Assembly: GCF_003253705.1 (NCBI RefSeq) | Contig: NZ_QKYU01000014.1 | Location: 81,948-145,947, forward strand | Source: Humitalea rosea | GTDB lineage: Bacteria; Pseudomonadota; Alphaproteobacteria; Acetobacterales; Acetobacteraceae | DNA: 64,000 nucleotides | Direction of reading: 5' to 3' | Shown: piece by piece, positions 1 through 64,000 of the stretch | How the letters are laid out: each line of letters begins with the position of its first letter | Position numbering within the stretch: position 1 is the stretch's first letter | The notes under the pieces: generated by a model | Seen by the model: only the letters and a program-made list of their open reading frames with translations | Databases searched by the model: none | What the model was told of the DNA's origin: nothing | Position numbers and translations under genes: made by a program

Positions 1-546
1 ATGTGCCTGCGGCAGGGCCTGTCGGGTGGGCTAAGCAGCCTGGTCAGCTCCGTCTCCGTGCACAATGCCATCCTGGCCGAGCATCCCGAGTATCTCGGCC
101 TGCTCTACAACGGCTTCTACTACATCCGGCGGGAGGAGGCGCTGGGCGGCAAGGGCGTGTCCGAGGCGCCGGTGCCGGTCTTCGGCCAGACGGACGGGAT
201 CGTGAGCTGCCGTTACCTGCGCAACCAGATCAATGCCGGCGCGGTGAAGCGCGGCGTGCCGTTGACGGCGATGGAGACGGAGGCGCTCGACTTCCTCGAT
301 GCCCAGACGCAGCGGGAGGATCTGCGGTTGGATTTCATGCTGCGGCCCGGCGACATGGAATTCTGCAACAACTACACCGTGCTGCATTCGCGCACCGAAT
401 TCGCCGATGGTCCGGAGCGCAGCCAGCAGCGCCACATGCTGCGCCTTTGGCTGAAGTTCCATGAGCGCTGGCCGGTCTCCGAGCATTTCGCCGAGCATCG
501 TGGCTATGTGCTGACCGCGCGCGGCACGGTCCTGGCTGAGGCCTGA
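1..546 (+). CDS. TauD/TfdA-family Fe(II)/2-oxoglutarate dioxygenase, 3' part
   Basis: Partial gene: the window starts inside it. The visible 181 residues match the C-terminal half of TauD/TfdA-like non-heme iron dioxygenases, which oxidise small substrates while decarboxylating 2-oxoglutarate. Seen: a SGG..SLVSSVSVHN segment (the S-x-H-N region of this family), PVF, a RYLRNQIN segment, then GDMEFCNNYTVLHSRTEF, where the histidine of LHSR is the distal iron ligand position, and R of MLRLWL fits the 2-oxoglutarate carboxylate ligand. The proximal H-x-D ligands would lie upstream of the window. The ATG at base 1 is probably an internal Met and not the start. Stop is TGA. Substrate is unknown. 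The gene ends about 125 bp before the leader-distal end of the CRISPR array, with nothing recognisable between. Confidence 0.8.
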   Translation: MCLRQGLSGGLSSLVSSVSVHNAILAEHPEYLGLLYNGFYYIRREEALGGKGVSEAPVPVFGQTDGIVSCRYLRNQINAGAVKRGVPLTAMETEALDFLDAQTQREDLRLDFMLRPGDMEFCNNYTVLHSRTEFADGPERSQQRHMLRLWLKFHERWPVSEHFAEHRGYVLTARGTVLAEA

Positions 547-674
547 GGGCGAGGGGCGGTCGTCCGCCTCGGTGCCGCCCCAGCTCCGTCTCGGCTCGAC
601 AGGCGGCTGAGGCGGACACTGCCTGAGCGCCTGGGAGAACGCGGTGTAGCGCATCGGTTTGGAGCGGTTGGCGT

Positions 675-885
675 CGGTTCATCCCCGCGTGCGGGGGGAA
701 TGCACGTCGCGACGTGATGCCGGGCCACGGCTCCACGGTTCATCCCCGCGTGTGCGGGGAACGCGCGCGTTCGGCACGCGCCCCGGCGCGGAACGCCGGT
801 TCATCCCCGCGTGTGCGGGGAACGCACCCTGGCAGCTAGCGGGAACCAGCCGAGCGCCGGTTCATCCCCGCGTGTGCGGGGAACG
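675..885 (-). CRISPR. Leader-distal block of the type I-E CRISPR array (4 repeats, 3 spacers)
   Basis: Repeats start at 675, 736, 797 and 858, exactly 61 bp apart (29-bp repeat, 32-bp spacer). Read on the plus strand each begins CGGTTCATCCCCGCG. The crRNA strand is the minus strand, giving the 5' handle ATGAACCG, close to the E. coli type I-E handle ATAAACCG. The repeat at 675 is degenerate in its second half (GTGCGGGGGGAATGC), as is usual for the oldest, leader-distal repeat, so the array ends here. The fourth repeat is cut after base 885 by the IS256-family element; the array continues after it at 2302. Confidence 0.97.
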
Positions 886-913
886 GGTCGTGTCCCCGGT
901 GGTGGTGTAGGAG
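886..913 (+). repeat. Left terminal inverted repeat of the IS256-family element
   Basis: 28-bp left end containing TCGTGTCCC and, at its inner edge, GTGGTGTAGGAG. It matches the reverse complement of 2274-2301 at 22 of 28 positions; mismatches are at position 2 and positions 12-16. Confidence 0.9.
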
Positions 914-1043
914 GTCCAGAGCCTGGGGCGCGTAGCGAAGCCCCTGGCTGAGCGGAGCGGAGCGCCCCCGGGCGGCCACCGCGGTGATCTTCGGTAGGGT
1001 TGGGTTGCTGAGACCTGCAACCCCAAGCCTTGGATCGACCACG

Positions 1044-2243
1044 ATGACCGACGACAAGATCGCCCTGCGGGACCTCCTGGAAAAGGGCTCCGACGCCACC
1101 TTCCTGCGCGAGATGATCGGATTTGCCGCCCAGCGCCTGATGGAGTTGGAGGTGGGCGAGGTGACCGGCGCCGCCCATGGCGAGCGCAGCCCGGAGAGGC
1201 TGCTGCAGCGCAACGGCTACCGGGACCGCGACTGGCAGACCCGGGCCGGCACTGTTGAACTGCGGATCCCCAGGCTTCGCCGCGGCTCCTACTTCCCGGC
1301 CTTCCTGGAGCCGCGCCGGACAGCTGAGAAGGCGCTGACGGCGGTGATCCAGGAGGCCTACGTCCAGGGCATCTCCACCCGCTCGGTGGACGACCTGGTC
1401 CGCGCCATGGGCATGGAGGGCATCAGCCGCAGCCAGGTCTCGCGCCTCTGCGCCGAGATCGACGATCGTGTGCGCGACTTCCTGACCCGCCCCATCGAGG
1501 GCGATTGGCCCTATCTCTGGCTCGACGCGACCTACGTGAAGGTCCGCGAGGCAGGCCGCATCGTCCCTGTCGCGGTCACCATTGCGGTGGGTGTGAATGC
1601 CGACGGGCGGCGCGAGGTGCTCGGCATGGCCCTCGGCAGTTCGGAGGCCGAACCCTTCTGGCTCGATTTCCTCCGCACCCTCAAGCGCCGCGGCCTGGCG
1701 GGCGTGAAGCTCGTCATCTCCGACGCCCATGAGGGGCTGAAGGCGGCCGTGACCAAGGTGCTGCGGGCCACCTGGCAGCGCTGCCGCGTCCACTTCGCCC
1801 GCAACGCGCTCGCCCATGCCGGCAAGACCCAGCGCCGCATCGTCTCCGCCTGGATCGGAACCGCCTATGCCGAAGGGGACGCCGCCGCGGCCCACGCCCA
1901 GTGGCGCACCGTCGCCGACCAGCTCCGCCCCAAGGTGCCCAAGCTCGCAGCCCTGATGGACACCGCCGAGGAGGACGTGCTGGCCTATATGCACTTCCCC
2001 GCCGCACATCGGGCCAAGTTGCACAGCACAAACCCGATCGAGCGGCTGAACGGGGAAATCAAGCGCCGAACGAATGTCGTCGGCATATTCCCCAACGAGG
2101 CCGCCGTGCTCCGCCTCGTCGGGGCCATCCTGCTCGAGCAATCCGACGAATGGGCCACCCAGCGCGCCCGCTACATGACCCTGGAAACCATCGGCTCCGT
2201 CAGCAACACTGCCCCCGTCAGCCTGTCCGCCGTGCCAGCCTGA
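1044..2243 (+). CDS. IS256-family (mutator-type) DDE transposase
   Basis: 399-residue transposase of normal family length. It cuts and joins the element ends. The catalytic acidic residues are visible: D161 in WLDATYVK, D227 in VISDAHEG, and E333 in [13 protein letters not shown], with the C-x2-H signature RCRVHF just after the second Asp. The N-terminal RNGYRDRDW segment is also typical. The ATG at 1044 is chosen because the protein there begins MTDDK, as in close relatives; an upstream in-frame extension is less family-like. Intact reading frame, so probably active. It sits between the inverted repeats and is the only gene of the element. Its plus-strand orientation opposes the transcription direction of the CRISPR array. 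Confidence 0.95.
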
Positions 2244-2273
2244 CGCGGCGGCCCAACCCGCCGAGGATCATCG

Positions 2274-2301
2274 CTCCTACACCACGCGATGGGACACGAT
2301 C
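2274..2301 (-). repeat. Right terminal inverted repeat of the IS256-family element
   Basis: 28-bp right end, the inverted partner of 886-913. Its outer boundary is followed directly by the second copy of the 8-bp target duplication GGGGAACG at 2302-2309. Confidence 0.9.
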
Positions 2302-5300
2302 GGGGAACGCCGGGGTGGGCGGCGGAGATGGCTGCTACAATCCGGTTCATCCCCGCGTGTGCGGGGAACGCGCGGTGGGCCAGACCGGCACCCAAGGCAG
2401 CGCCGGTTCATCCCCGCGTGTGCGGGGAACGCACCGCGCTAATGGAGACCAGGCGCTGGAAATCCGGTTCATCCCCGCGTGTGCGGGGAACGCGGATATG
2501 GATGAGGAAGGTCATACCCAAGTTCCGGTTCATCCCCGCGTGTGCGGGGAACGCGCGCGGCCGGCGCCGGCCGTAGAGACGGAGACCGGTTCATCCCCGC
2601 GTGTGCGGGGAACGCCGCGGCTCGTAGGCGCGGCCCTCGGCCATCTCCGGTTCATCCCCGCGTGTGCGGGGAACGCACAGAGTAGAGGCGGCCGTTCTCG
2701 GCATCCAACGGTTCATCCCCGCGTGTGCGGGGAACGCCAAGCTCAGCAGGTCGAATGTCACGGATATCCCGGTTAATCCCCGCGTGTGCGGGGAACGCGT
2801 CACGCGCTCGTAGGTATCGGTTCCGAGCATCGGTTCATCCCCGCGTGTGCGGGGAACGCGAGCAAGCTCCACCGTTGAAGGTCGATCTGTCCGGTTCATC
2901 CCCGCGTGTGCGGGGAACGCGCCTGAGCGATGGCCGACCTGCAGAGCATCACCGGTTCATCCCCGCGTGTGCGGGGAACGCAGGCGATCGGCCGCGATGC
3001 CTCCAGGCTGGCCCGGTTCATCCCCGCGTGTGCGGGGAACGCGTGTTCCTGGGCAAGGGCGATGCGATCTGCGTCGGTTCATCCCCGCGTGTGCGGGGAA
3101 CGCACGATGGCGCGGACGGTCGGATCAGCCAGGGCCGGTTCATCCCCGCGTGTGCGGGGAACGCACGGCGTTTGTGTGGGCGATTGCGGCACTCGGCGGT
3201 TCATCCCCGCGTGTGCGGGGAACGCTTCATGCACCGCGACGCGGCGGCCGGAGCTGTAGGTTCATCCCCGCGTGTGCGGGGAACGCAAGGGGCGCCCGAA
3301 GTTCAGCCGCGCCGGTGCCGGTTCATCCCCGCGTGTGCGGGGAACGCAGCTCCCGCATGGCCCGTTCCTGCGCCAGACGCGGTTCATCCCCGCGTGTGCG
3401 GGGAACGCGCGGCGCGGTTCCTTTACCTGCAAAGGACGGCCGGTTCATCCCCGCGTGTGCGGGGAACGCGTGGTGCTGCTGATCGAGCCGTTGATCTGCA
3501 GCGGTTCATCCCCGCGTGTGCGGGGAACGCGCTAACCCCGGCTTCGTCGCATCGCACCCCACCGGTTCATCCCCGCGTGTGCGGGGAACGCTTCCCAGGT
3601 TCCTAGCCGGACCTGGGATTTTTCGGTTCATCCCCGCGTGTGCGGGGAACGCGCGCAAGCCTATGCCGTGGGGATGCTCCGGGCCGGTTCATCCCCGCGT
3701 GTGCGGGGAACGCCACCGCGATACGGCTGGGGAGGAAACGAAAAACGGTTCATCCCCGCGTGTGCGGGGAACGCGTGGCGGCGCGGGCCTGGGCTTCACC
3801 CTTCTCCGGTTCATCCCCGCGTGTGCGGGGAACGCACTCTGCTCGACCGTAAATGAGATCGCGATGACGGTTCATCCCCGCGTGTGCGGGGAACGCGAAG
3901 TGCGTGCGGCCCTTCGGCTGGCGGGGTGCGGTTCATCCCCGCGTGTGCGGGGAACGCAGAGTCGGCGGAGGGCATGCATCCCGGTGCACCGGTGCATCCC
4001 CGCGTGTGCGGGGAACGCGGCGGCGACTTCTTCTGCCGCAAGTTTTGGGTCGGTTCATCCCCGCGTGTGCGGGGAACGCCTCGATCGCCCACTGACGCAG
4101 CGCCAGTTGGTCGGTTCATCCCCGCGTGTGCGGGGAACGCGAAGTGCGCGTGCGCGGCTACGACGATTCCTACGGTTCATCCCCGCGTGTGCGGGGAACG
4201 CCCCGAAGGGGCGGATCAGGTTTCCCTCTACGCTGGTTCATCCCCGCGTGTGCGGGGAACGCACCCCACGAGTGCCCGATGTTGGGTAGTCTGCCGGTTC
4301 ATCCCCGCGTGTGCGGGGAACGCCAGGGCGAACCGATGAACGAAGGAGCGGCAACCGGTTCATCCCCGCGTGTGCGGGGAACGCGCGCTGATCGAGATGG
4401 TGAAGGGATTCGAGAGCGGTTCATCCCCGCGTGTGCGGGGAACGCGCCCGGCCTAACCTCCCCCGCCTCATCGAATGCGGTTCATCCCCGCGTGTGCGGG
4501 GAACGCCGTCAGATGCCGGTCGAAAATCTCATCGGCAGCGGTTCATCCCCGCGTGTGCGGGGAACGCGCGCCCGTTATGGCCCGACCAGGCGATCTCTTC
4601 GGTTCATCCCCGCGTGTGCGGGGAACGCGGGGAGTTCCCACGCTGGAATCTGTCCGGCGGCGGTTCATCCCCGCGTGTGCGGGGAACGCTTGGTAAGGGA
4701 TGCCTCTACGGGCGCAAACCCCGGTTCATCCCCGCGTGTGCGGGGAACGCGACCCCATACCTCTGCCCGCAGATCAGCGCCGTGGTTCATCCCCGCGTGT
4801 GCGGGGAACGCGCTCACCGCCATTCCTCCATGCTGATGCGGACCGGTTCATCCCCGCGTGTGCGGGGAACGCGGCAGCCCGAGCCGCTGCAACACAACCA
4901 CCACCGGTTCATCCCCGCGTGTGCGAGGAACGCAGGCGCTCTCGCCGGCCTCGGCATCCCGATGACGGTTCATCCCCGCGTGTGCGGGGAACGCGACGTT
5001 GGCTTCGTCACCAGCGACCGTTGGGGCGGTTCATCCCCGCGTGTGCGGGGAACGCGCGCGGCACGGCGGGGATGTGGAGCGGCTGTGCGGTTCATCCCCG
5101 CGTGTGCGGGGAACGCTCACCCGCGATCCGCGCCCATGGCGCCTCGACCGGTTCATCCCCGCGTGTGCGGGGAACGCATCGCCTGGTCGGCGTCGGGATA
5201 GGATCCAACCGGTTCATCCCCGCGTGTGCGGGGAACGCCCCCCCGCGCCGCGGCCGGGCAACCTCTCGGCCGGTTCATCCCCGCGTGTGCGGGGAACGCC

Positions 5301-7861
5301 GTGACGCTCGGGGAGGTGTCGTCGATCGTCAAGGTTCATCCCCGCGTGTGCGGGGAACGCTTGTTGGGGCGCTCAGTGTTTCGGTTTGGCGCCGGTTCAT
5401 CCCCGCGTGTGCGGGGAACGCATACCCACCGCCTGCGGCCCCTATAATCGGGCCGGTTCATCCCCGCGTGTGCGGGGAACGCGTCGTAGGTAATGCCGAG
5501 GGCCAGCAGGCGGTCGGTTCATCCCCGCGTGTGCGGGGAACGCAACCCTGGGAACTCCGTCCCAAGCAGGCAAACCGGTTCATCCCCGCGTGTGCGGGGA
5601 ACGCGCATTACGGCCTCGACCAATGACTGGCGCAGTGGGTTCATCCCCGCGTGTGCGGGGAACGCGTCTGGTTGATCGGCGGGACAGCATCCGCCCTCGG
5701 TTCATCCCCGCGTGTGCGGGGAACGCTCCGTGAGCATCTGCGATGCATTGCCGACCTGCGGTTCATCCCCGCGTGTGCGGGGAACGCCTTGTGCATCTGT
5801 TCCGGCCGCAGGCCGGGGACGGTTCATCCCCGCGTGTGCGGGGAACGCCCTGAGCGCCTGCGGAATTAGAGGAACCTGCACGGTTCATCCCCGCGTGTGC
5901 GGGGAACGCGGCATTATTTAGGGCTCTGGCATTCGCCGCCTCGGTTCATCCCCGCGTGTGCGGGGAACGCACGAGCGCACTCCCGAAACCACGTTTTTTA
6001 ACCGGTTCATCCCCGCGTGTGCGGGGAACGCGAGCCATTGCCGACCTGCTTGCCCAAATAGACCGGTTCATCCCCGCGTGTGCGGGGAACGCACCCGCGC
6101 CCGGACGGCGGGGGTATTCTGGATCGGTTCATCCCCGCGTGTGCGGGGAACGCGCAGCACGGAGCGCGTCGGCGGCAGTTTGTGCCGGTTCATCCCCGCG
6201 TGTGCGGGGAACGCGCTGGTCTACGGGGACCAGTTCGTGAATTTCGCGGTTCATCCCCGCGTGTGCGGGGAACGCCACGCCTCCCGCACCCATAGCCGAT
6301 CTCCAGCCGGTTCATCCCCGCGTGTGCGGGGAACGCGGCGCCATGCCCTGCCGCTGCTGCCGCTCTGCCGGTTCATCCCCGCGTGTGCGGGGAACGCCAT
6401 CTATGCACAACGGACCTGATGTGAAACGGCGGTTCATCCCCGCGTGTGCGGGGAACGCGTCCCCGGCCTACGGCCGAACTCTGCACAAATGGGTTCATCC
6501 CCGCGTGTGCGGGGAACGCATCCTTCCAGCTTTTTCCCACGAGCCATATACCGGTTCATCCCCGCGTGTGCGGGGAACGCATCTGGCCCATTTCCTCGGC
6601 CCATCCGATCGGCGGTTCATCCCCGCGTGTGCGGGGAACGCTCTCCCGGCTGCATGAGCGGCCAAGGGTATTCCGGTTCATCCCCGCGTGTGCGGGGAAC
6701 GCTTTCACCGACCACAAGACGGCGAACGCTGAGACGGTTCATCCCCGCGTGTGCGGGGAACGCTTGCGCAGGGTGCGCTGCGCCGCGCCCCAGTCCGGTT
6801 CATCCCCGCGTGTGCGGGGAACGCGTCTCCTTCGCGCGCTCGATGCTGAAGGACGCCGGTTCATCCCCGCGTGTGCGGGGAACGCACGACCCTGGACCCC
6901 GACACGAAGAAGGAAATCGGTTCATCCCCGCGTGTGCGGGGAACGCCTCTGCGTGAGCACGTCCGGCCAGATCATCACCGGTTCATCCCCGCGTGTGCGG
7001 GGAACGCATGACCTGCCCATCGATCAGATTGCGGCGCTGCGGTTCATCCCCGCGTGTGCGGGGAACGCGTGTTGAGTTGCAGCCCAACCACCAGCCCGGG
7101 CGGTTCATCCCCGCGTGTGCGGGGAACGCGCGAAGAAGATGCGCTTCGTCGCCCTGACCTGCGGTTCATCCCCGCGTGTGCGGGGAACGCTCCGGCAGCA
7201 CCTCCACCGTCAACAGCAGTGGCGGTTCATCCCCGCGTGTGCGGGGAACGCGTGCGCCAGACATCGGCGGTCGCGGTGTAGCCCGGTTCATCCCCGCGTG
7301 TGCGGGGAACGCCATTGCGATGCTGATCCCGGCCAGCATGCCCTCGGTTCATCCCCGCGTGTGCGGGGAACGCACCAGCGCGTGCTCCGCCACCGCCGAC
7401 GCGCTCGGTTCATCCCCGCGTGTGCGGGGAACGCGAAGGCGCGCATGCTATGATCCCCTCCCTCTACGGTTCATCCCCGCGTGTGCGGGGAACGCTGGAT
7501 GAAGACGGGATTGGGAGCTCCGGCCCCCGGTTCATCCCCGCGTGTGCGGGGAACGCTCACCGCGACCCCCTATCGGATGGACAGCGGGCGGTTCATCCCC
7601 GCGTGTGCGGGGAACGCTGGCCGGCCGCGCAGCGCACCCTGCGCAACAGCGGTTCATCCCCGCGTGTGCGGGGAACGCGTTGGTCTGCCGCGCTCAGCAA
7701 CCCCCGCCATCGGTTCATCCCCGCGTGTGCGGGGAACGCGGCATCGTGCTACCGTGAGCCTCCTCCTCCACCGGTTCATCCCCGCGTGTGCGGGGAACGC
7801 TCGGCATCATGCACGACGCAGAGCCGTATGGACGGTTCATCCCCGCGTGTGCGGGGAACGC
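2302..7861 (-). CRISPR. Main block of the type I-E CRISPR array (91 further repeats)
   Basis: After the 3' remnant of the IS-split repeat (2302-2310) repeats start at 2343 and recur every 61 bp to the last at 7833. That distance is exactly 90 periods, giving 91 repeats here and about 95 repeats with 94 spacers in the whole array. The repeat has a GC stem (CCCCGC/GCGGGG) with a 4-nt loop, the Cas6e hairpin. On the minus strand the crRNA handle is ATGAACCG. Variants are rare: handle changes at 2770 (CGGTTAAT) and 3990 (CGGTGCAT), a stem change at 4905 (GCGAGGAAC), and a changed first base at 3258, 4234, 4783, 5332, 5637 and 6491. The leader side is the high-coordinate end next to cas2, so the newest spacers are near 7800. 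No repeated spacer was noticed by eye. Protein-like readings through the array are artefacts of the repeat. Confidence 0.99.
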
Positions 7862-7929
7862 TCTGACCAGAGCCTATTGATTTACAAAGCCTATCCCCAT
7901 GTCAAACAACTCACCGAAATCGCGCCGCG
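7862..7929 (-). promoter_or_regulatory. CRISPR leader and pre-crRNA promoter
   Basis: The 68-bp stretch between the cas2 stop and the newest repeat is AT-richer than its surroundings. On the minus strand it carries a perfect -35 hexamer TTGACA (plus-strand 7900-7905). Plausible -10 sequences lie 15-18 bp further on, in the AT patch around 7876-7884 (TAAATC, AATCAA). AATCAA at 7877-7882, about 16 bp from the first repeat, also matches the WATCAA core of an IHF site, the protein that bends the leader for Cas1-Cas2 integration in E. coli type I-E; the downstream TTR half is not well matched. The leader is short for the type, so part of it may lie in the cas2 3' end. Confidence 0.65.
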
Positions 7930-9204
<1,275 letters not shown>

Positions 9205-9208
<4 letters not shown>

Positions 9209-9891
9209 GGCACCCGGCGGATGAGCATGAGTCCGCAGCCGAAGGCCCGCGCACGCCCCAAGCCGGCGCCGAGGGCCGCCAGGAAGGCCGCCGGGTCGGT
9301 CACGGTCAGGATGCCCTCGAAGTCGAGCACGCCGAAGCGCAGCGCGGCCGTACCCGGCCTCGTGATCCGGATGGTCTCGTAGCCATCCACAGCGACATCG
9401 CCTAGCAGGGCAAAGCCATGCGCGGCGCCTTGGCGGGCGAGCCAGGCACGGCCGGCCGCAAGCATCACATCGTGCCGCGCCGCCGCCCGGGCCTCGCCCG
9501 GCGGATGCTGCCGCAGCGCGTCCATCACCACATCATGGCGCTGTCCGCGTTTGCCGGGCGCCGTCTGCCGCGCGATCACCGGATTGGCGTGCAGCACGAA
9601 ACCCAGCCGATCCCCCACCCCAAGATTGGGCGCAAAGGGCTTGGTCTCCAGGTCGAAGATGTCGTTCAGTGGATTGGGGGGCCGCGAGGAGAGCGCCAGA
9701 AACTGTCCCGGCCGGTCCTGGCGCCACAGAAAGTCGCGCCGCCGGTCGGCGCCATCGGAAAACAGCGCCCAGACCAGCTGGTGGGCGGCCGCGGCCTGCG
9801 GGCCGGTCTCCTCGGGCACCAGCAGCCGGGCCAAAGCGGCAACCGGTGCCTCACGTCGCAGCCTGGCGCGAGAGAGGAACAGGCCGGTCAT
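9205..9891 (-). CDS. cas6e: Cas6e (CasE), crRNA-processing endoribonuclease
   Basis: 228 residues. Cas6e cuts the repeat hairpin to make 61-nt crRNAs and stays on the 3' stem-loop in Cascade. Seen: the family N-terminus (MTGLFLSRARL), H37 in AAHQLVWALF aligning with the catalytic H20 of E. coli CasE, the RRDFLWR motif just after it, and the C-terminal glycine-rich GLGRARAFGCGLMLIRR segment. A longer loop in the N-terminal third explains the extra length relative to E. coli (199). Overlaps cas5e and cas1 by 4 bp each. Confidence 0.94.
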
Positions 9892-10652
9892 GGCGCGGCG
9901 AGCTGCAGCACCAGCTCCTCACGAAGGTCGAACTGCCAGCACCGGCGGGATCGCGGCTGGTCACGGCGCAGCTCGATCCAGCGCCGGCGGCTGTCATCGG
10001 CCGGAATGGCGTCGGCGTCGCTCGCATCCAGCGTCACCACCGGCGCTGTGAGCCGCTCCGCAGGCAGGTCGCGCAGCCAACCGTCAAGCGCGCGCAGCCT
10101 GGCTTCCGGGCCAGCCTCATGGCGCTGCACCAGCGCTGCGGGCGCATCCGCCGCCGCGATCAGCTCCGGCGCCAGGGGCAGCCCCAGCGGGCAGGATTTG
10201 CGCCCGAGATAGGTGACGAAACCCGGGCAGCGCATCGCCTCGGCGATCTCGGCCAATGACCAGCGCGGTGCGGGGTCACGGGGCCACAAAGCGCCGAGAT
10301 GCCACGCCCCACTGCGATAGTCGCGACGCGAGAGCACGGTGTTCAACCCGGGCTGTGCCAGCTCCTCGGCACGGGTGGCGAAGCGCCGGCCCCGCGCGGC
10401 CGAAGGCATCTGCGCCGTGTGGTAATCGGCCAGCAGCCGCCCTGGCGCGTGGCACAGCAGCGCCAGCCCATAGCCGGTCGCGAGCGCGGCCTGGGCGGCA
10501 TCATCCTCCCGCTCCAAGCCAAGGCAGGCGCCGATCAGCCCGAGCACGGCGGAGCGGGCCGGGCGGTCCCAGCCGGAGCGCCTCTCGCCCACCGCGATCG
10601 CCCCGAAGGAGGCGATCGGCGCGACCAGAGCGAAGGTCAGATAGTCAGCCAT
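9888..10652 (-). CDS. cas5e: Cas5e (CasD), Cascade subunit
   Basis: 254 residues. Cas5e caps the crRNA 5' handle in Cascade and contacts Cse1. The N-terminal LTFALVAPIASFGAIAVGERR and SAVLGLIGACLG segments are typical of Cas5 proteins of this subtype (RAMP fold), as is the YRSGAWHLGALW stretch. Cas5e is normally non-catalytic. It starts 6 bp after cas7e and overlaps cas6e by 4 bp, within the tightly coupled Cascade operon. Confidence 0.94.
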   Translation of the reverse strand: MADYLTFALVAPIASFGAIAVGERRSGWDRPARSAVLGLIGACLGLEREDDAAQAALATGYGLALLCHAPGRLLADYHTAQMPSAARGRRFATRAEELAQPGLNTVLSRRDYRSGAWHLGALWPRDPAPRWSLAEIAEAMRCPGFVTYLGRKSCPLGLPLAPELIAAADAPAALVQRHEAGPEARLRALDGWLRDLPAERLTAPVVTLDASDADAIPADDSRRRWIELRRDQPRSRRCWQFDLREELVLQLAAP

Positions 10653-10658
10653 GCCGGG

Positions 10659-11699
10659 TCAGTCGCGGCAGAAGGCGATGACATCGGCGAGGCTGCCCTT
10701 GGCGCCGACATGCATGATCCGATCGTCGTCGCTGCCGGGGCCATAGGCGTCTTTGAGGGCACAGCGGAATTTGGTCAGCGCGGTAATCGACTGCGCCATC
10801 AGATCCTCCCCAGTGACCGGGCGCGCGAAGGCGCCAGCCAGGGTCCGCGGCTGCTGGTCGCCCCGCTCGGCCAGCAGATATTCAGCCCGGCCATGGGCGG
10901 CAAAGCTGTTCTGCTTGCCGCGAGGTGCGGCCGTTGCCGCGGCCTCCACCAGTGCTCCGACTGCGGTCGCCGCCAGGGCCGCATCGCCGCCGAGGTTTTT
11001 CAGCAGCAGCGCCCGATCCACGCAGAGGTAGAGGTAGAAGACGCCCGAGCCGAAGGCAGCCTCGCCCAAGAAGCCCGCCCCAGCATCCTCGGCCGAGGTC
11101 TTCAGGTCATCGACGGCGGTGTAGTAGTCATCCTCCACCGTCACGCGATGGGTGGTGATGGCATGGGCCACCTGCGCCGCCGCCTCGCGGTTGTAATCGG
11201 GGTCGGCGGCCAGCATCCGGCCGAACAGCGCGATGTCGGCCGCGGTATCGGCGGTCCGCAACAGCCCCGCCGCCTTGGCATCCAGCTTCTCTCCGGCAAG
11301 GAGGCGGTCGGCCAAGGCGAGGGCCGCGGTGCGTTCCTCCGGCGCGATGAAGGCAAGCTGTTCGATCCGCGTCGGCTCCTTGTCCTTGGCGTCCTTGATC
11401 TTGCCGAAGACGCCGGCGATGTCGCGCGCCGCCGCGATGGCCGCCTCCGCCACCATGCCGCCGGCGAGCAGGTGGTCGCGCACCACCTCCCCCATGCGCT
11501 GGGTGCGCTGACCCATATGGCCGGCCAAGGCAGTGGCGAAGATTGGCGAGGTGCGCCAGGCCCGTTTCAGCGCCTGGGAGGACAGCCGCAGCCGTGGCGC
11601 GCCGCCGACGATGGCGGTCTTCGGGCGGCCGGTGTCGTCGCGGTTCATATTGGCCGGCGGGAAGAAGGTCAGCAGGTGCAGTTGCAGGAAGCGGCTCAT
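10659..11699 (-). CDS. cas7e: Cas7e (CasC/Cse4), Cascade backbone subunit
   Basis: 346 residues, close to the E. coli length (363). Six copies form the crRNA-covering backbone of Cascade; the thumb of each subunit flips out every sixth crRNA base, relevant to the pseudo-spacer mismatches described at 14067-14157. The N-terminus MSRFLQLHLLTFFPPANMNRDDTGRPKTA, with SSQALKRAWRTS following, is diagnostic. The start at 11699 is chosen from that motif and from the ATGA overlap with cse2; longer in-frame upstream sequence is not family-like. Confidence 0.96.
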   Translation of the reverse strand: MSRFLQLHLLTFFPPANMNRDDTGRPKTAIVGGAPRLRLSSQALKRAWRTSPIFATALAGHMGQRTQRMGEVVRDHLLAGGMVAEAAIAAARDIAGVFGKIKDAKDKEPTRIEQLAFIAPEERTAALALADRLLAGEKLDAKAAGLLRTADTAADIALFGRMLAADPDYNREAAAQVAHAITTHRVTVEDDYYTAVDDLKTSAEDAGAGFLGEAAFGSGVFYLYLCVDRALLLKNLGGDAALAATAVGALVEAAATAAPRGKQNSFAAHGRAEYLLAERGDQQPRTLAGAFARPVTGEDLMAQSITALTKFRCALKDAYGPGSDDDRIMHVGAKGSLADVIAFCRD

Positions 11700-12250
11700 G
11701 CGGCGGTGTCCTTGGCGGGCGTGGCGGGTGGCGCCGGCTCGGCGTTCCAATAGGTGAAGATCCAGCGGCGCTTGGTCTCGGGGCCGCGATGCAGGTCGGG
11801 CCAATCGAACAGGGCACGGGAGAGATCGGCGACATTCGCCTCGCCTCCGGCCAGGGCGACCAGTCGGCGGAACACGATCAGGCATTCCTCGGGCTCGCTG
11901 GCTTCGAGCAGGCGGCGGAAACGCAAGGGCTTCAGCGTCGCGGTCTCTGGCTTGTCGGGGCTGTCCGGGCCGATCTGGCGGGCCAGCCGTTCGCCCGGCC
12001 GGTCGCGCCGGACATGGGCGAGCACGGCGGCGGCGAGCGCGATGGCGACAAGGTCCTTCTCATCCGTGGCGCCGCATTGGCGGAACAAGGCGATGGTGGC
12101 GGGTTCCTGCATCGCCTCGGCCAGGCTGGCGCAGCGTCGCAGCCGGGCCAGGGCGGCGCGATCGCCGGCGCGCTCGGAGGGGTTGGGCCGGCTCTGGTCC
12201 GGCACCAGCCCCCGCCACCAGCCGATGACGCCCTGTGGCGTGCGGATCAT
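11696..12250 (-). CDS. cse2: Cse2 (CasB), Cascade small subunit
   Basis: 184 residues, mostly helical and rich in Ala, Arg and Leu, as the family is. Two copies form the belly of Cascade and stabilise the R-loop. Supporting segments: GVIGWWRGL at the N-terminus, RAALARLRRC, and the C-terminal KRRWIFTYWNA. The ATG overlaps the cse1 stop by 4 bp and its own stop overlaps cas7e by 4 bp. The short low-complexity tail after FTYWNA is not conserved. Confidence 0.93.
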   Translation of the reverse strand: MIRTPQGVIGWWRGLVPDQSRPNPSERAGDRAALARLRRCASLAEAMQEPATIALFRQCGATDEKDLVAIALAAAVLAHVRRDRPGERLARQIGPDSPDKPETATLKPLRFRRLLEASEPEECLIVFRRLVALAGGEANVADLSRALFDWPDLHRGPETKRRWIFTYWNAEPAPPATPAKDTAA

Positions 12251-13833
12251 GCGCTCTTGCCCTTTGCGGTCTTCGGTTTGGCCTCGACGGCCGGCAGCCC
12301 GAGGGTCTGGAACAGCGCCGCGCCTTCCTTGCCATAGCCCAGCAGCGCGAAGACCAGGTTCCGCCGGGCGCGGCTGATACGCGGTGCGGCGCCGCCGTTT
12401 TCGGGCGTCATCGGCGCAGCCTCATCGAACAAGGCGAGCGCGATCCGGCGAAGCTGCGTGAGCCAGTTCAGCGGCGCGGCATCGGGCGGGGTCTGGAGGA
12501 GGGCGAAGAACAGCGGCTCGGTCTGCTCCCAGAGCCTTTCGCGCGGGGTCGAGAGCAGCTCGGCCTCCAGCTTCACCGTGGCCCCGGCGCTGAACAAGGC
12601 AAAGCGGATGGCGGAGCGCAGCAGCCCGGCGATCTGGTTGGCGGACACCACGAGCCTTGCCGCCAGCGCGTCCATCGCCTCCCGCGCGGCCTTGTCGGGG
12701 GCGGCGGGCAGCGGCATCTCGCTTTCGACAAAGGCGCGGGCCTTCATATTGTCCATGTCGTAGCCAGCGGCGAGCAGGCGGGCGCGGCCGCCTCCGGCGT
12801 CGATCTCGCGCGTGTCGCGCCAGCTGGCGATGGCCTTGGCCGGCAGTCGCAGCCCATCCGGGGTCGCCACCACCAGGCCCAGCCAGTGGCGATAGCCGAC
12901 ACCCCCCGGCTGTGGATGCAGCGGCAGGTATTCCGCGGCCGCCTTCAGCGCGTAATGTGGCGTCAGCGGATGCACCCGGCCCCAGCCAGCATAATTCGCG
13001 CCGCGCGGCCGCTGCCGCCAGGACCGCACCTGCACCGCATCGGCCGCACCGGTCAGGCCGCAGGGCTCGGTGGCAGAGCCCTCGGAGAAATCCAGCCGGA
13101 TGCGGCGCGGCATCCCCCACCATGCTTGCAGCGGATGCGCCGTCTCCGGCGTGACCACACGCGCGCCTTCGGAGGTCACGCTGGACGCCAGCCAAGGCAG
13201 GATGCGGGGCAGATCCTCGGGGCCGGGGATTTCGCCACGCGGCACATTGGCCCAAATCTGCTGCCACAGGCTCGGGCGGTCGCCAGGGCGGACCAGCGTG
13301 GTCATCGGCCCGCCGCCGCGCAAGCCGGTGCGATTGCCGGCGCCACCGGCAGGCGCCCAGCTCTGGAAGGTAAAGAGGGCCATGGCCGCGGCCGGCCGGC
13401 CGAGCGTCGCGATCCGTCCGCGATGGACCAGAAGATCGGTGTTCTGCCGTTGCGTGCTGGCGCCGGGCGCCTCGATCAGCAGGCGTTCGATGGGCTCCGC
13501 ATCCGAGACCAGATCCTCAAGATCCTGCAGGAAGCGAGGGCCCTGCCCGTCCAGGTTGAAGGCATGGGCCAGGGGCGCGAAGGCGGCGTCCAGCGCATCG
13601 GGATCGGGCGGCGCCTCCCACCCCTCGCGCCAAGCTCCATGGCCTTCGGGCGGGCAGGCGGTGGCGAGCAGGCCGATGAGGAATTCGAGACTGGCAACGC
13701 GGAAATCGGCGCGAGGCCAGTCGAGCGCAACGATCGGATCTGTGGTTTCGGTGATCTGGGCGGGGCGGATGGTGCTTCGCAGACCGCTGGCGCGCCGAAT
13801 GGGAAGCCAGGGGAAGGTGATGAGGTTGAACAA
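12247..13833 (-). CDS. cse1: Cse1/Cas8e (CasA), large PAM-reading Cascade subunit
   Basis: About 528 residues. Cse1 recognises the PAM and recruits Cas3. FNLITFPWLPIRRASG at the N-terminus is the family signature, and the internal VAPPxxG-like W-rich segments and FTFQSWAPAGGAGNRTGLRGGGPMTTLV fit Cse1. I prefer the TTG at 13833: it puts the family motif at residue 2 and has GAGG about 9 nt upstream. The upstream in-frame ATG at 13881 would add 16 unconserved residues, has GGGAG touching it with no spacing, and lies inside a perfect 12-bp inverted repeat. First gene of the Cascade operon, separated from cas3 by about 330 bp that holds the presumed operon promoter and the crRNA-like element. Confidence 0.9.
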   Translation of the reverse strand: MFNLITFPWLPIRRASGLRSTIRPAQITETTDPIVALDWPRADFRVASLEFLIGLLATACPPEGHGAWREGWEAPPDPDALDAAFAPLAHAFNLDGQGPRFLQDLEDLVSDAEPIERLLIEAPGASTQRQNTDLLVHRGRIATLGRPAAAMALFTFQSWAPAGGAGNRTGLRGGGPMTTLVRPGDRPSLWQQIWANVPRGEIPGPEDLPRILPWLASSVTSEGARVVTPETAHPLQAWWGMPRRIRLDFSEGSATEPCGLTGAADAVQVRSWRQRPRGANYAGWGRVHPLTPHYALKAAAEYLPLHPQPGGVGYRHWLGLVVATPDGLRLPAKAIASWRDTREIDAGGGRARLLAAGYDMDNMKARAFVESEMPLPAAPDKAAREAMDALAARLVVSANQIAGLLRSAIRFALFSAGATVKLEAELLSTPRERLWEQTEPLFFALLQTPPDAAPLNWLTQLRRIALALFDEAAPMTPENGGAAPRISRARRNLVFALLGYGKEGAALFQTLGLPAVEAKPKTAKGKSA

Positions 13834-13878
13834 ATTGGGCGACCTCGCAACTCGACACGAAACTGGCGTCAGCGTAAT

Positions 13879-13913
13879 CATCTCCCAGGTGCCGTTTGGT
13901 TACCTGGGAGATG
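13879..13913. promoter_or_regulatory. Perfect 12-bp inverted repeat upstream of cse1
   Basis: CATCTCCCAGGT (13879-13890) and ACCTGGGAGATG (13902-13913) form a perfect 12-bp inverted repeat with an 11-nt centre. It covers the upstream candidate ATG of cse1 and lies 45 bp before the preferred TTG start. There is no T-run, so a terminator is unlikely. It could be a protein operator in the 5' leader or an mRNA hairpin affecting translation. Confidence 0.6.
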
Positions 13914-13987
13914 CGTGAGCAGGAGGCGATCTCCCGATCAACGTCTTGAGCGTCGCGCTAGCTGCACGCGGAATCTCCTCCTCTAAA

Positions 13988-14001
13988 GTGACGGCCGTTA
14001 C
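13988..14001. promoter_or_regulatory. Imperfect 14-bp palindrome in the cas operon leader
   Basis: GTGACGGCCGTTAC is palindromic except for one base pair. It lies just downstream of the presumed cas promoter. A dyad of this size could bind a dimeric regulator, but no regulator gene is nearby in the cas locus. Confidence 0.35.
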
Positions 14002-14003
14002 AG

Positions 14004-14032
14004 GGGCCGACGGGATTCCCCCCCGTCGGCCC
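14004..14032. promoter_or_regulatory. Strong GC hairpin in the cse1 5' leader
   Basis: An 11-bp perfect inverted repeat, GGGCCGACGGG (14004-14014) and CCCGTCGGCCC (14022-14032), with a 7-nt loop. It would be transcribed as part of the cse1 leader if the promoter near 14061 is right. No U-tract follows on either strand. It may stabilise the transcript, act as an attenuator, or be a protein site. Confidence 0.5.
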
Positions 14033-14037
14033 AACTT

Positions 14038-14066
14038 CCGTAGCATTATCGAAAGTTCCCGGTCAA
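14038..14066 (-). promoter_or_regulatory. Candidate promoter of the cse1-cas2 operon
   Basis: On the minus strand TTGACC (plus 14061-14066) is a good -35 hexamer; a 17-bp spacer leads only to a weak -10 (CTACGG). Alternatively GATAAT (plus 14045-14050) is a strong -10 whose weak -35 would lie at 14068-14073, inside the protospacer described next. Either way the promoter abuts or overlaps the stretch matched by the crRNA-like element. Confidence 0.5.
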
Positions 14067-14101
14067 CGAGATTCTCTTGCCACACCTCCACGTTGGACCT
14101 T
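14067..14101 (-). promoter_or_regulatory. AAG-flanked target of the crRNA-like element at the cas promoter
   Basis: Read on the minus strand, AAG at 14101-14099 is followed from 14098 by a 32-nt stretch. It matches the pseudo-spacer of the adjacent mini-array (14157-14126) at 19 of the first 23 positions, with mismatches at 6, 10, 12 and 18. Position 24 is also mismatched, and beyond it only position 28 matches. AAG is the classical type I-E PAM, on the correct side. In type I-E crRNA-DNA hybrids every sixth base is flipped out and need not pair, so three of the four mismatches in the matched part cost nothing. The 3' end adjoins the TTGACC -35 box. Confidence 0.8.
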
Positions 14102-14184
14102 AATCCCCGCGAAGCGGGGAACCGAAAGAAGAACCTTGCAACACCACAACGGTGGACCGGTTCATCCCGCCGAGGCAGGCACGC
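14097..14184 (-). ncRNA. CreR-like crRNA: degenerate two-repeat mini-array between cas3 and cse1
   Basis: Upstream pseudo-repeat (14184-14158, minus) keeps the complete array handle ATGAACCG. Its stem is rewritten, but 14166-14171 and 14174-14179 can still pair (CCUGCC with GGCGGG, one G-U). The downstream pseudo-repeat (14125-14097) keeps the stem CCCCGC/GCGGGG exactly, with the loop shortened from ACAC to TTC. The two are one array period apart: the ATC of the handle region recurs at 14164 and 14103, 61 bp. Between them lies a 32-nt pseudo-spacer (14157-14126). The cas3 stop TGA is the TGA inside the handle. The layout matches cas-regulating crRNA-like RNAs (CreR) known from other type I systems, which direct Cascade to the cas promoter. 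Its own promoter was not identified; it may come from the cas3 transcript. Confidence 0.85.
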
Positions 14185-16846
14185 ACAAACTCAAACCAAC
14201 GGATTCCTGATAGAATATTCGGACCGCAGTGCCCGATTCCGTGCGTCCCTCAATCATATAGGCGTCGCGGCTCGCCGTCATCACCGCCAGCACCACGCGC
14301 TCGGACTCCCGCTCCCACCGTCCCCAGCCTGCCTTCGCCGCCTCCACCGCCGCTTCCAGGCCGGCAGGCACCGGGCAGGCCGCGATCCGGTGCCGCGCGA
14401 CCAAAACCTCCGACAGCGCCCAGGCCCTGGCGGGATCGGCGTCGGCGGCATAGGGCACCACCGCGCCATCACGCAGCAGCGCCAGCCGCAGCGTGACCTG
14501 CGGGCGGTCCTCCAGCCGCGTCGGCGTCTGGGTTTCCGGCTCCCACAGCCCGGCGTTGCGATCGTAGCATTCGGTGAAGACCAGCAGGTTCTGCCGGGCG
14601 ATGCCCGTGGCCGCCTGCGCCTTGCCCAACGCTTGGCCAGCGGCATCGGCAAGGGCTGCCGGGATCGCGCCAGGCGCCTGCGTGTCGAAAGCGGTTTCGA
14701 TCAGCGGGCGCATGTCCTGCGGCGTCGTGATGGCGCCACGGCCGAACACTGCCCGTGCGCTGCGCCAAAGCAGGGCCGGATCGCGATAGACGGCAGCGGT
14801 TCCCGGCTGCGTTGCCTTGATCCAATCCGCCGCAGGCTCGTCAACCGGTTCTGGCGAGATGATCAGCAATTCCGGCCCGGAGATCGGCCGCGCCCCCCGT
14901 GCGTGACGCCACAAGCGTCCAGCGCGCTGGATCAAAAGATCGGCTGGCGCCAGATCCGTCACCAGAAGATCGAAGTCCAGATCCAGGCTTTGCTCGATCA
15001 CCTGCGTCGCGATCAGCACGCCGGCCCGGGTGGCACCGTCGCTGCCGCGGCCGAAGCGGCGCAGTACCTCCGCCTCGATGTCCAGCCGGTCGGCCATGGC
15101 GAAACGTGCATGGAACAGCAGCGGCGTCACGCCCTGCGCGCGCACAGCAGCCGCGGCCGCAATCGCGTCATCGACGGTGTTCCGCACCCAGGCCACCGCT
15201 GCCCCCGCTTTGGCCGCCATCAGGACGCGCTCCAGCGCCGCTGCCGCATCGGGCAGGCGAGAGACGACGACACGCCGCGCCAGCCCCGCGCGAACGTCGC
15301 ATGGCTGCTCCACCACACCATCCGCCCCAACCAGAGTCGCCAGCGGATAGGCGGTCTGCGCGAGCGGCAACGCCCTGGCCTGCAGCCCCTTGCGGAAGGC
15401 CGTCACCAACTGCTGCCGGACATGCTTCGGCAAGGTCGCCGAGAGCAGGATGACGGAGCCGCCGAGTGCGGCGTGGAACTCCAGCAAGGTGAGTATCTCG
15501 CGCCGCATATAGGCATCGAAGGCATGCACCTCATCGACGACCAACACCTTGCCGGCCAAGCCCTGCAAGCGAAGGGCCGCGTGGCGCACCGGCAGCACCG
15601 CCAGCAAAGCCTGGTCCAACGTGCCGACGCCGACCTGGGCGAGCAGGGCGCGACGGCGGTCCTCAGCCAGCCAGGCGGCGCAATGCGCCTCGGCCGGTTC
15701 ATCGGCCGGATCGGCGGGGCTGTTGCGCGCTGGAGGGGCTTCGGCGGGAATGCTGTTTATGAAGCGCGGATCCAGCGTGGCACGCGCATGGGCCAGGACG
15801 AGAGAGGGGTGGGCCTCTGCGGCGAAGAGGCCGCGATAGGCCTGACCCAGGCGCCCGAACATCGCATTCGCCGTGGCCATCGTCGGCAGCGCCAGGAACA
15901 GGCCGGTGGCGCGGCCTTCGGCGAGCAGCCGATGCGCCAGGATGACGGCGGCTTCGGTCTTGCCACTGCCGGTAAGGTCCTCGATCACCGCCATCACCGG
16001 GCCTGCCGGAAGAGTGACGGTTTCGGCCCAGGCCTGGATGGGCGAGGGCACCTGGATCGCCGGGAACAGCCGCCCCATGCCGGTGAAGCGCGAGGGCCGT
16101 GCGGAGGCCATGCCCGCGGCCGCCAAGGCGGAGGCCGCTTGTGGCAGCGCATGGTCCCACCAATAGGCCGCGGGGTCCGCTACGGCCGCCGGCGCCACAT
16201 ACGGGAACCACGCCTGTCGCGAGCCGATCCAGTCGGCCAGCGTCACCACCCCCGCAAGTTGCCAGCCCAGCCGAGCGATGTCGTGGTCGGAACCAGGCCG
16301 TGGGAGTGCGGGCGGCGAGAAGAGCCGCCGCATGGCATCGATGAAATCCACCGCGGCATCCAGACAGCCGGTGCAAATTTCGGAGGACCCTGGCGTAGTC
16401 AGCGGGTCGGCCGGTGGGCGGCCATGGTGGCCGGCAAGGGCACGCAAAAGCGGCCCGCGGCTGCCATCATCCCAGGCGTAGCGTCCCGCGATGCGAGGCG
16501 GAAGAACGTCGTCCAACGTGGACCCGAGCGTCGTCCGCAGCATCTGCAACCCCAGCACGTCGTGCTTCGGGCCGGAGGGCACTCCATTGGGCGGCAGCGG
16601 GCCAAGTGCGGCTGCGGGCCAAGCGGCGGGCGCCATGCCCTGAAACACTCGCGAGAATTTCCCGATGTCATGAACCGCGGTCAGGAACCCGAGGGTCTGG
16701 CCGGCGAGCGTGAAATGCGATGACCTGGGCAGCAGCATCGCAACCGCGGCGACATCAAGGGCATGGGCGACCAGCGGGTGCATGGCTGGTAGGCCATCGG
16801 CCTCCGGCCGGGCTTTGCCCCAGAACAGCGAGGTTTCGCTTCGCAA
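14162..16846 (-). CDS. cas3: Cas3 helicase-nuclease, type I-E
   Basis: 894 residues, like E. coli Cas3 (888). It is recruited by target-bound Cascade and nicks, unwinds and degrades DNA. Domains: HD nuclease (about 1-230) with HPLVAHALDVA, HD at 59-60 in AVHDIGKFS and GHHGRPP; SF2 helicase from about 280 with Walker A LTGSGKTEAA (291-300), DEVH box at 438-441, SAT at 469-471, and motif VI QRAGRLWRH. The start is a TTG giving MRSETSLFWGKA, where FWGKA aligns with the E. coli N-terminus. The stop codon lies inside the pseudo-repeat of the crRNA-like element, so the last codons of cas3 also encode that hairpin. It is separated from cse1 and so probably expressed separately. Confidence 0.96.
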   Translation of the reverse strand: MRSETSLFWGKARPEADGLPAMHPLVAHALDVAAVAMLLPRSSHFTLAGQTLGFLTAVHDIGKFSRVFQGMAPAAWPAAALGPLPPNGVPSGPKHDVLGLQMLRTTLGSTLDDVLPPRIAGRYAWDDGSRGPLLRALAGHHGRPPADPLTTPGSSEICTGCLDAAVDFIDAMRRLFSPPALPRPGSDHDIARLGWQLAGVVTLADWIGSRQAWFPYVAPAAVADPAAYWWDHALPQAASALAAAGMASARPSRFTGMGRLFPAIQVPSPIQAWAETVTLPAGPVMAVIEDLTGSGKTEAAVILAHRLLAEGRATGLFLALPTMATANAMFGRLGQAYRGLFAAEAHPSLVLAHARATLDPRFINSIPAEAPPARNSPADPADEPAEAHCAAWLAEDRRRALLAQVGVGTLDQALLAVLPVRHAALRLQGLAGKVLVVDEVHAFDAYMRREILTLLEFHAALGGSVILLSATLPKHVRQQLVTAFRKGLQARALPLAQTAYPLATLVGADGVVEQPCDVRAGLARRVVVSRLPDAAAALERVLMAAKAGAAVAWVRNTVDDAIAAAAAVRAQGVTPLLFHARFAMADRLDIEAEVLRRFGRGSDGATRAGVLIATQVIEQSLDLDFDLLVTDLAPADLLIQRAGRLWRHARGARPISGPELLIISPEPVDEPAADWIKATQPGTAAVYRDPALLWRSARAVFGRGAITTPQDMRPLIETAFDTQAPGAIPAALADAAGQALGKAQAATGIARQNLLVFTECYDRNAGLWEPETQTPTRLEDRPQVTLRLALLRDGAVVPYAADADPARAWALSEVLVARHRIAACPVPAGLEAAVEAAKAGWGRWERESERVVLAVMTASRDAYMIEGRTESGTAVRIFYQESVGLSLCVPASAG

Positions 16847-17033
16847 TGAGCGCGCCCCATTTCTGGTTGTTTGTGCGAAGGGCTAACGTTGTCCCGGTTC
16901 AGTGGACCGTTTGCGGGTATGGATCAATGGGTCTCGACCATCGGCCCTGTTTCGAATTCGATGGGGCTCGATAGCCCAGGGCTGAATATCCGCAGGCTTG
17001 GTTGTGGCGAAGAGTTGTCGGGCAGACGTCGCC

Positions 17034-17257
17034 AAGCGTCACGCGATGGTGGATGCCGATGGGCGCGGCCTGGTGCTGCACGCCCATCCGGCGTCGATCC
17101 AGGACCGCGATGGCGCACCGCCTTTGCTGCGTGCCTCACGCCGTCGCTGGGCCTTCGTCGAACTCTGCCTTACCGACAGCGGCTACGCCGGGGAGCGTGT
17201 CGCCAAGGCCAGCCGCATCCGTGTCGGGATCGTCCGCAAGCGGCGGATCGCACGCCA
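17034..17257 (+). pseudogene. IS5-family transposase remnant
   Basis: About 75 codons reading KRHAMVDADGRGLVLHAHP, then PASIQDRDGAPPLL, LTDSGYAGERVA and IRVGIVRK. This is the middle of an IS5-family DDE transposase, including the second catalytic Asp in the DSGYAG motif and the KRH..VD segment. Both ends of the gene are missing: the upstream sequence to 16847 and the downstream sequence to the tRNA hold no further recognisable transposase, so this is a decayed fragment. It accounts for the otherwise gene-free 16847-17282 between cas3 and tRNA-Met. No terminal inverted repeats were recognised. Confidence 0.75.
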
Positions 17258-17282
17258 AAACACTGATTTATCTGAGGAAACT

Positions 17283-17359
17283 TGGTAGCGGCGGGCGGAC
17301 TTGAACCGCCGACCCCGGCATTATGAGTGCCGTGCTCTAACCAGCTGAGCTACACCGCC
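17283..17359 (-). tRNA. tRNA-Met (CAT), elongator
   Basis: 77 nt with encoded CCA. Acceptor strand GGCGGTG pairs with CGCCGCT (G-U at the first pair), discriminator A. The anticodon loop CTCATAA carries CAT; T-stem GGCGG/CCGCC encloses TTCAAGT. The sequence around the anticodon (GAGCAC, CACTCATAATG, GGGGTC) parallels the E. coli elongator tRNA-Met, not the initiator (which has a mismatched first pair) and not clearly tRNA-Ile2. It lies between the IS remnant and mnmA. Confidence 0.93.
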
Positions 17360-17403
17360 ACACCGGCCCGGTCGGAACCGGACGGGAAACTTGGTTGCCG
17401 CGC

Positions 17404-18510
17404 TTAGGCCGCCACTCGCGTCGTGTCAACGCGCGCGCGTCCCTTGATGAACCCGCCACAGAGCAAGCGCCCCTCGGCATCATACAAAACCATGGCCTGC
17501 CCGGGGGCCGCGACCGCCGGGTTGCCCGGCACCAGCCGCAGCAGACCCAGCTCCGGATCCCAGGACGCAATGGCGGGCTGGGGCAGTTCCCGGGCGCGAA
17601 GCTTGGCAAAACAGGCGAACGCCCCGACGGGCGGCGCGATCAGCCAGTTCACCTCGCCGGCCATCACCTCATCGGTCGTGGTGGCCGCACGGGGGGCGAC
17701 GATGATGCGGCGGGTGGTGGACTCCACACCGGTCACAAACAGGCGCTCCTGCCCGTCCCTGGAGGCCATGCCGAGGCCGCGGGACTGCCCCACGGTGTAG
17801 CGCGCGATGCCGGCATGGGTGCCGAGCACCCGGCCATCGGCATGCACGATCTCCCCCGGCTCTGCCGCATCCGGCCGCAGCTTGGCGACCAGGTCGCTGT
17901 AGCGCCCCTCCGGCACGAAGCAGATGTCCTGGCTGTCCGGCTTTTGGGCCACGGCCAGACCCAGGCGCTCGGCCATGGCACGGACGGCGGTCTTGTCGGG
18001 CATGTCGCCGAGCGGAAACCGCACCTGATCGAGCTGCGCCTGGGTGGTGGCGAACAGGAAATAAGACTGGTCGCGCGCCACATCGGCGGCCATGTGCAGT
18101 TCGGCGCCGTCGGGCCCTTCCACGCGGCGGGCGTAGTGGCCGGTGGCCAGCGCCTCGCAGCCGAGGTCGCGGGCGAGCCCGGCCAGATCCTGGAACTTCA
18201 CGGACTGGTTGCAGCGGACGCAGGGGATCGGGGTTTCGCCGCGGGCGTAGCTGTCGGCGAAATCGGCGATCACCGCCTCGCGGAACCGGGCCTCGCGGTC
18301 GAGCACGTAATGCGGGATGCCGATGGTGTCGGCGACCATGCGGGCGTCATGGATGTCCTGGCCGGCGCAGCAGGCGCCCTTCTTGGCCGTGGCCGCGCCG
18401 TGGTCATAGAGCTGCAAGGTCGCACCCACGACCTCGTGCCCCGCCTCATGCAGCATCGCCGCGACGACGCTGCTGTCCACGCCCCCGGACATGGCGACCA
18501 GAATGCGCAT
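17404..18510 (-). CDS. mnmA: tRNA-uridine 2-sulfurtransferase MnmA
   Basis: 368 residues. MnmA transfers sulfur to U34 of tRNA Lys, Glu and Gln. Seen: ATP pyrophosphatase P-loop SGGVDS (8-13), catalytic C100 in CVRCNQSVKF and C197 in SQDICFVPEG (equivalent to C102 and C199 in E. coli), and the TVGQSRGLG motif. It is the last gene of a minus-strand operon that starts with two cysteine desulfurases, which would supply the persulfide sulfur. Start and tenA stop overlap by 1 bp (TGATG). Confidence 0.97.
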   Translation of the reverse strand: MRILVAMSGGVDSSVVAAMLHEAGHEVVGATLQLYDHGAATAKKGACCAGQDIHDARMVADTIGIPHYVLDREARFREAVIADFADSYARGETPIPCVRCNQSVKFQDLAGLARDLGCEALATGHYARRVEGPDGAELHMAADVARDQSYFLFATTQAQLDQVRFPLGDMPDKTAVRAMAERLGLAVAQKPDSQDICFVPEGRYSDLVAKLRPDAAEPGEIVHADGRVLGTHAGIARYTVGQSRGLGMASRDGQERLFVTGVESTTRRIIVAPRAATTTDEVMAGEVNWLIAPPVGAFACFAKLRARELPQPAIASWDPELGLLRLVPGNPAVAAPGQAMVLYDAEGRLLCGGFIKGRARVDTTRVAA

Positions 18511-19184
18511 CAGCTTGCGTCCAGCCCCATCTGCCAGAAATCCGTCTCCAGCCGTGCCGCCTCGGCAAACCCACGCGCGAGGGCGGGGAAGCGCGCATCG
18601 CCGCCATGGCTCACGCCCAGGCTGTCCAGCCGCGCCGCGGCGGCGCGGGCCAGGGACTGGTAGCCTTCGCCCGCATACATCGCGATCCAGGACTCATAGG
18701 GGTTGTTGGCCCGCGACCGGGAGGGATGCGCCTCGATCTTCAGGGCGATCTCGCCATAGCCGATGGTGCAGGGGGCCAGCGCCACTTCCAGGTCCAGGAT
18801 ATCTCCGGCCATGCCGCGATCCAGCACCCAGCGGGTGTAGCAGACGGTCTGCGCGGCCTCGGGCGTCGCCACGACGGCGGCCTCGTCCAGGCCCCATTCG
18901 GCGCAATACTTCAGATGCAGCTTGGTCTCGTCCAGGATCGCCAGCACGGCGGCGGCCTTGTCGCGCATCGCGCCCAGGCTCTCGGCCTTGAACACGCCGA
19001 GCGCCTTGGCGCGGGCGAACTGGATCAGGAACAAATAATCCTGCACCAGATAATGCTGGAAGGCGGGCAGCGGCAGGGTGCCATCCGCCAGTCCCTGAAC
19101 GAAGGGGTGCCAGCAATAGGCCTCCCAGGCCGGGGCGGCGGCGCGCAGGCGCCGGAACAGCCCGCCCTCGGTCCCATAGTCCAT
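18510..19184 (-). CDS. tenA: TenA-family protein (thiaminase II / aminopyrimidine aminohydrolase)
   Basis: 224 residues. TenA proteins hydrolyse degraded thiamine pyrimidines for salvage. Seen: WHPFVQGLADGTLP and FQHYLVQDYLFL, with D49 at the pyrimidine-binding Asp position, and C139 in ALAPCTIGYGEIA, the catalytic Cys motif. C-terminal ETDFWQMGL carries the conserved Glu. The usual Trp after the catalytic Cys is Ile here. Its position between ferredoxin and mnmA in a sulfur operon suggests coexpression with thiamine-linked sulfur metabolism, though a direct link is inference. Confidence 0.9.
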   Translation of the reverse strand: MDYGTEGGLFRRLRAAAPAWEAYCWHPFVQGLADGTLPLPAFQHYLVQDYLFLIQFARAKALGVFKAESLGAMRDKAAAVLAILDETKLHLKYCAEWGLDEAAVVATPEAAQTVCYTRWVLDRGMAGDILDLEVALAPCTIGYGEIALKIEAHPSRSRANNPYESWIAMYAGEGYQSLARAAAARLDSLGVSHGGDARFPALARGFAEAARLETDFWQMGLDAS

Positions 19185-19510
19185 CAGCCGGCGTTCCGCG
19201 TGCCCGCCGGCAGCTTCACGACCAACCCGTCCAGCGCCTCGGTCATGATAAGCTGGCAGCCCAGGCGGCTGGTTTCCTGAAGGTCGAAGGCCAGGTCCAG
19301 CATATCCTCCTCATCCTCGGTCGGCTTGACCAGGCGGGGGAACCAGGGGCTGTCCACGATCACATGGCAGGTCGAACAGGCCAAAGAGCCCTCGCACGCA
19401 CCCTCGATATCCACACCATGCCGATGCGCGATCTCCAGCACCGAAAGGCCGAGGGGGGCCTCGACCTCCCGCCGCGTTCCATCGCGCTCAATGAACGTCA
19501 TCTTCGGCAT
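19184..19510 (-). CDS. fdx: [2Fe-2S] ferredoxin, adrenodoxin/ISC type
   Basis: About 108 residues. Cluster ligands follow the C-x5-C-x2-C-x36-C pattern in [10 protein letters not shown] and LGCQLI, diagnostic of ISC-type/adrenodoxin-like ferredoxins that donate electrons during Fe-S assembly. [20 protein letters not shown] is the acidic interaction helix region. Starts with [11 protein letters not shown]; an in-frame ATG 6 bp upstream (19516) overlaps the stop of the desulfurase gene and is the alternative. Stop overlaps tenA start by 1 bp. Confidence 0.95.
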
Positions 19511-19512
19511 GA

Positions 19513-20709
19513 TCACTCCGCGGACACTAGTGGGGCTGCGTGGGGGGTGGTGGTCGCGATCCAGGCGGCGCCAAGCATAGCCGCCGCGCGATCCGCATCG
19601 GCCGGCGAGGTAAAACGCCCGAACCCGATCCGCAAGGTTTTCCGTGCGGCGTCTTCAGGCAGGCCGATGGCGCGCAGGACGTAGGAGGGCTCGATCGCGG
19701 CCGAGGAACAGGCCGAGCCGGTGGAGACACAGACCCCCGGGGCCGCCGCCATGATGGCCTGGGCCGAGGTATCGCCCGGAAATGTCACGTTGAGATTGCC
19801 CGAGACCCGCTGCGCGGCATGGCCGTTCACGACAAGGTCAGGCACAAGGACGCGGAGCTTTTGCAGGAATCGGTCCCGCTGCCCGGCGATCCGGCCCGCG
19901 TCGAGCCGGCCCTCGGCGGCGGCGATCCGCGCGGCGGTGCCAAAGCCGACGACCAGCGGCGCGGGCAGCGTGCCCGAGCGCAGCCCCCGCTCCTGCCCAC
20001 CACCGGAGAACAGCGGCGCCAGCCGGACGCGCGGGCGGCGGCGGACGTACAGCGCCCCAATCCCCTTCGGCCCATACAGCTTGTGGCCGGAGAGCGAGAG
20101 CAGATCGATGCCGATGCCCACATCCAGCGGAATGCGCCCCGAGGCCTGGGCCGCATCGGTGTGGAACAGCGCCCCCGCCTCCCGCGCCAGGGCCGCGAGG
20201 GTCGCCAGATCCTGGGTGACGCCGATCTCATTGTTCACGGCCATCACGCTGACCAGCAGCGTCGGCACCGCCAGCGCCTCGCGCAGCGCCTCCGGGTCCA
20301 GCAGCCCATCCGCGCCGACCGGCAGGATGACCGGCTCGAACCCCTCCGCGGCAAGGTCGCGGACGCTTTCCAGCACGCATTTATGCTCGGTCGCGACGGT
20401 GATGATCCGCCGGCGCTCGCTGCCCTGGCCGGCGGCGAAGCGGGCCGCGCCCTTGATGGCGATGTTGTTGGCCTCGGTGGCGCCGGAGGTCAGCACGATC
20501 TCCCGCGCCTCGGCCCCGATCAAGGCGGCGATCTCCGCGCGGGCGGTCTCGATCGCTTCCTCGGCGGCACGGCCCATGGCGTGCTCGATGCTGTGGGGAT
20601 TGGCGAAATTCTCCTCCCACCAGGGCCGCATCGCCGCGAGGACCCGTGGGTCCAGCGGCGTGGTCGCGTGGTTGTCGAGGTAGATCGGGCGGTTGGCTGT
20701 CGCGGACAT
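19513..20709 (-). CDS. iscS: Cysteine desulfurase, IscS/NifS family
   Basis: 398 residues. PLP enzyme that takes sulfur from cysteine for Fe-S clusters and thiolation. Seen: [12 protein letters not shown] at the N-terminus, [13 protein letters not shown] at 109-110, PLP lysine K210 in [12 protein letters not shown], and the sulfur-accepting C334 in [14 protein letters not shown] with the extended loop of group I (IscS-like) enzymes. Start at 20709 chosen because the family begins with this motif. Lies 20 bp after a second desulfurase gene and overlaps the ferredoxin gene. No iscU, iscA or hscBA is in the window. Confidence 0.95.
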
Positions 20710-20728
20710 GCGCCCAATGTGGCGCGGA

Positions 20729-21832
20729 TCAGCCCCCGGTTGAAGGACCGGCAACGGGGGCCAGCCTTGCGCCGACGCGGGCCAGGGCGGCGAGGAAGCG
20801 GGGCGCCACATCCTCCGGCGCATCCCAGGGCAGGCTGACGCGGATCGCGTGGCCCGCTGCCTCACCGAGGCCCATGGCGGTGAGCACATGGCTGCGCGTG
20901 ACCTTGCCAGAGGAACAGGCGGAGCCGGCCGAGACCCGCACGCCCTCAAGGTCCAACGCGATGACCAGCGTCTCGGCCGGCATCCGGGGGAAGATCAGGC
21001 TGGTGGTATTGGGCAGGCGCGGCGCCCCCTGCCCCGCGACCGAGAGGCCCGCGCCGGCCTCGATGGCATCGCGCAGGCGGCCGAGGCGGGCGGCGTCCTG
21101 CGGCCGGGCGGCGGCGGCGGCGGCCCCCATGCCGGCGATCGCGGGCAGCGCCTCCGTCCCCCCACGCCGGCCGCGCTCCTGCCCGCCACCTGCCAGCAGC
21201 GGTGCCAGGGTCAGACCGGGCCGGAGCAGCAGCGCCCCGGCGCCCTTGGGCCCGCCGAGCTTATGGCCCGAGAGCGCCATGGTATCGGCGCCCAGGCCTG
21301 CGAAATCCAACGCCATGCGCCCCGCTGCCTGGACCGCGTCGATATGCAACAAGGCGCCGTGGCGGCGGCATAGGGCGGCGATCTCGGACAGGGGGTGCAG
21401 CACCCCGGTCTCATTATTGGCCGCCATGACACAAACCAGCGCCAAGTCAGAACAGGTGAGCAACGTATCGAGCGCCGCCAGATCCAGCCTGCCGTCGGCC
21501 AATACGGGGATGGGGGTGGCACCGGGGGTGGCGGCCAGGACGGCGGGATGCTCGGTCGCCCCCACCAACACCGCCCGGCCGGGCGCGAGCGCGTGGATGG
21601 CGGCGGCATTCGCTTCGGTGCCGCCCGCGGTCAGCACGACATCCTGGGCGCGGGCGCCAAAGGCATTGGCGATCTGGCTCCGGGCCGTCTCCAGCACCCG
21701 CCGCGCCGCTCGCCCATCGGCATGGACCGAGGAAGGGTTGCCGCGCAGATCGAGCGCCACGAGCACGGCCGCGCGTGCCTCCGGCCGCAACGGTTCTGTG
21801 GCATTCGCATCCAGGTAGAGGTCGTCGCTCAC
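20729..21832 (-). CDS. Second cysteine desulfurase family protein, upstream paralog
   Basis: About 367 residues. Same family as its neighbour but clearly divergent: LYLDANATEPLRPEAR, TAGGTEANAAA, TEHPAVL, PLP lysine in ALSGHKLGGPKG, and Cys in SAGSACSSGKVTRSH. The shorter loop around the Cys and general style resemble the second desulfurase commonly found before iscS in alphaproteobacteria. Start: GTG at 21832, with GGAG 7 nt upstream; a GTG at 21859 is the alternative and would add nine residues. First gene of the operon. Why two desulfurases are paired is not resolved by the sequence. Confidence 0.9.
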   Translation of the reverse strand: MSDDLYLDANATEPLRPEARAAVLVALDLRGNPSSVHADGRAARRVLETARSQIANAFGARAQDVVLTAGGTEANAAAIHALAPGRAVLVGATEHPAVLAATPGATPIPVLADGRLDLAALDTLLTCSDLALVCVMAANNETGVLHPLSEIAALCRRHGALLHIDAVQAAGRMALDFAGLGADTMALSGHKLGGPKGAGALLLRPGLTLAPLLAGGGQERGRRGGTEALPAIAGMGAAAAAARPQDAARLGRLRDAIEAGAGLSVAGQGAPRLPNTTSLIFPRMPAETLVIALDLEGVRVSAGSACSSGKVTRSHVLTAMGLGEAAGHAIRVSLPWDAPEDVAPRFLAALARVGARLAPVAGPSTGG

Positions 21833-22184
21833 CGCATGGCTCCGGATCACTGCAGCCACGCCGGCATGGGCCTATGCGCTAAGGGCTTGCCAGCCATGCA
21901 ACTTCATTGCAGGCGCAGTGATTCTGGTAGGATTCGTCGTCCCGCATCTGTATATCCGTCCAACCCTGGGAAACGGGAACCTTTCCCGGGGAAGCCACGA
22001 ACGACCGGTACATGACGGGAGATGCGTCGCGTCTCCATCGACAGGGTATTGTTCCTCGGCGGGGCCGTCAACGACAGCCCCCGAGACCTCCCCTATCGCC
22101 GTCGGTCCGCTGCGTGCGCTGGCCTGGTTTCCCGAATGGATGCCGGCGGCCCCACGCCGGCACCCCAAGCGGATGCGAAGAACG
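21833..22184. other. Divergent intergenic region, no gene recognised
   Basis: About 350 bp between the desulfurase operon (minus) and the hydrolase (plus), so it must hold two promoters. The only structure seen is a small inverted repeat GGGAAA (21968-21973) / TTTCCC (21982-21987). No start codon with family-like coding follows and no RNA gene was recognised. Confidence 0.5.
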
Positions 22185-22853
22185 ATGCCTGAAGTTATGT
22201 TCGCCGGCCCCGATGGGCGGCTCGAGGGCCGCTACCACCATGCGGGTAAGCCGGGCGCGCCCGTCGCGCTGGTGCTGCACCCCCACCCGCTGCATGGCGG
22301 CACCATGAACAACCGTGTCACCCACGCGCTGTTCGAGCGCTACAAGGCGATGGGCTTCTCCACGCTGCGCTTCAATTTTCGGGGCGTCGGGCGGAGCCAG
22401 GGTCGCTATGATGGCGGCATCGGCGAGATCTCCGACGCGGCATCGGCGCTGGACTTCCTGCAGGCGGTGAACCCGGGCGCCTCCATGCTCTGGGTCGCGG
22501 GCTATTCCTTCGGTGCCTATGTCGGGATGCAGTTGCTGATGCGGCGGCCGGAAATGGGCGGCTTCGTCTCCATCTCCGCCCCCGCCAGCCACTACGACTT
22601 CGGCTTCCTCGCCCCCTGCCCGTGCAGCGGGCTGATCCTGCATGGCGCGGATGACGAGCTGGTGCCAGAGCCTTCGGTGAAGAAGCTCGTGGACAAGCTG
22701 AACACCCAGAAGGGCGTGAAGATCGACTACCGCGTGATGGCCGGGGCCGGACATGTCTATACGCCGGAGCAGACCGTGCAGGTCGCCAATGCGGCCGAAG
22801 ACCATGTCATGAGCATCCTCAACCGCTCGCGCATGGCCCTCGCCGCCGACTGA
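22185..22853 (+). CDS. Alpha/beta hydrolase
   Basis: 222 residues. Serine hydrolase fold of the small COG2945-like group, acting on an unknown ester or acyl substrate. Seen: HPHPLHGGTMNN, FNFRGVGRSQG, nucleophile S108 in GYSFGAY, acid in GADDELVP (D156/D157), and H190 in GAGHVYT, giving a full catalytic triad. No signal peptide, so cytoplasmic. Start at ATG 22185 because the family begins MPEVMF...G; upstream in-frame sequence is not conserved. Monocistronic, followed by a strong hairpin. Confidence 0.88.
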   Translation: MPEVMFAGPDGRLEGRYHHAGKPGAPVALVLHPHPLHGGTMNNRVTHALFERYKAMGFSTLRFNFRGVGRSQGRYDGGIGEISDAASALDFLQAVNPGASMLWVAGYSFGAYVGMQLLMRRPEMGGFVSISAPASHYDFGFLAPCPCSGLILHGADDELVPEPSVKKLVDKLNTQKGVKIDYRVMAGAGHVYTPEQTVQVANAAEDHVMSILNRSRMALAAD

Positions 22854-22859
22854 TCCACG

Positions 22860-22891
22860 GCCCCCGCCGCCCAATACGTGGCGGCGGGGGC
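22860..22891. terminator. Bidirectional hairpin between convergent genes
   Basis: Perfect 12-bp stem GCCCCCGCCGCC / GGCGGCGGGGGC with an 8-nt loop, 6 bp after the hydrolase stop and 14 bp before the end of convergent anmK. There is no clear U-tract, but position and strength suggest it terminates both genes. Confidence 0.7.
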
Positions 22892-22905
22892 ATGTGACTT
22901 CCCCG

Positions 22906-23991
22906 CTACAGCAGGGACCCCACCAGCCGCCCGCCGGTGATCGGCCGTGGCGCCCCGGTGGTTGACGGGTAGGTCAGCGGCAGTCCACGTGCGACCCGCG
23001 CCGCGAGGAAGCCGAACGCCTGCGCCTCCAGCGCATCCCCATCCCAACCAGCGACCTCCACCGGCCGCAGCGGCGCCTCCAGCGCCCCCTGCAAGGCACG
23101 CATCAGCCCGGGATTGCGCCGCCCGCCGCCCGCCACCAGCCATTGCAGTGGTGGCTCGGGGAAGTGGCGCGCCGCCGCCGCGACGGCACAGGCGCAGAAG
23201 GCCGCCAAGGTCGCGGCCCCGTCGGCCGGTGAGAGCGCGCCCGCCCCGGCCTCACGCAAGGCGCGGTCGAAGTCGAGACGGTCGAGGCTTTTGGGCGGCG
23301 GCGCCGCCAGATAGGGGTGCGCCAGCATCCGCCCCAGCACCGCGCCATCGGGCTGCCCGGCCAGGGTCAGGTGTCCATCGCGGTCGTAATCCGCGCCGAT
23401 CGAGCGCCGCGCCCAATCATCCAGCGGGCCATTTGCCGGGCCGGTATCGAAGGCCAGCAAATCCCCGCCCGGCCCGATCCAGGTGACATTGCCGACCCCG
23501 CCGAGGTTGAGGATCGCCAGGGGCTTGGGCAGCGGCGCGGCGAGGGCGGCGTGGAACACCGGCACCAGCGGCGCGCCCTGCCCGCCGGCCGCGACATCCG
23601 CGCTGCGGAAGTCCCAGGCCACGGTCATGCCGCAGCGCTTGGCCAGGGTCGCGGCGTCACCGATCTGCCAGGTCCGCGGCGCGGCGCCGCCAGGGGCGTG
23701 CAGGATCGTCTGGCCATGGAAGCCCACCACATCGGCGTCCAGGCCGATCGCCGCCACGGCCTCGGCATGGCGAGCGGTCAGCCGCGCCTCGCAATGGCGC
23801 AGGAAGGGGTCATCGGGCGAGAGTTCGGGAGCGCGGTCCAGCAACAGTCGCAGATCGCGCCGCAGGGCCGGGTCGTAAGGCAAGGTCACGGCCGGGCCGA
23901 GGCGCGAGATATGCTCGCCATCCGTCTCCACATAGGCCGCATCGACGCCATCGAGCGAGGTGCCGCTCATCAGCCCGATCGTCCGCAGCAT
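22906..23991 (-). CDS. anmK: Anhydro-N-acetylmuramic acid kinase
   Basis: 361 residues. AnmK phosphorylates and opens 1,6-anhydroMurNAc during peptidoglycan recycling. Seen: IGLMSGTSLDGVDAAYVE at the N-terminus, FHGQTILH, TWQIGDAATLA, DFRSADVAAGGQGAPLVPVFH, LNLGGVGNVTWI, FDTGPANGPLDDW and VAGGGRRNPGLM, all standard AnmK segments of the hexokinase/actin-like ATPase fold. Start at 23991 puts the conserved motif near residue 6. Monocistronic, convergent with the hydrolase. Confidence 0.96.
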   Translation of the reverse strand: MLRTIGLMSGTSLDGVDAAYVETDGEHISRLGPAVTLPYDPALRRDLRLLLDRAPELSPDDPFLRHCEARLTARHAEAVAAIGLDADVVGFHGQTILHAPGGAAPRTWQIGDAATLAKRCGMTVAWDFRSADVAAGGQGAPLVPVFHAALAAPLPKPLAILNLGGVGNVTWIGPGGDLLAFDTGPANGPLDDWARRSIGADYDRDGHLTLAGQPDGAVLGRMLAHPYLAAPPPKSLDRLDFDRALREAGAGALSPADGAATLAAFCACAVAAAARHFPEPPLQWLVAGGGRRNPGLMRALQGALEAPLRPVEVAGWDGDALEAQAFGFLAARVARGLPLTYPSTTGAPRPITGGRLVGSLL

Positions 23992-24198
23992 CACGGCACC
24001 TGGGGAGGCCAAGCGTCCCGTCACGACATTCGCCCCACCGTCCATCCGCGACTCCACCAAGGCGACGCCTGTCAGCCCGGCATGGTGACGCCTCGCACCG
24101 CCGGTGCAAGCATTCCGTCACATGAGGCGGATTCGGCAAGAGTCCCTTCACCCCCCCCGTGGCAAAGCCTCCGCGATCCGCATGACACTGGAGGCCCT

Positions 24199-24801
24199 GT
24201 GACGCCACCCCCCGCCGAGCCGCCGTCCATGCCGCAGGCGGAGCTGGCGGCCCAGTTCGCCGATCTGCGCGGCTTCATCGACCGCCGCATCGCGGAGTTG
24301 AGCGCCGAGGTCCATGCCAGCGTCCAACTGGCCGACATGACGGAGGAAAAGCTCTCGGCCGAGCTGCAATCGGTGCAGCAGCAGATCGCCCGCCTGGTGA
24401 CGGCGCCCAGCGCCAGCACCCGCAACAGCGGGCTGGAGCTGGAAGCCGTGGTCCAGGCCACCGAGACCGCCGCCAATACGATCATGGAAGCGGCCGAGGC
24501 GATCCAGGACTGGATCGCCGATGGGCAGAAGGACACCGCCTCGATCCAGACGCTTTCAGCCAAGGTCAATTCGATCTTCGAGGCCTGCAGCTTCCAGGAC
24601 ATCACCAGCCAGCGCATCCGCCGCGCGATCCAGCACCTGCAACAGGTGGAGACGATGCTGGACGGCATCCTGCCCGGCGGCGGCGCAACCGACAAAGCCC
24701 ATAGGATGGAGATCGCGACCTCCATGCACACCGTCGCCGCCCCTGCTCTGGCCGGGCGGGACCTGGCGCAGGATGATATCGATGCGATGCTGAACATGTA
24801 G
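24199..24801 (+). CDS. CheZ-like chemotaxis phosphatase family protein
   Basis: About 200 residues, mainly helical with long coiled-coil-like segments (LAAQFADLRGFIDRRIAELSAEVHA; EEKLSAELQSVQQQIARL). The SFQDITSQRIRR segment resembles the CheZ active-site helix with its catalytic Gln. The C-terminal DLAQDDIDAMLNM resembles the CheY-P-binding tail of CheZ (a DD-x-hydrophobic motif after a linker). So a CheY-P phosphatase or related protein is likely. Start: GTG at 24199 with GGAGG just upstream; ATG at 24229 is an alternative. No other chemotaxis genes nearby. Confidence 0.75.
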   Translation: MTPPPAEPPSMPQAELAAQFADLRGFIDRRIAELSAEVHASVQLADMTEEKLSAELQSVQQQIARLVTAPSASTRNSGLELEAVVQATETAANTIMEAAEAIQDWIADGQKDTASIQTLSAKVNSIFEACSFQDITSQRIRRAIQHLQQVETMLDGILPGGGATDKAHRMEIATSMHTVAAPALAGRDLAQDDIDAMLNM

Positions 24802-24838
24802 GCGCCCAGCGGCGGGGCGCCGCCGGATGGAGGGCCTC

Positions 24839-25579
24839 ATGGACGCAACCCGGGCAGTGAAGCGGATCGGCATGCTGGTGCCGTCCTCGAACACGGTGGC
24901 GGAGCCCGCGACCGCGGCGATGCTCGCGGGGCTGCCGGGTGTCAGCCTGCATGTCGCCCGCTTCCGGGTGACGCGGCTCGATACCTCGGAGGAAGCGCTG
25001 GCGCAGTTCCGGCTCGCTCCACTGCTGGCCGCGGCGGATCTGCTGATGGACGCGCATATGGATGCGATCTGCCTGAATGCGACCTCCTCCTGCTACACCG
25101 GCATGCAGAACGATCGCGCGCTGGTGGCCGCGTTCGCGGCGCGGGGCATCGCCGCGGATACGCCGATGCTGGCGCTGTTCGACCTGCTGCGCGCGATGGG
25201 GGCCAGCCGCATCGGGTTGGTGACGCCCTTCCTGCATGACGTCCAGGCGGCGACCATCCGGATCCTTGGCGAAGAGGGCTTCGAAACCGTCGCCGAGCGC
25301 CATCTGAACGACCCCGGCAATTTCAGCTTCGCCCGCTTTACCGAGGACGCAGTCGCCACCCTGGTCCGGGAAGTGGCGGCGAGCCCTGGCGTGCAGGCGG
25401 TGGCGGTGATTTCCACCAACCTGCGTGGCGCACGCCCGGCGGCGATGGTGGAGGCGGAAACCGGCATCCCGGTGCTTGATACGGTTGCGACGGCGCTTTG
25501 GGGCGCGCTGCGGCGGGCCGGTGTCGCACCCTCGGGCGTGAGGGGTTGGGGACGGATGTTCCAGGTGCCGCCGACCTAG
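24839..25579 (+). CDS. Asp/Glu racemase superfamily protein (maleate isomerase-like)
   Basis: 246 residues. It resembles maleate cis-trans isomerases/arylmalonate decarboxylases: KRIGMLVPSSNTVAEP at the N-terminus and LNATSSCYTG with the first catalytic Cys. The second active-site Cys is usually in a S-C-T-N motif; here the corresponding segment is AVISTNLRGARPA, with no Cys at that place. This is unlike both active maleate isomerases and racemases, so the reaction may differ. Start at ATG 24839 with GGAGG upstream. It follows the CheZ-like gene by 37 bp with no obvious functional link. Confidence 0.75.
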   Translation: MDATRAVKRIGMLVPSSNTVAEPATAAMLAGLPGVSLHVARFRVTRLDTSEEALAQFRLAPLLAAADLLMDAHMDAICLNATSSCYTGMQNDRALVAAFAARGIAADTPMLALFDLLRAMGASRIGLVTPFLHDVQAATIRILGEEGFETVAERHLNDPGNFSFARFTEDAVATLVREVAASPGVQAVAVISTNLRGARPAAMVEAETGIPVLDTVATALWGALRRAGVAPSGVRGWGRMFQVPPT

Positions 25580-25653
25580 GCCCACGCACCAAAAAAGCGC
25601 GTGCGGTCAGGAAAGATCGGGCGTCTCATGCGATGGCGGCCGGTGCCGCCCGA

Positions 25654-25670
25654 TTGGCATGACGCTTGCG
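25654..25670 (+). promoter_or_regulatory. Sigma-54-type promoter of the liv-like operon
   Basis: TTGGCATGACGCTTGCG closely fits the -24/-12 consensus YTGGCAC-N5-TTGCW: GG (25656-25657) and GC (25668-25669) are separated by exactly 10 bases. Transcription would start near 25681, about 140 bp before the ATG at 25822. An imperfect inverted repeat with arms GTTCCGGGCTGG / CCAGCCGGAAC follows around 25677-25711. RpoN promoters for amino-acid transport fit nitrogen control; the enhancer-binding activator is unknown. Confidence 0.65.
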
Positions 25671-25821
25671 TAAGCGGTTCCGGGCTGGGTGACGCGTTGA
25701 CCAGCCGGAACTGCGTCTTGTGGATTTTCTATTTCGAGCCTTAAACTGCCTCCACATGTCGTGAATTGCGAATTCCACAAACACAATTCACCACCCCCGC
25801 CCGAGCCTGAGGAGAAATCCC

Positions 25822-26955
25822 ATGTCGCTGCGCCGTCGATCCATCCTGACCGGAACTGCCGGAGCGCTCGCCGCCGCTGCGATCGCCCGCCCCTCCTTCG
25901 CCGCCGATTCTGTCATGGTCGGTGTCAGCGGGCCGCTGACCGGCCCCAATGCGCAATATGGCGCGCAGTGGAAGGACGCCTTCGAGCTGGCGCTGGAGGA
26001 GGTGAACCCCTCCGCCGCCCACAAGGTGCAATATCAGTTCGAGGACAGCCAAGCCGATCCGCGACAGACCGTCGCGATCGCCCAGAAGTTCGTGAATGAC
26101 TCACGGATCATCATGGAACTCGGCGATTTCTCCTCGACCGCCTCGATGGCGGCCTCGCCGATCTATCAGCGCGCCAAGCTCGTGCAGTTCGGCTTCACCA
26201 ATTCCCACCCGGATTTTACCAAGGGTGGCGACTACATGTGGAGCAATTCGATCAGCCAGGCGGAGGAACAGCCGAGCCTCGCCGATTACGCCATCACCGA
26301 TCTTGGCCGCCGGCGCCTCGGCGTGATCCACCTCAACACCGATTGGGGCGTCACCAGCAAGAACCTGTTCGTCTCCGCCGTACAGTCCAAGGGCGCCACG
26401 GTGACGCTGGCCGAGGGCTTCCTGCCGAATGAGCGCGACTTCCGCTCGACCCTGGTGCGCATCCGCGACAGCAACCCCGATGGCATCGTCATCATCGCCT
26501 ATTACGCCGATGCCGCGACCATCATCCGCCAGATCCGCACGCTCGGGCTGACGCAGACGATCATTGCCGTCAGCTCGGTCTATTCGCCGAAGCTGATCGA
26601 GCTTGGGGGCGATGCGGTGAACGGGGTGCATACCCTGTCCAACTTCTTCCCCGGCGAGCCGCGGGCCGAGGTGCAGCGCTTCGTCACCGCCTTCCAGGCC
26701 AAATACGCCCGCGAGCCGGACAACTTCAACGCCACCGCCTATGACACGATGGTCCTCGTGTCCAAGCTGGTGAACACCTATGGCACGACCCGGGCGGCGA
26801 TCCGCGAGGGCCTGCCCCAGGTCGAATCGCCGAGCGTGATCTACGGCACCATCAAGTTCGACCCGGCGACCCGCCGCGTCAGCGGCGCGCAGTACAAGAA
26901 GCTGGTCGTGAAGGACGGTGCCTTCGCGATGTTCCAGGGCGGCACGCCGGCCTGA
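25822..26955 (+). CDS. ABC transporter periplasmic substrate-binding protein, LivK/Peripla_BP_6 type
   Basis: 377 residues. The signal peptide [20 protein letters not shown] ends near RPSFAAD, with an RRR before the hydrophobic stretch (Tat-like). The mature part starts [17 protein letters not shown] and has the type I periplasmic-binding fold with [19 protein letters not shown] between lobes. Relatives bind branched-chain amino acids, amides or aromatic compounds; the ligand is not readable. First gene of an operon with fused permease and two ATPases, followed by oxidative enzymes, which suggests uptake of the substrate they attack. Confidence 0.92.
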
Positions 26956-26986
26956 TGCGCGCCGCCATGATCGGGATGCGCTCCGC

Positions 26987-28822
26987 ATGAACATGCCGGG
27001 TCTCGGCGCTTGGTTCGACTACACCGTCAACGGCATCGTCATCGGCAACATCTACGCGATGCTTGCCGTTGGCTTGGCGCTGATCTACGGCGTCGCCAAC
27101 CTCGTGAACTTCGCACATGGCTCCGTCTACGTGGTCGGCGCCTATGTCGGCTGGGCGGCGATCACCTATCTCGGCACACCGTTGCCGGTGACGATCCTTT
27201 GCGTCGTCGTGGTCTGCGGGCTGGTGGGGGTGGGGATCGAGCGGCTGGGGCTGCGGCCGCTGCATGGCTCCTCCCGCATCGCGCCGCTGCTGGCCACCAT
27301 CGGGATCGCGCTGGTGCTGGACCAGGTGGTACAGCTTATCTTCTCGCCCGATCCGCGCGCGGTGCCGATGCAGGTGCCGGAATGGCGCATCCCCATCGGC
27401 GGCGGGACCATCGGCCCGCTGGATTTGCTGATCGGCGGGATCGGGCTGGCGTCCGCGGCGGTGCTCTACGGCTTCCTGCGGTTCACCAAGCTCGGCTGGG
27501 CCGTGCGCGCGACGGCGCAGGATTCCGACGCCGCGCAGCAAATGGGCGTGGACATCAACAAGGTGAACATGGCGGTCTTCGCCATCGCCTCGGCGCTCAG
27601 CGGCATCAGCGGACTGCTGGTCGGCATGTATTACAACCAGATCAACCCGGCGATGAGCTTCGAGGCGACGCTGAAAGGCATCGTCGCCCTCATCATCGGC
27701 GGGCTCGGCAACGTGCCGGGAGCGATCGGCGGCTCGCTGATCCTGGGGCTGACGGAAAGCTACGGCATCGCGCTGTTCGGCACCTCCTATCGCAACCTCT
27801 TCGCCTTCGTGCTGCTGATCGCGATGTTGCTGTGGCGTCCGAACGGGCTGTTCTCGGGGCGCAGCTCGCTGCCGCCCGAGCCGATGACCGGCACCTTCAT
27901 CGCCCGCTCCCGACCCTTCCGTATCCCGCCCTGGGCCGTGGCGGGGCTGATCGTGGCGGCGGCGCTGCTGCCGTTGCTGAACAACCCCTACGTGCTGCAG
28001 ATCGGGGTGAACTCCCTGCTCTATGGCATGCTCGCCCTCAGCCTCACGCTTGTTGCCGGCACCGTCGGGCAGATCTCGCTCGGCCATGCCGCGTTGCTCG
28101 CGATCGGCGGCTATACCTCCGGGCTGCTGGCGATGGATGCGGGATGGCCAGTGGCGGTGACCATTCCCATCGCCGGGATCGTGACCGCCGGGCTCGGCAC
28201 CTTGCTGGTCTTCCCCGCCTTCCGGCTGACCGGGCATTACGTCTCGATCGCGACCCTCGGTATTGGTGAGATCGTGTCGCTGGTGATCCTGAACTGGAGC
28301 GGCCTGACCCATGGCGCCATCGGCCTCGGCGGCATCCCGCCGCTGGAGGTTTTTGGCTACGACCTCGGTTCGGTGGAGGGCACCTATTGGCTCTGCCTTG
28401 TGATCCTGGTGCTGCTGGCGCTGTTGCAGCTGCGGCTGCTCAGCTCGCACCTTGGCCGCAGTTGGCGGGCGATCCGCGATGACAGCGTCGCCGCCCGCTC
28501 CTATGGCGTCAGCGGCAATCGCTACAAGGCGCTGGCCTTCGGCTTCGGCGGCTTCGGCGCAGGGATCAGCGGCGCCATCACCGCCCATTCCTATTCCTAC
28601 ATCAACCACGAGACCTTCAACGCCACGCTCTCCGTGCTGGCGCTGACCATGGTCATCCTGGGGGGCTTGGGGAATGTGATGGGCGCGGTGCTGGGCGCGA
28701 CCCTGCTGATCGCCCTGCCCGAAGCCTTCCGAGGGCTGGCCGAATACCGGATCCTGATCTACGGCCTCGTGCTGCTGCTGCTGATCCGGTTCCGCCCCCA
28801 GGGCCTGATGGGGACGGTCTGA
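26987..28822 (+). CDS. Fused LivH-LivM branched-chain-type ABC permease
   Basis: 611 residues combining two permeases normally made as separate proteins. Residues about 1-290 are LivH-like ([32 protein letters not shown], and the [25 protein letters not shown] loop). About 315-611 are LivM-like ([34 protein letters not shown], and the [36 protein letters not shown] loop). Multiple hydrophobic segments throughout; located in the inner membrane. Start at 26987 because the LivH part begins there. Overlaps the livG-like ATG by 1 bp. Confidence 0.93.
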
Positions 28823-29664
28823 TGGCCGCGATGCTGGAAGTGCGCGGCCTGGTGAAGCGCTTCGGCGGCGTCACGGCGGTGAATGACGCGTCGCTCGACC
28901 TGCGCGAGGGCGAGCTGCTGAGCATCATCGGCCCGAACGGCGCCGGGAAGACGACGCTGTTCAACCTCATCAGCGGGCTGGAGCCACCGGATGCCGGCAG
29001 CGTCCGCTTCATGGATCAGGACGTCACCGGCACCGAGCCGGAACGCCTGGCCCGGCTCGGCATGGCGCGCACCTTTCAGCACGGGCGGGTCTTCGCCAAC
29101 CTCAGCGTGCTCGATAATGTTCTGGTCGGTGCCCATACCCGGCTGCGCGCGGTGCGCCCGGCGATCCCACTGCTCGGCCCCTTGCTGGAACTCGGCCTGG
29201 CCGCCATCCGCCCCGCCGCCGTGCGCGCCGAGGAGGAGGCCCTGCGCGAGGATGCCAAGCGCATCCTGACCCTGTTCGGCGACCGCCTGCTGCCGCGCAT
29301 CGACAATCCGGCCTTCAGCCTCTCCTACGCCAACCGCCGCCGGGTGGAGATCGCCCGCGCCCTGGCGCTGCACCCGAAGCTGCTGCTGCTGGACGAACCC
29401 ACCGCCGGCATGAACCAGACCGAGACGGTGGAGATGCAGGAGGTCGTCCACGACCTCAAGCGCAGCGGCCTCACCATCCTGCTGATCGAGCACAAGCTGG
29501 AGATGGTGATGCGCCTATCGGACCGGGTGATCGTGATGGACAACGGCAGCCGCATCGCCGAGGGCCTGCCGCAGGAGGTCCGTTCCGACCCCGCGGTGAT
29601 CGAGGCCTATCTTGGCCACCGCGAAACCGGTGCCGCGGCACCCGCCCGGGAGGATGTGTCCTGA
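28822..29664 (+). CDS. LivG-type ABC transporter ATP-binding protein
   Basis: 280 residues. Walker A GPNGAGKTT (37-45), Q-loop in TFQHGRVF, Walker B LLLLDEPTAGM, and switch His in LIEHKLEMV. The ABC signature is unusual: LSYANRRRVEIARALA in place of the more common LAYGQQR/LSGGQ. It energises the fused permease together with LivF. Coupled to its neighbours by 1-bp overlaps. Confidence 0.93.
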   Translation: MAAMLEVRGLVKRFGGVTAVNDASLDLREGELLSIIGPNGAGKTTLFNLISGLEPPDAGSVRFMDQDVTGTEPERLARLGMARTFQHGRVFANLSVLDNVLVGAHTRLRAVRPAIPLLGPLLELGLAAIRPAAVRAEEEALREDAKRILTLFGDRLLPRIDNPAFSLSYANRRRVEIARALALHPKLLLLDEPTAGMNQTETVEMQEVVHDLKRSGLTILLIEHKLEMVMRLSDRVIVMDNGSRIAEGLPQEVRSDPAVIEAYLGHRETGAAAPAREDVS

Positions 29665-30401
29665 TGTCCGATCCGGGCGAGGCCCTGCTGCGGCTGGACA
29701 ACATCAACTCCTTCTACGGCCCGGTGCAGGTGCATTTCGACCTGAGCCTGTCGGTGCAGGCGGGGCAGATCGTCTGCCTGCTCGGCGGCAATGCCAGCGG
29801 CAAATCCACGACGATGAAGACCATCCTCGGCTTGCAGCGTCCGCGCTCGGGCACCGTCTTCTTCGAAGGGCAGCCGCTCACCGGCCTCACCACGCCCCAG
29901 ATCATCCGCCGCGGCATCGGCTCGGTGCCCGAGGCGCGGCGGCTGTTCGGCCAGATGACGGTGCGGGAAAACCTGCTGATGGGGGCCTATACCCGCAGCG
30001 ACAAGCCCGCGATCGCGCAGGATGAGGAGCGCGTCCTCACTTTGTTCCCGCGCCTGCGCGAACGGCTGAAGCAGCGCGCCGGCACCATGTCCGGCGGCGA
30101 GCAGCAGATGCTCGCCATGGCCCGCGCGCTGATGGGCCGGCCGAAGCTGATCTGCATGGATGAGCCGACCATGGGGCTCTCCCCGCTCTTCGTGGATCGG
30201 GTGCTGGAGCTGATCCAGGCGATCAACAAGGAGGGCGTCACCATCTTCATGGTCGAGCAGAACGCAAGCCTTGCCCTTGGCATCGCCCATTACGGCTATG
30301 TGCTGCAAACCGGGCACATCGCGCTGGAGGGCCCGGCCGACGAGCTTCTGCGCGATCCGCGCATCCGCGACGCCTATCTGGGCGGGGCGGCGGCAGCCTG
30401 A
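29664..30401 (+). CDS. LivF-type ABC transporter ATP-binding protein
   Basis: 245 residues. Walker A reads GGNASGKSTTM (41-51), where relatives have GxNGAGKTT; signature MSGGEQQMLAMARAL; Walker B ICMDEPTMGLSP; switch His position is occupied by Q in VEQNAS, as is usual in LivF. Second ATPase of the operon. A 10-bp hairpin follows the stop. Confidence 0.92.
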   Translation: MSDPGEALLRLDNINSFYGPVQVHFDLSLSVQAGQIVCLLGGNASGKSTTMKTILGLQRPRSGTVFFEGQPLTGLTTPQIIRRGIGSVPEARRLFGQMTVRENLLMGAYTRSDKPAIAQDEERVLTLFPRLRERLKQRAGTMSGGEQQMLAMARALMGRPKLICMDEPTMGLSPLFVDRVLELIQAINKEGVTIFMVEQNASLALGIAHYGYVLQTGHIALEGPADELLRDPRIRDAYLGGAAAA

Positions 30402-30408
30402 TCGAATG

Positions 30409-30432
30409 GGGCGGCTGGATGGCCAGCCGCCC
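30409..30432 (+). other. Hairpin after livF
   Basis: Perfect 10-bp stem GGGCGGCTGG / CCAGCCGCCC with a 4-nt loop, 7 bp after the livF stop and 41 bp before the luciferase-like gene. No U-tract. It could attenuate readthrough or protect the upstream mRNA end, giving lower expression of the downstream enzymes. Confidence 0.5.
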
Positions 30433-30473
30433 GCCGATGTGCTGCCATTCCAGGCAGGAACGAGGGCCTAGGC

Positions 30474-31505
30474 ATGACCACACTGAAGCGGCTGGGTTTT
30501 TTCACGCGCCTGCTCGACGACGCGCCGCCCGCCGAACGCTATCGCCTGGCGACGGCACAGATCGCCCATGCCGAGGCCTGCGGCTTCGATTCCGCCTGGG
30601 TCGCCCAGCATCATTTCCACGAGGATGAGGGCGGGCTGCCCGCCCCCTTCGTCTTCCTGTCGCAACTGGCCGCGCGCACCTCGCGTATCCGCCTCGGCAC
30701 CGGGATCGTGACCCTGCCGCTGGAACTGCCGATCCGCGTGGCCGAGGACGCCGCGGTGCTCGACCTGCTGGCCGATGGCCGGCTTGAGGTCGGCATCGGC
30801 CCCGGCGGCAACCTCTCCGCCTTCCACGCCTTCGGCTTGGAGAGCGCGGAGCGCGGGGCGATCTTCTCCCGCAACGCCGCGCTGCTGCTGGATGCCTGGT
30901 CGGGGCGGCCGCTGCCCGGCGGCGACCGGCTCTACCCCACCAACCCGAGCCTCGTGGACCGCGTCTGGCAGGCGACCTTCACGGTCGATGGCGCGCGCCG
31001 CGCCGGGGCGGCCGGCGATGGGCTGATGCTGTCCCGCACCCAGCCGCGCACGGCGGAGGCGCCGAACGCCACCTTGGCCGATATCCAGAACCCGATGGTC
31101 GATGCCTATCTGGGCGCCCTGCCCGCTGGGCGGGAACCGCGCATCATGGCCTCGCGCTCCGTTTTCGTCACCGATGAGCGCAAGGAGGCGATGCGGCTGG
31201 CCGAGATCGGCCTTGGCCGGTTCCGCACGCGGCTCGAATCCGTGGGGCGCGACACACGCGGCGGCGCCACGCTGGCGGAAATGATCCACACCTTCGATGT
31301 CCATCTTGGCACGCCGGCCGAGGTGATCGCCTCGCTCCAGGCCGACAGCACCATCGCGCGCGCCACGGATCTCGCGGTGCAGGTACATTCCATCGACCCG
31401 CCGCATCCCTTCATCTTGCGTTCGCTGGAACTGGTGGCCGAGGTTGTGGCGCCGGCGATGGGTTGGGTACGCGACGGGGTGCCGGGGATGCGCCACGTCG
31501 CCTGA
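30474..31505 (+). CDS. Luciferase-like FMN-dependent monooxygenase
   Basis: 343 residues, bacterial-luciferase-like (LLM) fold: FDSAWVAQHHFHEDEGGLPAPFVFLSQLAARTSRIRLGTGIVTLPLE and a later DGLMLSRTQP segment. The combination with the next two genes (CMD-domain and AhpD-domain proteins) resembles the KPN_01858-type luciferase/Avi_7170/Avi_7169 gene trio known from other bacteria, where substrate is also uncharacterised. Reduced flavin would come from elsewhere. Behind the ABC transporter, so its substrate may be the imported compound. Confidence 0.85.
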   Translation: MTTLKRLGFFTRLLDDAPPAERYRLATAQIAHAEACGFDSAWVAQHHFHEDEGGLPAPFVFLSQLAARTSRIRLGTGIVTLPLELPIRVAEDAAVLDLLADGRLEVGIGPGGNLSAFHAFGLESAERGAIFSRNAALLLDAWSGRPLPGGDRLYPTNPSLVDRVWQATFTVDGARRAGAAGDGLMLSRTQPRTAEAPNATLADIQNPMVDAYLGALPAGREPRIMASRSVFVTDERKEAMRLAEIGLGRFRTRLESVGRDTRGGATLAEMIHTFDVHLGTPAEVIASLQADSTIARATDLAVQVHSIDPPHPFILRSLELVAEVVAPAMGWVRDGVPGMRHVA

Positions 31506-31549
31506 GTTGTTTTCGCCGTGGGCAGCCCCGCGGCCAGGGAGAGACTGAG

Positions 31550-32146
31550 ATGCCGGAAACGGACACCATAGACATGCTGGTCGGGATCACGCCGGGCTCC
31601 GCCCTGGACGCGATCCGCGCCCGCCGCCCGGAGGCCCGCAAGCACGCCGAGGTCAGCTACCGCGTGCTGTTCGCGCCCGAGGCCCTGGCCGGCGTCTCCG
31701 CCCAGGAACGCTTTGCCCTGGGCAGCTTCGTCGTCGAACTGCACGGCGAGGTGCAGACCGGCGCCTTCTACCTCGCGGGGCTCGTCGCCAGCGGTGCCTC
31801 CGACGCACTCCTGGCCGCGGTCGCGGCGGCGGTCGGAGAAGCGACCACCACAGGCCCCTTCGGCAGCTACCCCGAGGGACCGCTGAGCGCCGAGAACACC
31901 GAAGGCATCATCTACAGCGTCAGCGCCGAACTGCGCGCGGCGCTCGGCCCGCGTCTCACCACGGCGTTCGAACATGCCCATATGCTGGTCTTCCACCCGC
32001 GTGACGCGGCGCCGGAGAGCTTGCAGGCGATGCTCGATGCCGGCTGGTCCACGACCGATATCGTGACGCTCTCGCAGATTACCGCCTTCCTGTCCTTCCA
32101 GATCCGGGTGGTCAGCGGGCTCCGCACCCTCGCCGCCAGCGCCTGA
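31550..32146 (+). CDS. CMD-domain protein (Avi_7170-like)
   Basis: 198 residues, related to carboxymuconolactone-decarboxylase-like proteins: LVGITPGSALDAIRARRPEARKHAEVSYRVLFAP, ERFALGSFVVELHGE and DIVTLSQITAFLSFQIRVVSGLR. It lacks the C-x2-C redox pair that the next protein has. It is encoded 9 bp before that protein and shares its operon, so the two probably act together. Biochemical role unknown; peroxide detoxification or hydrolysis are guesses. Confidence 0.75.
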   Translation: MPETDTIDMLVGITPGSALDAIRARRPEARKHAEVSYRVLFAPEALAGVSAQERFALGSFVVELHGEVQTGAFYLAGLVASGASDALLAAVAAAVGEATTTGPFGSYPEGPLSAENTEGIIYSVSAELRAALGPRLTTAFEHAHMLVFHPRDAAPESLQAMLDAGWSTTDIVTLSQITAFLSFQIRVVSGLRTLAASA

Positions 32147-32154
32147 GGTTCGCC

Positions 32155-32757
32155 ATGCCCGAAACCACCCTCACCCCGCCCGCCCATACCGTCCCCACGG
32201 TCTTCACCCGGGCACAGCTCGACTGGCTGCCCTGGATCGAGCCGCTGGCGATCGAGGAGCTGACCGACCGGCACCGCACCGCGCTGATGGAGGTCGCGCG
32301 CATCAAGTCGCCCTATTTCCGACTGCTGGCGCGCGACCCGGATGCGCTGGAGGCGCGGACGCGGACCGACAAGGACATCTTCTACAACACCGATGCCGGG
32401 CTGCCGCGCGCCGAGCGCGAACTCGCCGCCGCCGCGACCTCGCGCCTGAACGGCTGCATCTACTGCGCCTCGGTCCATGCGCGGTTTTCCGCGACCTATT
32501 CGAAGCGGGTCGATGATGTCGAGAAGCTGCTGGCGGAAGGTGTGGGCGCCGATCTCGGCGAGCGTTGGAATGCCGTCGTCGCGGCCTCGGTCGCGCTGAC
32601 CAGCACGCCGATCGCCTTTGGGCCCGAGCATGTCGCGCGGCTGCGGGCCTCCGGCCTCGACGATCTGGCGATCTCCGACGTGATCCAGGGCGCGGCCTTC
32701 TTCAACTGGGCCAACCGGCTGATGCTGTCGCTGGGCGAGCCCGCGCTGGAGGGGTGA
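32155..32757 (+). CDS. AhpD-like alkylhydroperoxidase-domain protein (Avi_7169-like)
   Basis: 200 residues. The AhpD core is seen in ELAAAATSRLNGCIYCASVHARF, where C-x2-C plus His form the disulfide-reductase/peroxidase site. The preceding AGLPRAE and following SGLDDLAISDVIQGAAFFNWANRL are typical. May remove peroxide formed by the luciferase-like enzyme (inference from the operon). Ends 4 bp before the convergent thioesterase gene. Confidence 0.85.
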   Translation: MPETTLTPPAHTVPTVFTRAQLDWLPWIEPLAIEELTDRHRTALMEVARIKSPYFRLLARDPDALEARTRTDKDIFYNTDAGLPRAERELAAAATSRLNGCIYCASVHARFSATYSKRVDDVEKLLAEGVGADLGERWNAVVAASVALTSTPIAFGPEHVARLRASGLDDLAISDVIQGAAFFNWANRLMLSLGEPALEG

Positions 32758-32761
32758 TCCG

Positions 32762-33199
32762 TCAGTCCTTGCCGAGGACGCAGATCAGCGTCTGCGAGGC
32801 GGTGGCGCAAAGGTGTTCCGCACCTTCGCGCACCGCGAACACCTGTACCTCGGAAATGGTCAGGGTCCGGCCGCTGCGCACCACCGTCCCGCGCGCGCGC
32901 AAAGCCTCGCCGCGGGAGGGCGCCAGGAAGTTGATCTTGTACTCGACCGTCAGCACCGTGCTGCCGGGCGGGAAGAGCGTGAAGCCGGCATAGCCGCCCG
33001 CGCTATCGGCAATGGCCCCCACAGCGCCGCCATGCACATGCCCGTGCTGCTGCGTCACCTCGGGGATGCAGGGCATCTCAACCTCGACGATCCCGGGCTC
33101 GACCCGGGTCATCCTGGCGCCGAGATGCGCCATCAGCGGTTGACGCGCGAAACTGTCGCGCGTCTTGGCCTCATAACCCGGATCGCGCGGTGCGATCAT
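32762..33199 (-). CDS. PaaI-type hotdog thioesterase
   Basis: 145 residues. Hotdog fold with HGHVHGGAVGAIADSAGGYAGFTLFPPGSTVLTVEYKINFLAPSRGEALRARG, the standard PaaI/YbgC-like acyl-CoA thioesterase core. The Asp of IADSAG fits the catalytic acid position. Start at 33199 is chosen because the homologous region begins there; it overlaps the TRAP permease stop by 4 bp. Substrate unknown. Confidence 0.88.
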   Translation of the reverse strand: MIAPRDPGYEAKTRDSFARQPLMAHLGARMTRVEPGIVEVEMPCIPEVTQQHGHVHGGAVGAIADSAGGYAGFTLFPPGSTVLTVEYKINFLAPSRGEALRARGTVVRSGRTLTISEVQVFAVREGAEHLCATASQTLICVLGKD

Positions 33200-35190
33200 C
33201 CCAGCGCCTTCACCATCGGCTTGCGACCGTTCAGCAGGATCGCCCCCGCCAGCAGCGCGAAGCCGATCAGATGCGGCACCGGCAGGTAATCCTCGACCAG
33301 CGCCGGGAAGACCAACAACAGCCCGGCGATGGTGAAGGCGAGCCTCTCCCCGACAGCCAGCGCCCGCAGCGCCATCCCCTGGCACGCGGCGGCCAGCGCC
33401 GCGAGCCCGACCGTGGCCAATACCGTCTGCCAGACCACATCCATCCAACCCATGCCGGGCTTGAAGGACAGCAGCAGCGCCACGCCCTCAGGATCGGTCA
33501 CGAAGACGAAGGGCAGCACGAAGGCCGGCAGCGTGTACTTCCACGCCATCAAGGTGGTGCGATACGGCCCCGCCCCGGTGATCGCCGCCGCCGCGAAGGG
33601 CGAGAGCGCCGTCGGCGGCGAAACCTCTGACAGCACGGCATAGTAGAAGACGAACATATGCGCCGCGTAATCCGGCACGCCGAGCTTGATCAGCGCCGGC
33701 GCCGCGACGACGGCGCAGATGATGTAGCTCGCCGTCACCGGCACAGCGAGGCCGACGATCCACACGATCAGCGCCGTGAAGATCGCCGTCAGCAGCAGCG
33801 ACCCGCCCGCCGCCTGGATCGCGATGTCGGAGAACTTCAGCCCCAGCCCCGTCAGCGTGATGCAGCCGACGATGATGCCCGCGGCGGCACAGGTGGCGGC
33901 GATGCCAACCGCCTGCACCGCGCCATCGGCCAGCGCCTTGATCAGCTTCATGGGCCACAGCGCGCCTTCCTTCGACAGGAAGGACAGCAGGACCGCGACC
34001 CCCATGGCGTAGAGCACCGCCATGGTCGAGGAATAGCCGACCGCCATGAAGGCGATGATCGCGATCAGCGAGGAGAAGTGGAACCAGCCGCTGCGCAGCA
34101 ACTCCCGCACCGGGGTCACCGGCACGGTGATGTCCGGCACGCCGGACTGGTTCAGGCGGCGCTGATCCAGCTCCACCATGAAGAACAGGCTGGCGTAGTA
34201 GAGGCAGGTCGGGATCGCCGCCATTTTCAGGACGTCGAGGTAGCCGATCTTCAGATACTCGGCGATCAGGAAGGCTGCGGCCCCCAGCACCGGTGGCGAG
34301 ATGATCGCCCCCAGACCGCCTGCCGCCAGCAGGCCGCCGGCATCATCCGGCCGATAGCCCACGCGCTTCATCATCGGCCAGGCCACGGTGCCGATGGTGA
34401 CAGTCGTCGCCACCCCCGACCCTGATGGCCCTCCGAGCAGGAAGGAGGACAGCACCACGGTGCGCCCCGCGCTCGCCGCCTTGCCGCCCGTCGCGGCGAA
34501 GGAGAAGTCCACGAAGAACTTGCCCGCGCCCGAAGCGGACAGCAGCGAGCCATAGATGGTGAACAGGATGATCAAGGTCGCCGAGACATCGACGGCGGTG
34601 CCGAAGATGCCCTCCAGCGTCGTTGCCAGATGCGGGATCAGCCGGTCGGCGCCGTAGCCCTGGTGCGTCCAGGGCGCGGGCAAATAATTGCCGAAGAAGG
34701 CGTAGAGCATGAACAGGCCAGCGACGAAGGGCATCACCGGCCCGGTGGTGCGCCGCGTTGCCTCCAGCACCAGTCCAACGAGCATCCAGCCGACCACGAT
34801 ATCCATGGGCTCGGGGAAGACGTAGCGGTCGAGCAGGTCGTCGCCGCCGTTGATGAGGTACCAGATAACATAAAGGCTGGCGGCGATCAGCACCGCATCC
34901 CAGGCTATGAACCGGTCGCGGTAACGGGCCGCGACCGGGAACAGGAAGAAGCCGAGCACGAGGGCGAAGCCCACATGCACGAAACGCAAGGTGGTCGTGG
35001 GCACGATGTCCCACGCCGCCCAGAGATGGAACAGCGACATGGCAAGCGCCACCGCGGTGCCAAAGACACCCAGCCAGCCGCTGTAGCGGTTCTGGATTCC
35101 CTCTTCAGCCTCGATCAGGCGTTCGACCTGTGCGGCAGTTTCCCGATCGAGTTGCGCAGCCTCAGGCGGCAAGCCAGTCGAGTGGCTCAC
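33196..35190 (-). CDS. TRAP transporter fused permease (4TM-12TM), TAXI type
   Basis: 664 residues. A soluble N-terminal stretch, then a DctQ-like four-helix segment (about 40-170) fused to a DctM-like 12-helix domain with GGPSGSGVATTVTIGTVAWPMMKRVGY, GAIISPPVLGAAAFLIAEYLKI and SEVSPPTALSPFAAAAITGAGP. Fused permeases go with TAXI-type receptors, as here, where the receptor gene overlaps by 4 bp. It imports an organic acid using an ion gradient; ligand unknown. Confidence 0.94.
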   Translation of the reverse strand: MSHSTGLPPEAAQLDRETAAQVERLIEAEEGIQNRYSGWLGVFGTAVALAMSLFHLWAAWDIVPTTTLRFVHVGFALVLGFFLFPVAARYRDRFIAWDAVLIAASLYVIWYLINGGDDLLDRYVFPEPMDIVVGWMLVGLVLEATRRTTGPVMPFVAGLFMLYAFFGNYLPAPWTHQGYGADRLIPHLATTLEGIFGTAVDVSATLIILFTIYGSLLSASGAGKFFVDFSFAATGGKAASAGRTVVLSSFLLGGPSGSGVATTVTIGTVAWPMMKRVGYRPDDAGGLLAAGGLGAIISPPVLGAAAFLIAEYLKIGYLDVLKMAAIPTCLYYASLFFMVELDQRRLNQSGVPDITVPVTPVRELLRSGWFHFSSLIAIIAFMAVGYSSTMAVLYAMGVAVLLSFLSKEGALWPMKLIKALADGAVQAVGIAATCAAAGIIVGCITLTGLGLKFSDIAIQAAGGSLLLTAIFTALIVWIVGLAVPVTASYIICAVVAAPALIKLGVPDYAAHMFVFYYAVLSEVSPPTALSPFAAAAITGAGPYRTTLMAWKYTLPAFVLPFVFVTDPEGVALLLSFKPGMGWMDVVWQTVLATVGLAALAAACQGMALRALAVGERLAFTIAGLLLVFPALVEDYLPVPHLIGFALLAGAILLNGRKPMVKALG

Positions 35191-36164
35191 GCGAGGGTCG
35201 CACCCTGGGCGCGCCAGAACGCTTCAGCGGCCGGATGCCAGGGGACGCCGGCCGCGGCGGTCTTCTGGGAGTCCAGCTTGAAGTTGCGGCCTTCGGCATG
35301 CACCTGCGCAAGCTCGGCGCGGTACTGCCAGGCGACCTGCAGAATGGCGGTGACCAGCTCGGCCGGCGCGTCCTCGCGCATGCCGAGGATGTTGGCGACC
35401 GACATTTGCTTGTTGTCGGTCGTCTGGCCGGGATAGGTGCCGGCCGGAATCACCTCGGGGAAATACACCGGGCCATATTTCTCGATGATGCTCGGTACGT
35501 ACTGATCATGGTCGACGAGTTGAATGGTGACACCGGGGCTGGCGGCGAGATCGGTGACGGCGCTGGTCGGCACGCCCGAGACGAAGAAATAGGCGTCGAT
35601 CTTGCCGTCCTTGATCGCATTGGTGCTCTCGGCCGGCGACAGCCGCTCACGCGCGCGGAAGTCCTTGTCGCGGTCGAGGCCAGCGGCTTCGATCAGGCGG
35701 AACGCCATCAGCTCGGTCGCCGAGCCGGGCGCGCCGGTCGAAATGCGCTTGCCCTTCATGTCGGCGATGCTGTGGATGCCGGTCGAGGTCGTCGTCACCA
35801 CCTGCATGCGGTTGGTGTAGAGCACCGCGATCGCACGCACCGGCACCTTGCGGCCACGATACGGGCCATTGCCGGCGAGGCCATCGACCGACGCATCGAC
35901 CTGGCTGAAGATCAGCCCGACCCGGCCGGCACCCAGAAGCTGGTTGTTGGCGACGGAGCCGCCGGTCACTTCGACCGTGGCACTCATGCCCGGGATATGG
36001 CGGGACAGCAGGTTCGCGAGCCCGCCACCCAGCGGGTAATAGACACCGCCCGTGGTGCCGGTCGCGATGGCAAGCTGCTGCGAGGTCTGCGCGCGGGCCA
36101 ACCCCGGCAAGGCAAGGCCGGCGGCGGTGAAGGCAAGAGCTTGGCGACGTGTCGTCTTTATCAT
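35187..36164 (-). CDS. TAXI-family TRAP transporter solute receptor
   Basis: 325 residues with signal peptide (MIKTTRRQALAFTAAGLALPGLARAQ, cleavage after ARA). Mature part begins LAIATGTTGGVYYPLGGGLANLLSRHIPGMSATVEVTGGSVANNQLL, the TAXI family hallmark. First gene of the TRAP-thioesterase operon. TAXI receptors have been linked to glutamate-like and dicarboxylate ligands; none can be named here. Confidence 0.95.
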   Translation of the reverse strand: MIKTTRRQALAFTAAGLALPGLARAQTSQQLAIATGTTGGVYYPLGGGLANLLSRHIPGMSATVEVTGGSVANNQLLGAGRVGLIFSQVDASVDGLAGNGPYRGRKVPVRAIAVLYTNRMQVVTTTSTGIHSIADMKGKRISTGAPGSATELMAFRLIEAAGLDRDKDFRARERLSPAESTNAIKDGKIDAYFFVSGVPTSAVTDLAASPGVTIQLVDHDQYVPSIIEKYGPVYFPEVIPAGTYPGQTTDNKQMSVANILGMREDAPAELVTAILQVAWQYRAELAQVHAEGRNFKLDSQKTAAAGVPWHPAAEAFWRAQGATLA

Positions 36165-36233
36165 CTTATTTATTCCTCCCTGTTTGGACGTTACGGCCTT
36201 TTTGCCCCAGCTGGCGCACCAAGAACAATCCCG

Positions 36234-37202
36234 TCATTTCCGCGGCGGCAGGACAATGAAGCTGCTGCCCGGGGCAAGCGCGCCAGCCAGCGTGCCGCCG
36301 GCGCGGGTCGCGGGGTCGTCCATGCTGTAGCCGATGATGTGGCAGGGAATGCCTGCCGCCGCCGCCAGCACGACGCCGAAATCCGTTGTGGTGACAAGGG
36401 CCGAACAGCGCCGGACCAATCCGGCGAGGCCTGCCGGTGTCGCGTTCTCCAGCCACCAACGGGTATCCAGCAGGGCCGGCAGCAGCGCCGCCTCCCCGGG
36501 GCGCGCGGCGCGCATGGCGCGGCGGGAGGCCAGGACGGCATCGCCCATGACGATGCCGGTCAGCCCAGGCGCCGTATCGGGAATCGGCAACAACGGTCCG
36601 CTGCCCGGCGACCCCATCACGGCGGCGAAGGCGGCGGGATTGTCCTCCAGGCAGTCGAGCATCAGGGGCGTGCCGTCGAACATCAGCCCCAGCGGGGCCG
36701 GCCCTTCGGGCAGCAGCGCCGACAGGCTGTCATCATGGCCAAGCGTGCGTTCAGAAAAGCAGGCGAAGTCCGGGAACCAGGGCAGGCGGCGCCGCATCAG
36801 CACCAGCAGGCTGGTGTGGTCGCGCAGACTCCCCGTGGCATCCGCGAACTCGACGGCGATGCCGGCCGTCTCCGCCGGCTCCAACCCGGGCGGCAGCGAC
36901 AAATTGTGCAGTCGCGGCGTCGCACCCGCCGCTTTGGCGGCAGAGAACGCCTCGACCAGCGCCAGCGTGCGATCCCGGCGGAAGATGGGGCCGGCCAGTA
37001 CCACCTGGCTGACCGCGCGCGGCAGGGGATCATCTGGCGCGATGCAGGTGATGCCGGGCACGCAGCGCTCGGTATAGGCCGGCGTTGCCGAGACGACGAT
37101 CGGATCGACCGCGCCGAGGCTGCGTATCGCCTCGGCCAAGGCAGCTTCGGCGGCGATCAGCCCGTGGCCGAAATCACCGAGGAAAAGGCTCGTCATCGCC
37201 AT
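36234..37202 (-). CDS. Polysaccharide-pyruvyltransferase-like protein, divergent
   Basis: 322 residues. Same architecture as the following gene in weaker form: TSLFLGDFGHGLIAAEAALAEAIRSLGAVDPIVVSATP at the N-terminus and LVRRCSALVTTTDFGVVLAAAAGIPCHIIGYSMDDP near the C-terminus, a degenerate form of the mxRxHxxIxA site. ATG at 37202 or 37196. Overlap of starting region with the adjacent gene is absent (8 bp gap). May modify a surface glycan; partial conservation suggests altered activity. Confidence 0.6.
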   Translation of the reverse strand: MAMTSLFLGDFGHGLIAAEAALAEAIRSLGAVDPIVVSATPAYTERCVPGITCIAPDDPLPRAVSQVVLAGPIFRRDRTLALVEAFSAAKAAGATPRLHNLSLPPGLEPAETAGIAVEFADATGSLRDHTSLLVLMRRRLPWFPDFACFSERTLGHDDSLSALLPEGPAPLGLMFDGTPLMLDCLEDNPAAFAAVMGSPGSGPLLPIPDTAPGLTGIVMGDAVLASRRAMRAARPGEAALLPALLDTRWWLENATPAGLAGLVRRCSALVTTTDFGVVLAAAAGIPCHIIGYSMDDPATRAGGTLAGALAPGSSFIVLPPRK

Positions 37203-37209
37203 GCGCCTG

Positions 37210-38181
37210 TCACTGGTGGCGCAGCCCGATGCAGGTGCTGCCCCGCGGCAGGTTGTCCGCCACCGCCACCATGGTCCGCGGCACGCTGTTGTCCTCGGCC
37301 GGGTGCAGCCCGATCGTGCGTATCCCGGCGCCGATGCCATGGATGACATTGTGTTTGCGCTGGCTGATCAGCGTATCCAGCCGCCCGATGACGCCGCGCA
37401 GACGCGCCGGCGTCATATTGGCCTGCCACCAGACCGGGTCGAGCATCTCGGTCAGCGCCATGTCCCAGCCGTCCAGAAAGCGGTCGGCGAAGCGGCGGAA
37501 GCCGGTGGCGTCATCCTCGTCGCCGGTGTCGCGATGGATCGTGCTGACGATCGGCACCACGACATGGCCGGTAAAGGGCAGCAGCAGCGCACGGACCCGT
37601 GCCGCATCGACCCGCAGGCAGCGGTCCATCAGCGGGTAGGGAATGATGGAAATGCCAAGCAGCGGCCGCCCCGTTGGCAGCATCGCCGTGGCGATGGAGC
37701 GGTCCGGCACCAGCGCCCGTTCCGGAAACCGGCTGAGCCCCGGACGGACCGGCAGCCCCCAGGCCGCGACCGACACCGCCGAGGCCGGGTCGCGGACCGT
37801 GAAGCTGGTGAGGCGGCGCAGGGCGGCGTGGCTGTCCTCGCCGATCCGATCGTCCAGAACGGCGCTGGAAACACCGATATTATGGATATGCAGCTCGGCC
37901 CCGGCCTCGGCGGCCCGGTTCATCCAGGGCAGGAAGGCGGCGAAAGCCTCCACGGTCCCGACATGGCCCCCCCCCAGCACCACGCGTTCCGGCGTGAACT
38001 CCATCATCGCATCGCCGGTGCGGAAGCAGCCGGACAGCCCAGGGGCGCAGCGCATGGTCCACTCGGCGCCCGTGCTGAAGGCCTGGGCCTCGGTCGAGGG
38101 AAAGCTCTGCATGGCCTCGATCAGGCAGAGTTCGTCCCCGAGGTTGCCGAACCCATAGGAGCCGAGAAAAGCAGTTCGCAT
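37210..38181 (-). CDS. Polysaccharide pyruvyl transferase family protein
   Basis: 323 residues. CsaB/PssM-like family: MRTAFLGSYGFGNLGDELCLIEAM at the N-terminus, VVLGGGHVGTVEAFAAFLPWMNRA, SFTVRDPASA, and RLRGVIGRLDTLISQRKHNVIHGIGAGI in the C-terminal half. These enzymes add pyruvyl ketals to surface polysaccharides; sequence-divergent members may act as other glycosyl-modifying enzymes. Start at 38181 from the motif. Forms a pair with the divergent paralog downstream. No glycosyltransferases nearby. Confidence 0.75.
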   Translation of the reverse strand: MRTAFLGSYGFGNLGDELCLIEAMQSFPSTEAQAFSTGAEWTMRCAPGLSGCFRTGDAMMEFTPERVVLGGGHVGTVEAFAAFLPWMNRAAEAGAELHIHNIGVSSAVLDDRIGEDSHAALRRLTSFTVRDPASAVSVAAWGLPVRPGLSRFPERALVPDRSIATAMLPTGRPLLGISIIPYPLMDRCLRVDAARVRALLLPFTGHVVVPIVSTIHRDTGDEDDATGFRRFADRFLDGWDMALTEMLDPVWWQANMTPARLRGVIGRLDTLISQRKHNVIHGIGAGIRTIGLHPAEDNSVPRTMVAVADNLPRGSTCIGLRHQ

Positions 38182-38206
38182 GGAATCAGGGTGCCCGCTC
38201 CCCTCG

Positions 38207-38251
38207 CCCATCGCAACAGGACCTATCGCAGCAGGACCTATCGCAGCAGGA
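38207..38251. repeat. Three tandem 15-bp repeats at the 3' end of hemW
   Basis: Units CCCATCGCAACAGGA (38207-38221), CCTATCGCAGCAGGA (38222-38236) and CCTATCGCAGCAGGA (38237-38251). The last two are identical, the first differs at two positions. The hemW stop (38238-38240) falls inside the third unit. Unit length is a multiple of three. Confidence 0.85.
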
Positions 38252-39392
38252 CTGGCAGCATCGCATCCAGCCGCAGCAGCCCCTCGACCGTGGTCGCGAG
38301 GTGCCCGGTCTCGGTCCAGTGCAGGTAGCCCTCATCCATGCAGGCCACCAGCATGGCGGGATCGGTGGCCTCGGCCAGGGTCAGGCCGCTGCGGGTGGCC
38401 AAGTAGGCGGGGTCCACACCCTCCGTCAGCCGCAGCCCCATCAGCATCACCTCGCGGGCGAGGTCGATGGCGGAAAGCGCCTCCTCCTCGGTACGGGCAT
38501 GGCCGTCGCGCTCGACGCGGGCGCGCCATTCCTCGGGCGCCCGGTGGCGGCGGGAGGCGGTGATCCGCCCGCCCAGGGTCAGGCGCTGATGCGCCCCCGC
38601 CCCGATCCCGAGGTAATCGCCATGCCGCCAATAGGCGAGGTTGTGGCGGCTTTCGGCACCAGGCTTGGCGTAGTTGGAGACCTCATAGGGCGCGAGGCCG
38701 AAGCGCGCGGCCTCCTCCGCCGTTGCCAGATACAGAGCGGCGGCGGCATCGCCCTCGGGCAAAGTGAAGGCGCCACGGCCGAACAAGGTCGCGAACTGCG
38801 TGCCAGGCTCGATGGTCAGCTGGTAGAGGCTGAGATGGTCGGCGGCCAGGGCTAGCGCCTGCCGCAGCTCCGCCCGCCACGAGTCCAGCGACTGCCCGGG
38901 GCGGGCGTAGATCAGGTCGAAGGACACGCGTGGAAAGATGGTTCGCGCGGCTTCGAGGGCTGCAATCGCCTCGCCCACGTCATGCCGGCGGCCCAGGAAC
39001 GCCAGCGCCTCGGCATTCAGCGATTGCACGCCGAGGCTGATGCGGTTCACCCCCGCCGCGTGGAAGGCGCGCAGGCGGCCGATCTCGACACTGGTCGGGT
39101 TGGCTTCGAGGGTGATCTCGATATCGGCCGTGGCGTCGAACAGGCGCCGCGCGTCTTCGATCAGCAGGGCCACGCCCTCGGGCGGCATCAGGCTCGGGGT
39201 GCCGCCCCCGAAGAAGATGCTGGCCAGCGGCCGGCGGCCGGCGCGGGTGGCCTCATGCGCCAGCTCAGCGCGCAGGGCGGCGACGTAGCTGGCGCCGTCC
39301 ACCCGCTCGCGGACATGGCTGTTGAAATCGCAGTACGGGCACTTGGACGCGCAGAACGGCCAGTGGATGTAGAGGGCGAGGGTCTCGGTCAC
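38238..39392 (-). CDS. hemW: HemW-like radical SAM heme chaperone (HemN-like)
   Basis: 384 residues. Radical SAM C-x3-C-x2-C at C14, C18, C21 in [41 protein letters not shown], and [19 protein letters not shown]. The absence of an N-terminal extension with a further Cys makes HemW (heme chaperone) more likely than coproporphyrinogen dehydrogenase HemN. Overlaps scoB stop by 4 bp. The 3' end runs into a 15-bp tandem repeat. Confidence 0.92.
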
Positions 39393-40027
39393 ACCGCGAC
39401 GATATACTCGGCCTCGGTCTTGGCGGCGATCTCTTCCAGTGTCACGCCCGGGGCAAGCTCGGTCAGGCGGGTGGTGCCGGCCCGTTTGTCGATCGAAAAC
39501 ACGCCGAGTTCGGAGATGACGGTATCCACCACCCCCTTGCCGGTTAGCGGCAAAGAGCAGGATTTCAACAGCTTGGGCTTGCCGCCGGCAGTGTGCTCCA
39601 TCAGCACGACCACCCGCTTGACCCCGGCGACCAGATCCATGGCGCCGCCCATGCCCTTCACCATCTTGCCCGGGATCATCCAGTTCGCGAGGTCGCCGTT
39701 CTGGGCCACCTGCAACGCACCCAGAATCGACAGATCGATATGCCCGCCGCGGATCATCGCGAAGGAGGTCGCGCTGTCGAAATAGGAGGAGTTCGGCAAG
39801 GCGGTGACGGTCTGCTTGCCGGCATTGATGAGGTCGGGGTCTTCATCGCCCTCGATCGGGAAGGGCCCGATCCCGAGCATCCCGTTCTCGGACTGGAGCT
39901 GCACCGTCATGCCCTCCGGCACGTGGTTGGCCACCAGGGTCGGGATGCCGATCCCGAGGTTCACATAGAAGCCGTCTTCCAGCTCGCGGGCGGCGCGGGC
40001 CGCCATTTCGTCGCGCGTCCAGGCCAT
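39389..40027 (-). CDS. scoB: 3-oxoacid CoA-transferase subunit B
   Basis: 212 residues. Catalytic Glu E47 in [12 protein letters not shown]-terminal [33 protein letters not shown] and [21 protein letters not shown], all typical of the beta subunit. With subunit A it moves CoA between a 3-oxoacid and a donor such as succinyl-CoA. Whether the acceptor is acetoacetate or 3-oxoadipate (PcaJ) cannot be told from the sequence; pca genes are 17 kb away in this window. Confidence 0.93.
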
Positions 40028-40039
40028 CTTCGGGTCTCC

Positions 40040-40759
40040 TTACGCCGCGACTTTGCGGGTGGTGCGCTGCTCGATCCGCTTCTCATAGCCTTCGGGGAGC
40101 ACGACGATGCGGCTGACGAAGACGCCGGGGGTGTGGATGTGGTCGGGGTCGATCTCCCCAACTTCCACCAGATGCTCCACCTGCACGACCGTGGTCTTGG
40201 CGGCGGTGGCCATCATCGGGTTGAAGTTCCGCGCGGTGCGGCGGAACACGAGGTTGCCCTCGGTATCGGCCTTCCAGGCATGGATGATCGCCAGATCGGC
40301 GAAGATGCCGCGCTCCTGGACATAGGTCTGCCCGTCGAATTCGGCATGGGGCTTGCCCTCGGCGACCGCGGTGCCGACGCCGGTCTTGGTATAGAAGGCC
40401 GGGATCCCGGCGCCGCCGGCGCGGATGCGTTCCGCAAGGGTGCCCTGGGGGTTGAACTCGATCTTCAGCTCGCCGGCCAGGAACTGGCGGGCGAATTCCG
40501 CATTCTCCCCGACGTAGGAGGAGATCATCTTGGCGATCTGCCGCGTCTTCAGCAGCAGCCCCAGCCCCGCATCGTCGATCCCGGCATTGTTCGAGACCAC
40601 GGTGAGGTCACGGACCCCGGAGTCCCGGATCGCCGCAATCAGCGCCATCGGCACGCCGCAGAGGCCGAAGCCACCGGAGTGGATCAGCAGCCCGTCCTGC
40701 AGCAGGTCCGAGAGGGCGGTGGCGGCATCGGGAAAAATCTTACGGCGGCTGCTGCTCAT
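40040..40759 (-). CDS. scoA: 3-oxoacid CoA-transferase subunit A
   Basis: 239 residues. HSGGFGLCGVPMALI, DLTVVSNNAGIDDAGLGLLL, ELKIEFNPQGTLAERIRAGGAGIPAFYTKTGVGT, and GNLVFRRTARNFNPMMATAA are the alpha-subunit signatures. Start at 40759 from family alignment, an upstream in-frame extension is not conserved. 12 bp before scoB, forming the usual pair; operon probably continues into hemW. Confidence 0.93.
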   Translation of the reverse strand: MSSSRRKIFPDAATALSDLLQDGLLIHSGGFGLCGVPMALIAAIRDSGVRDLTVVSNNAGIDDAGLGLLLKTRQIAKMISSYVGENAEFARQFLAGELKIEFNPQGTLAERIRAGGAGIPAFYTKTGVGTAVAEGKPHAEFDGQTYVQERGIFADLAIIHAWKADTEGNLVFRRTARNFNPMMATAAKTTVVQVEHLVEVGEIDPDHIHTPGVFVSRIVVLPEGYEKRIEQRTTRKVAA

Positions 40760-40885
40760 TCGGGCGGCTTCCTCTCCAAGGCGCCGCAACCTAGTGGTCA
40801 CACGGCTTTCACTCAAGCGGGCGGAGGGGCTTGCAGCCCGGAACAAGCCGGGTTAGAGGACCGCCTCCCGCAGGGGAACCAGAGT

Positions 40886-40961
40886 GGGGCCATAGCTCAG
40901 TTGGTAGAGCGCTTGAATGGCATTCAAGAGGTCGGCGGTTCGATTCCGCCTGGCTCCACCA
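40886..40961 (+). tRNA. tRNA-Ala (GGC)
   Basis: 76 nt with encoded CCA. Acceptor GGGGCCA/TGGCTCC, anticodon stem CTTGA/TCAAG with loop ATGGCAT (anticodon GGC), T-stem GGCGG/CCGCC. The following 272 bp to the next gene hold no recognised gene; no integrase or repeated tRNA end was seen, so no integrated element is evident here. Confidence 0.95.
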
Positions 40962-41233
40962 GGTTCCCGCGGTTAGCGCATCGATCGATTGAGGTTCTTG
41001 GTTTTCAGACCCGGGTGGTCCGAACATAAGCCCCAACAGCCCTTCCGGCAGACCCCGAAAGCGCAGCCACACGCTGTGTCTCATCGCGCGCCGAGACGTC
41101 AGGGGTCGCGCCAAGGTCTGTGGCTCGCTTTGGCCGTTTGCTTTCGATGGCAGGCGCCGGGAGCCCTGCCGGTATCCCGGTCCGGCTCGATACACCGCAG
41201 CCGCAAAACAAGAGCCGGTTTAGCGTTCGCCCG

Positions 41234-42613
41234 CTAACCCCCTTGCAGATCGTCAAAGATCCAACCGCAATCCGCCACGACCTCGAGCGCGAGAAATTTT
41301 TCGGCATAGGTCGCCGCCGCCGCGGCAGACAGCCGGGACGCTGACAGGCGCTGGAATTTTTGGATCACCTCGGCATCGGCCATGGGGTTCTGGGGCGATC
41401 CCTTCGGGGCATCGGCGCGGATATGACGCGGCGCCAAGCCCGGGCTGTCGAAGTCCAGGATGCATTGGTGGTAGTGGGTCAGTTCGGGCGCCGCGACGAT
41501 CTCGATTGCGCCCAGGATCTGCCGCAGCTCCGGACGTGAAATCTCCTCGCGAAACCCCAGGCTGTGTTCCGGCAGGATGACGTCGAGCCCGCAGGCCGCC
41601 AGCGCAATACAGTATTCGGCGTGGAAACGCGCCTCGTTCGGCGTCTGCGGCAGGCGGGTCTTGGACACCGCGGGCAGCACATAGGCCGGCATCCCGATCC
41701 GCAGCCGCCCCCGCTGCATCGCCGCCGTGCCGACCTCCCGTCGCAGCGCGGCCACGGCGTCGATCGCCGAATGAGTGTAGCCACAGCAGGCGTGCAGCTT
41801 GCGTCGCGGCTCGGCGAGGTACCAGCGCGCATCATCGGTGAAGACGGCGGGATCGTAGCCGCGGCTGAGGGTCTCGCAGAACCCCATGGGGCTTTCCAGC
41901 AGCCGCGCGGGCCCGGTCATCCCGTGCCCCGCATAGCCTGCGGCGCGGATGCCGATGGCAGCGGGCCAGGCGCCGAACAACATCGGCTTCACGGTGCCGC
42001 CATCGCCGAAAATTACCTCGGCCGGGCACCAGGTGGCGAGGGTACCGGCGATCGCCAGCGCCTCCTGCAACCTCGGCTCCGAAAAGCCCTGCAACGACCC
42101 CGCGACCGCCGCCGCGCCGAAGGCGGAGACGAGGCCCGGCGTCACCATCCCGACCTCGGTATAGGGCTTCAGCTGCGGATAGACGGCGGCGTAGATGCGC
42201 GTGGTGATCTCGATCCCCGCGATCAGCGCCCGCAGCAGATCCGCGCCGGAACTGCCGCAGGGCTCCACCAGCGCCAGCGCCGCCGTGACATTGCCGATGC
42301 TGGCATGGCCGCCGATCAGGTCGTTCAGCTCGAAGATATCGCCCCAATAGCCATGCACCCGGGCCGCCGCTTCCGGCCGCAATGCGATGGGCGAGCCGAG
42401 GATGCGGGCGGCCCCGTCGCCGCTCGCATCCCGCTCGGCCGCCAGCACCATGGCGGCCTCCGGCGTCTCCGCCCCGGCCAGCATGCAGCCGATGGTGTCG
42501 AGGATGCAGAGCCCGGCCTGCCGGCGCACCGCTTCCGGCACCCGGGCGAGATCCAGCTTGGCCGCGAAATGCGCCAGCGCGCCCAGCAGCGGCGGGGTTT
42601 GGGTCGTCGCCAT
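41234..42613 (-). CDS. MmgE/PrpD family protein
   Basis: 459 residues. 2-methylcitrate dehydratase-like superfamily (MmgE/PrpD fold): ARVPEAVRRQAGLCILDTIGCMLAGA at the N-terminus, GYWGDIFELNDLIGGHASIGNVTAALAL, KPYTEVGMVTPGLVSAFGAAAVAG, and KLHACCGYTHSAIDAVAAL. Members act as dehydratases or isomerases on hydroxy-acids; exact reaction unknown. Stop-start overlap of 1 bp with the Bug receptor gene upstream. Last gene of the minus-strand arm of the CoA catabolic cluster. Confidence 0.9.
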   Translation of the reverse strand: MATTQTPPLLGALAHFAAKLDLARVPEAVRRQAGLCILDTIGCMLAGAETPEAAMVLAAERDASGDGAARILGSPIALRPEAAARVHGYWGDIFELNDLIGGHASIGNVTAALALVEPCGSSGADLLRALIAGIEITTRIYAAVYPQLKPYTEVGMVTPGLVSAFGAAAVAGSLQGFSEPRLQEALAIAGTLATWCPAEVIFGDGGTVKPMLFGAWPAAIGIRAAGYAGHGMTGPARLLESPMGFCETLSRGYDPAVFTDDARWYLAEPRRKLHACCGYTHSAIDAVAALRREVGTAAMQRGRLRIGMPAYVLPAVSKTRLPQTPNEARFHAEYCIALAACGLDVILPEHSLGFREEISRPELRQILGAIEIVAAPELTHYHQCILDFDSPGLAPRHIRADAPKGSPQNPMADAEVIQKFQRLSASRLSAAAAATYAEKFLALEVVADCGWIFDDLQGG

Positions 42614-43599
42614 CAGTCGAGCACCAGCCCGCGACGGCCGATCACCTCGGCCCAGCGGGCCCGGTCGGCGGCGAAGTAGCGCGCCGTGGTGGCGGCATCG
42701 CGGGTCGGCTGCATCACCATGCCAAGCTCGGCGAAGCGCGAGCGGAACTGCGGATCCTCCAGCACCTGGCGCAGGGCGTCGCGCAGCCGTGCCTCCACCG
42801 GGGCCGGCAGCCCCGCGGGCGCCGCAACCCCGATCCAGGAGGCGGTCTCGTAGCCGGGATAGCCGCTTTCGGCGATGGTCGGCACATCGGGCAGGGCGGC
42901 GACCCGATCGGCCGTGGTGACCGCCAGCGCCCGCAGCCGACCCTCGCGCAGATGCGGCAAGGAGGTGATGACGGTATCGAACACCGCCGTCACATCCCCC
43001 GACAGCACCGCGGTCAGCGCCGGCGCATTGCCGGCATAGGGAACATGGGTCAGCTCCACCTCGGCCATCATGCCCAGCATCTCGCCCGGCAGATGCGTGG
43101 AGGTGCCGACCCCCGCCGAGCCATAGGTCGTCCGCCCCGGTTCCGCCCGCGCATAGGCAATGAATTCGGCAAGGCTGTTGATGCCGAGGCGCGGGTTCAC
43201 CACCAGCACGAAGGGCACCTCCACCAGCACCGACAGGAGGGTGAAGTCGGTCTGCGGATTGTAGGGAAGCTGCCGCCGCAGCAGACCGTTCAGCACCAGG
43301 CTGCTGGCGCTGCCGATCAGCAAGGTATAGCCGTCCGGACTGGCCCGCGCCGCCGCCTGGGTGCCGATGATCATGGAGGCGCCGCCGCGGTTCTCGGTGA
43401 TCACCGGCTGGCCCAGGATGTGTTCCAGCTTGGCGGCCACGGTACGGCCGAGCAGGTCGGTCAGCCCGCCCGGCGCGACCGGCACGAGCAGCCGCAGCGG
43501 ATGGTTCGGCCAGGCGGCCTCGGCATGCGCCAGCCCAGGCGTTGCAAGGCCAATGGCGGCAAGTGTGAGGCCGCGTCTTGTGAGATGGCCATTGGACAT
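42613..43599 (-). CDS. Bug/TctC-family periplasmic receptor
   Basis: 328 residues. Signal peptide (MSNGHLTRRGLTLAAIGLATPGLAHA) then PNHPLRLLVPVAPGGLTDLLGRTVAAKLEHILGQPVITENRGGAS and a conserved DVPTIAESGYPGYETASW segment. Members bind carboxylates through two water-bridging loops. No TctA/TctB membrane genes nearby, as is common in Bug-rich genomes. Start at 43599 chosen for the signal peptide. Confidence 0.94.
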   Translation of the reverse strand: MSNGHLTRRGLTLAAIGLATPGLAHAEAAWPNHPLRLLVPVAPGGLTDLLGRTVAAKLEHILGQPVITENRGGASMIIGTQAAARASPDGYTLLIGSASSLVLNGLLRRQLPYNPQTDFTLLSVLVEVPFVLVVNPRLGINSLAEFIAYARAEPGRTTYGSAGVGTSTHLPGEMLGMMAEVELTHVPYAGNAPALTAVLSGDVTAVFDTVITSLPHLREGRLRALAVTTADRVAALPDVPTIAESGYPGYETASWIGVAAPAGLPAPVEARLRDALRQVLEDPQFRSRFAELGMVMQPTRDAATTARYFAADRARWAEVIGRRGLVLD

Positions 43600-43624
43600 T
43601 CTTGATTCTCCCAGAGATGTGGAT

Positions 43625-44053
43625 TCAGCTCGGCGACGCAGGTTCCGGCCGCGCGGCGAAGAGCGCGCCATCCGCATGACGCAAGGCGACCAGGCGGACC
43701 GCGCCATCCAGGGGAGCCGCCGCATCGCCCCAGAGGCGGGTCGCCAGGCGCACGCCTTCCTCCAGATCGACGATGCCGACGCGATAGGGCGCATCCCCTC
43801 GGAACACCGCGGGGGCGGCGTGGATGGTGGTCGCCGCGTAAAGCCGGCCGCGCCCCGACAGATCCGCCCAGGCGACGTTCCGCGACCAGCAATGCGGACA
43901 GAAGGGCTTGGGCGGAAAACTCCATTTGCCGCAGTCGTCGCAACGGGTGGTGGTGAAGCGCCCCTCCAGCAGCCCGTCCCAGAAGCGCCGCGTGAAGGCG
44001 GTCACACGGGGCGGATAGAGGCGGGGCCCGACGACGGGAATGATCGCCAGCAT
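43625..44053 (-). CDS. Zn-ribbon/OB-fold protein (DUF35 type)
   Basis: 142 residues. Zinc-ribbon cysteines C-x2-C and C-x2-C in CDDCGKWSFPPKPFCPHC, then an OB-fold with GRGRLYAATTIHAAPAVFRGDAPYRVGIVDLEEG. DUF35 proteins partner with thiolases and HMG-CoA synthase-like enzymes as CoA-channelling subunits. Here its start overlaps the stop of the thiolase gene by 1 bp, supporting such a complex. Confidence 0.92.
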   Translation of the reverse strand: MLAIIPVVGPRLYPPRVTAFTRRFWDGLLEGRFTTTRCDDCGKWSFPPKPFCPHCWSRNVAWADLSGRGRLYAATTIHAAPAVFRGDAPYRVGIVDLEEGVRLATRLWGDAAAPLDGAVRLVALRHADGALFAARPEPASPS

Positions 44054-45246
44054 CAGCGCACGGCCTCCAGCACATGGACCAGCGCCGCGTTGTAATTGCC
44101 GAGCTCGGCGCTGGTCAGGGCGAGTTCTGCATTGGCGACCTGGCGCGGCCCGGCGCGGCCGCGCAGCTGCTCCATCGCCTCGACGAAGCTATAGAAGGGC
44201 GTGACATAGGCGGGGTGGCCGCGCGACTGCAGCCCGCCGGAGGTGCAGATCGGAATGCGGCCGCCGAGGCTGGTCTCCCCCTCCACCGCCGCCCGTGCCC
44301 CAGCCCCGCGCGGCACCAGGCCCAGCGCCTCGCTGACCAGGACCTCGACGATGGTGCAGGGCGCGTAGAGCTCGGCGAAATCGATATCCGCGGGGGTCAC
44401 GCCGGCGGCCGCGAAGGCCGCGCGCCCGGCGGTCTGCGCCGAGGCCAGCGCGATCATGTCGTTCGGGACTTCGCTGATCTGATGCGCACCTTCGTGGAAG
44501 AAGCCGCGCGCGCGAACCCGGACATAGGGCCGGCCAAGCCCGCGCGCGACATCTTCCTCGGCCAGCACCAGGCAGACGGCGCCGTCGCTGCGCGGCGGTA
44601 CCTCGAACAGCCCCAAGGGCTCCACGATCATCGGCTGCGCCAGCACATCGGCAAGCGTGATCGGCTTGCGGAACTGCGCCAGCGGGTTCAGCGCGGCATG
44701 TGCGCGGTTCTTGACCGCGACGCTTGCCAGCGCCTCCCGCGACGATCCGAATTCATGGATGTAGCGCGCGGCATCCATCGCGTACCAGGCGATCGGGGTG
44801 ATGCCGAAAGGGACCTGGAAATCCACGTCACCGACCGCGCGCATCGAGCTCATCATGTGCTCGGCGGCCGAGGTCGCGGTCTCGAAGTTGACGCCGAGCG
44901 CCAGCGCGACCTTGGACCGGCCGAGCAGGATGTCATTGGCCGCCTGCTCGAAGGCCAGCCCCGCGGTCATGCCATTGCCGAGGATCTCGGACACCGTGCC
45001 GGAACAGGGCAGGCGCAGGTAATGCGCCATGAAGGTCGCGAAGTATTTCTGGGCGGTATAGGGGCGGCATTGCGAGAAGGCGAGCGAGCCGATGTCGCCC
45101 CGATCGACCCCGGCATCGGCGACCGCATCCAGCACGAGCCCAGCCAGGAGCTCATGCTCTAGCACCTGTTCCTCGGCCCCCGCAGGCGTCTGCCATTTGC
45201 CCACAGGCACGGCGGCGGCGCCGATGATGGCAACAGTTCTTGTCAT
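44053..45246 (-). CDS. Thiolase-family protein (SCP2/lipid-transfer-thiolase-like)
   Basis: 397 residues. Thiolase superfamily of the group found next to DUF35 proteins: VAIIGAAAVPVGKW, DAVADAGVDRGDIGSLAFSQC, LGNGMTAGLAFEQAANDILLGRSKVALALGVNFE, AELYAPCTIVEVLVSEALGLV and the C-terminal ICTSGGLQSRGHPAY with the catalytic-type GHP. Where classical thiolases have a nucleophilic Cys, this group often differs, so it may catalyse retro-Claisen/aldol-type cleavage. Start at 45246; divergent from the CoA synthetase gene across a 133-bp region with a palindromic operator. Confidence 0.88.
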   Translation of the reverse strand: MTRTVAIIGAAAVPVGKWQTPAGAEEQVLEHELLAGLVLDAVADAGVDRGDIGSLAFSQCRPYTAQKYFATFMAHYLRLPCSGTVSEILGNGMTAGLAFEQAANDILLGRSKVALALGVNFETATSAAEHMMSSMRAVGDVDFQVPFGITPIAWYAMDAARYIHEFGSSREALASVAVKNRAHAALNPLAQFRKPITLADVLAQPMIVEPLGLFEVPPRSDGAVCLVLAEEDVARGLGRPYVRVRARGFFHEGAHQISEVPNDMIALASAQTAGRAAFAAAGVTPADIDFAELYAPCTIVEVLVSEALGLVPRGAGARAAVEGETSLGGRIPICTSGGLQSRGHPAYVTPFYSFVEAMEQLRGRAGPRQVANAELALTSAELGNYNAALVHVLEAVR

Positions 45247-45329
45247 GTCGGACGCCCCCCCCCGCGCGCCCCGGCCGTGGCCGTGGCCGCGGAAGCGGGC
45301 TTGACGATCCTTCCGGCGGATGTATTTGT

Positions 45330-45346
45330 CAATGGACGGTCCATTG
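45330..45346. promoter_or_regulatory. Palindromic operator candidate between thiolase and CoA-synthetase genes
   Basis: CAATGGACGGTCCATTG is a perfect 17-bp palindrome (8+1+8) in the divergent promoter region. Its core ATGGAC-S-GTCCAT recurs twice at the GntR gene (52320, 52383). The position between divergent operons and next to the family's own regulator fits an operator. Confidence 0.75.
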
Positions 45347-45379
45347 AAGAACATCCGAGGCCAGGGGGAAACACCGCGC

Positions 45380-47521
45380 ATGCTGATCGACAGACCCGCC
45401 TATCGCAGGGCCGATCTCCACCGGCTGGTCGACCCGCGGGTGATTGCGGTGGTTGGCGCCTCGGAGACGCCGGGGTCCTTCGGGCAGCGGACGCTGATCA
45501 ACCTTGCTGGATTCGATGGCAAGGTTTTCGGGGTCAATCCGAAGTATCGCGAGACCATCGGCTTCCCCTGTGTCCCCAGCCTCGGCGACCTGCCCGAATC
45601 GCCGGATTGTGTCGTGCTCTGCGTCGCGCGGCCCCTGGTCGCGCCGAGCCTGGAAGAAGCCGTCGCGGTCGGCGCCGGCGGCGCCATCGTCTATGCCTCG
45701 GGTTTCGCCGAGACCGGGGCAGAGGAGCGCATCGCGGCCCAGGCCAGCCTGGTCGATATCGCCAGCCGTGGTGGCGTCCGCATGGCGGGTCCGAACTGCG
45801 TGGGCCTGGCCAATGTGCGCAGCGGCGCCGCGATGAACTTCATGTCGGACTGCGGCAGCATGATGCGCGGCCACGCCGGGCGGGTCGCTGTGGTGTCGCA
45901 GAGCGGCGCGCTTGGCTACACCGTGCTGCAATCCATGATGCGCGGCGTCGGCATCAGCCATTACCTTGCGGCCGGCAATTCCGCCGATGTCGATGTCTCC
46001 GACTACATCGCCTGCCTCGCCGAGGACCCCGAGGTGCGCGCGATCATCTGCCTGTTCGAGGGCGTGAAGAGCGGGCAGCGCTTCCTTGAGGCCGCGCGGC
46101 TGGCGGATGCCGCCGGCAAGGCGCTGATCGTCTACAAGGCCGGTAATACCGAAGCCAGCGGCAAGGCGGCGCTGTCGCATACCGGTACGCTGGTCGGCTC
46201 CGTCGGCGCCTATCGCGCGGCCTTCGACGAAGTGGGCGCGATCCAGACCGATGATCTGGAGGCGGTGCTGGAACTCGCGAGCTTCTTCGCCAAATCCGGC
46301 CCGCCACGCAATGGCCGAGGCGTCGGCATCATGGCAACCTCGGGCGGGGCCGGCGTGATCAACGCTGACAAGGCGGAACAGAAGGGCCTGCAGCTTCCCG
46401 CGCTGGCGCCGCAGACGCGGGCGGTGCTGGAAACCGTCGTTCCCGATTTCGGCTCGGTCGCAAATCCTTCCGACCTCACCGCGGAAGTATTGAAAAGCTC
46501 CACCACCTTTGCTCTCTGCCTGAATGCCTTCGTCGATGATCCGGGCTTCAGCGCCGTGGTCGTCCCCCTGGTCTTCGCGCATCCCGGCGCCACCGGATCG
46601 CGCGCGCCCACGCTCTGCGAGGTCGCCGCGCGCACCGATTGCGCGGTCGCCGCGATCTGGATGAATGAATGGCTGGAGGGCCCCGGCAGCGCGCTTCTGG
46701 ATGCCGATCCGAAACTGACGCTGTTCCGCTCCTCCGACCGCTGCTTCGCCGCCATCCGCGCCTGGTGCGACTGGCATGAGCGGCGCGGCCGGCCCGCCGT
46801 CCTGACCTCGCGGCTCTCCCCCGCCGATGCGGCGGCGGTCGCGCGGAACATCATCGCCGGGGCCGGCCAGAAGGCGCTCGGCGAGCAGGAGTCCAAACGC
46901 ATCCTGGCCGCCTATGGCATCCCCGTGCCGCAGGAGGCGCTGGCGGCGACCCCCGAGGCTGCCGCCACGGCGGCGGCGGCGATCGGCTTCCCGGTGGTGG
47001 TGAAAATCGCCTCGCCCGACATCCTGCACAAGACCGAGGTTTCGGGCATCCGGCTGAACCTGCGCAGTGCCGAGGAGGTGCGTGCGGCCAGCGCCGAAAT
47101 CCTCGCCACCGCAGGGCAACACCGGCCGGAAGCGCGGCTTGAGGGCGTCAGCATCCAGAGCATGGCCCCCCCGGGCACCGAACTCGTCATGGGCATCCGG
47201 ATCGATGCGCAATTCGGCCCGCTGCTGGTGGTCGGCCTCGGCGGGGTGATGGTCGAACTGCTCGGCGATGTCGCGACCAGCCTTGCCCCCGTGGGGCCGG
47301 ACAAGGCGCGGCGGATGCTGGCCTCGCTGCGCGGCTACCCGCTGCTGACCGGGTTCCGCAAACAGCCCCCCTGCGACATCAATGCTGCCGTGGAAGCGAT
47401 CTGCCGCTTCTCCGAGCTTGCCGACGATCTCGCTGATCTGATCGAGGAAGTCGATGTGAACCCGGTGATCGTTGCCCCCGTGGGTGCGGTCGCCGCCGAT
47501 GCCCTCATCGTCCTGTCCTGA
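45380..47521 (+). CDS. ADP-forming acyl-CoA synthetase (acetate-CoA ligase family), fused subunits
   Basis: 713 residues. CoA-binding domain (about 14-110, VVGASETPGSFGQRTLINL, FGVNPKY), succinyl-CoA-synthetase-like domain with phosphohistidine H267 in LSHTGTLVG, and ATP-grasp domain (about 490-710, ESKRILAAYGIPVPQE, KTEVSGIRLNL). It activates a carboxylic acid to its CoA thioester. Start at ATG 45380 matches the usual N-terminus. First gene of the plus arm; operator palindrome lies 34 bp upstream. Feeds the MaoC and dehydrogenase enzymes behind it. Confidence 0.93.
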   Translation: MLIDRPAYRRADLHRLVDPRVIAVVGASETPGSFGQRTLINLAGFDGKVFGVNPKYRETIGFPCVPSLGDLPESPDCVVLCVARPLVAPSLEEAVAVGAGGAIVYASGFAETGAEERIAAQASLVDIASRGGVRMAGPNCVGLANVRSGAAMNFMSDCGSMMRGHAGRVAVVSQSGALGYTVLQSMMRGVGISHYLAAGNSADVDVSDYIACLAEDPEVRAIICLFEGVKSGQRFLEAARLADAAGKALIVYKAGNTEASGKAALSHTGTLVGSVGAYRAAFDEVGAIQTDDLEAVLELASFFAKSGPPRNGRGVGIMATSGGAGVINADKAEQKGLQLPALAPQTRAVLETVVPDFGSVANPSDLTAEVLKSSTTFALCLNAFVDDPGFSAVVVPLVFAHPGATGSRAPTLCEVAARTDCAVAAIWMNEWLEGPGSALLDADPKLTLFRSSDRCFAAIRAWCDWHERRGRPAVLTSRLSPADAAAVARNIIAGAGQKALGEQESKRILAAYGIPVPQEALAATPEAAATAAAAIGFPVVVKIASPDILHKTEVSGIRLNLRSAEEVRAASAEILATAGQHRPEARLEGVSIQSMAPPGTELVMGIRIDAQFGPLLVVGLGGVMVELLGDVATSLAPVGPDKARRMLASLRGYPLLTGFRKQPPCDINAAVEAICRFSELADDLADLIEEVDVNPVIVAPVGAVAADALIVLS

Positions 47522-47535
47522 AGCTGGAGGATACC

Positions 47536-48018
47536 ATGCGCGGAAAATGCATCGAGGATTTCGTGGTCGGCGCGGTTGATGTCAGCCGCGCCCGGACGGT
47601 GACGGAGACCGATGTCGTCACCTTCTCCTGGCTGTCGGGCGATGTGAACCCGATGCACACGGATGCCGAGCACAGCGCCCGTTCGCCCATGGGCCAGCGC
47701 ATCGCCCATGGCGCGCTGGGCCTGTCGATGGCCACGGGGCTGAGTGCCGGTCTTGGCTATCTGGAAGGCACCGCCATTGCCGCCCTCGGCGTCGATGAAT
47801 GGAGGTTCCTCAAGCCGATCCTGTTCGGCGACACCATCCATCTGCGCGCCACGATCGTCTCGGCGCGGCCGACCTCCAAGCCTGACCGTGGCGTGCTCGT
47901 GCGCCGGATGGAACTGCTCAACCAGCGCGGCGAGGTCGTGCAGACAGGGCTGATGACGACAATGGTCTTGACCCGTGCCGGCGCCGCGGCCGTCGAGGAA
48001 AAGGAAGCTGCACGATGA
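47536..48018 (+). CDS. MaoC-family (R)-specific enoyl-CoA hydratase-like protein
   Basis: 160 residues. Single hotdog domain with the MaoC hydratase motif: FSWLSGDVNPMHTDAEHSARSPMGQRIAHGALGLSMATGL, where Asp and His of GDVNPMH are catalytic. Hydrates a 2-enoyl-CoA. Overlaps the acyl-CoA dehydrogenase gene by 4 bp, so the two steps (desaturation, hydration) are probably consecutive. Confidence 0.93.
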   Translation: MRGKCIEDFVVGAVDVSRARTVTETDVVTFSWLSGDVNPMHTDAEHSARSPMGQRIAHGALGLSMATGLSAGLGYLEGTAIAALGVDEWRFLKPILFGDTIHLRATIVSARPTSKPDRGVLVRRMELLNQRGEVVQTGLMTTMVLTRAGAAAVEEKEAAR

Positions 48019-49169
48019 CGCTGATGAACCTGTTCGGCCTGTCCGAGGAACAGCGCATGATGCGTGACAGTGTGATCGCGCTTTGTGAGCGGCATCTGCC
48101 CTGGGACCGCATCCGCAAGATGGATGAGGCGCGGGAATTCCCGCATGAGGCCTATCAGGCCCTGGCCGAGGCCGGCTACCTCGGCCTGTTCTACCCCGAG
48201 GCGCTGGGCGGCATGGGCGGCAGCCACAAGGATCTGACCGTCCTGCTGGAGACCCTCGGCTACTACTACACCGGCATCGCCCAGGCGGTGACGACGACGC
48301 TGATCTATGCCGGGATGCATGTCGTGAAATTCGGCTCGCCGGCATTGCAGCGGGAGATCGTGCCGAAGATCATCGCCGGGAAGATCAAGCTGGCGCTTGC
48401 GATGTCCGAACCCGGCACCGGCTCGGACGTCGCGGGGATCAAGACCAACGCGATCCGCGACGGCGATGACTATGTGCTGAACGGCAACAAGGTGTGGATC
48501 ACCTGCGCCCATGTCGCCGACTACCTCGTCGTGATCGCCAAGACCGATCCCGCCGCCGGCCGCCACCAGGGCATGAGCACCTTGCTCGTGGACGCCAAGG
48601 CGCCCGGCGTGACGATCCGCCCGCTGTCGATGCTCGGCCGCAGGACCACCCATGCCAATGAGGTCTTCTTCGAGAATGTCCGCATCCCCGCCACCAACCT
48701 GATCGGCGGCGAAGGTCAGGCCTGGCGGAACATCATGAAATGCCTCGGTGTCGAACGGCTCGGGCTGGCGGCGATCTCGGCCGGGCATTGCTTCAAGATC
48801 ACAGAATACGCGCGGGATTACGCCAAGGAACGCATCCAGTTCGACCAGCCGATCTCCAGCTTCCAGGTCATCCAGCACAAGCTGGTGAACATGGCGATCA
48901 TGTCGGAGACCGCGCGGCAATCGGTCTATCGCGTGGCCGATCTGCTGGATGGTGGCGAGCTTGCGATCGAGGAGACCTCGATGGCGAAGATCATCTGCAC
49001 GGAGAACAATTTCCGTTGCGCCGACGAGGGTTTGCAGATCCTGGGCGGTGCTGGCTACTCGATGGAATACGACATGCAGATGTTCTTCCGTGACTCGCGC
49101 GTCGGCCCGATCGGCGGCGGCAGCAACGAGATCCAGCGGAACGTGCTGGCCAAGCGCATGGGGCTCTGA
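48015..49169 (+). CDS. Acyl-CoA dehydrogenase
   Basis: 384 residues. Flavoprotein oxidising acyl-CoA to enoyl-CoA: LGLFYPEALGGMGG, LAMSEPGTGSDVAGIKTNA, YVLNGNKVWITCA, and RFADEGLQILGGAGYSMEYDMQMFFRDSRV-like C-terminus. The catalytic base Glu of the MCAD position is Gly here (GGGSNEIQR); E247 in GVERLGLAA fits the alternative site used by isovaleryl-CoA dehydrogenase-like enzymes. This points to a branched or longer acyl substrate. Confidence 0.9.
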   Translation: MTLMNLFGLSEEQRMMRDSVIALCERHLPWDRIRKMDEAREFPHEAYQALAEAGYLGLFYPEALGGMGGSHKDLTVLLETLGYYYTGIAQAVTTTLIYAGMHVVKFGSPALQREIVPKIIAGKIKLALAMSEPGTGSDVAGIKTNAIRDGDDYVLNGNKVWITCAHVADYLVVIAKTDPAAGRHQGMSTLLVDAKAPGVTIRPLSMLGRRTTHANEVFFENVRIPATNLIGGEGQAWRNIMKCLGVERLGLAAISAGHCFKITEYARDYAKERIQFDQPISSFQVIQHKLVNMAIMSETARQSVYRVADLLDGGELAIEETSMAKIICTENNFRCADEGLQILGGAGYSMEYDMQMFFRDSRVGPIGGGSNEIQRNVLAKRMGL

Positions 49170-49172
49170 GGC

Positions 49173-49460
49173 CTATGCCCCCTCCACCGCGATGAAATCC
49201 GCGACGGCGGCATCGCGGCGCAGGGCCCGCGCCTCCATGTATTCCGGGGAATGATAATAGCGCTCGGCCGCCGCCAGCGACTCGAATTCGATCACGACGT
49301 TGCGGCTGCGGCCTTCGCCTTCCAGGGTCCGCACGGGGCCGCCACGCACCAGCACCCGGCCGCCATATTGCGCGATGACGGGCGTGGCCGCGCGAACGTA
49401 GCGCATATAGGCGACCTCGTCGGACACCTCGACCCTGGCGATGATGTAGCCCTTCGGCAT
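49173..49460 (-). CDS. DUF1330 family protein
   Basis: 95 residues. Ferredoxin-like alpha/beta-barrel fold family: MPKGYIIARVEVSDEVAYMRYVRAATPVIAQYGGRVLVRGG and FPSLAAAERYYHSPEYMEARALR-like end. Function unknown; related small dimers occur in catabolic clusters. Start at 49460. It is convergent with the dehydrogenase and 23 bp downstream of the CoA-transferase gene, in the same minus-strand unit. Confidence 0.85.
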   Translation of the reverse strand: MPKGYIIARVEVSDEVAYMRYVRAATPVIAQYGGRVLVRGGPVRTLEGEGRSRNVVIEFESLAAAERYYHSPEYMEARALRRDAAVADFIAVEGA

Positions 49461-49483
49461 CTGCGGTCTCTCCGGTGTTGGCG

Positions 49484-50578
49484 TCAGGGCACGCCCCAAT
49501 CGGCGAGGATGCGTGCCACGTCATCGATCTCGGCGATGCGGGCCTGGCCTGGCGTACGGCTGAACCGCGGTGCCGGCGCCGGCTGCATCACCCCGTCGCG
49601 TTCGAGGAAGTTTCCCCGCGCCGCCATCTGCGGCTGCGCGGGTGCCTCGGACAGCGCCACCACCGGGGTGACGCAGGCATCGGTCTGCGCGAAGACGGCG
49701 GTCCATTCCGCTTGCGTCCTTTGGCCGAACACCGCAGCCAGCGCCGCCCGGATCGCCGGCCAGCCAGCACGGTCCTGACGCGGCGGCAGCGCCTCCGCCT
49801 TCAGGCCAAGGCCGGCCAACAGGGCCTGCCAGAACGGCTCCTCAAGCGCGCCGACCGCCATATGGCGGCCATCGGCGGTGGCATAGGTCGTGTACCAGGG
49901 CGCGCCGCCGTCCAGCAGGTTGTCGCCGCGCCGTTCGTTCCAGCCGCCGCGGGCGCGCAGGCCCCAGACCACCGACATCAGGGTCGAGGCACCATCGATC
50001 ATGGCGGCATCGACCACCTGGCCCTTGCCGCTGCCGCGCGCCTCGATCAGCGCGCAGAGCACGCCGAAGGCCAGGAACAGCGCGCCGCCGCCGTAGTCCC
50101 CCAGCAGGTTCAGCGGCGGCACCGGCGCGCCATCGGCGGGGCCGATCGCATGCAGCGCACCGGTCAGCGCGATGTAGTTGATGTCATGCCCCGCGGTCGG
50201 GGCCAGCGGCCCGTCCTGGCCCCAGCCGGTCATGCGGCCATAGACCAGCGCCGGATTGGCCGCCTGGCACGGCCCGGGGCCGAGGCCGAGGCGTTCCATC
50301 ACGCCCGGCCGGTTGCCCTCCAGCAGGATCTGCGCGCCCGACACCAGCGCCAGCGCGGAGGCCCGGTCCGCCTCGTGCTTGAGGTCGAGCGTGACCACGC
50401 GACGCCCGCGCAAGGTGATGTCGCGGGTCAGGTCGCGCGGCGCTCCTGGCCGCGCGATATGGACGACCTCCGCCCCCATATCCGCCAGCAGCATGGCGCA
50501 GAAGGGCACCGGGCCGATCGCCCCGAATTCGACGACCCTGACGCCGGCCAAGGCGCCGGCGCTGCTCACCCCTGCCAT
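49484..50578 (-). CDS. Class III (CaiB/BaiF) CoA-transferase
   Basis: 364 residues. LAGVRVVEFGAIGPVPFCAMLLADMGAEVVHIARPG, RGRRVVTLDLKH, NPALVYGRMTGWGQDGPLAPTAGHDINYIALTGALHAIG (with D of GHDINY at the catalytic Asp position), and DAAMIDGASTL. Either a CoA-transferase or alpha-methylacyl-CoA racemase; the latter share the fold and DxNY segment. Overlaps the nitroreductase stop by 13 bp. Confidence 0.9.
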   Translation of the reverse strand: MAGVSSAGALAGVRVVEFGAIGPVPFCAMLLADMGAEVVHIARPGAPRDLTRDITLRGRRVVTLDLKHEADRASALALVSGAQILLEGNRPGVMERLGLGPGPCQAANPALVYGRMTGWGQDGPLAPTAGHDINYIALTGALHAIGPADGAPVPPLNLLGDYGGGALFLAFGVLCALIEARGSGKGQVVDAAMIDGASTLMSVVWGLRARGGWNERRGDNLLDGGAPWYTTYATADGRHMAVGALEEPFWQALLAGLGLKAEALPPRQDRAGWPAIRAALAAVFGQRTQAEWTAVFAQTDACVTPVVALSEAPAQPQMAARGNFLERDGVMQPAPAPRFSRTPGQARIAEIDDVARILADWGVP

Positions 50579-51246
50579 GCCAGCACCTCCTCCAGTGGAG
50601 CCCGGCTGGTGCGGAAGCGATTGGCCGGATGCGCCGTGTCCTCATAGCCGAAGGAGATGCCGCAGACGATGCTACGATCCTCGGGAATGCCGAAATGCCC
50701 GTGCAGGAAAGGCGAGAAGGCGGTCAGCGCCGCCTGGGCGATGCTGGCGACGCCAAGCGCCTGGGCCGCCAGCATGAAGCAGGTGACGAAGGCGCCGCAA
50801 TCCACCGCACCATAGGCCCCGAGCGCCGCATCGCTGGAAACGATCGCGACGTGCGGCGCCCCGAATAGCCGGAAATTCTCCCGCGCCTGGCGGGCGGAGG
50901 CCTCGCGGTCGCCATGCGCCACGCCGACCGCGTCATAAAGCTGGTAGCCGCAGGTCCGGCGCCGTTCCTGGTAGATGCCGCGATAGGCGGCGGGAAAGGC
51001 GATATCCGGCGCGGACCCGGTGTCGTGCATATGCGCGCGCAGCGCCGTCCGGAACTGCTCGGTCGCTGCTCCGCGGGTGATGGTCACCCGCCAGGGTTGT
51101 GCGTTGCACCAGGAGGGCGCGCGCTGGGCCATGCCAAGGATGCGCTCGATCACCGCATCATCGAGCGGATCGGGCAGGAAGCCGCGGCAGCTGTGGCGCT
51201 CGCGCAGCACGTGCTCCAGCGCAGTGACATCCGCCGTGGCGGTCAT
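50566..51246 (-). CDS. Nitroreductase family protein (paralog of the one at 63159)
   Basis: 226 residues. FMN nitroreductase fold: RERHSCRGFLPDPLDDAVIERILGMAQRAPSWCNAQPWRVTITRG, GAVDCGAFVTCFMLAAQALGVASIAQAAL, and GISFGYEDTAHPANRFRTSRAPLEEVL. It is clearly similar to the protein encoded at 63159-63857 across its whole length. Possibly reduces enoates, nitro groups or quinones. Start at 51246. In the minus arm between Bug receptor and CoA-transferase. Confidence 0.9.
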   Translation of the reverse strand: MTATADVTALEHVLRERHSCRGFLPDPLDDAVIERILGMAQRAPSWCNAQPWRVTITRGAATEQFRTALRAHMHDTGSAPDIAFPAAYRGIYQERRRTCGYQLYDAVGVAHGDREASARQARENFRLFGAPHVAIVSSDAALGAYGAVDCGAFVTCFMLAAQALGVASIAQAALTAFSPFLHGHFGIPEDRSIVCGISFGYEDTAHPANRFRTSRAPLEEVLAWQG

Positions 51247-51271
51247 CAAGTCCGCTCCCCCCGCCCCGCCG

Positions 51272-52243
51272 TCATTCCGGCTTGATGTCCGCTCGCGCCA
51301 GAACGCCGCGCCACAATTCCGCATCGGCGTTCAGCCGCGCCGCGAAGGCCTCGGGCGTGCTGGCAGCCGGCTGCATCCCGGCCCCGCGTAGCGGCGCCTG
51401 GACCGCCGGCATCGCCAGCGCGTCGCGAACGGCGTCATTGAGCTTCGCGACGATCTCCGCCGGCGTATGGGCGGGCGCGAGCAGGCCGAACCAGACCTCG
51501 GCCGAATAGCCCGGCAGGACCGAGGCAATGGGCGGCGTGTTGGGCACCAGACTGGAAGGCTCGGCCGAGCTGACGCCGAGGCGCCGCAGCTTACCGGCCT
51601 CGATATGCTCGTTCATCGCCTGGGAGTAGCTGGTGAGGGTGAACTGCACCTCACCCGAGAGCACCGCCAGCGTCATCGGCGCCTGCCCGCGATAGGGCAC
51701 ATGCACCGCCTGGAGCCCCGCCATCTGCGCCATCAGCAAGGTGGCCACGTGGCCGAAGGAACCGACACCGGCGGTACCGTAGTTCACGCGGTCCGGCCGC
51801 GCGCGGACATAGTCGAAGAATTCCCGCAGGTTCGTGACCGGGACTGCAATGTTGGTGACCAGCACCAGCGGCGTGCTGGTGAGCAGGGAGATCGGCGCCA
51901 GCGCGCCCGTGGCCTCATAGCCGATGTTGGCGCGGATCAGCGGCAGGATGGTGGTGGGGCCGTTGTTGCTGATCAGCAGCGAATAGCCGTCGGCCGGCGA
52001 TTGCAGCACCTCGCGCTGACCGGTGGCGCCGGCACCGCCGCCGCGGTTCTCGATGATGATGGGCTGCCCCAGGGACAGGCGCAGCGGTTCCTGCAGGGCG
52101 CGGGCGATGATGTCGGTGGTGCCGCCCGCCGGGTAGGGAACCACGAGCCGGATGGGCCGGTTGGGATAGTCCTGCGCCATGGCCGTTCCGCACCCAAGGC
52201 TCGCGACGACGGCCAGGCCGGCGATCATTCTCCGCATCCGCAT
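51272..52243 (-). CDS. Second Bug/TctC-family periplasmic receptor
   Basis: 323 residues. Signal peptide (MRMRRMIAGLAVVASLGCGTAMAQ), then DYPNRPIRLVVPYPAGGTTDIIARALQEPLRLSLGQPIIIENRGGGAGATG, the Bug hallmark. Start at 52243 with GGAGG 8 nt upstream. Probably the receptor for the acid degraded in this cluster; no membrane partner nearby. The operator-like palindrome is in the divergent region shared with the regulator gene. Confidence 0.95.
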   Translation of the reverse strand: MRMRRMIAGLAVVASLGCGTAMAQDYPNRPIRLVVPYPAGGTTDIIARALQEPLRLSLGQPIIIENRGGGAGATGQREVLQSPADGYSLLISNNGPTTILPLIRANIGYEATGALAPISLLTSTPLVLVTNIAVPVTNLREFFDYVRARPDRVNYGTAGVGSFGHVATLLMAQMAGLQAVHVPYRGQAPMTLAVLSGEVQFTLTSYSQAMNEHIEAGKLRRLGVSSAEPSSLVPNTPPIASVLPGYSAEVWFGLLAPAHTPAEIVAKLNDAVRDALAMPAVQAPLRGAGMQPAASTPEAFAARLNADAELWRGVLARADIKPE

Positions 52244-52319
52244 GTCTTTTTCCTCCCGTGACGATCGCTGCCAGCCGGCACATTGATCCGCCCCGCATCG
52301 TTCCCGAATTTCTAATGCC

Positions 52320-52334
52320 AATGGACCGTCCATT
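52320..52334. promoter_or_regulatory. Palindromic operator candidate, Bug receptor / gntR divergent region
   Basis: AATGGACCGTCCATT, perfect 15-bp palindrome with the same arms as the site at 45330. Confidence 0.75.
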
Positions 52335-52382
52335 CAAGTGCCGGGCGCGCCGCAGCGGTCGACCATGCGGCATGGTTCGGGT

Positions 52383-52395
52383 ATGGACGGTCCAT
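52383..52395. promoter_or_regulatory. Second operator candidate upstream of gntR
   Basis: ATGGACGGTCCAT, perfect 13-bp palindrome, 35 bp before the gntR start, spaced 63 bp from the site at 52320 (centre to centre 62 bp, about six helical turns). Suggests autoregulation. Confidence 0.7.
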
Positions 52396-52429
52396 TCGAA
52401 GGCAGTTCTGGCGTGGAAATCGAAGTGGA

Positions 52430-53284
52430 ATGAAGAAGCCTGCGACCAGCCGTACAGCGAAGCCGAGCGTCGCCCCGCCCCCCGGTTCGAAGACAGCGGC
52501 GACCAAGCCTGCGCCAAAGCCCGCGCGGCCGGCTGGGATCGCGCCGCGCGACAGCATCGCCTTCAGCCCGATCAAGACGCGCCGCATCTCCGAGGAAATC
52601 GGCGCCCGCATCCGCCAGCAGATCGCGGCCGGCGAGTTGCAGCCCGGCGATCGGCTGCCGACCGAGCGCGAACTGGCCGAACTTTTCGCCGTCAGCCGGA
52701 TGGCCGTGCGCGAGGGGATGCGCAACCTCGAGGTCGCGGGGCTGATCTCGCTGCACAAGGGCCGTCATGGCGGCGCCTTCGTCAGCGACGGCAGCCACAA
52801 GCTGGTGACGCAATCCTTGCGCGACATGCTCGATCTTGGCCGCGCCTCGCTGCCGATGCTGATGGAGGCGCGACGCCACATCATGGATATCGTCGTGCGC
52901 CTGGCCTGCGAGCGCGCGACGCCGGCGAGCCTGGCGGCGCTTGAGAAGAACACCGACGAGACCGAGGCTCTGACCAAGGCCGGGCGCTTCGAGGAACGGA
53001 CCTATACCGCCATCGAATTCAACCGGGTGTTGGCGGAAGCAACCCGCAACCAGATCCTCTGCGCGATCGTCGAGGCGCTGAGCGAGGTGCTGCGCCATTT
53101 CGTCTCGGTGGCGGGGGTACGGCCGCATGACCCCGTGGTCGCCATGCGCCGCGCCCTGACCCAGCAGATCCGTGCGCGCGACGCCGATGCAGCGGTCGCG
53201 ATCATGATGAATTACCTGGATGGGCTGGAAACCTACCTCCAGGCGCATGGCGAGGCCTCCGGCGGGTCGCAACCCGGGGCCTGA
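52430..53284 (+). CDS. FadR-type GntR-family regulator (FCD domain)
   Basis: 284 residues. A basic, Pro/Lys-rich N-terminal tail (about 45 residues), a GntR winged helix (about 50-113, ISEEIGARIRQQIAAGELQPGDRLPTERELAELFAVSRMAVREGMRNLEVAGLI), then an all-helical FCD domain binding acids or acyl-CoA. Likely the local repressor that recognises the ATGGAC-S-GTCCAT palindromes. The tail is unusual and may help DNA binding. Divergent from Bug receptor gene. Confidence 0.93.
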   Translation: MKKPATSRTAKPSVAPPPGSKTAATKPAPKPARPAGIAPRDSIAFSPIKTRRISEEIGARIRQQIAAGELQPGDRLPTERELAELFAVSRMAVREGMRNLEVAGLISLHKGRHGGAFVSDGSHKLVTQSLRDMLDLGRASLPMLMEARRHIMDIVVRLACERATPASLAALEKNTDETEALTKAGRFEERTYTAIEFNRVLAEATRNQILCAIVEALSEVLRHFVSVAGVRPHDPVVAMRRALTQQIRARDADAAVAIMMNYLDGLETYLQAHGEASGGSQPGA

Positions 53285-53413
53285 CGCGCAGGGGGGCCAT
53301 ATTCCCCGATCGGCGGGATTGTGGCTTTCTGCACGGCGGCTCACGCCAACTCCGCCGGTCCCGCGATGCATTGGCAGGATCCGACCTCAGCCCTACGCAC
53401 GGATGGCTTGCCC

Positions 53414-54466
53414 ATGCAGATTGCCTTGTTCAACCTGATGGCCATGCACCACCCCGACCAAACACCGGCCGAGGTGCTGGCGACCACCGTCGAGCACGTG
53501 CGCCTCGCCGAACGCCTCGGCTTCGATGCAGCCTGGTTCGCCGAGCACCATTTCAGCAATGCCTCGGTCTGCCCCTCGCCGCTGCTGATGGTCGCCCATT
53601 GCGCGGCGGTGACGCAGCGCATCGCGCTTGGCCCCGCGGTGATCGTGCTGCCGTTGAACAATCCGCTGCGCATCGTCCAGGAATTGGGGATGCTCGATGC
53701 GCTGACCGGCGGGCGGCTGCTGCTCGGCCTCGGCACCGGGCACCAGCCGCATGAGTTCCGCACCTATGGCGTGGACATCGGCAACCGCAGCGCCCTGCTG
53801 CAGGAGGGCTGGGACATCCTGCAGCAGGGCCTGACCACCGGCCGCGTGGCGCATGACGGCCGCTACATCACGGTGCCGGCCGCACCCTTGGCGGCAACCC
53901 CGGGCCGCATGCCGCCGCTGTTCCTGGCCGGCGGCGATGCCGGTCTGCTGGAGCGCGCGGCACGGTCCGGGGCGACGCCGCTGGTCGGCCAGGGTTTTCG
54001 GACCGCGCAGATGACGTTGAAGTCGCTGGACCCGATCCGCAGCGCCTATGCCGCCGCGGGCATCCCGATGGAACGGATGCCGCTTGGCCTGCAGCGCTAC
54101 ATCTTCGTCACCGATGACGCGGAGGAGGCGCGGGAAGCAGCGCGCGGCCTGCTCCGCATGGGCCGCATCCTGCAAGGGCTGCGCCTGCCCGATCCGCCGC
54201 GCGATGGCGTGCATCTGCGCGACATCCCGCTCGACAACGAACCCAGCGAGGCCTGGTTGCTGGAGAACTGCCCGATCGGCCGCATCGAGCACGTCACGCA
54301 GGTGCTGGCCGAGGATCTGCGCCTGCTTCGGCCGACGCATATGAGCATCTACACCAGCTTCACCACCCTGCCGCGCCCCGCGGTGCTGCGGGCCCTGGAA
54401 CGGCTCGGCACCGAGGTGCTGCCCTTCCTGCGGCGGGAGGCGATGCCGCTGCGCCTGGCGGTGTGA
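53414..54466 (+). CDS. Luciferase-like (LLM) flavin oxidoreductase, second
   Basis: 350 residues. MQIALFNLMAMHHPDQTPAEVLATTVEHVRLAERLGFDAAWFAEHHFSNASVCPSPLLMVAHCAAVTQRIALGPAVIVLPLNNPLRIVQELGMLDALTGGR is the LLM core. Start at 53414; upstream in-frame sequence is not conserved. Follows the regulator gene, 129 bp downstream, so perhaps a member of the same regulon. Substrate unknown; distinct from the enzyme at 30474. Confidence 0.88.
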   Translation: MQIALFNLMAMHHPDQTPAEVLATTVEHVRLAERLGFDAAWFAEHHFSNASVCPSPLLMVAHCAAVTQRIALGPAVIVLPLNNPLRIVQELGMLDALTGGRLLLGLGTGHQPHEFRTYGVDIGNRSALLQEGWDILQQGLTTGRVAHDGRYITVPAAPLAATPGRMPPLFLAGGDAGLLERAARSGATPLVGQGFRTAQMTLKSLDPIRSAYAAAGIPMERMPLGLQRYIFVTDDAEEAREAARGLLRMGRILQGLRLPDPPRDGVHLRDIPLDNEPSEAWLLENCPIGRIEHVTQVLAEDLRLLRPTHMSIYTSFTTLPRPAVLRALERLGTEVLPFLRREAMPLRLAV

Positions 54467-54476
54467 GCCGCCGCGC

Positions 54477-55244
54477 TCACGCCTCGCTGGCGGCATCGCC
54501 GGCATCGGCGAAGGCCATCCAGCCGCCATCCACGCAGAGGATCGCACCGGTCACGTAGCTTGCGGCCGGCGAGCACAGGAACAGGATGACCGCGGCAATC
54601 TCCTCCGGCCGGCCCAGCCGGCCCATGGGAATCCGCCGCCGCAGCTTGGCAGCATCGATCGACCCGTCGGCGGCGAGTTTCTGGACGAGTGCGGTCTCCA
54701 CATAGCCGGGGGCCACGGCATTGACGCGGATACCGGCCGCGGCCCATTCGCAGGCCAGCGACCGGGTCATCGCAGCGATTCCGGCCTTGGCCGCGCCATA
54801 GGCGTTGCGCCGCGGGAGCCCGCCGAGCCCCGCGATCGAGCTAATGTTCACCATGGCGCCGCCCTGCGCGGCCATCAACTTGCGGGCCTCCCGCGAGACC
54901 AGGAAGGTGCCGGACAGATGCGTGTGCAGGACACGTTCGAATTCATCCAGCCGCTGGTCGGTGGTCGGCAGATGCGGGCTGCCGATGCCGGCATTGTTGA
55001 CCACCGCATCCAGCCTGCCGCAGTCCCGTCGGACCTGTTCGAGCATGGCCACGACATCGGCCTCGACGGTGACGTTGCAGCCGACGCCGATGTGCTCCGG
55101 CCCGAGGTCCCGGGCCCGTGCCGCGGCGGCCTCGGCGCGCAGGTCGGCCAGCACCACGCGATAGCCGGCATCGGCGAAGGCGCGGGCGGTGGCCCAGCCG
55201 ATGCCGTCCGCGGCACCGGTGACGAGGGCGACGGGGGCGGTCAC
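54477..55244 (-). CDS. SDR-family oxidoreductase
   Basis: 255 residues. Classical SDR: TGAADGIG cofactor motif (10-17), NNAG, ISSIAGLGG with catalytic Ser, Y-x3-K in YGAAK, and the C-terminal GAILCVDGGWMAF. NAD(P)-dependent alcohol/ketone reaction, substrate unknown. Divergent from the iclR gene, sharing a 134-bp promoter region. Confidence 0.9.
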   Translation of the reverse strand: MTAPVALVTGAADGIGWATARAFADAGYRVVLADLRAEAAAARARDLGPEHIGVGCNVTVEADVVAMLEQVRRDCGRLDAVVNNAGIGSPHLPTTDQRLDEFERVLHTHLSGTFLVSREARKLMAAQGGAMVNISSIAGLGGLPRRNAYGAAKAGIAAMTRSLACEWAAAGIRVNAVAPGYVETALVQKLAADGSIDAAKLRRRIPMGRLGRPEEIAAVILFLCSPAASYVTGAILCVDGGWMAFADAGDAASEA

Positions 55245-55378
55245 GTCGCGGCTCCGGGCTGGCGGGCGATACGCATGGCGTTCTCCTGGATCGGGTGGGG
55301 AGGCTTGCGGCTGGCCTGCCGGTGGCGCGGGCTGCTACAATTGGCGCGCCTGCGGACTAGCGCATTTGGATTGGGGTG

Positions 55379-56224
55379 ATGGACGAAACGACGCCGATGC
55401 GGGGCCCGATGCCGGACAATGTCATGGCGCCCACGCGCCAGCCAGGCATGTCCGACAGCAGCCTGGAGCGCATGCTCGGCCTGCTCGACCTGTTCACCGA
55501 GGACCGGCCGAGCTGGTCGGTCGAGGAGATCTGCGACCATCTCTCGATGTCCCAGGCCACCGGCTACCGCTACCTCAAGCTGCTGTCCCGCACCGGGCTG
55601 CTGGCGCCGGCCGAGGGCAGTGCCTTCATCCTGGGGCCGCGCATCGTCCAGCTCGACCGGCTGATGCGCCGCACCGATCCGCTGTTGCGCCACGGCGTGC
55701 CGGTGATCGAACGGGCGCGCCCCGAACTGCACGGCATGTTCCTGCTCTCTCGCCACTACGGCGACCATGTGCTCTGCGTGCACCAGGACATGACCGATCC
55801 GACCTTGCGGACCAGCATGGAGCGCGGCCGCCCCATGGAGCTGTTCCAGGGCGCCGCGCCACGCGTCGTGCTGGCCTTCCTGCCGACCTACCAGCTGCGC
55901 AACCTGATGCTGCGCCACCCGGACCGCATCCGCGCCGCCGGCCTCGGTGCGAGCTGGGAGGAGTTCCGCGCCCGGCTCAAGGCGGTGCGCAAGGAGGGCA
56001 CGCGTATCGCGATCGGCGAGGTCGATGCCGGCATGGTCGGCGTCGCGGCGCCGATCTTCCGGGCGCCGGGGGCGGTGGTTGGGGCCATCTCCCTGGCGCA
56101 GAGCGAGGAGCGCTTCCGCACCGAGGACCCCGCGCGGCTGCGTGCGCTGGCGCTGCGCATCGCCGATGAGATCTCGGCCGGCTTCACCGGCGGCGGCCAT
56201 CAGCCGAACGGCAGGCCGACGTAG
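55379..56224 (+). CDS. IclR-family transcriptional regulator
   Basis: 281 residues. N-terminal winged helix (about 28-85, SLERMLGLLDLFTEDRPSWSVEEICDHLSMSQATGYRYLKLLSRTGLL) and effector domain (about 95-270). It is adjacent to pobA and pca genes, which are IclR-regulated in other bacteria (PobR, PcaU/PcaR), so it is a candidate controller of this module and of the CATATTGTGC elements. Start ATG 55379; an in-frame GTG lies 3 bp upstream. The 3' end overlaps convergent pobA by 25 bp. Confidence 0.92.
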   Translation: MDETTPMRGPMPDNVMAPTRQPGMSDSSLERMLGLLDLFTEDRPSWSVEEICDHLSMSQATGYRYLKLLSRTGLLAPAEGSAFILGPRIVQLDRLMRRTDPLLRHGVPVIERARPELHGMFLLSRHYGDHVLCVHQDMTDPTLRTSMERGRPMELFQGAAPRVVLAFLPTYQLRNLMLRHPDRIRAAGLGASWEEFRARLKAVRKEGTRIAIGEVDAGMVGVAAPIFRAPGAVVGAISLAQSEERFRTEDPARLRALALRIADEISAGFTGGGHQPNGRPT

Positions 56225-57378
56225 TTCTGCGCGAGCGACGTCGCCGCCGCAACCGTGCCGGTGACCAGGTCGAGTTCAGCAAGCTGGCGCCGGTCGTCGA
56301 AGGCGCTGGCGCCATCAGCACGATGCAGCATGGAGGTCATCCACCAGGAGAAATGCTGCGCCCGCCAGACCCGCCGCAGTGCCGCCGCGGAATAGCCATC
56401 CAGCAGATCGGTCGCGCCGGTCGCGTAGTGGTGGCCGAGCGCGCGATCGAGCAGGAAGACATCGCTGATCGCAAGGTTCAGCCCCTTGGCGCCGGTCGGC
56501 GGCACGGTATGCGCGGCGTCGCCGGCCAGGAACAGCCGGCCATGCTGCATGGGTTCGCAGACATAGCTGCGCATCGGCACGATGTTGCGCTGGAATATCT
56601 CGCCCTCGATCAGGCGAAAGCCATCCCCGCCCTGCACGCGGGCCTGTAGTTCCGACCAGATGCGGTCGTCGGACCAGTTCTCGATCTTGTCGTTGGGATC
56701 GCACTGGAAATACATCCGCTGCACATCCGGCGTGCGGTTGCTGATCAGGGCGAAGCCGCGGTCGTGCCGGGCATAGACCAGCTCCTCGGAGGAGGGCGGC
56801 GCCTTGCACAGGATGCCGAACCAGCCAAAGGGGTAGATGCGCTGGTAGTCCTGTCGCAGCCCATCCGGCATCGCCGCGCGGCCGACACCATAGGCGCCGT
56901 CGCAGCCCAGGATGAAATCGCAGTGCAGCCGGCTGTCGGCGGCATCGGCGCCGATGAAATGGATCACGGGCTGCTTGCTGTCCAACCCACTCACGGCCGT
57001 GACCTTGGTGCCGAAACGGATCTCACCGCCGACCTGCAGCCGGGCCGCGATCAGATCCTTCAGCACCTCATGCTGCGGATACAAGGTGGTGACGCGGCCG
57101 CCGGTCAGCCCTTGGAAGTCGATGCGGTGGTTGCGGCCGCCGAAGCGGAGGATGGTGCCGTGATGCGGGACGCCCTCGCGCTTCAGGCGCTCGCCGACGC
57201 CCGTCTCGACCATCAGATCGACGGTGCTCTGTTCCAGGATGCCGGCGCGGATCGTGGATTCGATGGCCTCGCGCTGCCGGGATTCGAGGATGACCGTCTC
57301 GATCCCGCGCAGATGCAGCAGATGCGCCAGCATCAACCCCGCAGGGCCCGCACCGATGATCCCGACCTGTGTGCGCAT
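56200..57378 (-). CDS. pobA: 4-hydroxybenzoate 3-monooxygenase PobA
   Basis: 392 residues (Pseudomonas enzyme 394). Converts 4-hydroxybenzoate to protocatechuate with NADPH and O2. FAD motif GAGPAG (9-14), DG at 160-161, GD motif with AGDAAHTVPPTGAKGLNLAI from about 285, and Y202 in LVYARH, the Pseudomonas Y201 position. C-terminal QNYVGLPFG fits Y385. It is followed by pcaG and pcaH transcribed in the same direction upstream, providing the ring-cleavage step. Confidence 0.96.
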   Translation of the reverse strand: MRTQVGIIGAGPAGLMLAHLLHLRGIETVILESRQREAIESTIRAGILEQSTVDLMVETGVGERLKREGVPHHGTILRFGGRNHRIDFQGLTGGRVTTLYPQHEVLKDLIAARLQVGGEIRFGTKVTAVSGLDSKQPVIHFIGADAADSRLHCDFILGCDGAYGVGRAAMPDGLRQDYQRIYPFGWFGILCKAPPSSEELVYARHDRGFALISNRTPDVQRMYFQCDPNDKIENWSDDRIWSELQARVQGGDGFRLIEGEIFQRNIVPMRSYVCEPMQHGRLFLAGDAAHTVPPTGAKGLNLAISDVFLLDRALGHHYATGATDLLDGYSAAALRRVWRAQHFSWWMTSMLHRADGASAFDDRRQLAELDLVTGTVAAATSLAQNYVGLPFG

Positions 57379-57405
57379 CCTGCTGTTCTCCTGACTGGGC
57401 TGCTC

Positions 57406-57936
57406 TTAGACGTCGAGGAACACGGTCTCCGCCGCGCCATCGCCCTGCAGGCGGATATCGAGCGACCAGACGCCCTCACCGGTCGCATGCGCCAGCAGCG
57501 TGGCGCGCCGGGCCGGATCCTCGATGGCGGTCAGCAGCGGATCGGTCGCGTTCAGCGCCTCGCCTTCGAAATAGACGCGGGTGACCAGGGCCTTGAGCAG
57601 CCCGCGCGCCAAAATCGTGATCGCGATATGCGGCGCCTGCTGCGTATTGCCGCGGCCAGGCACCGGCCCCGGCTTCAGCGTGGTGAAGCGGAAGCGGCCC
57701 TTGGCATCGGTGGCGGCGCGGCCCCAGCCGAGGAAATCGTCGCTGGCCGGCGGGTCCGCCTGCCAGATCTCGACGCAGGCATCGGTGACCAGGGCACCAT
57801 CGCCATCGGTGATGGTGCCGGTCAGGGTGATGCGCTCAGCCCCATCAGGCCCGAAGCGGGTCAGATCCTCCCAGTCCGGCTCGGCCAGCAGGTGCCAGTA
57901 GGGGCCGATGGTCTGGCTCGCGGTGGCGGTGGGCAT
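57406..57936 (-). CDS. pcaG: Protocatechuate 3,4-dioxygenase alpha subunit
   Basis: 176 residues. MPTATASQTIGPYWHLL is the alpha-subunit N-terminus; DACVEIWQADPP, FTTLKPGPVPG and HIAITILARGLLKALVTRVYFEGE are conserved. The alpha subunit lacks the full iron site and pairs with PcaH. Start at 57936, just 1 bp after the pcaH stop, so coupled expression. Produces 3-carboxymuconate with PcaH. Confidence 0.95.
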   Translation of the reverse strand: MPTATASQTIGPYWHLLAEPDWEDLTRFGPDGAERITLTGTITDGDGALVTDACVEIWQADPPASDDFLGWGRAATDAKGRFRFTTLKPGPVPGRGNTQQAPHIAITILARGLLKALVTRVYFEGEALNATDPLLTAIEDPARRATLLAHATGEGVWSLDIRLQGDGAAETVFLDV

Positions 57937-57937
57937 G

Positions 57938-58657
57938 TCAGCGCGGCTCCTCGAAAGGCGTGGCGCCACGGCCACGCAGCACGATGTCGAAACGGTAGCC
58001 CAACGCGTATTCGGGCTGGGTGATCTCCAGGTCGAAATCGGCGATCAGCCGGTCGCGCGCCGCCACATCGGGGACGCAGTTGAAGATCGGGTCGAGCGGC
58101 AGCAGCGGATCGCCCGGAAAATACATCTGCGTGATCAGGCGCTGCGCGAAGCCCTGGCCGAACAGCGAGAAATGGATGTGGTTCGGCCGCCAGGCATTGG
58201 CGTGGTTCCGCCAGGGATAGGCGCCGGGCTTGATGGTGACGAAACGCCAGCGCCCCTCCGCATCGGAGAAGACCCGCCCGACGCCATGGAAATTGGGATC
58301 GAGCGGCGCATTGTGCTGGTCGAGGGCATGGGCGTAGCGGCCGGCGGCGTTTGCCTGCCAGATCTCGACCATGGTGTGCGGGACCGGCCGGCCATCCTCG
58401 TCCAGCACGCGGCCGCCGACGATGATGCGCTCGCCCTGCGCCGCCTGGGCGCCGGTGCCGGAGATATCCGCAAGGCTCGGGAAGCGCGCCGAGGTGAAGC
58501 GCGGCCCCGTCGTCTCCGTCACCGTATGCGGGGCAAGGACAAGCGCTTGGGTCGGGTGGCGCGCCCGCGTGCTCAGATAGGCGGGGGTGTCGTAGGAGGG
58601 CTGGGTTCCGGCCGCGGGCGGGCGGAAGGGCTGAGGGTCACGCGCGGACTCCTGCAT
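57938..58657 (-). CDS. pcaH: Protocatechuate 3,4-dioxygenase beta subunit
   Basis: 239 residues. The non-heme Fe(III) ligands fall at Y108 (GRYAH), Y147 (GAYPWRNH), H160 and H162 (NHIHFS), identical in number to the Pseudomonas enzyme. Intradiol cleavage of protocatechuate. First gene of the pcaH-pcaG-pobA run; its promoter carries the twin CATATTGTGC element. Confidence 0.96.
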   Translation of the reverse strand: MQESARDPQPFRPPAAGTQPSYDTPAYLSTRARHPTQALVLAPHTVTETTGPRFTSARFPSLADISGTGAQAAQGERIIVGGRVLDEDGRPVPHTMVEIWQANAAGRYAHALDQHNAPLDPNFHGVGRVFSDAEGRWRFVTIKPGAYPWRNHANAWRPNHIHFSLFGQGFAQRLITQMYFPGDPLLPLDPIFNCVPDVAARDRLIADFDLEITQPEYALGYRFDIVLRGRGATPFEEPR

Positions 58658-58777
58658 CTTTTCGGTCTCCTGGGACTTGTTGATGTCTCGGACCTGGCCG
58701 GCGGCGCGGGTGTCAAACCGTCGCGGACGGGACCGCCACGCCTGGACAACGGCTTCCTCCGTCTCCTTCCCTGGCCT

Positions 58778-58810
58778 CTATAACAGGCCATAATTTGTCC
58801 GCACAATATG
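58778..58810 (-). promoter_or_regulatory. pcaH promoter with CATATTGTGC element
   Basis: Minus strand: element CATATTGTGC at 58810-58801, whose last six bases TTGTGC can serve as -35; after 17 bp the -10 is TTATAG (58783-58778). This lies about 120 bp before the pcaH start. Confidence 0.65.
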
Positions 58811-58904
58811 CGAAAATTTATCCTTCTTGTCGGGTCACCGTCACGCCCCCCGCGCAGGCGGTGCGCCGCTAGCCGCCCGGACCTTCGACAACCAATAAAA
58901 TTCT

Positions 58905-58937
58905 CATATTGTGCTTATCGCTTCGCTTCTGATAAGG
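58905..58937 (+). promoter_or_regulatory. Divergent promoter with second CATATTGTGC element
   Basis: Plus strand: CATATTGTGC (58905-58914) contains TTGTGC as -35; ATAAGG/GATAAG follows after 16-17 bp (58931-58937). It serves the SDR-flavoprotein-receptor operon at 58968. The two elements are inverted relative to each other, 104 bp apart. Confidence 0.65.
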
Positions 58938-58967
58938 CGGCTGACAATGGCAAGAGAGAGGGAACCC

Positions 58968-59810
58968 ATGGACGGCCACAGCGACACGCGCCGCGCAGGC
59001 GCGGCCTGGCTCGACCTCACCGGCCGGCGCTGCGTCGTCACCGGAGCCGCCGGCGGCATCGGCCTGGCCATTGCCACGGCCCTGGCGGGCGCGGGCGCCG
59101 CCGTCGCCCTGCTCGACCGGGACGGTGGCGCCTGCGATGCCGCCGCGATGGAGCTCGTGGCCGGCGGCGCCACCGCCATCGCGGTGCCCTGCGACGTCAC
59201 CGCGCCCGAGAGCGTGACCGCCGCCGCCGAGGCGGTCGCGGAGCGGCTCGGCCCCTGCGAGATCCTGGTCAACAACGCGGGCGTGCTGCGGCCAGCACCG
59301 CTCGCCACGCTTCCGCTCGCCGAATGGAACGCGATCCTTGCGGTGAACCTGACGGGGTATTTCCTCTGCGCGCAGGCCTTCGGGCAGCATATGCGCGATG
59401 GTGGCGGCGGCAGCATCGTGCATGTCGCCTCGATCGCCGGCAGCCATCCCCAGGGCCAGAGCGGTGCCTATAGCGTCAGCAAGGCCGGGGTGATCATGCT
59501 GTCGCGCCAGCTCGCGCTGGAATGGGGGCCGGCCGGCATCCGCAGCAATGTCGTCAGCCCCGGGCTGATCCGTACACCGCTTTCGGCCGCCTTCTACGCC
59601 AGCCCGGGCGTGGCCGAGGCGCGTGCCGCCATGGTGCCTCGCCGCCGCGTCGGCGCCCCGGTGGATGTGGCGGATGCCGTGCTCTGGCTGGCCAGCCCGC
59701 GCGCCGATTACGTGACAGGTGACGAGATCACCGTCGATGGCGGGCTCGACACCATGCTCATGGGGCTTGTGCCGCGCCCGGGGTTCGAAGCCGCCAAGCC
59801 CCAAAGCTGA
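58968..59810 (+). CDS. SDR-family oxidoreductase, second
   Basis: 280 residues. VVTGAAGGIGLAIATALAGAGAAVALLDRDGG, NNAGVLRPAPL, IVHVASIAGSHPQGQSGAYSVSKAG with catalytic Ser-Tyr-Lys, and DEITVDGGLDTM. Start at ATG 58968 (GAGAGGG upstream); an in-frame ATG at 58947 is an alternative. First gene of the divergent operon with a flavoprotein and a receptor. Confidence 0.9.
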   Translation: MDGHSDTRRAGAAWLDLTGRRCVVTGAAGGIGLAIATALAGAGAAVALLDRDGGACDAAAMELVAGGATAIAVPCDVTAPESVTAAAEAVAERLGPCEILVNNAGVLRPAPLATLPLAEWNAILAVNLTGYFLCAQAFGQHMRDGGGGSIVHVASIAGSHPQGQSGAYSVSKAGVIMLSRQLALEWGPAGIRSNVVSPGLIRTPLSAAFYASPGVAEARAAMVPRRRVGAPVDVADAVLWLASPRADYVTGDEITVDGGLDTMLMGLVPRPGFEAAKPQS

Positions 59811-59847
59811 ACGACGACCGCCGCCCAACGAAAGACCGATCCGGATC

Positions 59848-61590
59848 ATGCAAGACACGCCTTCGACGAGCCTGACCTGCGACCTCCTGGTGATCGGCTC
59901 CGGCGCCGGCGGTCTGTCCGCGGCCATCACGGCGCGCAAGGCCGGGCTGGATGTGCTGGTGATCGAGAAGGCGCCGGTGTTCGGCGGCACCACGGCCTTT
60001 TCCGGCGGCATCCTCTGGGTGCCCGGCAATCCGCACGCCAAGGCCCGCGGCATCGCCGATACCAAGGAGGCGATGCGCACCTATCTGCGCCACGAGGCCG
60101 GCAATCATTATCGCGAGGATGTCGTCGAGGCATTCCTCGAGAATGGTCCACGCATGCTGGAGTTCTTCGAGGCGGAAACGGATGTCCATTTCATCGCCTA
60201 TGACTACCCCGACTACCACCCCGATGCGCCGGGCGGGATTTCGCGTGGGCGTTCGGTGGCGACGGTGCCCTATGACGCGCGCGAACTCGGGCCGGAGCTG
60301 AAGCGGCTGCGGCCGCCGCTGCGGACCATCACCTTCCTCGGGATGATGTTCAACTCCGCGAACAACGACCTGAAGCATTTCTTCAACATGACGCGGTCGC
60401 TGGCCTCCGCGCTCTACGTCGCCAAACGGCTTGGCCTGCACATGACGCATCTCGCGCGCTATGGCCGCGGCGTGCAGTTGACCAGCGGCAATGCGCTGGC
60501 GGCGCGTCTCGCGAAATCCGCCTTCGATCTCGGCATCCCCATCCATACCGGCACGCCCGCGAAGGAGCTTTGGGTCGAGGAGCGCCGCGTAGTTGGCGCC
60601 GTGGTGGAACAGGACGGCAAGCCGGTCCGTATCGCCGCGCGCCGCGGCGTGATCCTCGCCGCCGGCGGCTTCGCGCGGGATGTCACCCGGCTGACCCGCG
60701 TCTACCCGCATGTGAAGCGCGGCGGCGAACATGTGACGCCGGTGCCGGAGGACAACACCGGCGACGGCATCCGCATGGCCGAGGCGGTAGGCGCACGGTT
60801 CGACGACAGCTTTCCCAATGCTGCCGCCTGGATGCCGGTCTCGAAAGTTCCTTTGGGCGACGGCAAGATCGGCGCCTTTCCGCATCTGGTGGACCGCTAT
60901 AAGCCGGGCTTCATCGCGGTGAACCGCCAGGGGCGGCGCTTCATCAACGAGAGCCATTCCTACCACGACTTCGGCGCCGCCATGATCCGCACCTGCGAGG
61001 GCGAGGCGGAGACGGCGGTCTGGCTGATCGCCGGCCATCGCACGGTACGGAAATACGGGATGGGCTTCGCCAAGCCGGCGCCGATGCCCTTGGCGCTGTA
61101 TCTGCGCAGCGGCTATCTGCAACGCGGCAAGACGCTGCGCGAGCTTGCCGGCAAGATCGGCGTTGATGCCGCGACGCTCGAAGCGACAGTGCAGCACTAC
61201 AACGAAGGCGCCGTGGCGGGCGAAGATCCGGAGTTCGGCCGCGGCAGCACGGCGTTCAACCGCTACCTCGGCGATGCCGACCACACACCGAACCCCAACG
61301 TCGGCCCGGTCACGCCTGGCCCCTATTACGCGCTGAAGCTGGTGATGGGCGACCTCGGCACCTTCGACGGCATCCGCACCGATGCGCAGGCCCGCGTGCT
61401 GGATGCCTCCGGCGCGCCGATACCGGGGCTCTATGCCGTCGGCAACGACATGGCGAGCATGATGGGCGGCGCCTATCCCGGCGCCGGCATCACCCTCGGC
61501 CCGATCATGACCTTCGGCTACATCGCCGGCCGGCACGTTGCCGGTCTCACGGATGAAGATACCGGGGACGCGCCGCCCGCCGCTGCGTGA
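59848..61590 (+). CDS. FAD-dependent dehydrogenase, fumarate reductase/3-ketosteroid dehydrogenase-like
   Basis: 580 residues. N-terminal FAD motif VIGSGAGGLSAAITARKAGLDVLVIEK, GGTTAFSGGILWVPGN, GVILAAGGFARD, and C-terminal YAVGNDMASMMGGAYPGAGITLGPIMTFGYIAGRH, the layout of COG1053 flavoproteins such as 3-ketosteroid 1-dehydrogenase. Introduces or reduces a C=C bond; substrate unknown. Start at 59848 from the family N-terminus. 37 bp after the SDR gene. Confidence 0.85.
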   Translation: MQDTPSTSLTCDLLVIGSGAGGLSAAITARKAGLDVLVIEKAPVFGGTTAFSGGILWVPGNPHAKARGIADTKEAMRTYLRHEAGNHYREDVVEAFLENGPRMLEFFEAETDVHFIAYDYPDYHPDAPGGISRGRSVATVPYDARELGPELKRLRPPLRTITFLGMMFNSANNDLKHFFNMTRSLASALYVAKRLGLHMTHLARYGRGVQLTSGNALAARLAKSAFDLGIPIHTGTPAKELWVEERRVVGAVVEQDGKPVRIAARRGVILAAGGFARDVTRLTRVYPHVKRGGEHVTPVPEDNTGDGIRMAEAVGARFDDSFPNAAAWMPVSKVPLGDGKIGAFPHLVDRYKPGFIAVNRQGRRFINESHSYHDFGAAMIRTCEGEAETAVWLIAGHRTVRKYGMGFAKPAPMPLALYLRSGYLQRGKTLRELAGKIGVDAATLEATVQHYNEGAVAGEDPEFGRGSTAFNRYLGDADHTPNPNVGPVTPGPYYALKLVMGDLGTFDGIRTDAQARVLDASGAPIPGLYAVGNDMASMMGGAYPGAGITLGPIMTFGYIAGRHVAGLTDEDTGDAPPAAA

Positions 61591-61634
61591 AGAAACCCCA
61601 GACCCAGTCAAACACAAAGGGAGGGAACCAAGAA

Positions 61635-62870
61635 ATGAAGACAACCCGACGCGTCCTGCTCCAGGCCGGGGCCGCGACCATCACCCTGGGTGGCGGCGCT
61701 GCCCGCGCGCAGGCGGATGACACCATCCGCATCGGCGTGCTGACCGATCTTTCCGGCCCCTACAAGGATGGGCAGGGACCGGTGAGCCTTGCCTGCGCCG
61801 AACAGGCCGCCGCCGAATTCACGGCCGCCAATCCGGATATCAAGGTGGAGGTCATCTCCGCCGACCATCAGAACCGGCCGGATACCGGGCTCTCCATCAT
61901 CCGCCGCTGGATCGACCAGCGCGGCGTCGATATCGTCACCGACATCGGCAACAGCGCCATCGCCATCGGCGCCCGCACGATCGTCATGGAGAAGGACAAG
62001 ATCGCGCTGGTGACCAGCGCGGGATCGTCCGACCTGACGGGAAAGCATTGCGGCCCCAACTCGATGCATTGGGGCTGGGACTCCTGGTGCCTGGCGAAAT
62101 CCAACGGCACCGCGCTGGTGGAGGCCGGCGGCGACAGCTGGTTCTTCATCACGCCCGACTACGCCTTCGGCCATGCCGCACAGGCGGATCTGACCTCCTT
62201 CGTCGAGAAGGCCGGCGGGCATGTCGTGGGGGGCGTCAAATACCCCTTCCCGCAGACGACGGATTTCTCCTCCTTCCTGCTGCAGGCGCAATCCAGCCGC
62301 GCCAAGGTGGTCTGCTTCACCAACTCGGGGTCGGATCTGGTCAACAGCCTGAAGCAGGCGCGGGAATTCGGCGTGAACCGTCGCGGCGTCAGGCTCGCCG
62401 CCGCCGTCGCCTATGTCACCGACGTCATCCCGATGGGCCTGGAGGTGGCGCAGGGGCTGACCGTGACCGAAACCTTCTACTGGGATCTCAATGATCGCAC
62501 CCGCGCCTTCATGGCGCGCATCGCGCCGCGGATGCCGCAAGGCCGCTTCCCGAACATGAGCCAGGTCGGGAACTACTCGGGCGTGCTGCACTACCTCAAG
62601 GCGGTGAAGGAGGTCGGCGTCGCCCGCGCCAAGGCCTCCGGCCGCGACGTGGTAGAAACGATGAAGCACATGCCAACGGATGATGATTGCTTCGGCCCCG
62701 GCCTGCTGCGGGAAGATGGGCGCAAGATCCACCCCTCCTATCTGTTCGAGGTGAAGACTCCGCAGGAAAGCCGCGGCCCCGGCGACGTCTACAACCTGCT
62801 GGCGACGACCCCGGCCGAGCAGGCCTTTCGCCCCCTCGCCGAGGGCGCCTGCGTGCTGAACCACAGCTGA
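61635..62870 (+). CDS. ABC transporter periplasmic receptor, Peripla_BP_6 type, orphan
   Basis: 411 residues. Tat-like signal peptide (MKTTRRVLLQAGAATITLGGGAARAQ), then IRIGVLTDLSGPYKDGQGPVSLACAEQAA and the type I binding fold. Relatives bind amides or aromatic acids. No permease or ATPase genes follow; it would have to use those at 26987-30401 or elsewhere. In the operon with SDR and flavoprotein. A 9-bp hairpin follows the stop. Confidence 0.92.
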   Translation: MKTTRRVLLQAGAATITLGGGAARAQADDTIRIGVLTDLSGPYKDGQGPVSLACAEQAAAEFTAANPDIKVEVISADHQNRPDTGLSIIRRWIDQRGVDIVTDIGNSAIAIGARTIVMEKDKIALVTSAGSSDLTGKHCGPNSMHWGWDSWCLAKSNGTALVEAGGDSWFFITPDYAFGHAAQADLTSFVEKAGGHVVGGVKYPFPQTTDFSSFLLQAQSSRAKVVCFTNSGSDLVNSLKQAREFGVNRRGVRLAAAVAYVTDVIPMGLEVAQGLTVTETFYWDLNDRTRAFMARIAPRMPQGRFPNMSQVGNYSGVLHYLKAVKEVGVARAKASGRDVVETMKHMPTDDDCFGPGLLREDGRKIHPSYLFEVKTPQESRGPGDVYNLLATTPAEQAFRPLAEGACVLNHS

Positions 62871-62884
62871 ACCCGACCACCGCC

Positions 62885-62907
62885 GCCCGGCCCTGTTGGG
62901 GCCGGGC
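62885..62907 (+). terminator. Hairpin terminator candidate after the receptor gene
   Basis: Perfect 9-bp stem GCCCGGCCC / GGGCCGGGC with a 5-nt loop, 14 bp after the stop. No U-tract. The remaining stretch to 63158 (about 250 bp) holds no gene recognised. Confidence 0.55.
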
Positions 62908-63158
62908 CTGGGGTCTCGCCTGAGGCCCGCTTGCGCGTCGCGCGGGATGCGTCCGTGGGCGGAAGCATCGACCGGCCGCCCAGCGCCATGGCCGGCGTGA
63001 CGGCGCCTATGCGCGGGCCTTCCCCACGACACCGGCCTCCCCTTCGGGTGACCGGCCCGCATTGGCGCGGCCTTGGCCAGGGGCCGACAAGTCCTGCATA
63101 GCTTCCGGCATACACCCTGCCCTGGCAGGCAGCAGATGGCCGAAAAGAGGGGATGCCG

Positions 63159-63857
63159 ATGACCGTCCAGGATTTCGCGCGTGAGACCGACCCGGCCGAG
63201 ATGCTGGAACAACTCCTGCGCGACCGCCACAGCTGCCGCGCCTTCCTGCCCGACCCGGTCGATGACGAGGTGATCGAGCGCATCCTTGGTATCGCCCAGC
63301 TCACCCCCTCCTGGTGCAACACCCAGCCGTGGCAGGCGATCGTCACCCGTGGCGCCGGCACCACCCGGTTCCGCGACGCGCTGCTGGAACAGGCCCGCGG
63401 CGGTCCGCCGCAGCCGGACTTCGCCTTTCCCACCGGCTTCCACGGCGTCTATCAGGCCCGGCGGCGGACCTGCGGCTACCAACTCTATGACGCGGTCGGC
63501 GTGGCGCATGGCGACCGCGAGGCTTCCGGCCGCCAGGCGCGGGAGAATTTCCGGCTGTTCGGCGCACCCCACGTCGCCATCGTAACCAGCGACGCAGCAC
63601 TGGGCCCCTATGGCGCGGTCGATTGCGGCGCCTTCGTCACCAGCTTCATGCTCGCGGCCCGGGCGCTTGGCATCGCCAGCATCGCCCAAGCGGCACTGGC
63701 GGGTTTCGCGCCCTTTCTACACACCTATTTCGGCATTCCGGAGGACCGCATGGTGGTCTGCGGCATCTCCTTCGGGCTGGAGGACACGGCGCATCCGGCC
63801 AATTGCTTCCGCACGGGCCGCGCGCCCCTGCCCGAGGTGCTGACCTGGCACGACTGA
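63159..63857 (+). CDS. Nitroreductase family protein, paralog of 50566-51246
   Basis: 232 residues. LRDRHSCRAFLPDPVDDEVIERILGIAQLTPSWCNTQPWQAIVTRGA, GAVDCGAFVTSFMLAARALGIASIAQAAL and GISFGLEDTAHPANCFRTGRAPLPEVLTW match the first paralog almost segment by segment. Start: ATG 63159, with GAGG 8 nt upstream, preferred over ATG 63153 (only 2 nt spacing). May act in the aromatic module of this region, but no substrate can be read. Confidence 0.9.
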   Translation: MTVQDFARETDPAEMLEQLLRDRHSCRAFLPDPVDDEVIERILGIAQLTPSWCNTQPWQAIVTRGAGTTRFRDALLEQARGGPPQPDFAFPTGFHGVYQARRRTCGYQLYDAVGVAHGDREASGRQARENFRLFGAPHVAIVTSDAALGPYGAVDCGAFVTSFMLAARALGIASIAQAALAGFAPFLHTYFGIPEDRMVVCGISFGLEDTAHPANCFRTGRAPLPEVLTWHD

Positions 63858-63926
63858 GCCAGGCCGAAGCCCCATCTAGCAGTCTGTCGGATTCACTTTG
63901 CCTTTCTGATTTGTCAAACTGCGGTT

Positions 63927-64000
63927 ATGGCGACCTTCGTATCCTACAATCGCGACCAGGCATTCCTGTTGCCTCCGGACCTCAAGGCGTGGCTGCCCGA
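63927..64000 (+). CDS. IS1182-family transposase, 5' end (partial)
   Basis: The first 24 codons at the window edge read MATFVSYNRDQAFLLPP and then DLKAWLP, the N-terminus typical of IS1182-family transposases (Y-N-x-D-Q..LLPP). Element start is upstream, near the TCTGTCGGATT stretch around 63884. Most of the gene is outside the window. Confidence 0.7.
   Translation, partial: MATFVSYNRDQAFLLPPDLKAWLP

Follow-up and report, generated by a model that had tools for sequence, protein, structure and literature searches.

The type I-E CRISPR-Cas locus of Humitalea rosea carries a mini-array beside cas3 that probably serves a type I-E CreTA module as its antitoxin guide (CreA). This guide would keep a predicted toxin RNA (CreT) silent and probably, through read-through, the cas8e operon as well. 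As read from its sequence, the locus holds a spacer, a PAM, a partial target, repeat-like flanks with an intact handle and a hairpin, a Shine-Dalgarno motif (SD) and a mini-ORF with rare codons, and the arrangement recurs in relatives with spacer and target changed together. Repression of the cas genes by their own Cascade is likely a companion of CreTA rather than the sole function of the guide.

The type I-E locus and its guide unit

We refer to the whole 64,000-nucleotide stretch that was analyzed as the window. It comes from a draft genome of 4.97 Mb in 73 contigs (family Acetobacteraceae) and has, on its minus strand, the complete gene set of a type I-E system (cas3, cas8e, cse2, cas7, cas5, cas6e, cas1 and cas2, named by PADLOC profiles), followed by an array of 61-nt units. 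A pattern search for the repeat core found 93 occurrences genome-wide, all on the contig of the window. Three matches lie at 742–884 and are followed by ~1.46 kb without any until the main run begins at 2349; the array may be interrupted between 884 and 2349, or its repeats may be altered there. Just upstream of cas3 lies a tRNA-Met gene (17286–17359, minus strand), a possible island boundary. The guide unit and its target are located between the end of cas3 (14162) and cas8e:

14162–16846, minus strand: cas3, type I-E, with its 3' end inside psi-R1
14158–14186, minus strand: psi-R1, degenerate upstream repeat with an intact 5' handle and a shorter hairpin
14126–14157, minus strand: pseudo-spacer (putative creA guide, 32 nt), starting GTCCACCGTTGTGGTGTTGCAAGG
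14099–14125, minus strand: psi-R2, downstream repeat with intact hairpin arms, GTTCCCCGC TTC GCGGGGA
14099–14101, minus strand: AAG PAM, directly 5' of the target
14067–14098, minus strand: protospacer-like target, starting GTCCAACGTGGAGGTGTGGCAAGA, matching the spacer at 19 of the first 23 positions
12247–13833, minus strand: cas8e (cse1), with a likely TTG start at 13833
7930–12250, minus strand: cse2, cas7, cas5, cas6e, cas1 and cas2, same system as cas8e, profile-named

The cas8e frame has its first ATG at 13881, and a start codon equivalent to the TTG at 13833 is used in several relatives. The handle of psi-R1, GGGATGAACCG, is intact (14168–14158, minus strand), and the cas3 stop codon (14164–14162) sits within this repeat. 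The 3' end of psi-R2 is lost and now reads ...ATTAAG. The two repeats differ from one another and from the repeat core that recurs 93 times, so the unit does not have the near-identical repeats of an ordinary CRISPR array. It is a crRNA-like unit, next to type I cas genes, whose repeats are degenerate, which is the arrangement of CreTA; a mini-CRISPR guide with a limited match at what appears to be a cas promoter is also the arrangement of a CreR.

The original prediction paired the spacer with the site running down from 14098 beside an AAG, and this pairing was confirmed on a minus-strand reading. Spacer and target mismatch at positions 6, 10, 12, 18 and 24, and most positions past 24 differ. 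The seed (positions 1–5 and 7–11) matches at 9 of 10 positions, position 10 being off, and the match at 13–17 and 19–23 is longer than in most of the 22 loci described below. In the window the target directly abuts the end of psi-R2, and it ends at 14067, where TTGACC (14066–14061) immediately follows.

The match is not explained by chance. We made 20,000 dinucleotide shuffles of the 345-nt intergenic stretch and recorded the best match over 23 positions beside AAG or ATG. The best shuffle scored 16, against 19 for the true pair; since none of the 20,000 shuffles reached 19 of 23 with a PAM, a chance match was ruled out, as the proposed scoring of shuffled intergenic DNA for AAG-flanked matches had been meant to decide. 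When no PAM was demanded, the best shuffle scored 18. A genome search with the site pattern, allowing up to 3 mismatches, gave 10 matches: the site (0 mismatches), the spacer (2) and eight others (3 each), with 2 for a reversed-pattern control. A second target of the guide with fewer than 3 mismatches was thus not found in the 4.97-Mb draft genome besides site and spacer. Among 100 relatives, the intergenic stretch as a whole matched over its length in its own genome only, and two others share 22–25 bases with it. Rfam was searched for a known RNA, and the two weak matches were both far below gathering scores.

Mini-arrays recur across Cas8e loci with different sequences

To the 80 best of 384 Cas8e loci from named genomes we added those of the family, in which 59 of 397 genomes have Cas8e (58 loci, one each except for G141, a weak 40-residue match). 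The 139 Cas8e-bearing sequences, including the window, comprised 117 loci after removal of 22 duplicates. A detector of handle plus hairpin found a unit in 27 of the 117 loci on the cas strand and in 8 on the other strand, compared with 6 of 585 shuffles. Five of the 27 (L033, L037, L045, L051 and L055) were set aside as pieces of ordinary arrays, which left 22 mini-arrays. Although both strands were searched, the best site lay downstream on the same strand in all 22, with the PAM AAG in 18, ATG in 2, AAA in 1 and AAT in 1. Thus the search for the same arrangement in other type I-E loci, proposed with the original prediction, bore it out: a crRNA-like unit with a PAM-flanked partial target, in the window beside a -35-like TTGACC, recurs with spacer and target changed together.

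Core scores, taken over 17 positions with every sixth omitted, ranged from 12 to 17 for the loci's own pairs, with 14 of 22 scoring at least 14. For 462 swapped spacer-locus pairs the scores ranged from 9 to 14; 67 scored at least 12, two scored 14, and 10 sites had AAG or ATG. Four of the 22 own pairs score exactly 12, a level also reached by the 67 swapped pairs. L019 (core 12 of 17, PAM AAT) was retained in all counts of 22, and its match may be a decayed or chance best site.

A second detector, which requires handle, PAM and seed match, found 22 forward and 6 reverse-oriented units among the 117 loci and 1 in 468 shuffles. Its forward set consists of 16 of the 22 mini-arrays plus L051, L053, L074, L110, L111 and L115. 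The forward hit in L074 and the reverse hit in L010 were judged chance or echoes. L051, regained in this way, is counted in the classes below; L074, as a chance hit, and L110, whose target is on the other strand, are excluded. In L110, L111 and L115, just 22–23 nt separate the handle from the GTTCC of psi-R2, versus 27–40 nt in the 22 mini-arrays. Five loci (L069, L071, L072, L079 and L084) have reverse-oriented modules with PAM-flanked targets and a guide facing away from cas8e; they are filed mostly as Gamma- or Deltaproteobacteria, and their layout resembles that of Citrobacter rodentium. The L012 contig is filed under Solirubrobacterales (Actinomycetota), yet its Cas8e is Acetobacteraceae-like, with 65% identity to that of the window, and the contig is probably misbinned.

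The 22 mini-arrays vary in where the frame upstream of them ends (this is cas3 in the window and was assumed to be cas3 in the other loci): its stop codon falls within the psi-R1 handle in 9, 12–32 nt before the handle end in another 9, and elsewhere in 4. Absence of any conserved match in close relatives had been named as a finding that would count against the prediction, and here the outcome is divided: the two nearest Cas8e relatives of the window, L009 and L011, gave no module by either detector, and other relatives carry it.

The retained positions trace a Cascade R-loop

Type I-E Cascade flips out every sixth base. In the window, mismatches at every sixth position (6, 12, 18 and 24, plus the odd 10) are a single case, and it is over the 22 loci that this part of the prediction becomes firm. 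Mismatches number 1, 0, 2, 1 and 0 at positions 1–5 and 16 at position 6; 0, 1, 3, 3 and 4 at positions 7–11 and 20 at position 12; and 1, 4, 7, 6 and 6 at positions 13–17 and 16 at position 18. Thereafter there are 12–18 per position, where random bases would mismatch in 16.5 of 22. Positions 6, 12 and 18 taken together are mismatched in 52 of 66 cases (79%), and the other five phases in 20–26%. When another phase was omitted from the site search, 15–21 of the 22 sites were recovered, and the omitted positions again mismatched in 20–26% of cases versus 79% for every sixth. On these alignments, the pattern of near-random positions 6, 12 and 18 onward, with 1–5, 7–11 and mostly 13–17 kept, is the footprint of a Cascade R-loop. 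The match of the window is truncated, as the original prediction has it, and would be expected to permit Cascade to bind without forming a full R-loop. At position 12, the 20 mismatched loci rather exceed the 16.5 of 22 expected if it were free, and mismatch there might be selected.

In Halobacterium hubeiense, changes at positions 6 or 12 were reported as harmless and changes at the others of the first 11 positions broke repression (PMC8501985), in agreement with the footprint of the 22 loci. The comparison offers a natural readout, independent of laboratory mutagenesis, of the guide positions that are kept for repression (1–5, 7–11 and mostly 13–17).

Candidate promoters

Three promoter-like elements bear on how guide and target may be transcribed:

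14061–14066, minus strand: -35-like TTGACC, starting at protospacer position 33
14038–14043, minus strand: putative weak -10 CTACGG at 17-nt spacing, missed by the consensus scan
14253–14281, minus strand: promoter-like ATGACG-17-TATGAT inside cas3, a consensus match only and a candidate creA promoter

The consensus scan found 2 sites over both strands, where shuffles gave a mean of 0.1. Either read-through of cas3 or the promoter-like site within it may give rise to the creA transcript. TTGAC occurs at protospacer positions 19–61 in 11 of the 23 loci scanned, including loci with a short distance to cas8e. From the -35 element of the window to the likely cas8e start there are some 230 nt. Between the mini-ORF and cas8e the scan gave no promoter-like site on the minus strand, and we infer that the proposed promoter serves cas8e by read-through; the same scan misses the proposed promoter itself, which has a poor -10.

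A predicted toxin RNA between target and cas8e

The stretch between the target and cas8e contains the following elements:

14004–14032, minus strand: 5' hairpin of the predicted CreT RNA (12-bp stem, predicted fold)
13977–13982, minus strand: Shine-Dalgarno AGGAGG, ahead of the mini-ORF
13938–13967, minus strand: mini-ORF of 9 codons, GTG CAG CTA GCG CGA CGC TCA AGA CGT TGA, with rare codons CTA, TCA and AGA
13879–13913, minus strand: 3' hairpin of the predicted CreT RNA (predicted fold, no U-run after it)

AGA, CTA and TCA are the 3rd, 5th and 9th rarest codons in the window (13,254 codons from 37 GC3-filtered ORFs). In frame, cas8e has none of AGA, CTA, TTA, ATA or TCA and has two AGG. Among the 44 tRNA matches of the draft genome, tRNA-Arg(UCU), tRNA-Leu(UAG) and tRNA-Ser(UGA) are represented by one each. 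The mini-ORF thus has three rare codons; it begins with GTG and has no adjacent pair from the rare set tested below. Its SD can pair with a downstream CCUCCU stretch (13911–13982, minus strand, predicted fold) and is predicted to be partly paired, with 33–41% unpaired.

The distance from target to cas8e divides 26 loci into 4 short (L015, 63 nt; L093, 89; L026, 110; L010, 139) and 22 long (235–551 nt), the latter being 18 of the 22 mini-arrays plus L051, L053, L111 and L115. By eye we recognized the same CreT plan of hairpin, SD, rare-codon mini-ORF and second hairpin in 12 of the 22 long loci, the window among them; the plan is shared and the sequence is not. In these 12 the first hairpin lies 20–37 nt past the -35-like hexamer (11 measured) and the mini-ORF starts 114–196 nt before cas8e. 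Compared with 40 shuffles each, the 5' hairpin surpasses them all in 10 of the 12 and the 3' hairpin likewise in 10; in the window, both predicted folds do so. SD accessibility across the 12 ranges from 21 to 80% unpaired (full stretch), and with so wide a spread we claim no shared fold that blocks the SD.

We complemented the choice by eye with a blind test that took the best SD-led ORF of each of the 22 long loci over 400 shuffle rounds; its rare set (AGA, AGG, ATA, TTA and CTA) was fixed after the sequences had been seen. An SD-led ORF was found in 17 of 22 loci (shuffle mean 7.4), with an SD score of at least 6 in 11 (mean 1.6, maximum 7). Rare codons made up 19 of 141 codons, compared with a shuffle mean of 4.1 of 61 and a maximum of 14, and an adjacent rare pair occurred in 6 loci (mean 0.24, maximum 2). 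Part of the rare-codon excess arises because SD-led ORFs are more numerous than in shuffles: per codon it is about twofold (13% versus 7%), and the excess of pairs is about tenfold per ORF. AGA AGA occurs in the mini-ORFs of L012, L094 and L101, and also in L111, where the blind rule chose another ORF. The blind test found no SD-led ORF in 5 of the 22 long loci (L019, L051, L115, L122 and L131). The plan seen in 12 of 22 loci, together with the blind excess of SDs and rare pairs, points to a CreT-type RNA toxin, and hence to CreTA.

Proposed mechanism

In the mechanism that we propose, the mini-array transcript would be processed by Cas6e and loaded into Cascade, which would then bind the AAG-flanked site at the predicted promoter without cutting. 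Binding would silence the predicted CreT RNA (about 150 nt, 14032–13879) and, by read-through from the same promoter, probably the cas8e operon too. CreT would be toxic by tying up the scarce tRNAs for AGA, CTA and TCA. If Cascade were lost or blocked, by mutation or an anti-CRISPR, the promoter would open, and CreT would slow or kill the cell as cas transcription rises. A promoter shared through read-through would unite autorepression of the CreR type and addiction of the CreTA type in a single device.

Comparison with known CreTA and CreR systems

The CreTA modules of Haloarcula hispanica and H. hubeiense (type I-B) resemble the predicted module of the window in the degenerate-repeat creA (with two repeats in H. 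hubeiense) and the PAM, in pairing at positions 1–5 and 7–11 with 6 and 12 free, and in a rare-codon mini-ORF, a stable stem-loop and a position beside or within the cas operon; H. hispanica has a strong SD too (PMC8501985). In that report, H. hispanica CreT needs its SD, start codon, rare codons and stem-loop, and the haloarchaeal toxin is a mini-ORF with AGA-AGA or AUA-AUA plus a stem-loop. The predicted module of the window differs in being bacterial and type I-E, in its extra 5' hairpin, in the cas3 stop within psi-R1 and in a mini-ORF lacking a tandem AGA or AUA pair.

The type I-E system of C. rodentium has been shown to contain, between cas3 and casA, a toxin that Cascade represses, along with a putative creA; its location, partial target and type I-E PAM at the toxin promoter correspond to what is predicted for the window (PMC12055562). 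There, however, the putative creA lies on the opposite strand, and the toxin depends on translation of a 96-bp ORF that has no rare codons, whereas the creA of the window would be collinear and its mini-ORF is short and rich in rare codons. The type I-F CreTA of Acinetobacter resembles the predicted module of the window in its site between cas3 and the first Cascade gene and in a toxin RNA with SD and mini-ORF; it differs in type, in its divergent orientation and in having a toxin hairpin around the start codon instead of rare codons (PMC10097628).

CreRs have been reported for types I-B, I-E and V-A (PMC13131331) and have, as the window appears to have, a mini-CRISPR guide with a limited match to a cas promoter (PMC13131331, PMC12737573, PMC12948488). 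As defined in these reports, a CreR involves no toxin; the window has a CreT-like stretch between predicted promoter and cas8e, and four relatives have no room for one. Type I-E examples of a CreR and of a toxin repressed by Cascade are thus already published (PMC13131331, PMC12055562). Among the literature matches listed, none describes such a module in Acetobacteraceae, a paper on Acetobacter prophages only citing creT-creA (PMC9379143); the Science 2021 and Cell Host Microbe 2023 papers may list more loci.

Alternative explanations

The original prediction took the target for the cas promoter only. Read as a plain CreR, the mini-array RNA would guide Cascade to the promoter of the cas operon, and the DNA from there to cas8e would encode a normal untranslated leader and no toxin. 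The guide, the target and a likely cas autorepression stand, and CreRs are reported for type I-E (PMC13131331); the targets of L010, L015, L026 and L093, 63–139 nt from cas8e, leave too little space for the CreT plan, and the mini-ORF of the window has no tandem rare pair. What this leaves unexplained is that a CreT-like stretch lies between the target and cas8e, that the CreT plan is seen by eye in 12 of 22 loci with distant targets, and that blind SD and rare-pair counts, as well as both hairpins of the window, exceed shuffles. We consider a CreR without toxin unlikely. It is very improbable that the stretch attenuates cas8e as a leader peptide, with ribosomes stalling at the rare codons and the creA match merely tuning initiation. 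Rare codons followed by a hairpin would suit attenuation, but in the window no U-run follows the 3' hairpin, and about 45 nt separate its end from the likely cas8e start; inspection by eye showed no conserved alternative pairing, and the 5' hairpin would be unexplained.

The unit might also be a decayed CRISPR array, a leftover repeat-spacer-repeat whose likeness to the target stems from a duplicated repeat-spacer unit, and in the window the target does begin right at the end of psi-R2. In L022, L029 and L031, however, the target lies some 30 nt or more beyond psi-R2. Spacer and target differ together in 3213 of 3490 spacer differences at positions 1–17 outside multiples of six (92%), versus 457 of 719 (64%) at the multiples and 891 of 1199 (74%) at 19–23, for sites that were chosen for similarity, and matches are retained solely where Cascade is expected to read bases. 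With the distant targets, the swapped-pair scores and the co-differing pairs, we rejected the decayed array, which has scarcely any probability left. Several observations count against CreTA itself: the mini-ORF of the window has no tandem rare pair and a GTG start, its SD is predicted to be partly paired, seed position 10 is mismatched (single changes in the seed stretch 7–11 broke repression in H. hubeiense; PMC8501985), the -10 is poor, 5 of the 22 long loci have no SD-led ORF, and the nearest relatives, L009 and L011, showed no module.

Evolution and significance of the predicted module

In a tree of 62 Cas8e proteins, neither the loci with a CreT insert nor those without one form a single clade. 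L019 and L020 are the neighbors of L101, which has an open mini-ORF containing AGA AGA. Of the mini-ORF in L020, a start codon and then a stop are left, and its SD is weaker, with guide and target matching at 17 of 17 core positions; here the toxin was likely lost and the regulator kept. L111 (AGA AGA) is the sister of L026, which keeps guide and target with no room for a toxin. Both pairs look like CreTA turning into CreR, and the four relatives without a CreT insert (L010, L015, L026 and L093) look like plain CreRs.

We tentatively suggest, as a serious possibility, that in Acetobacteraceae type I-E systems Cascade represses one promoter from which both its own operon and a tRNA-starving toxin RNA are expressed, that the guide was carved from the 3' end of cas3, whose stop lies in its repeat, and that CreTA and CreR are two states of one module, with one passing into the other as the toxin decays or is deleted. 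If the single-promoter reading is true, loss of Cascade would trigger poison and re-supply at once. If the CreTA reading is true, loss of Cascade would likely harm the cell; the module would represent a further family of CRISPR addiction modules, one of Alphaproteobacteria in which rare-codon RNA toxins guard type I-E systems, and would include sister species where toxin loss seems to convert an addiction module into a regulator.
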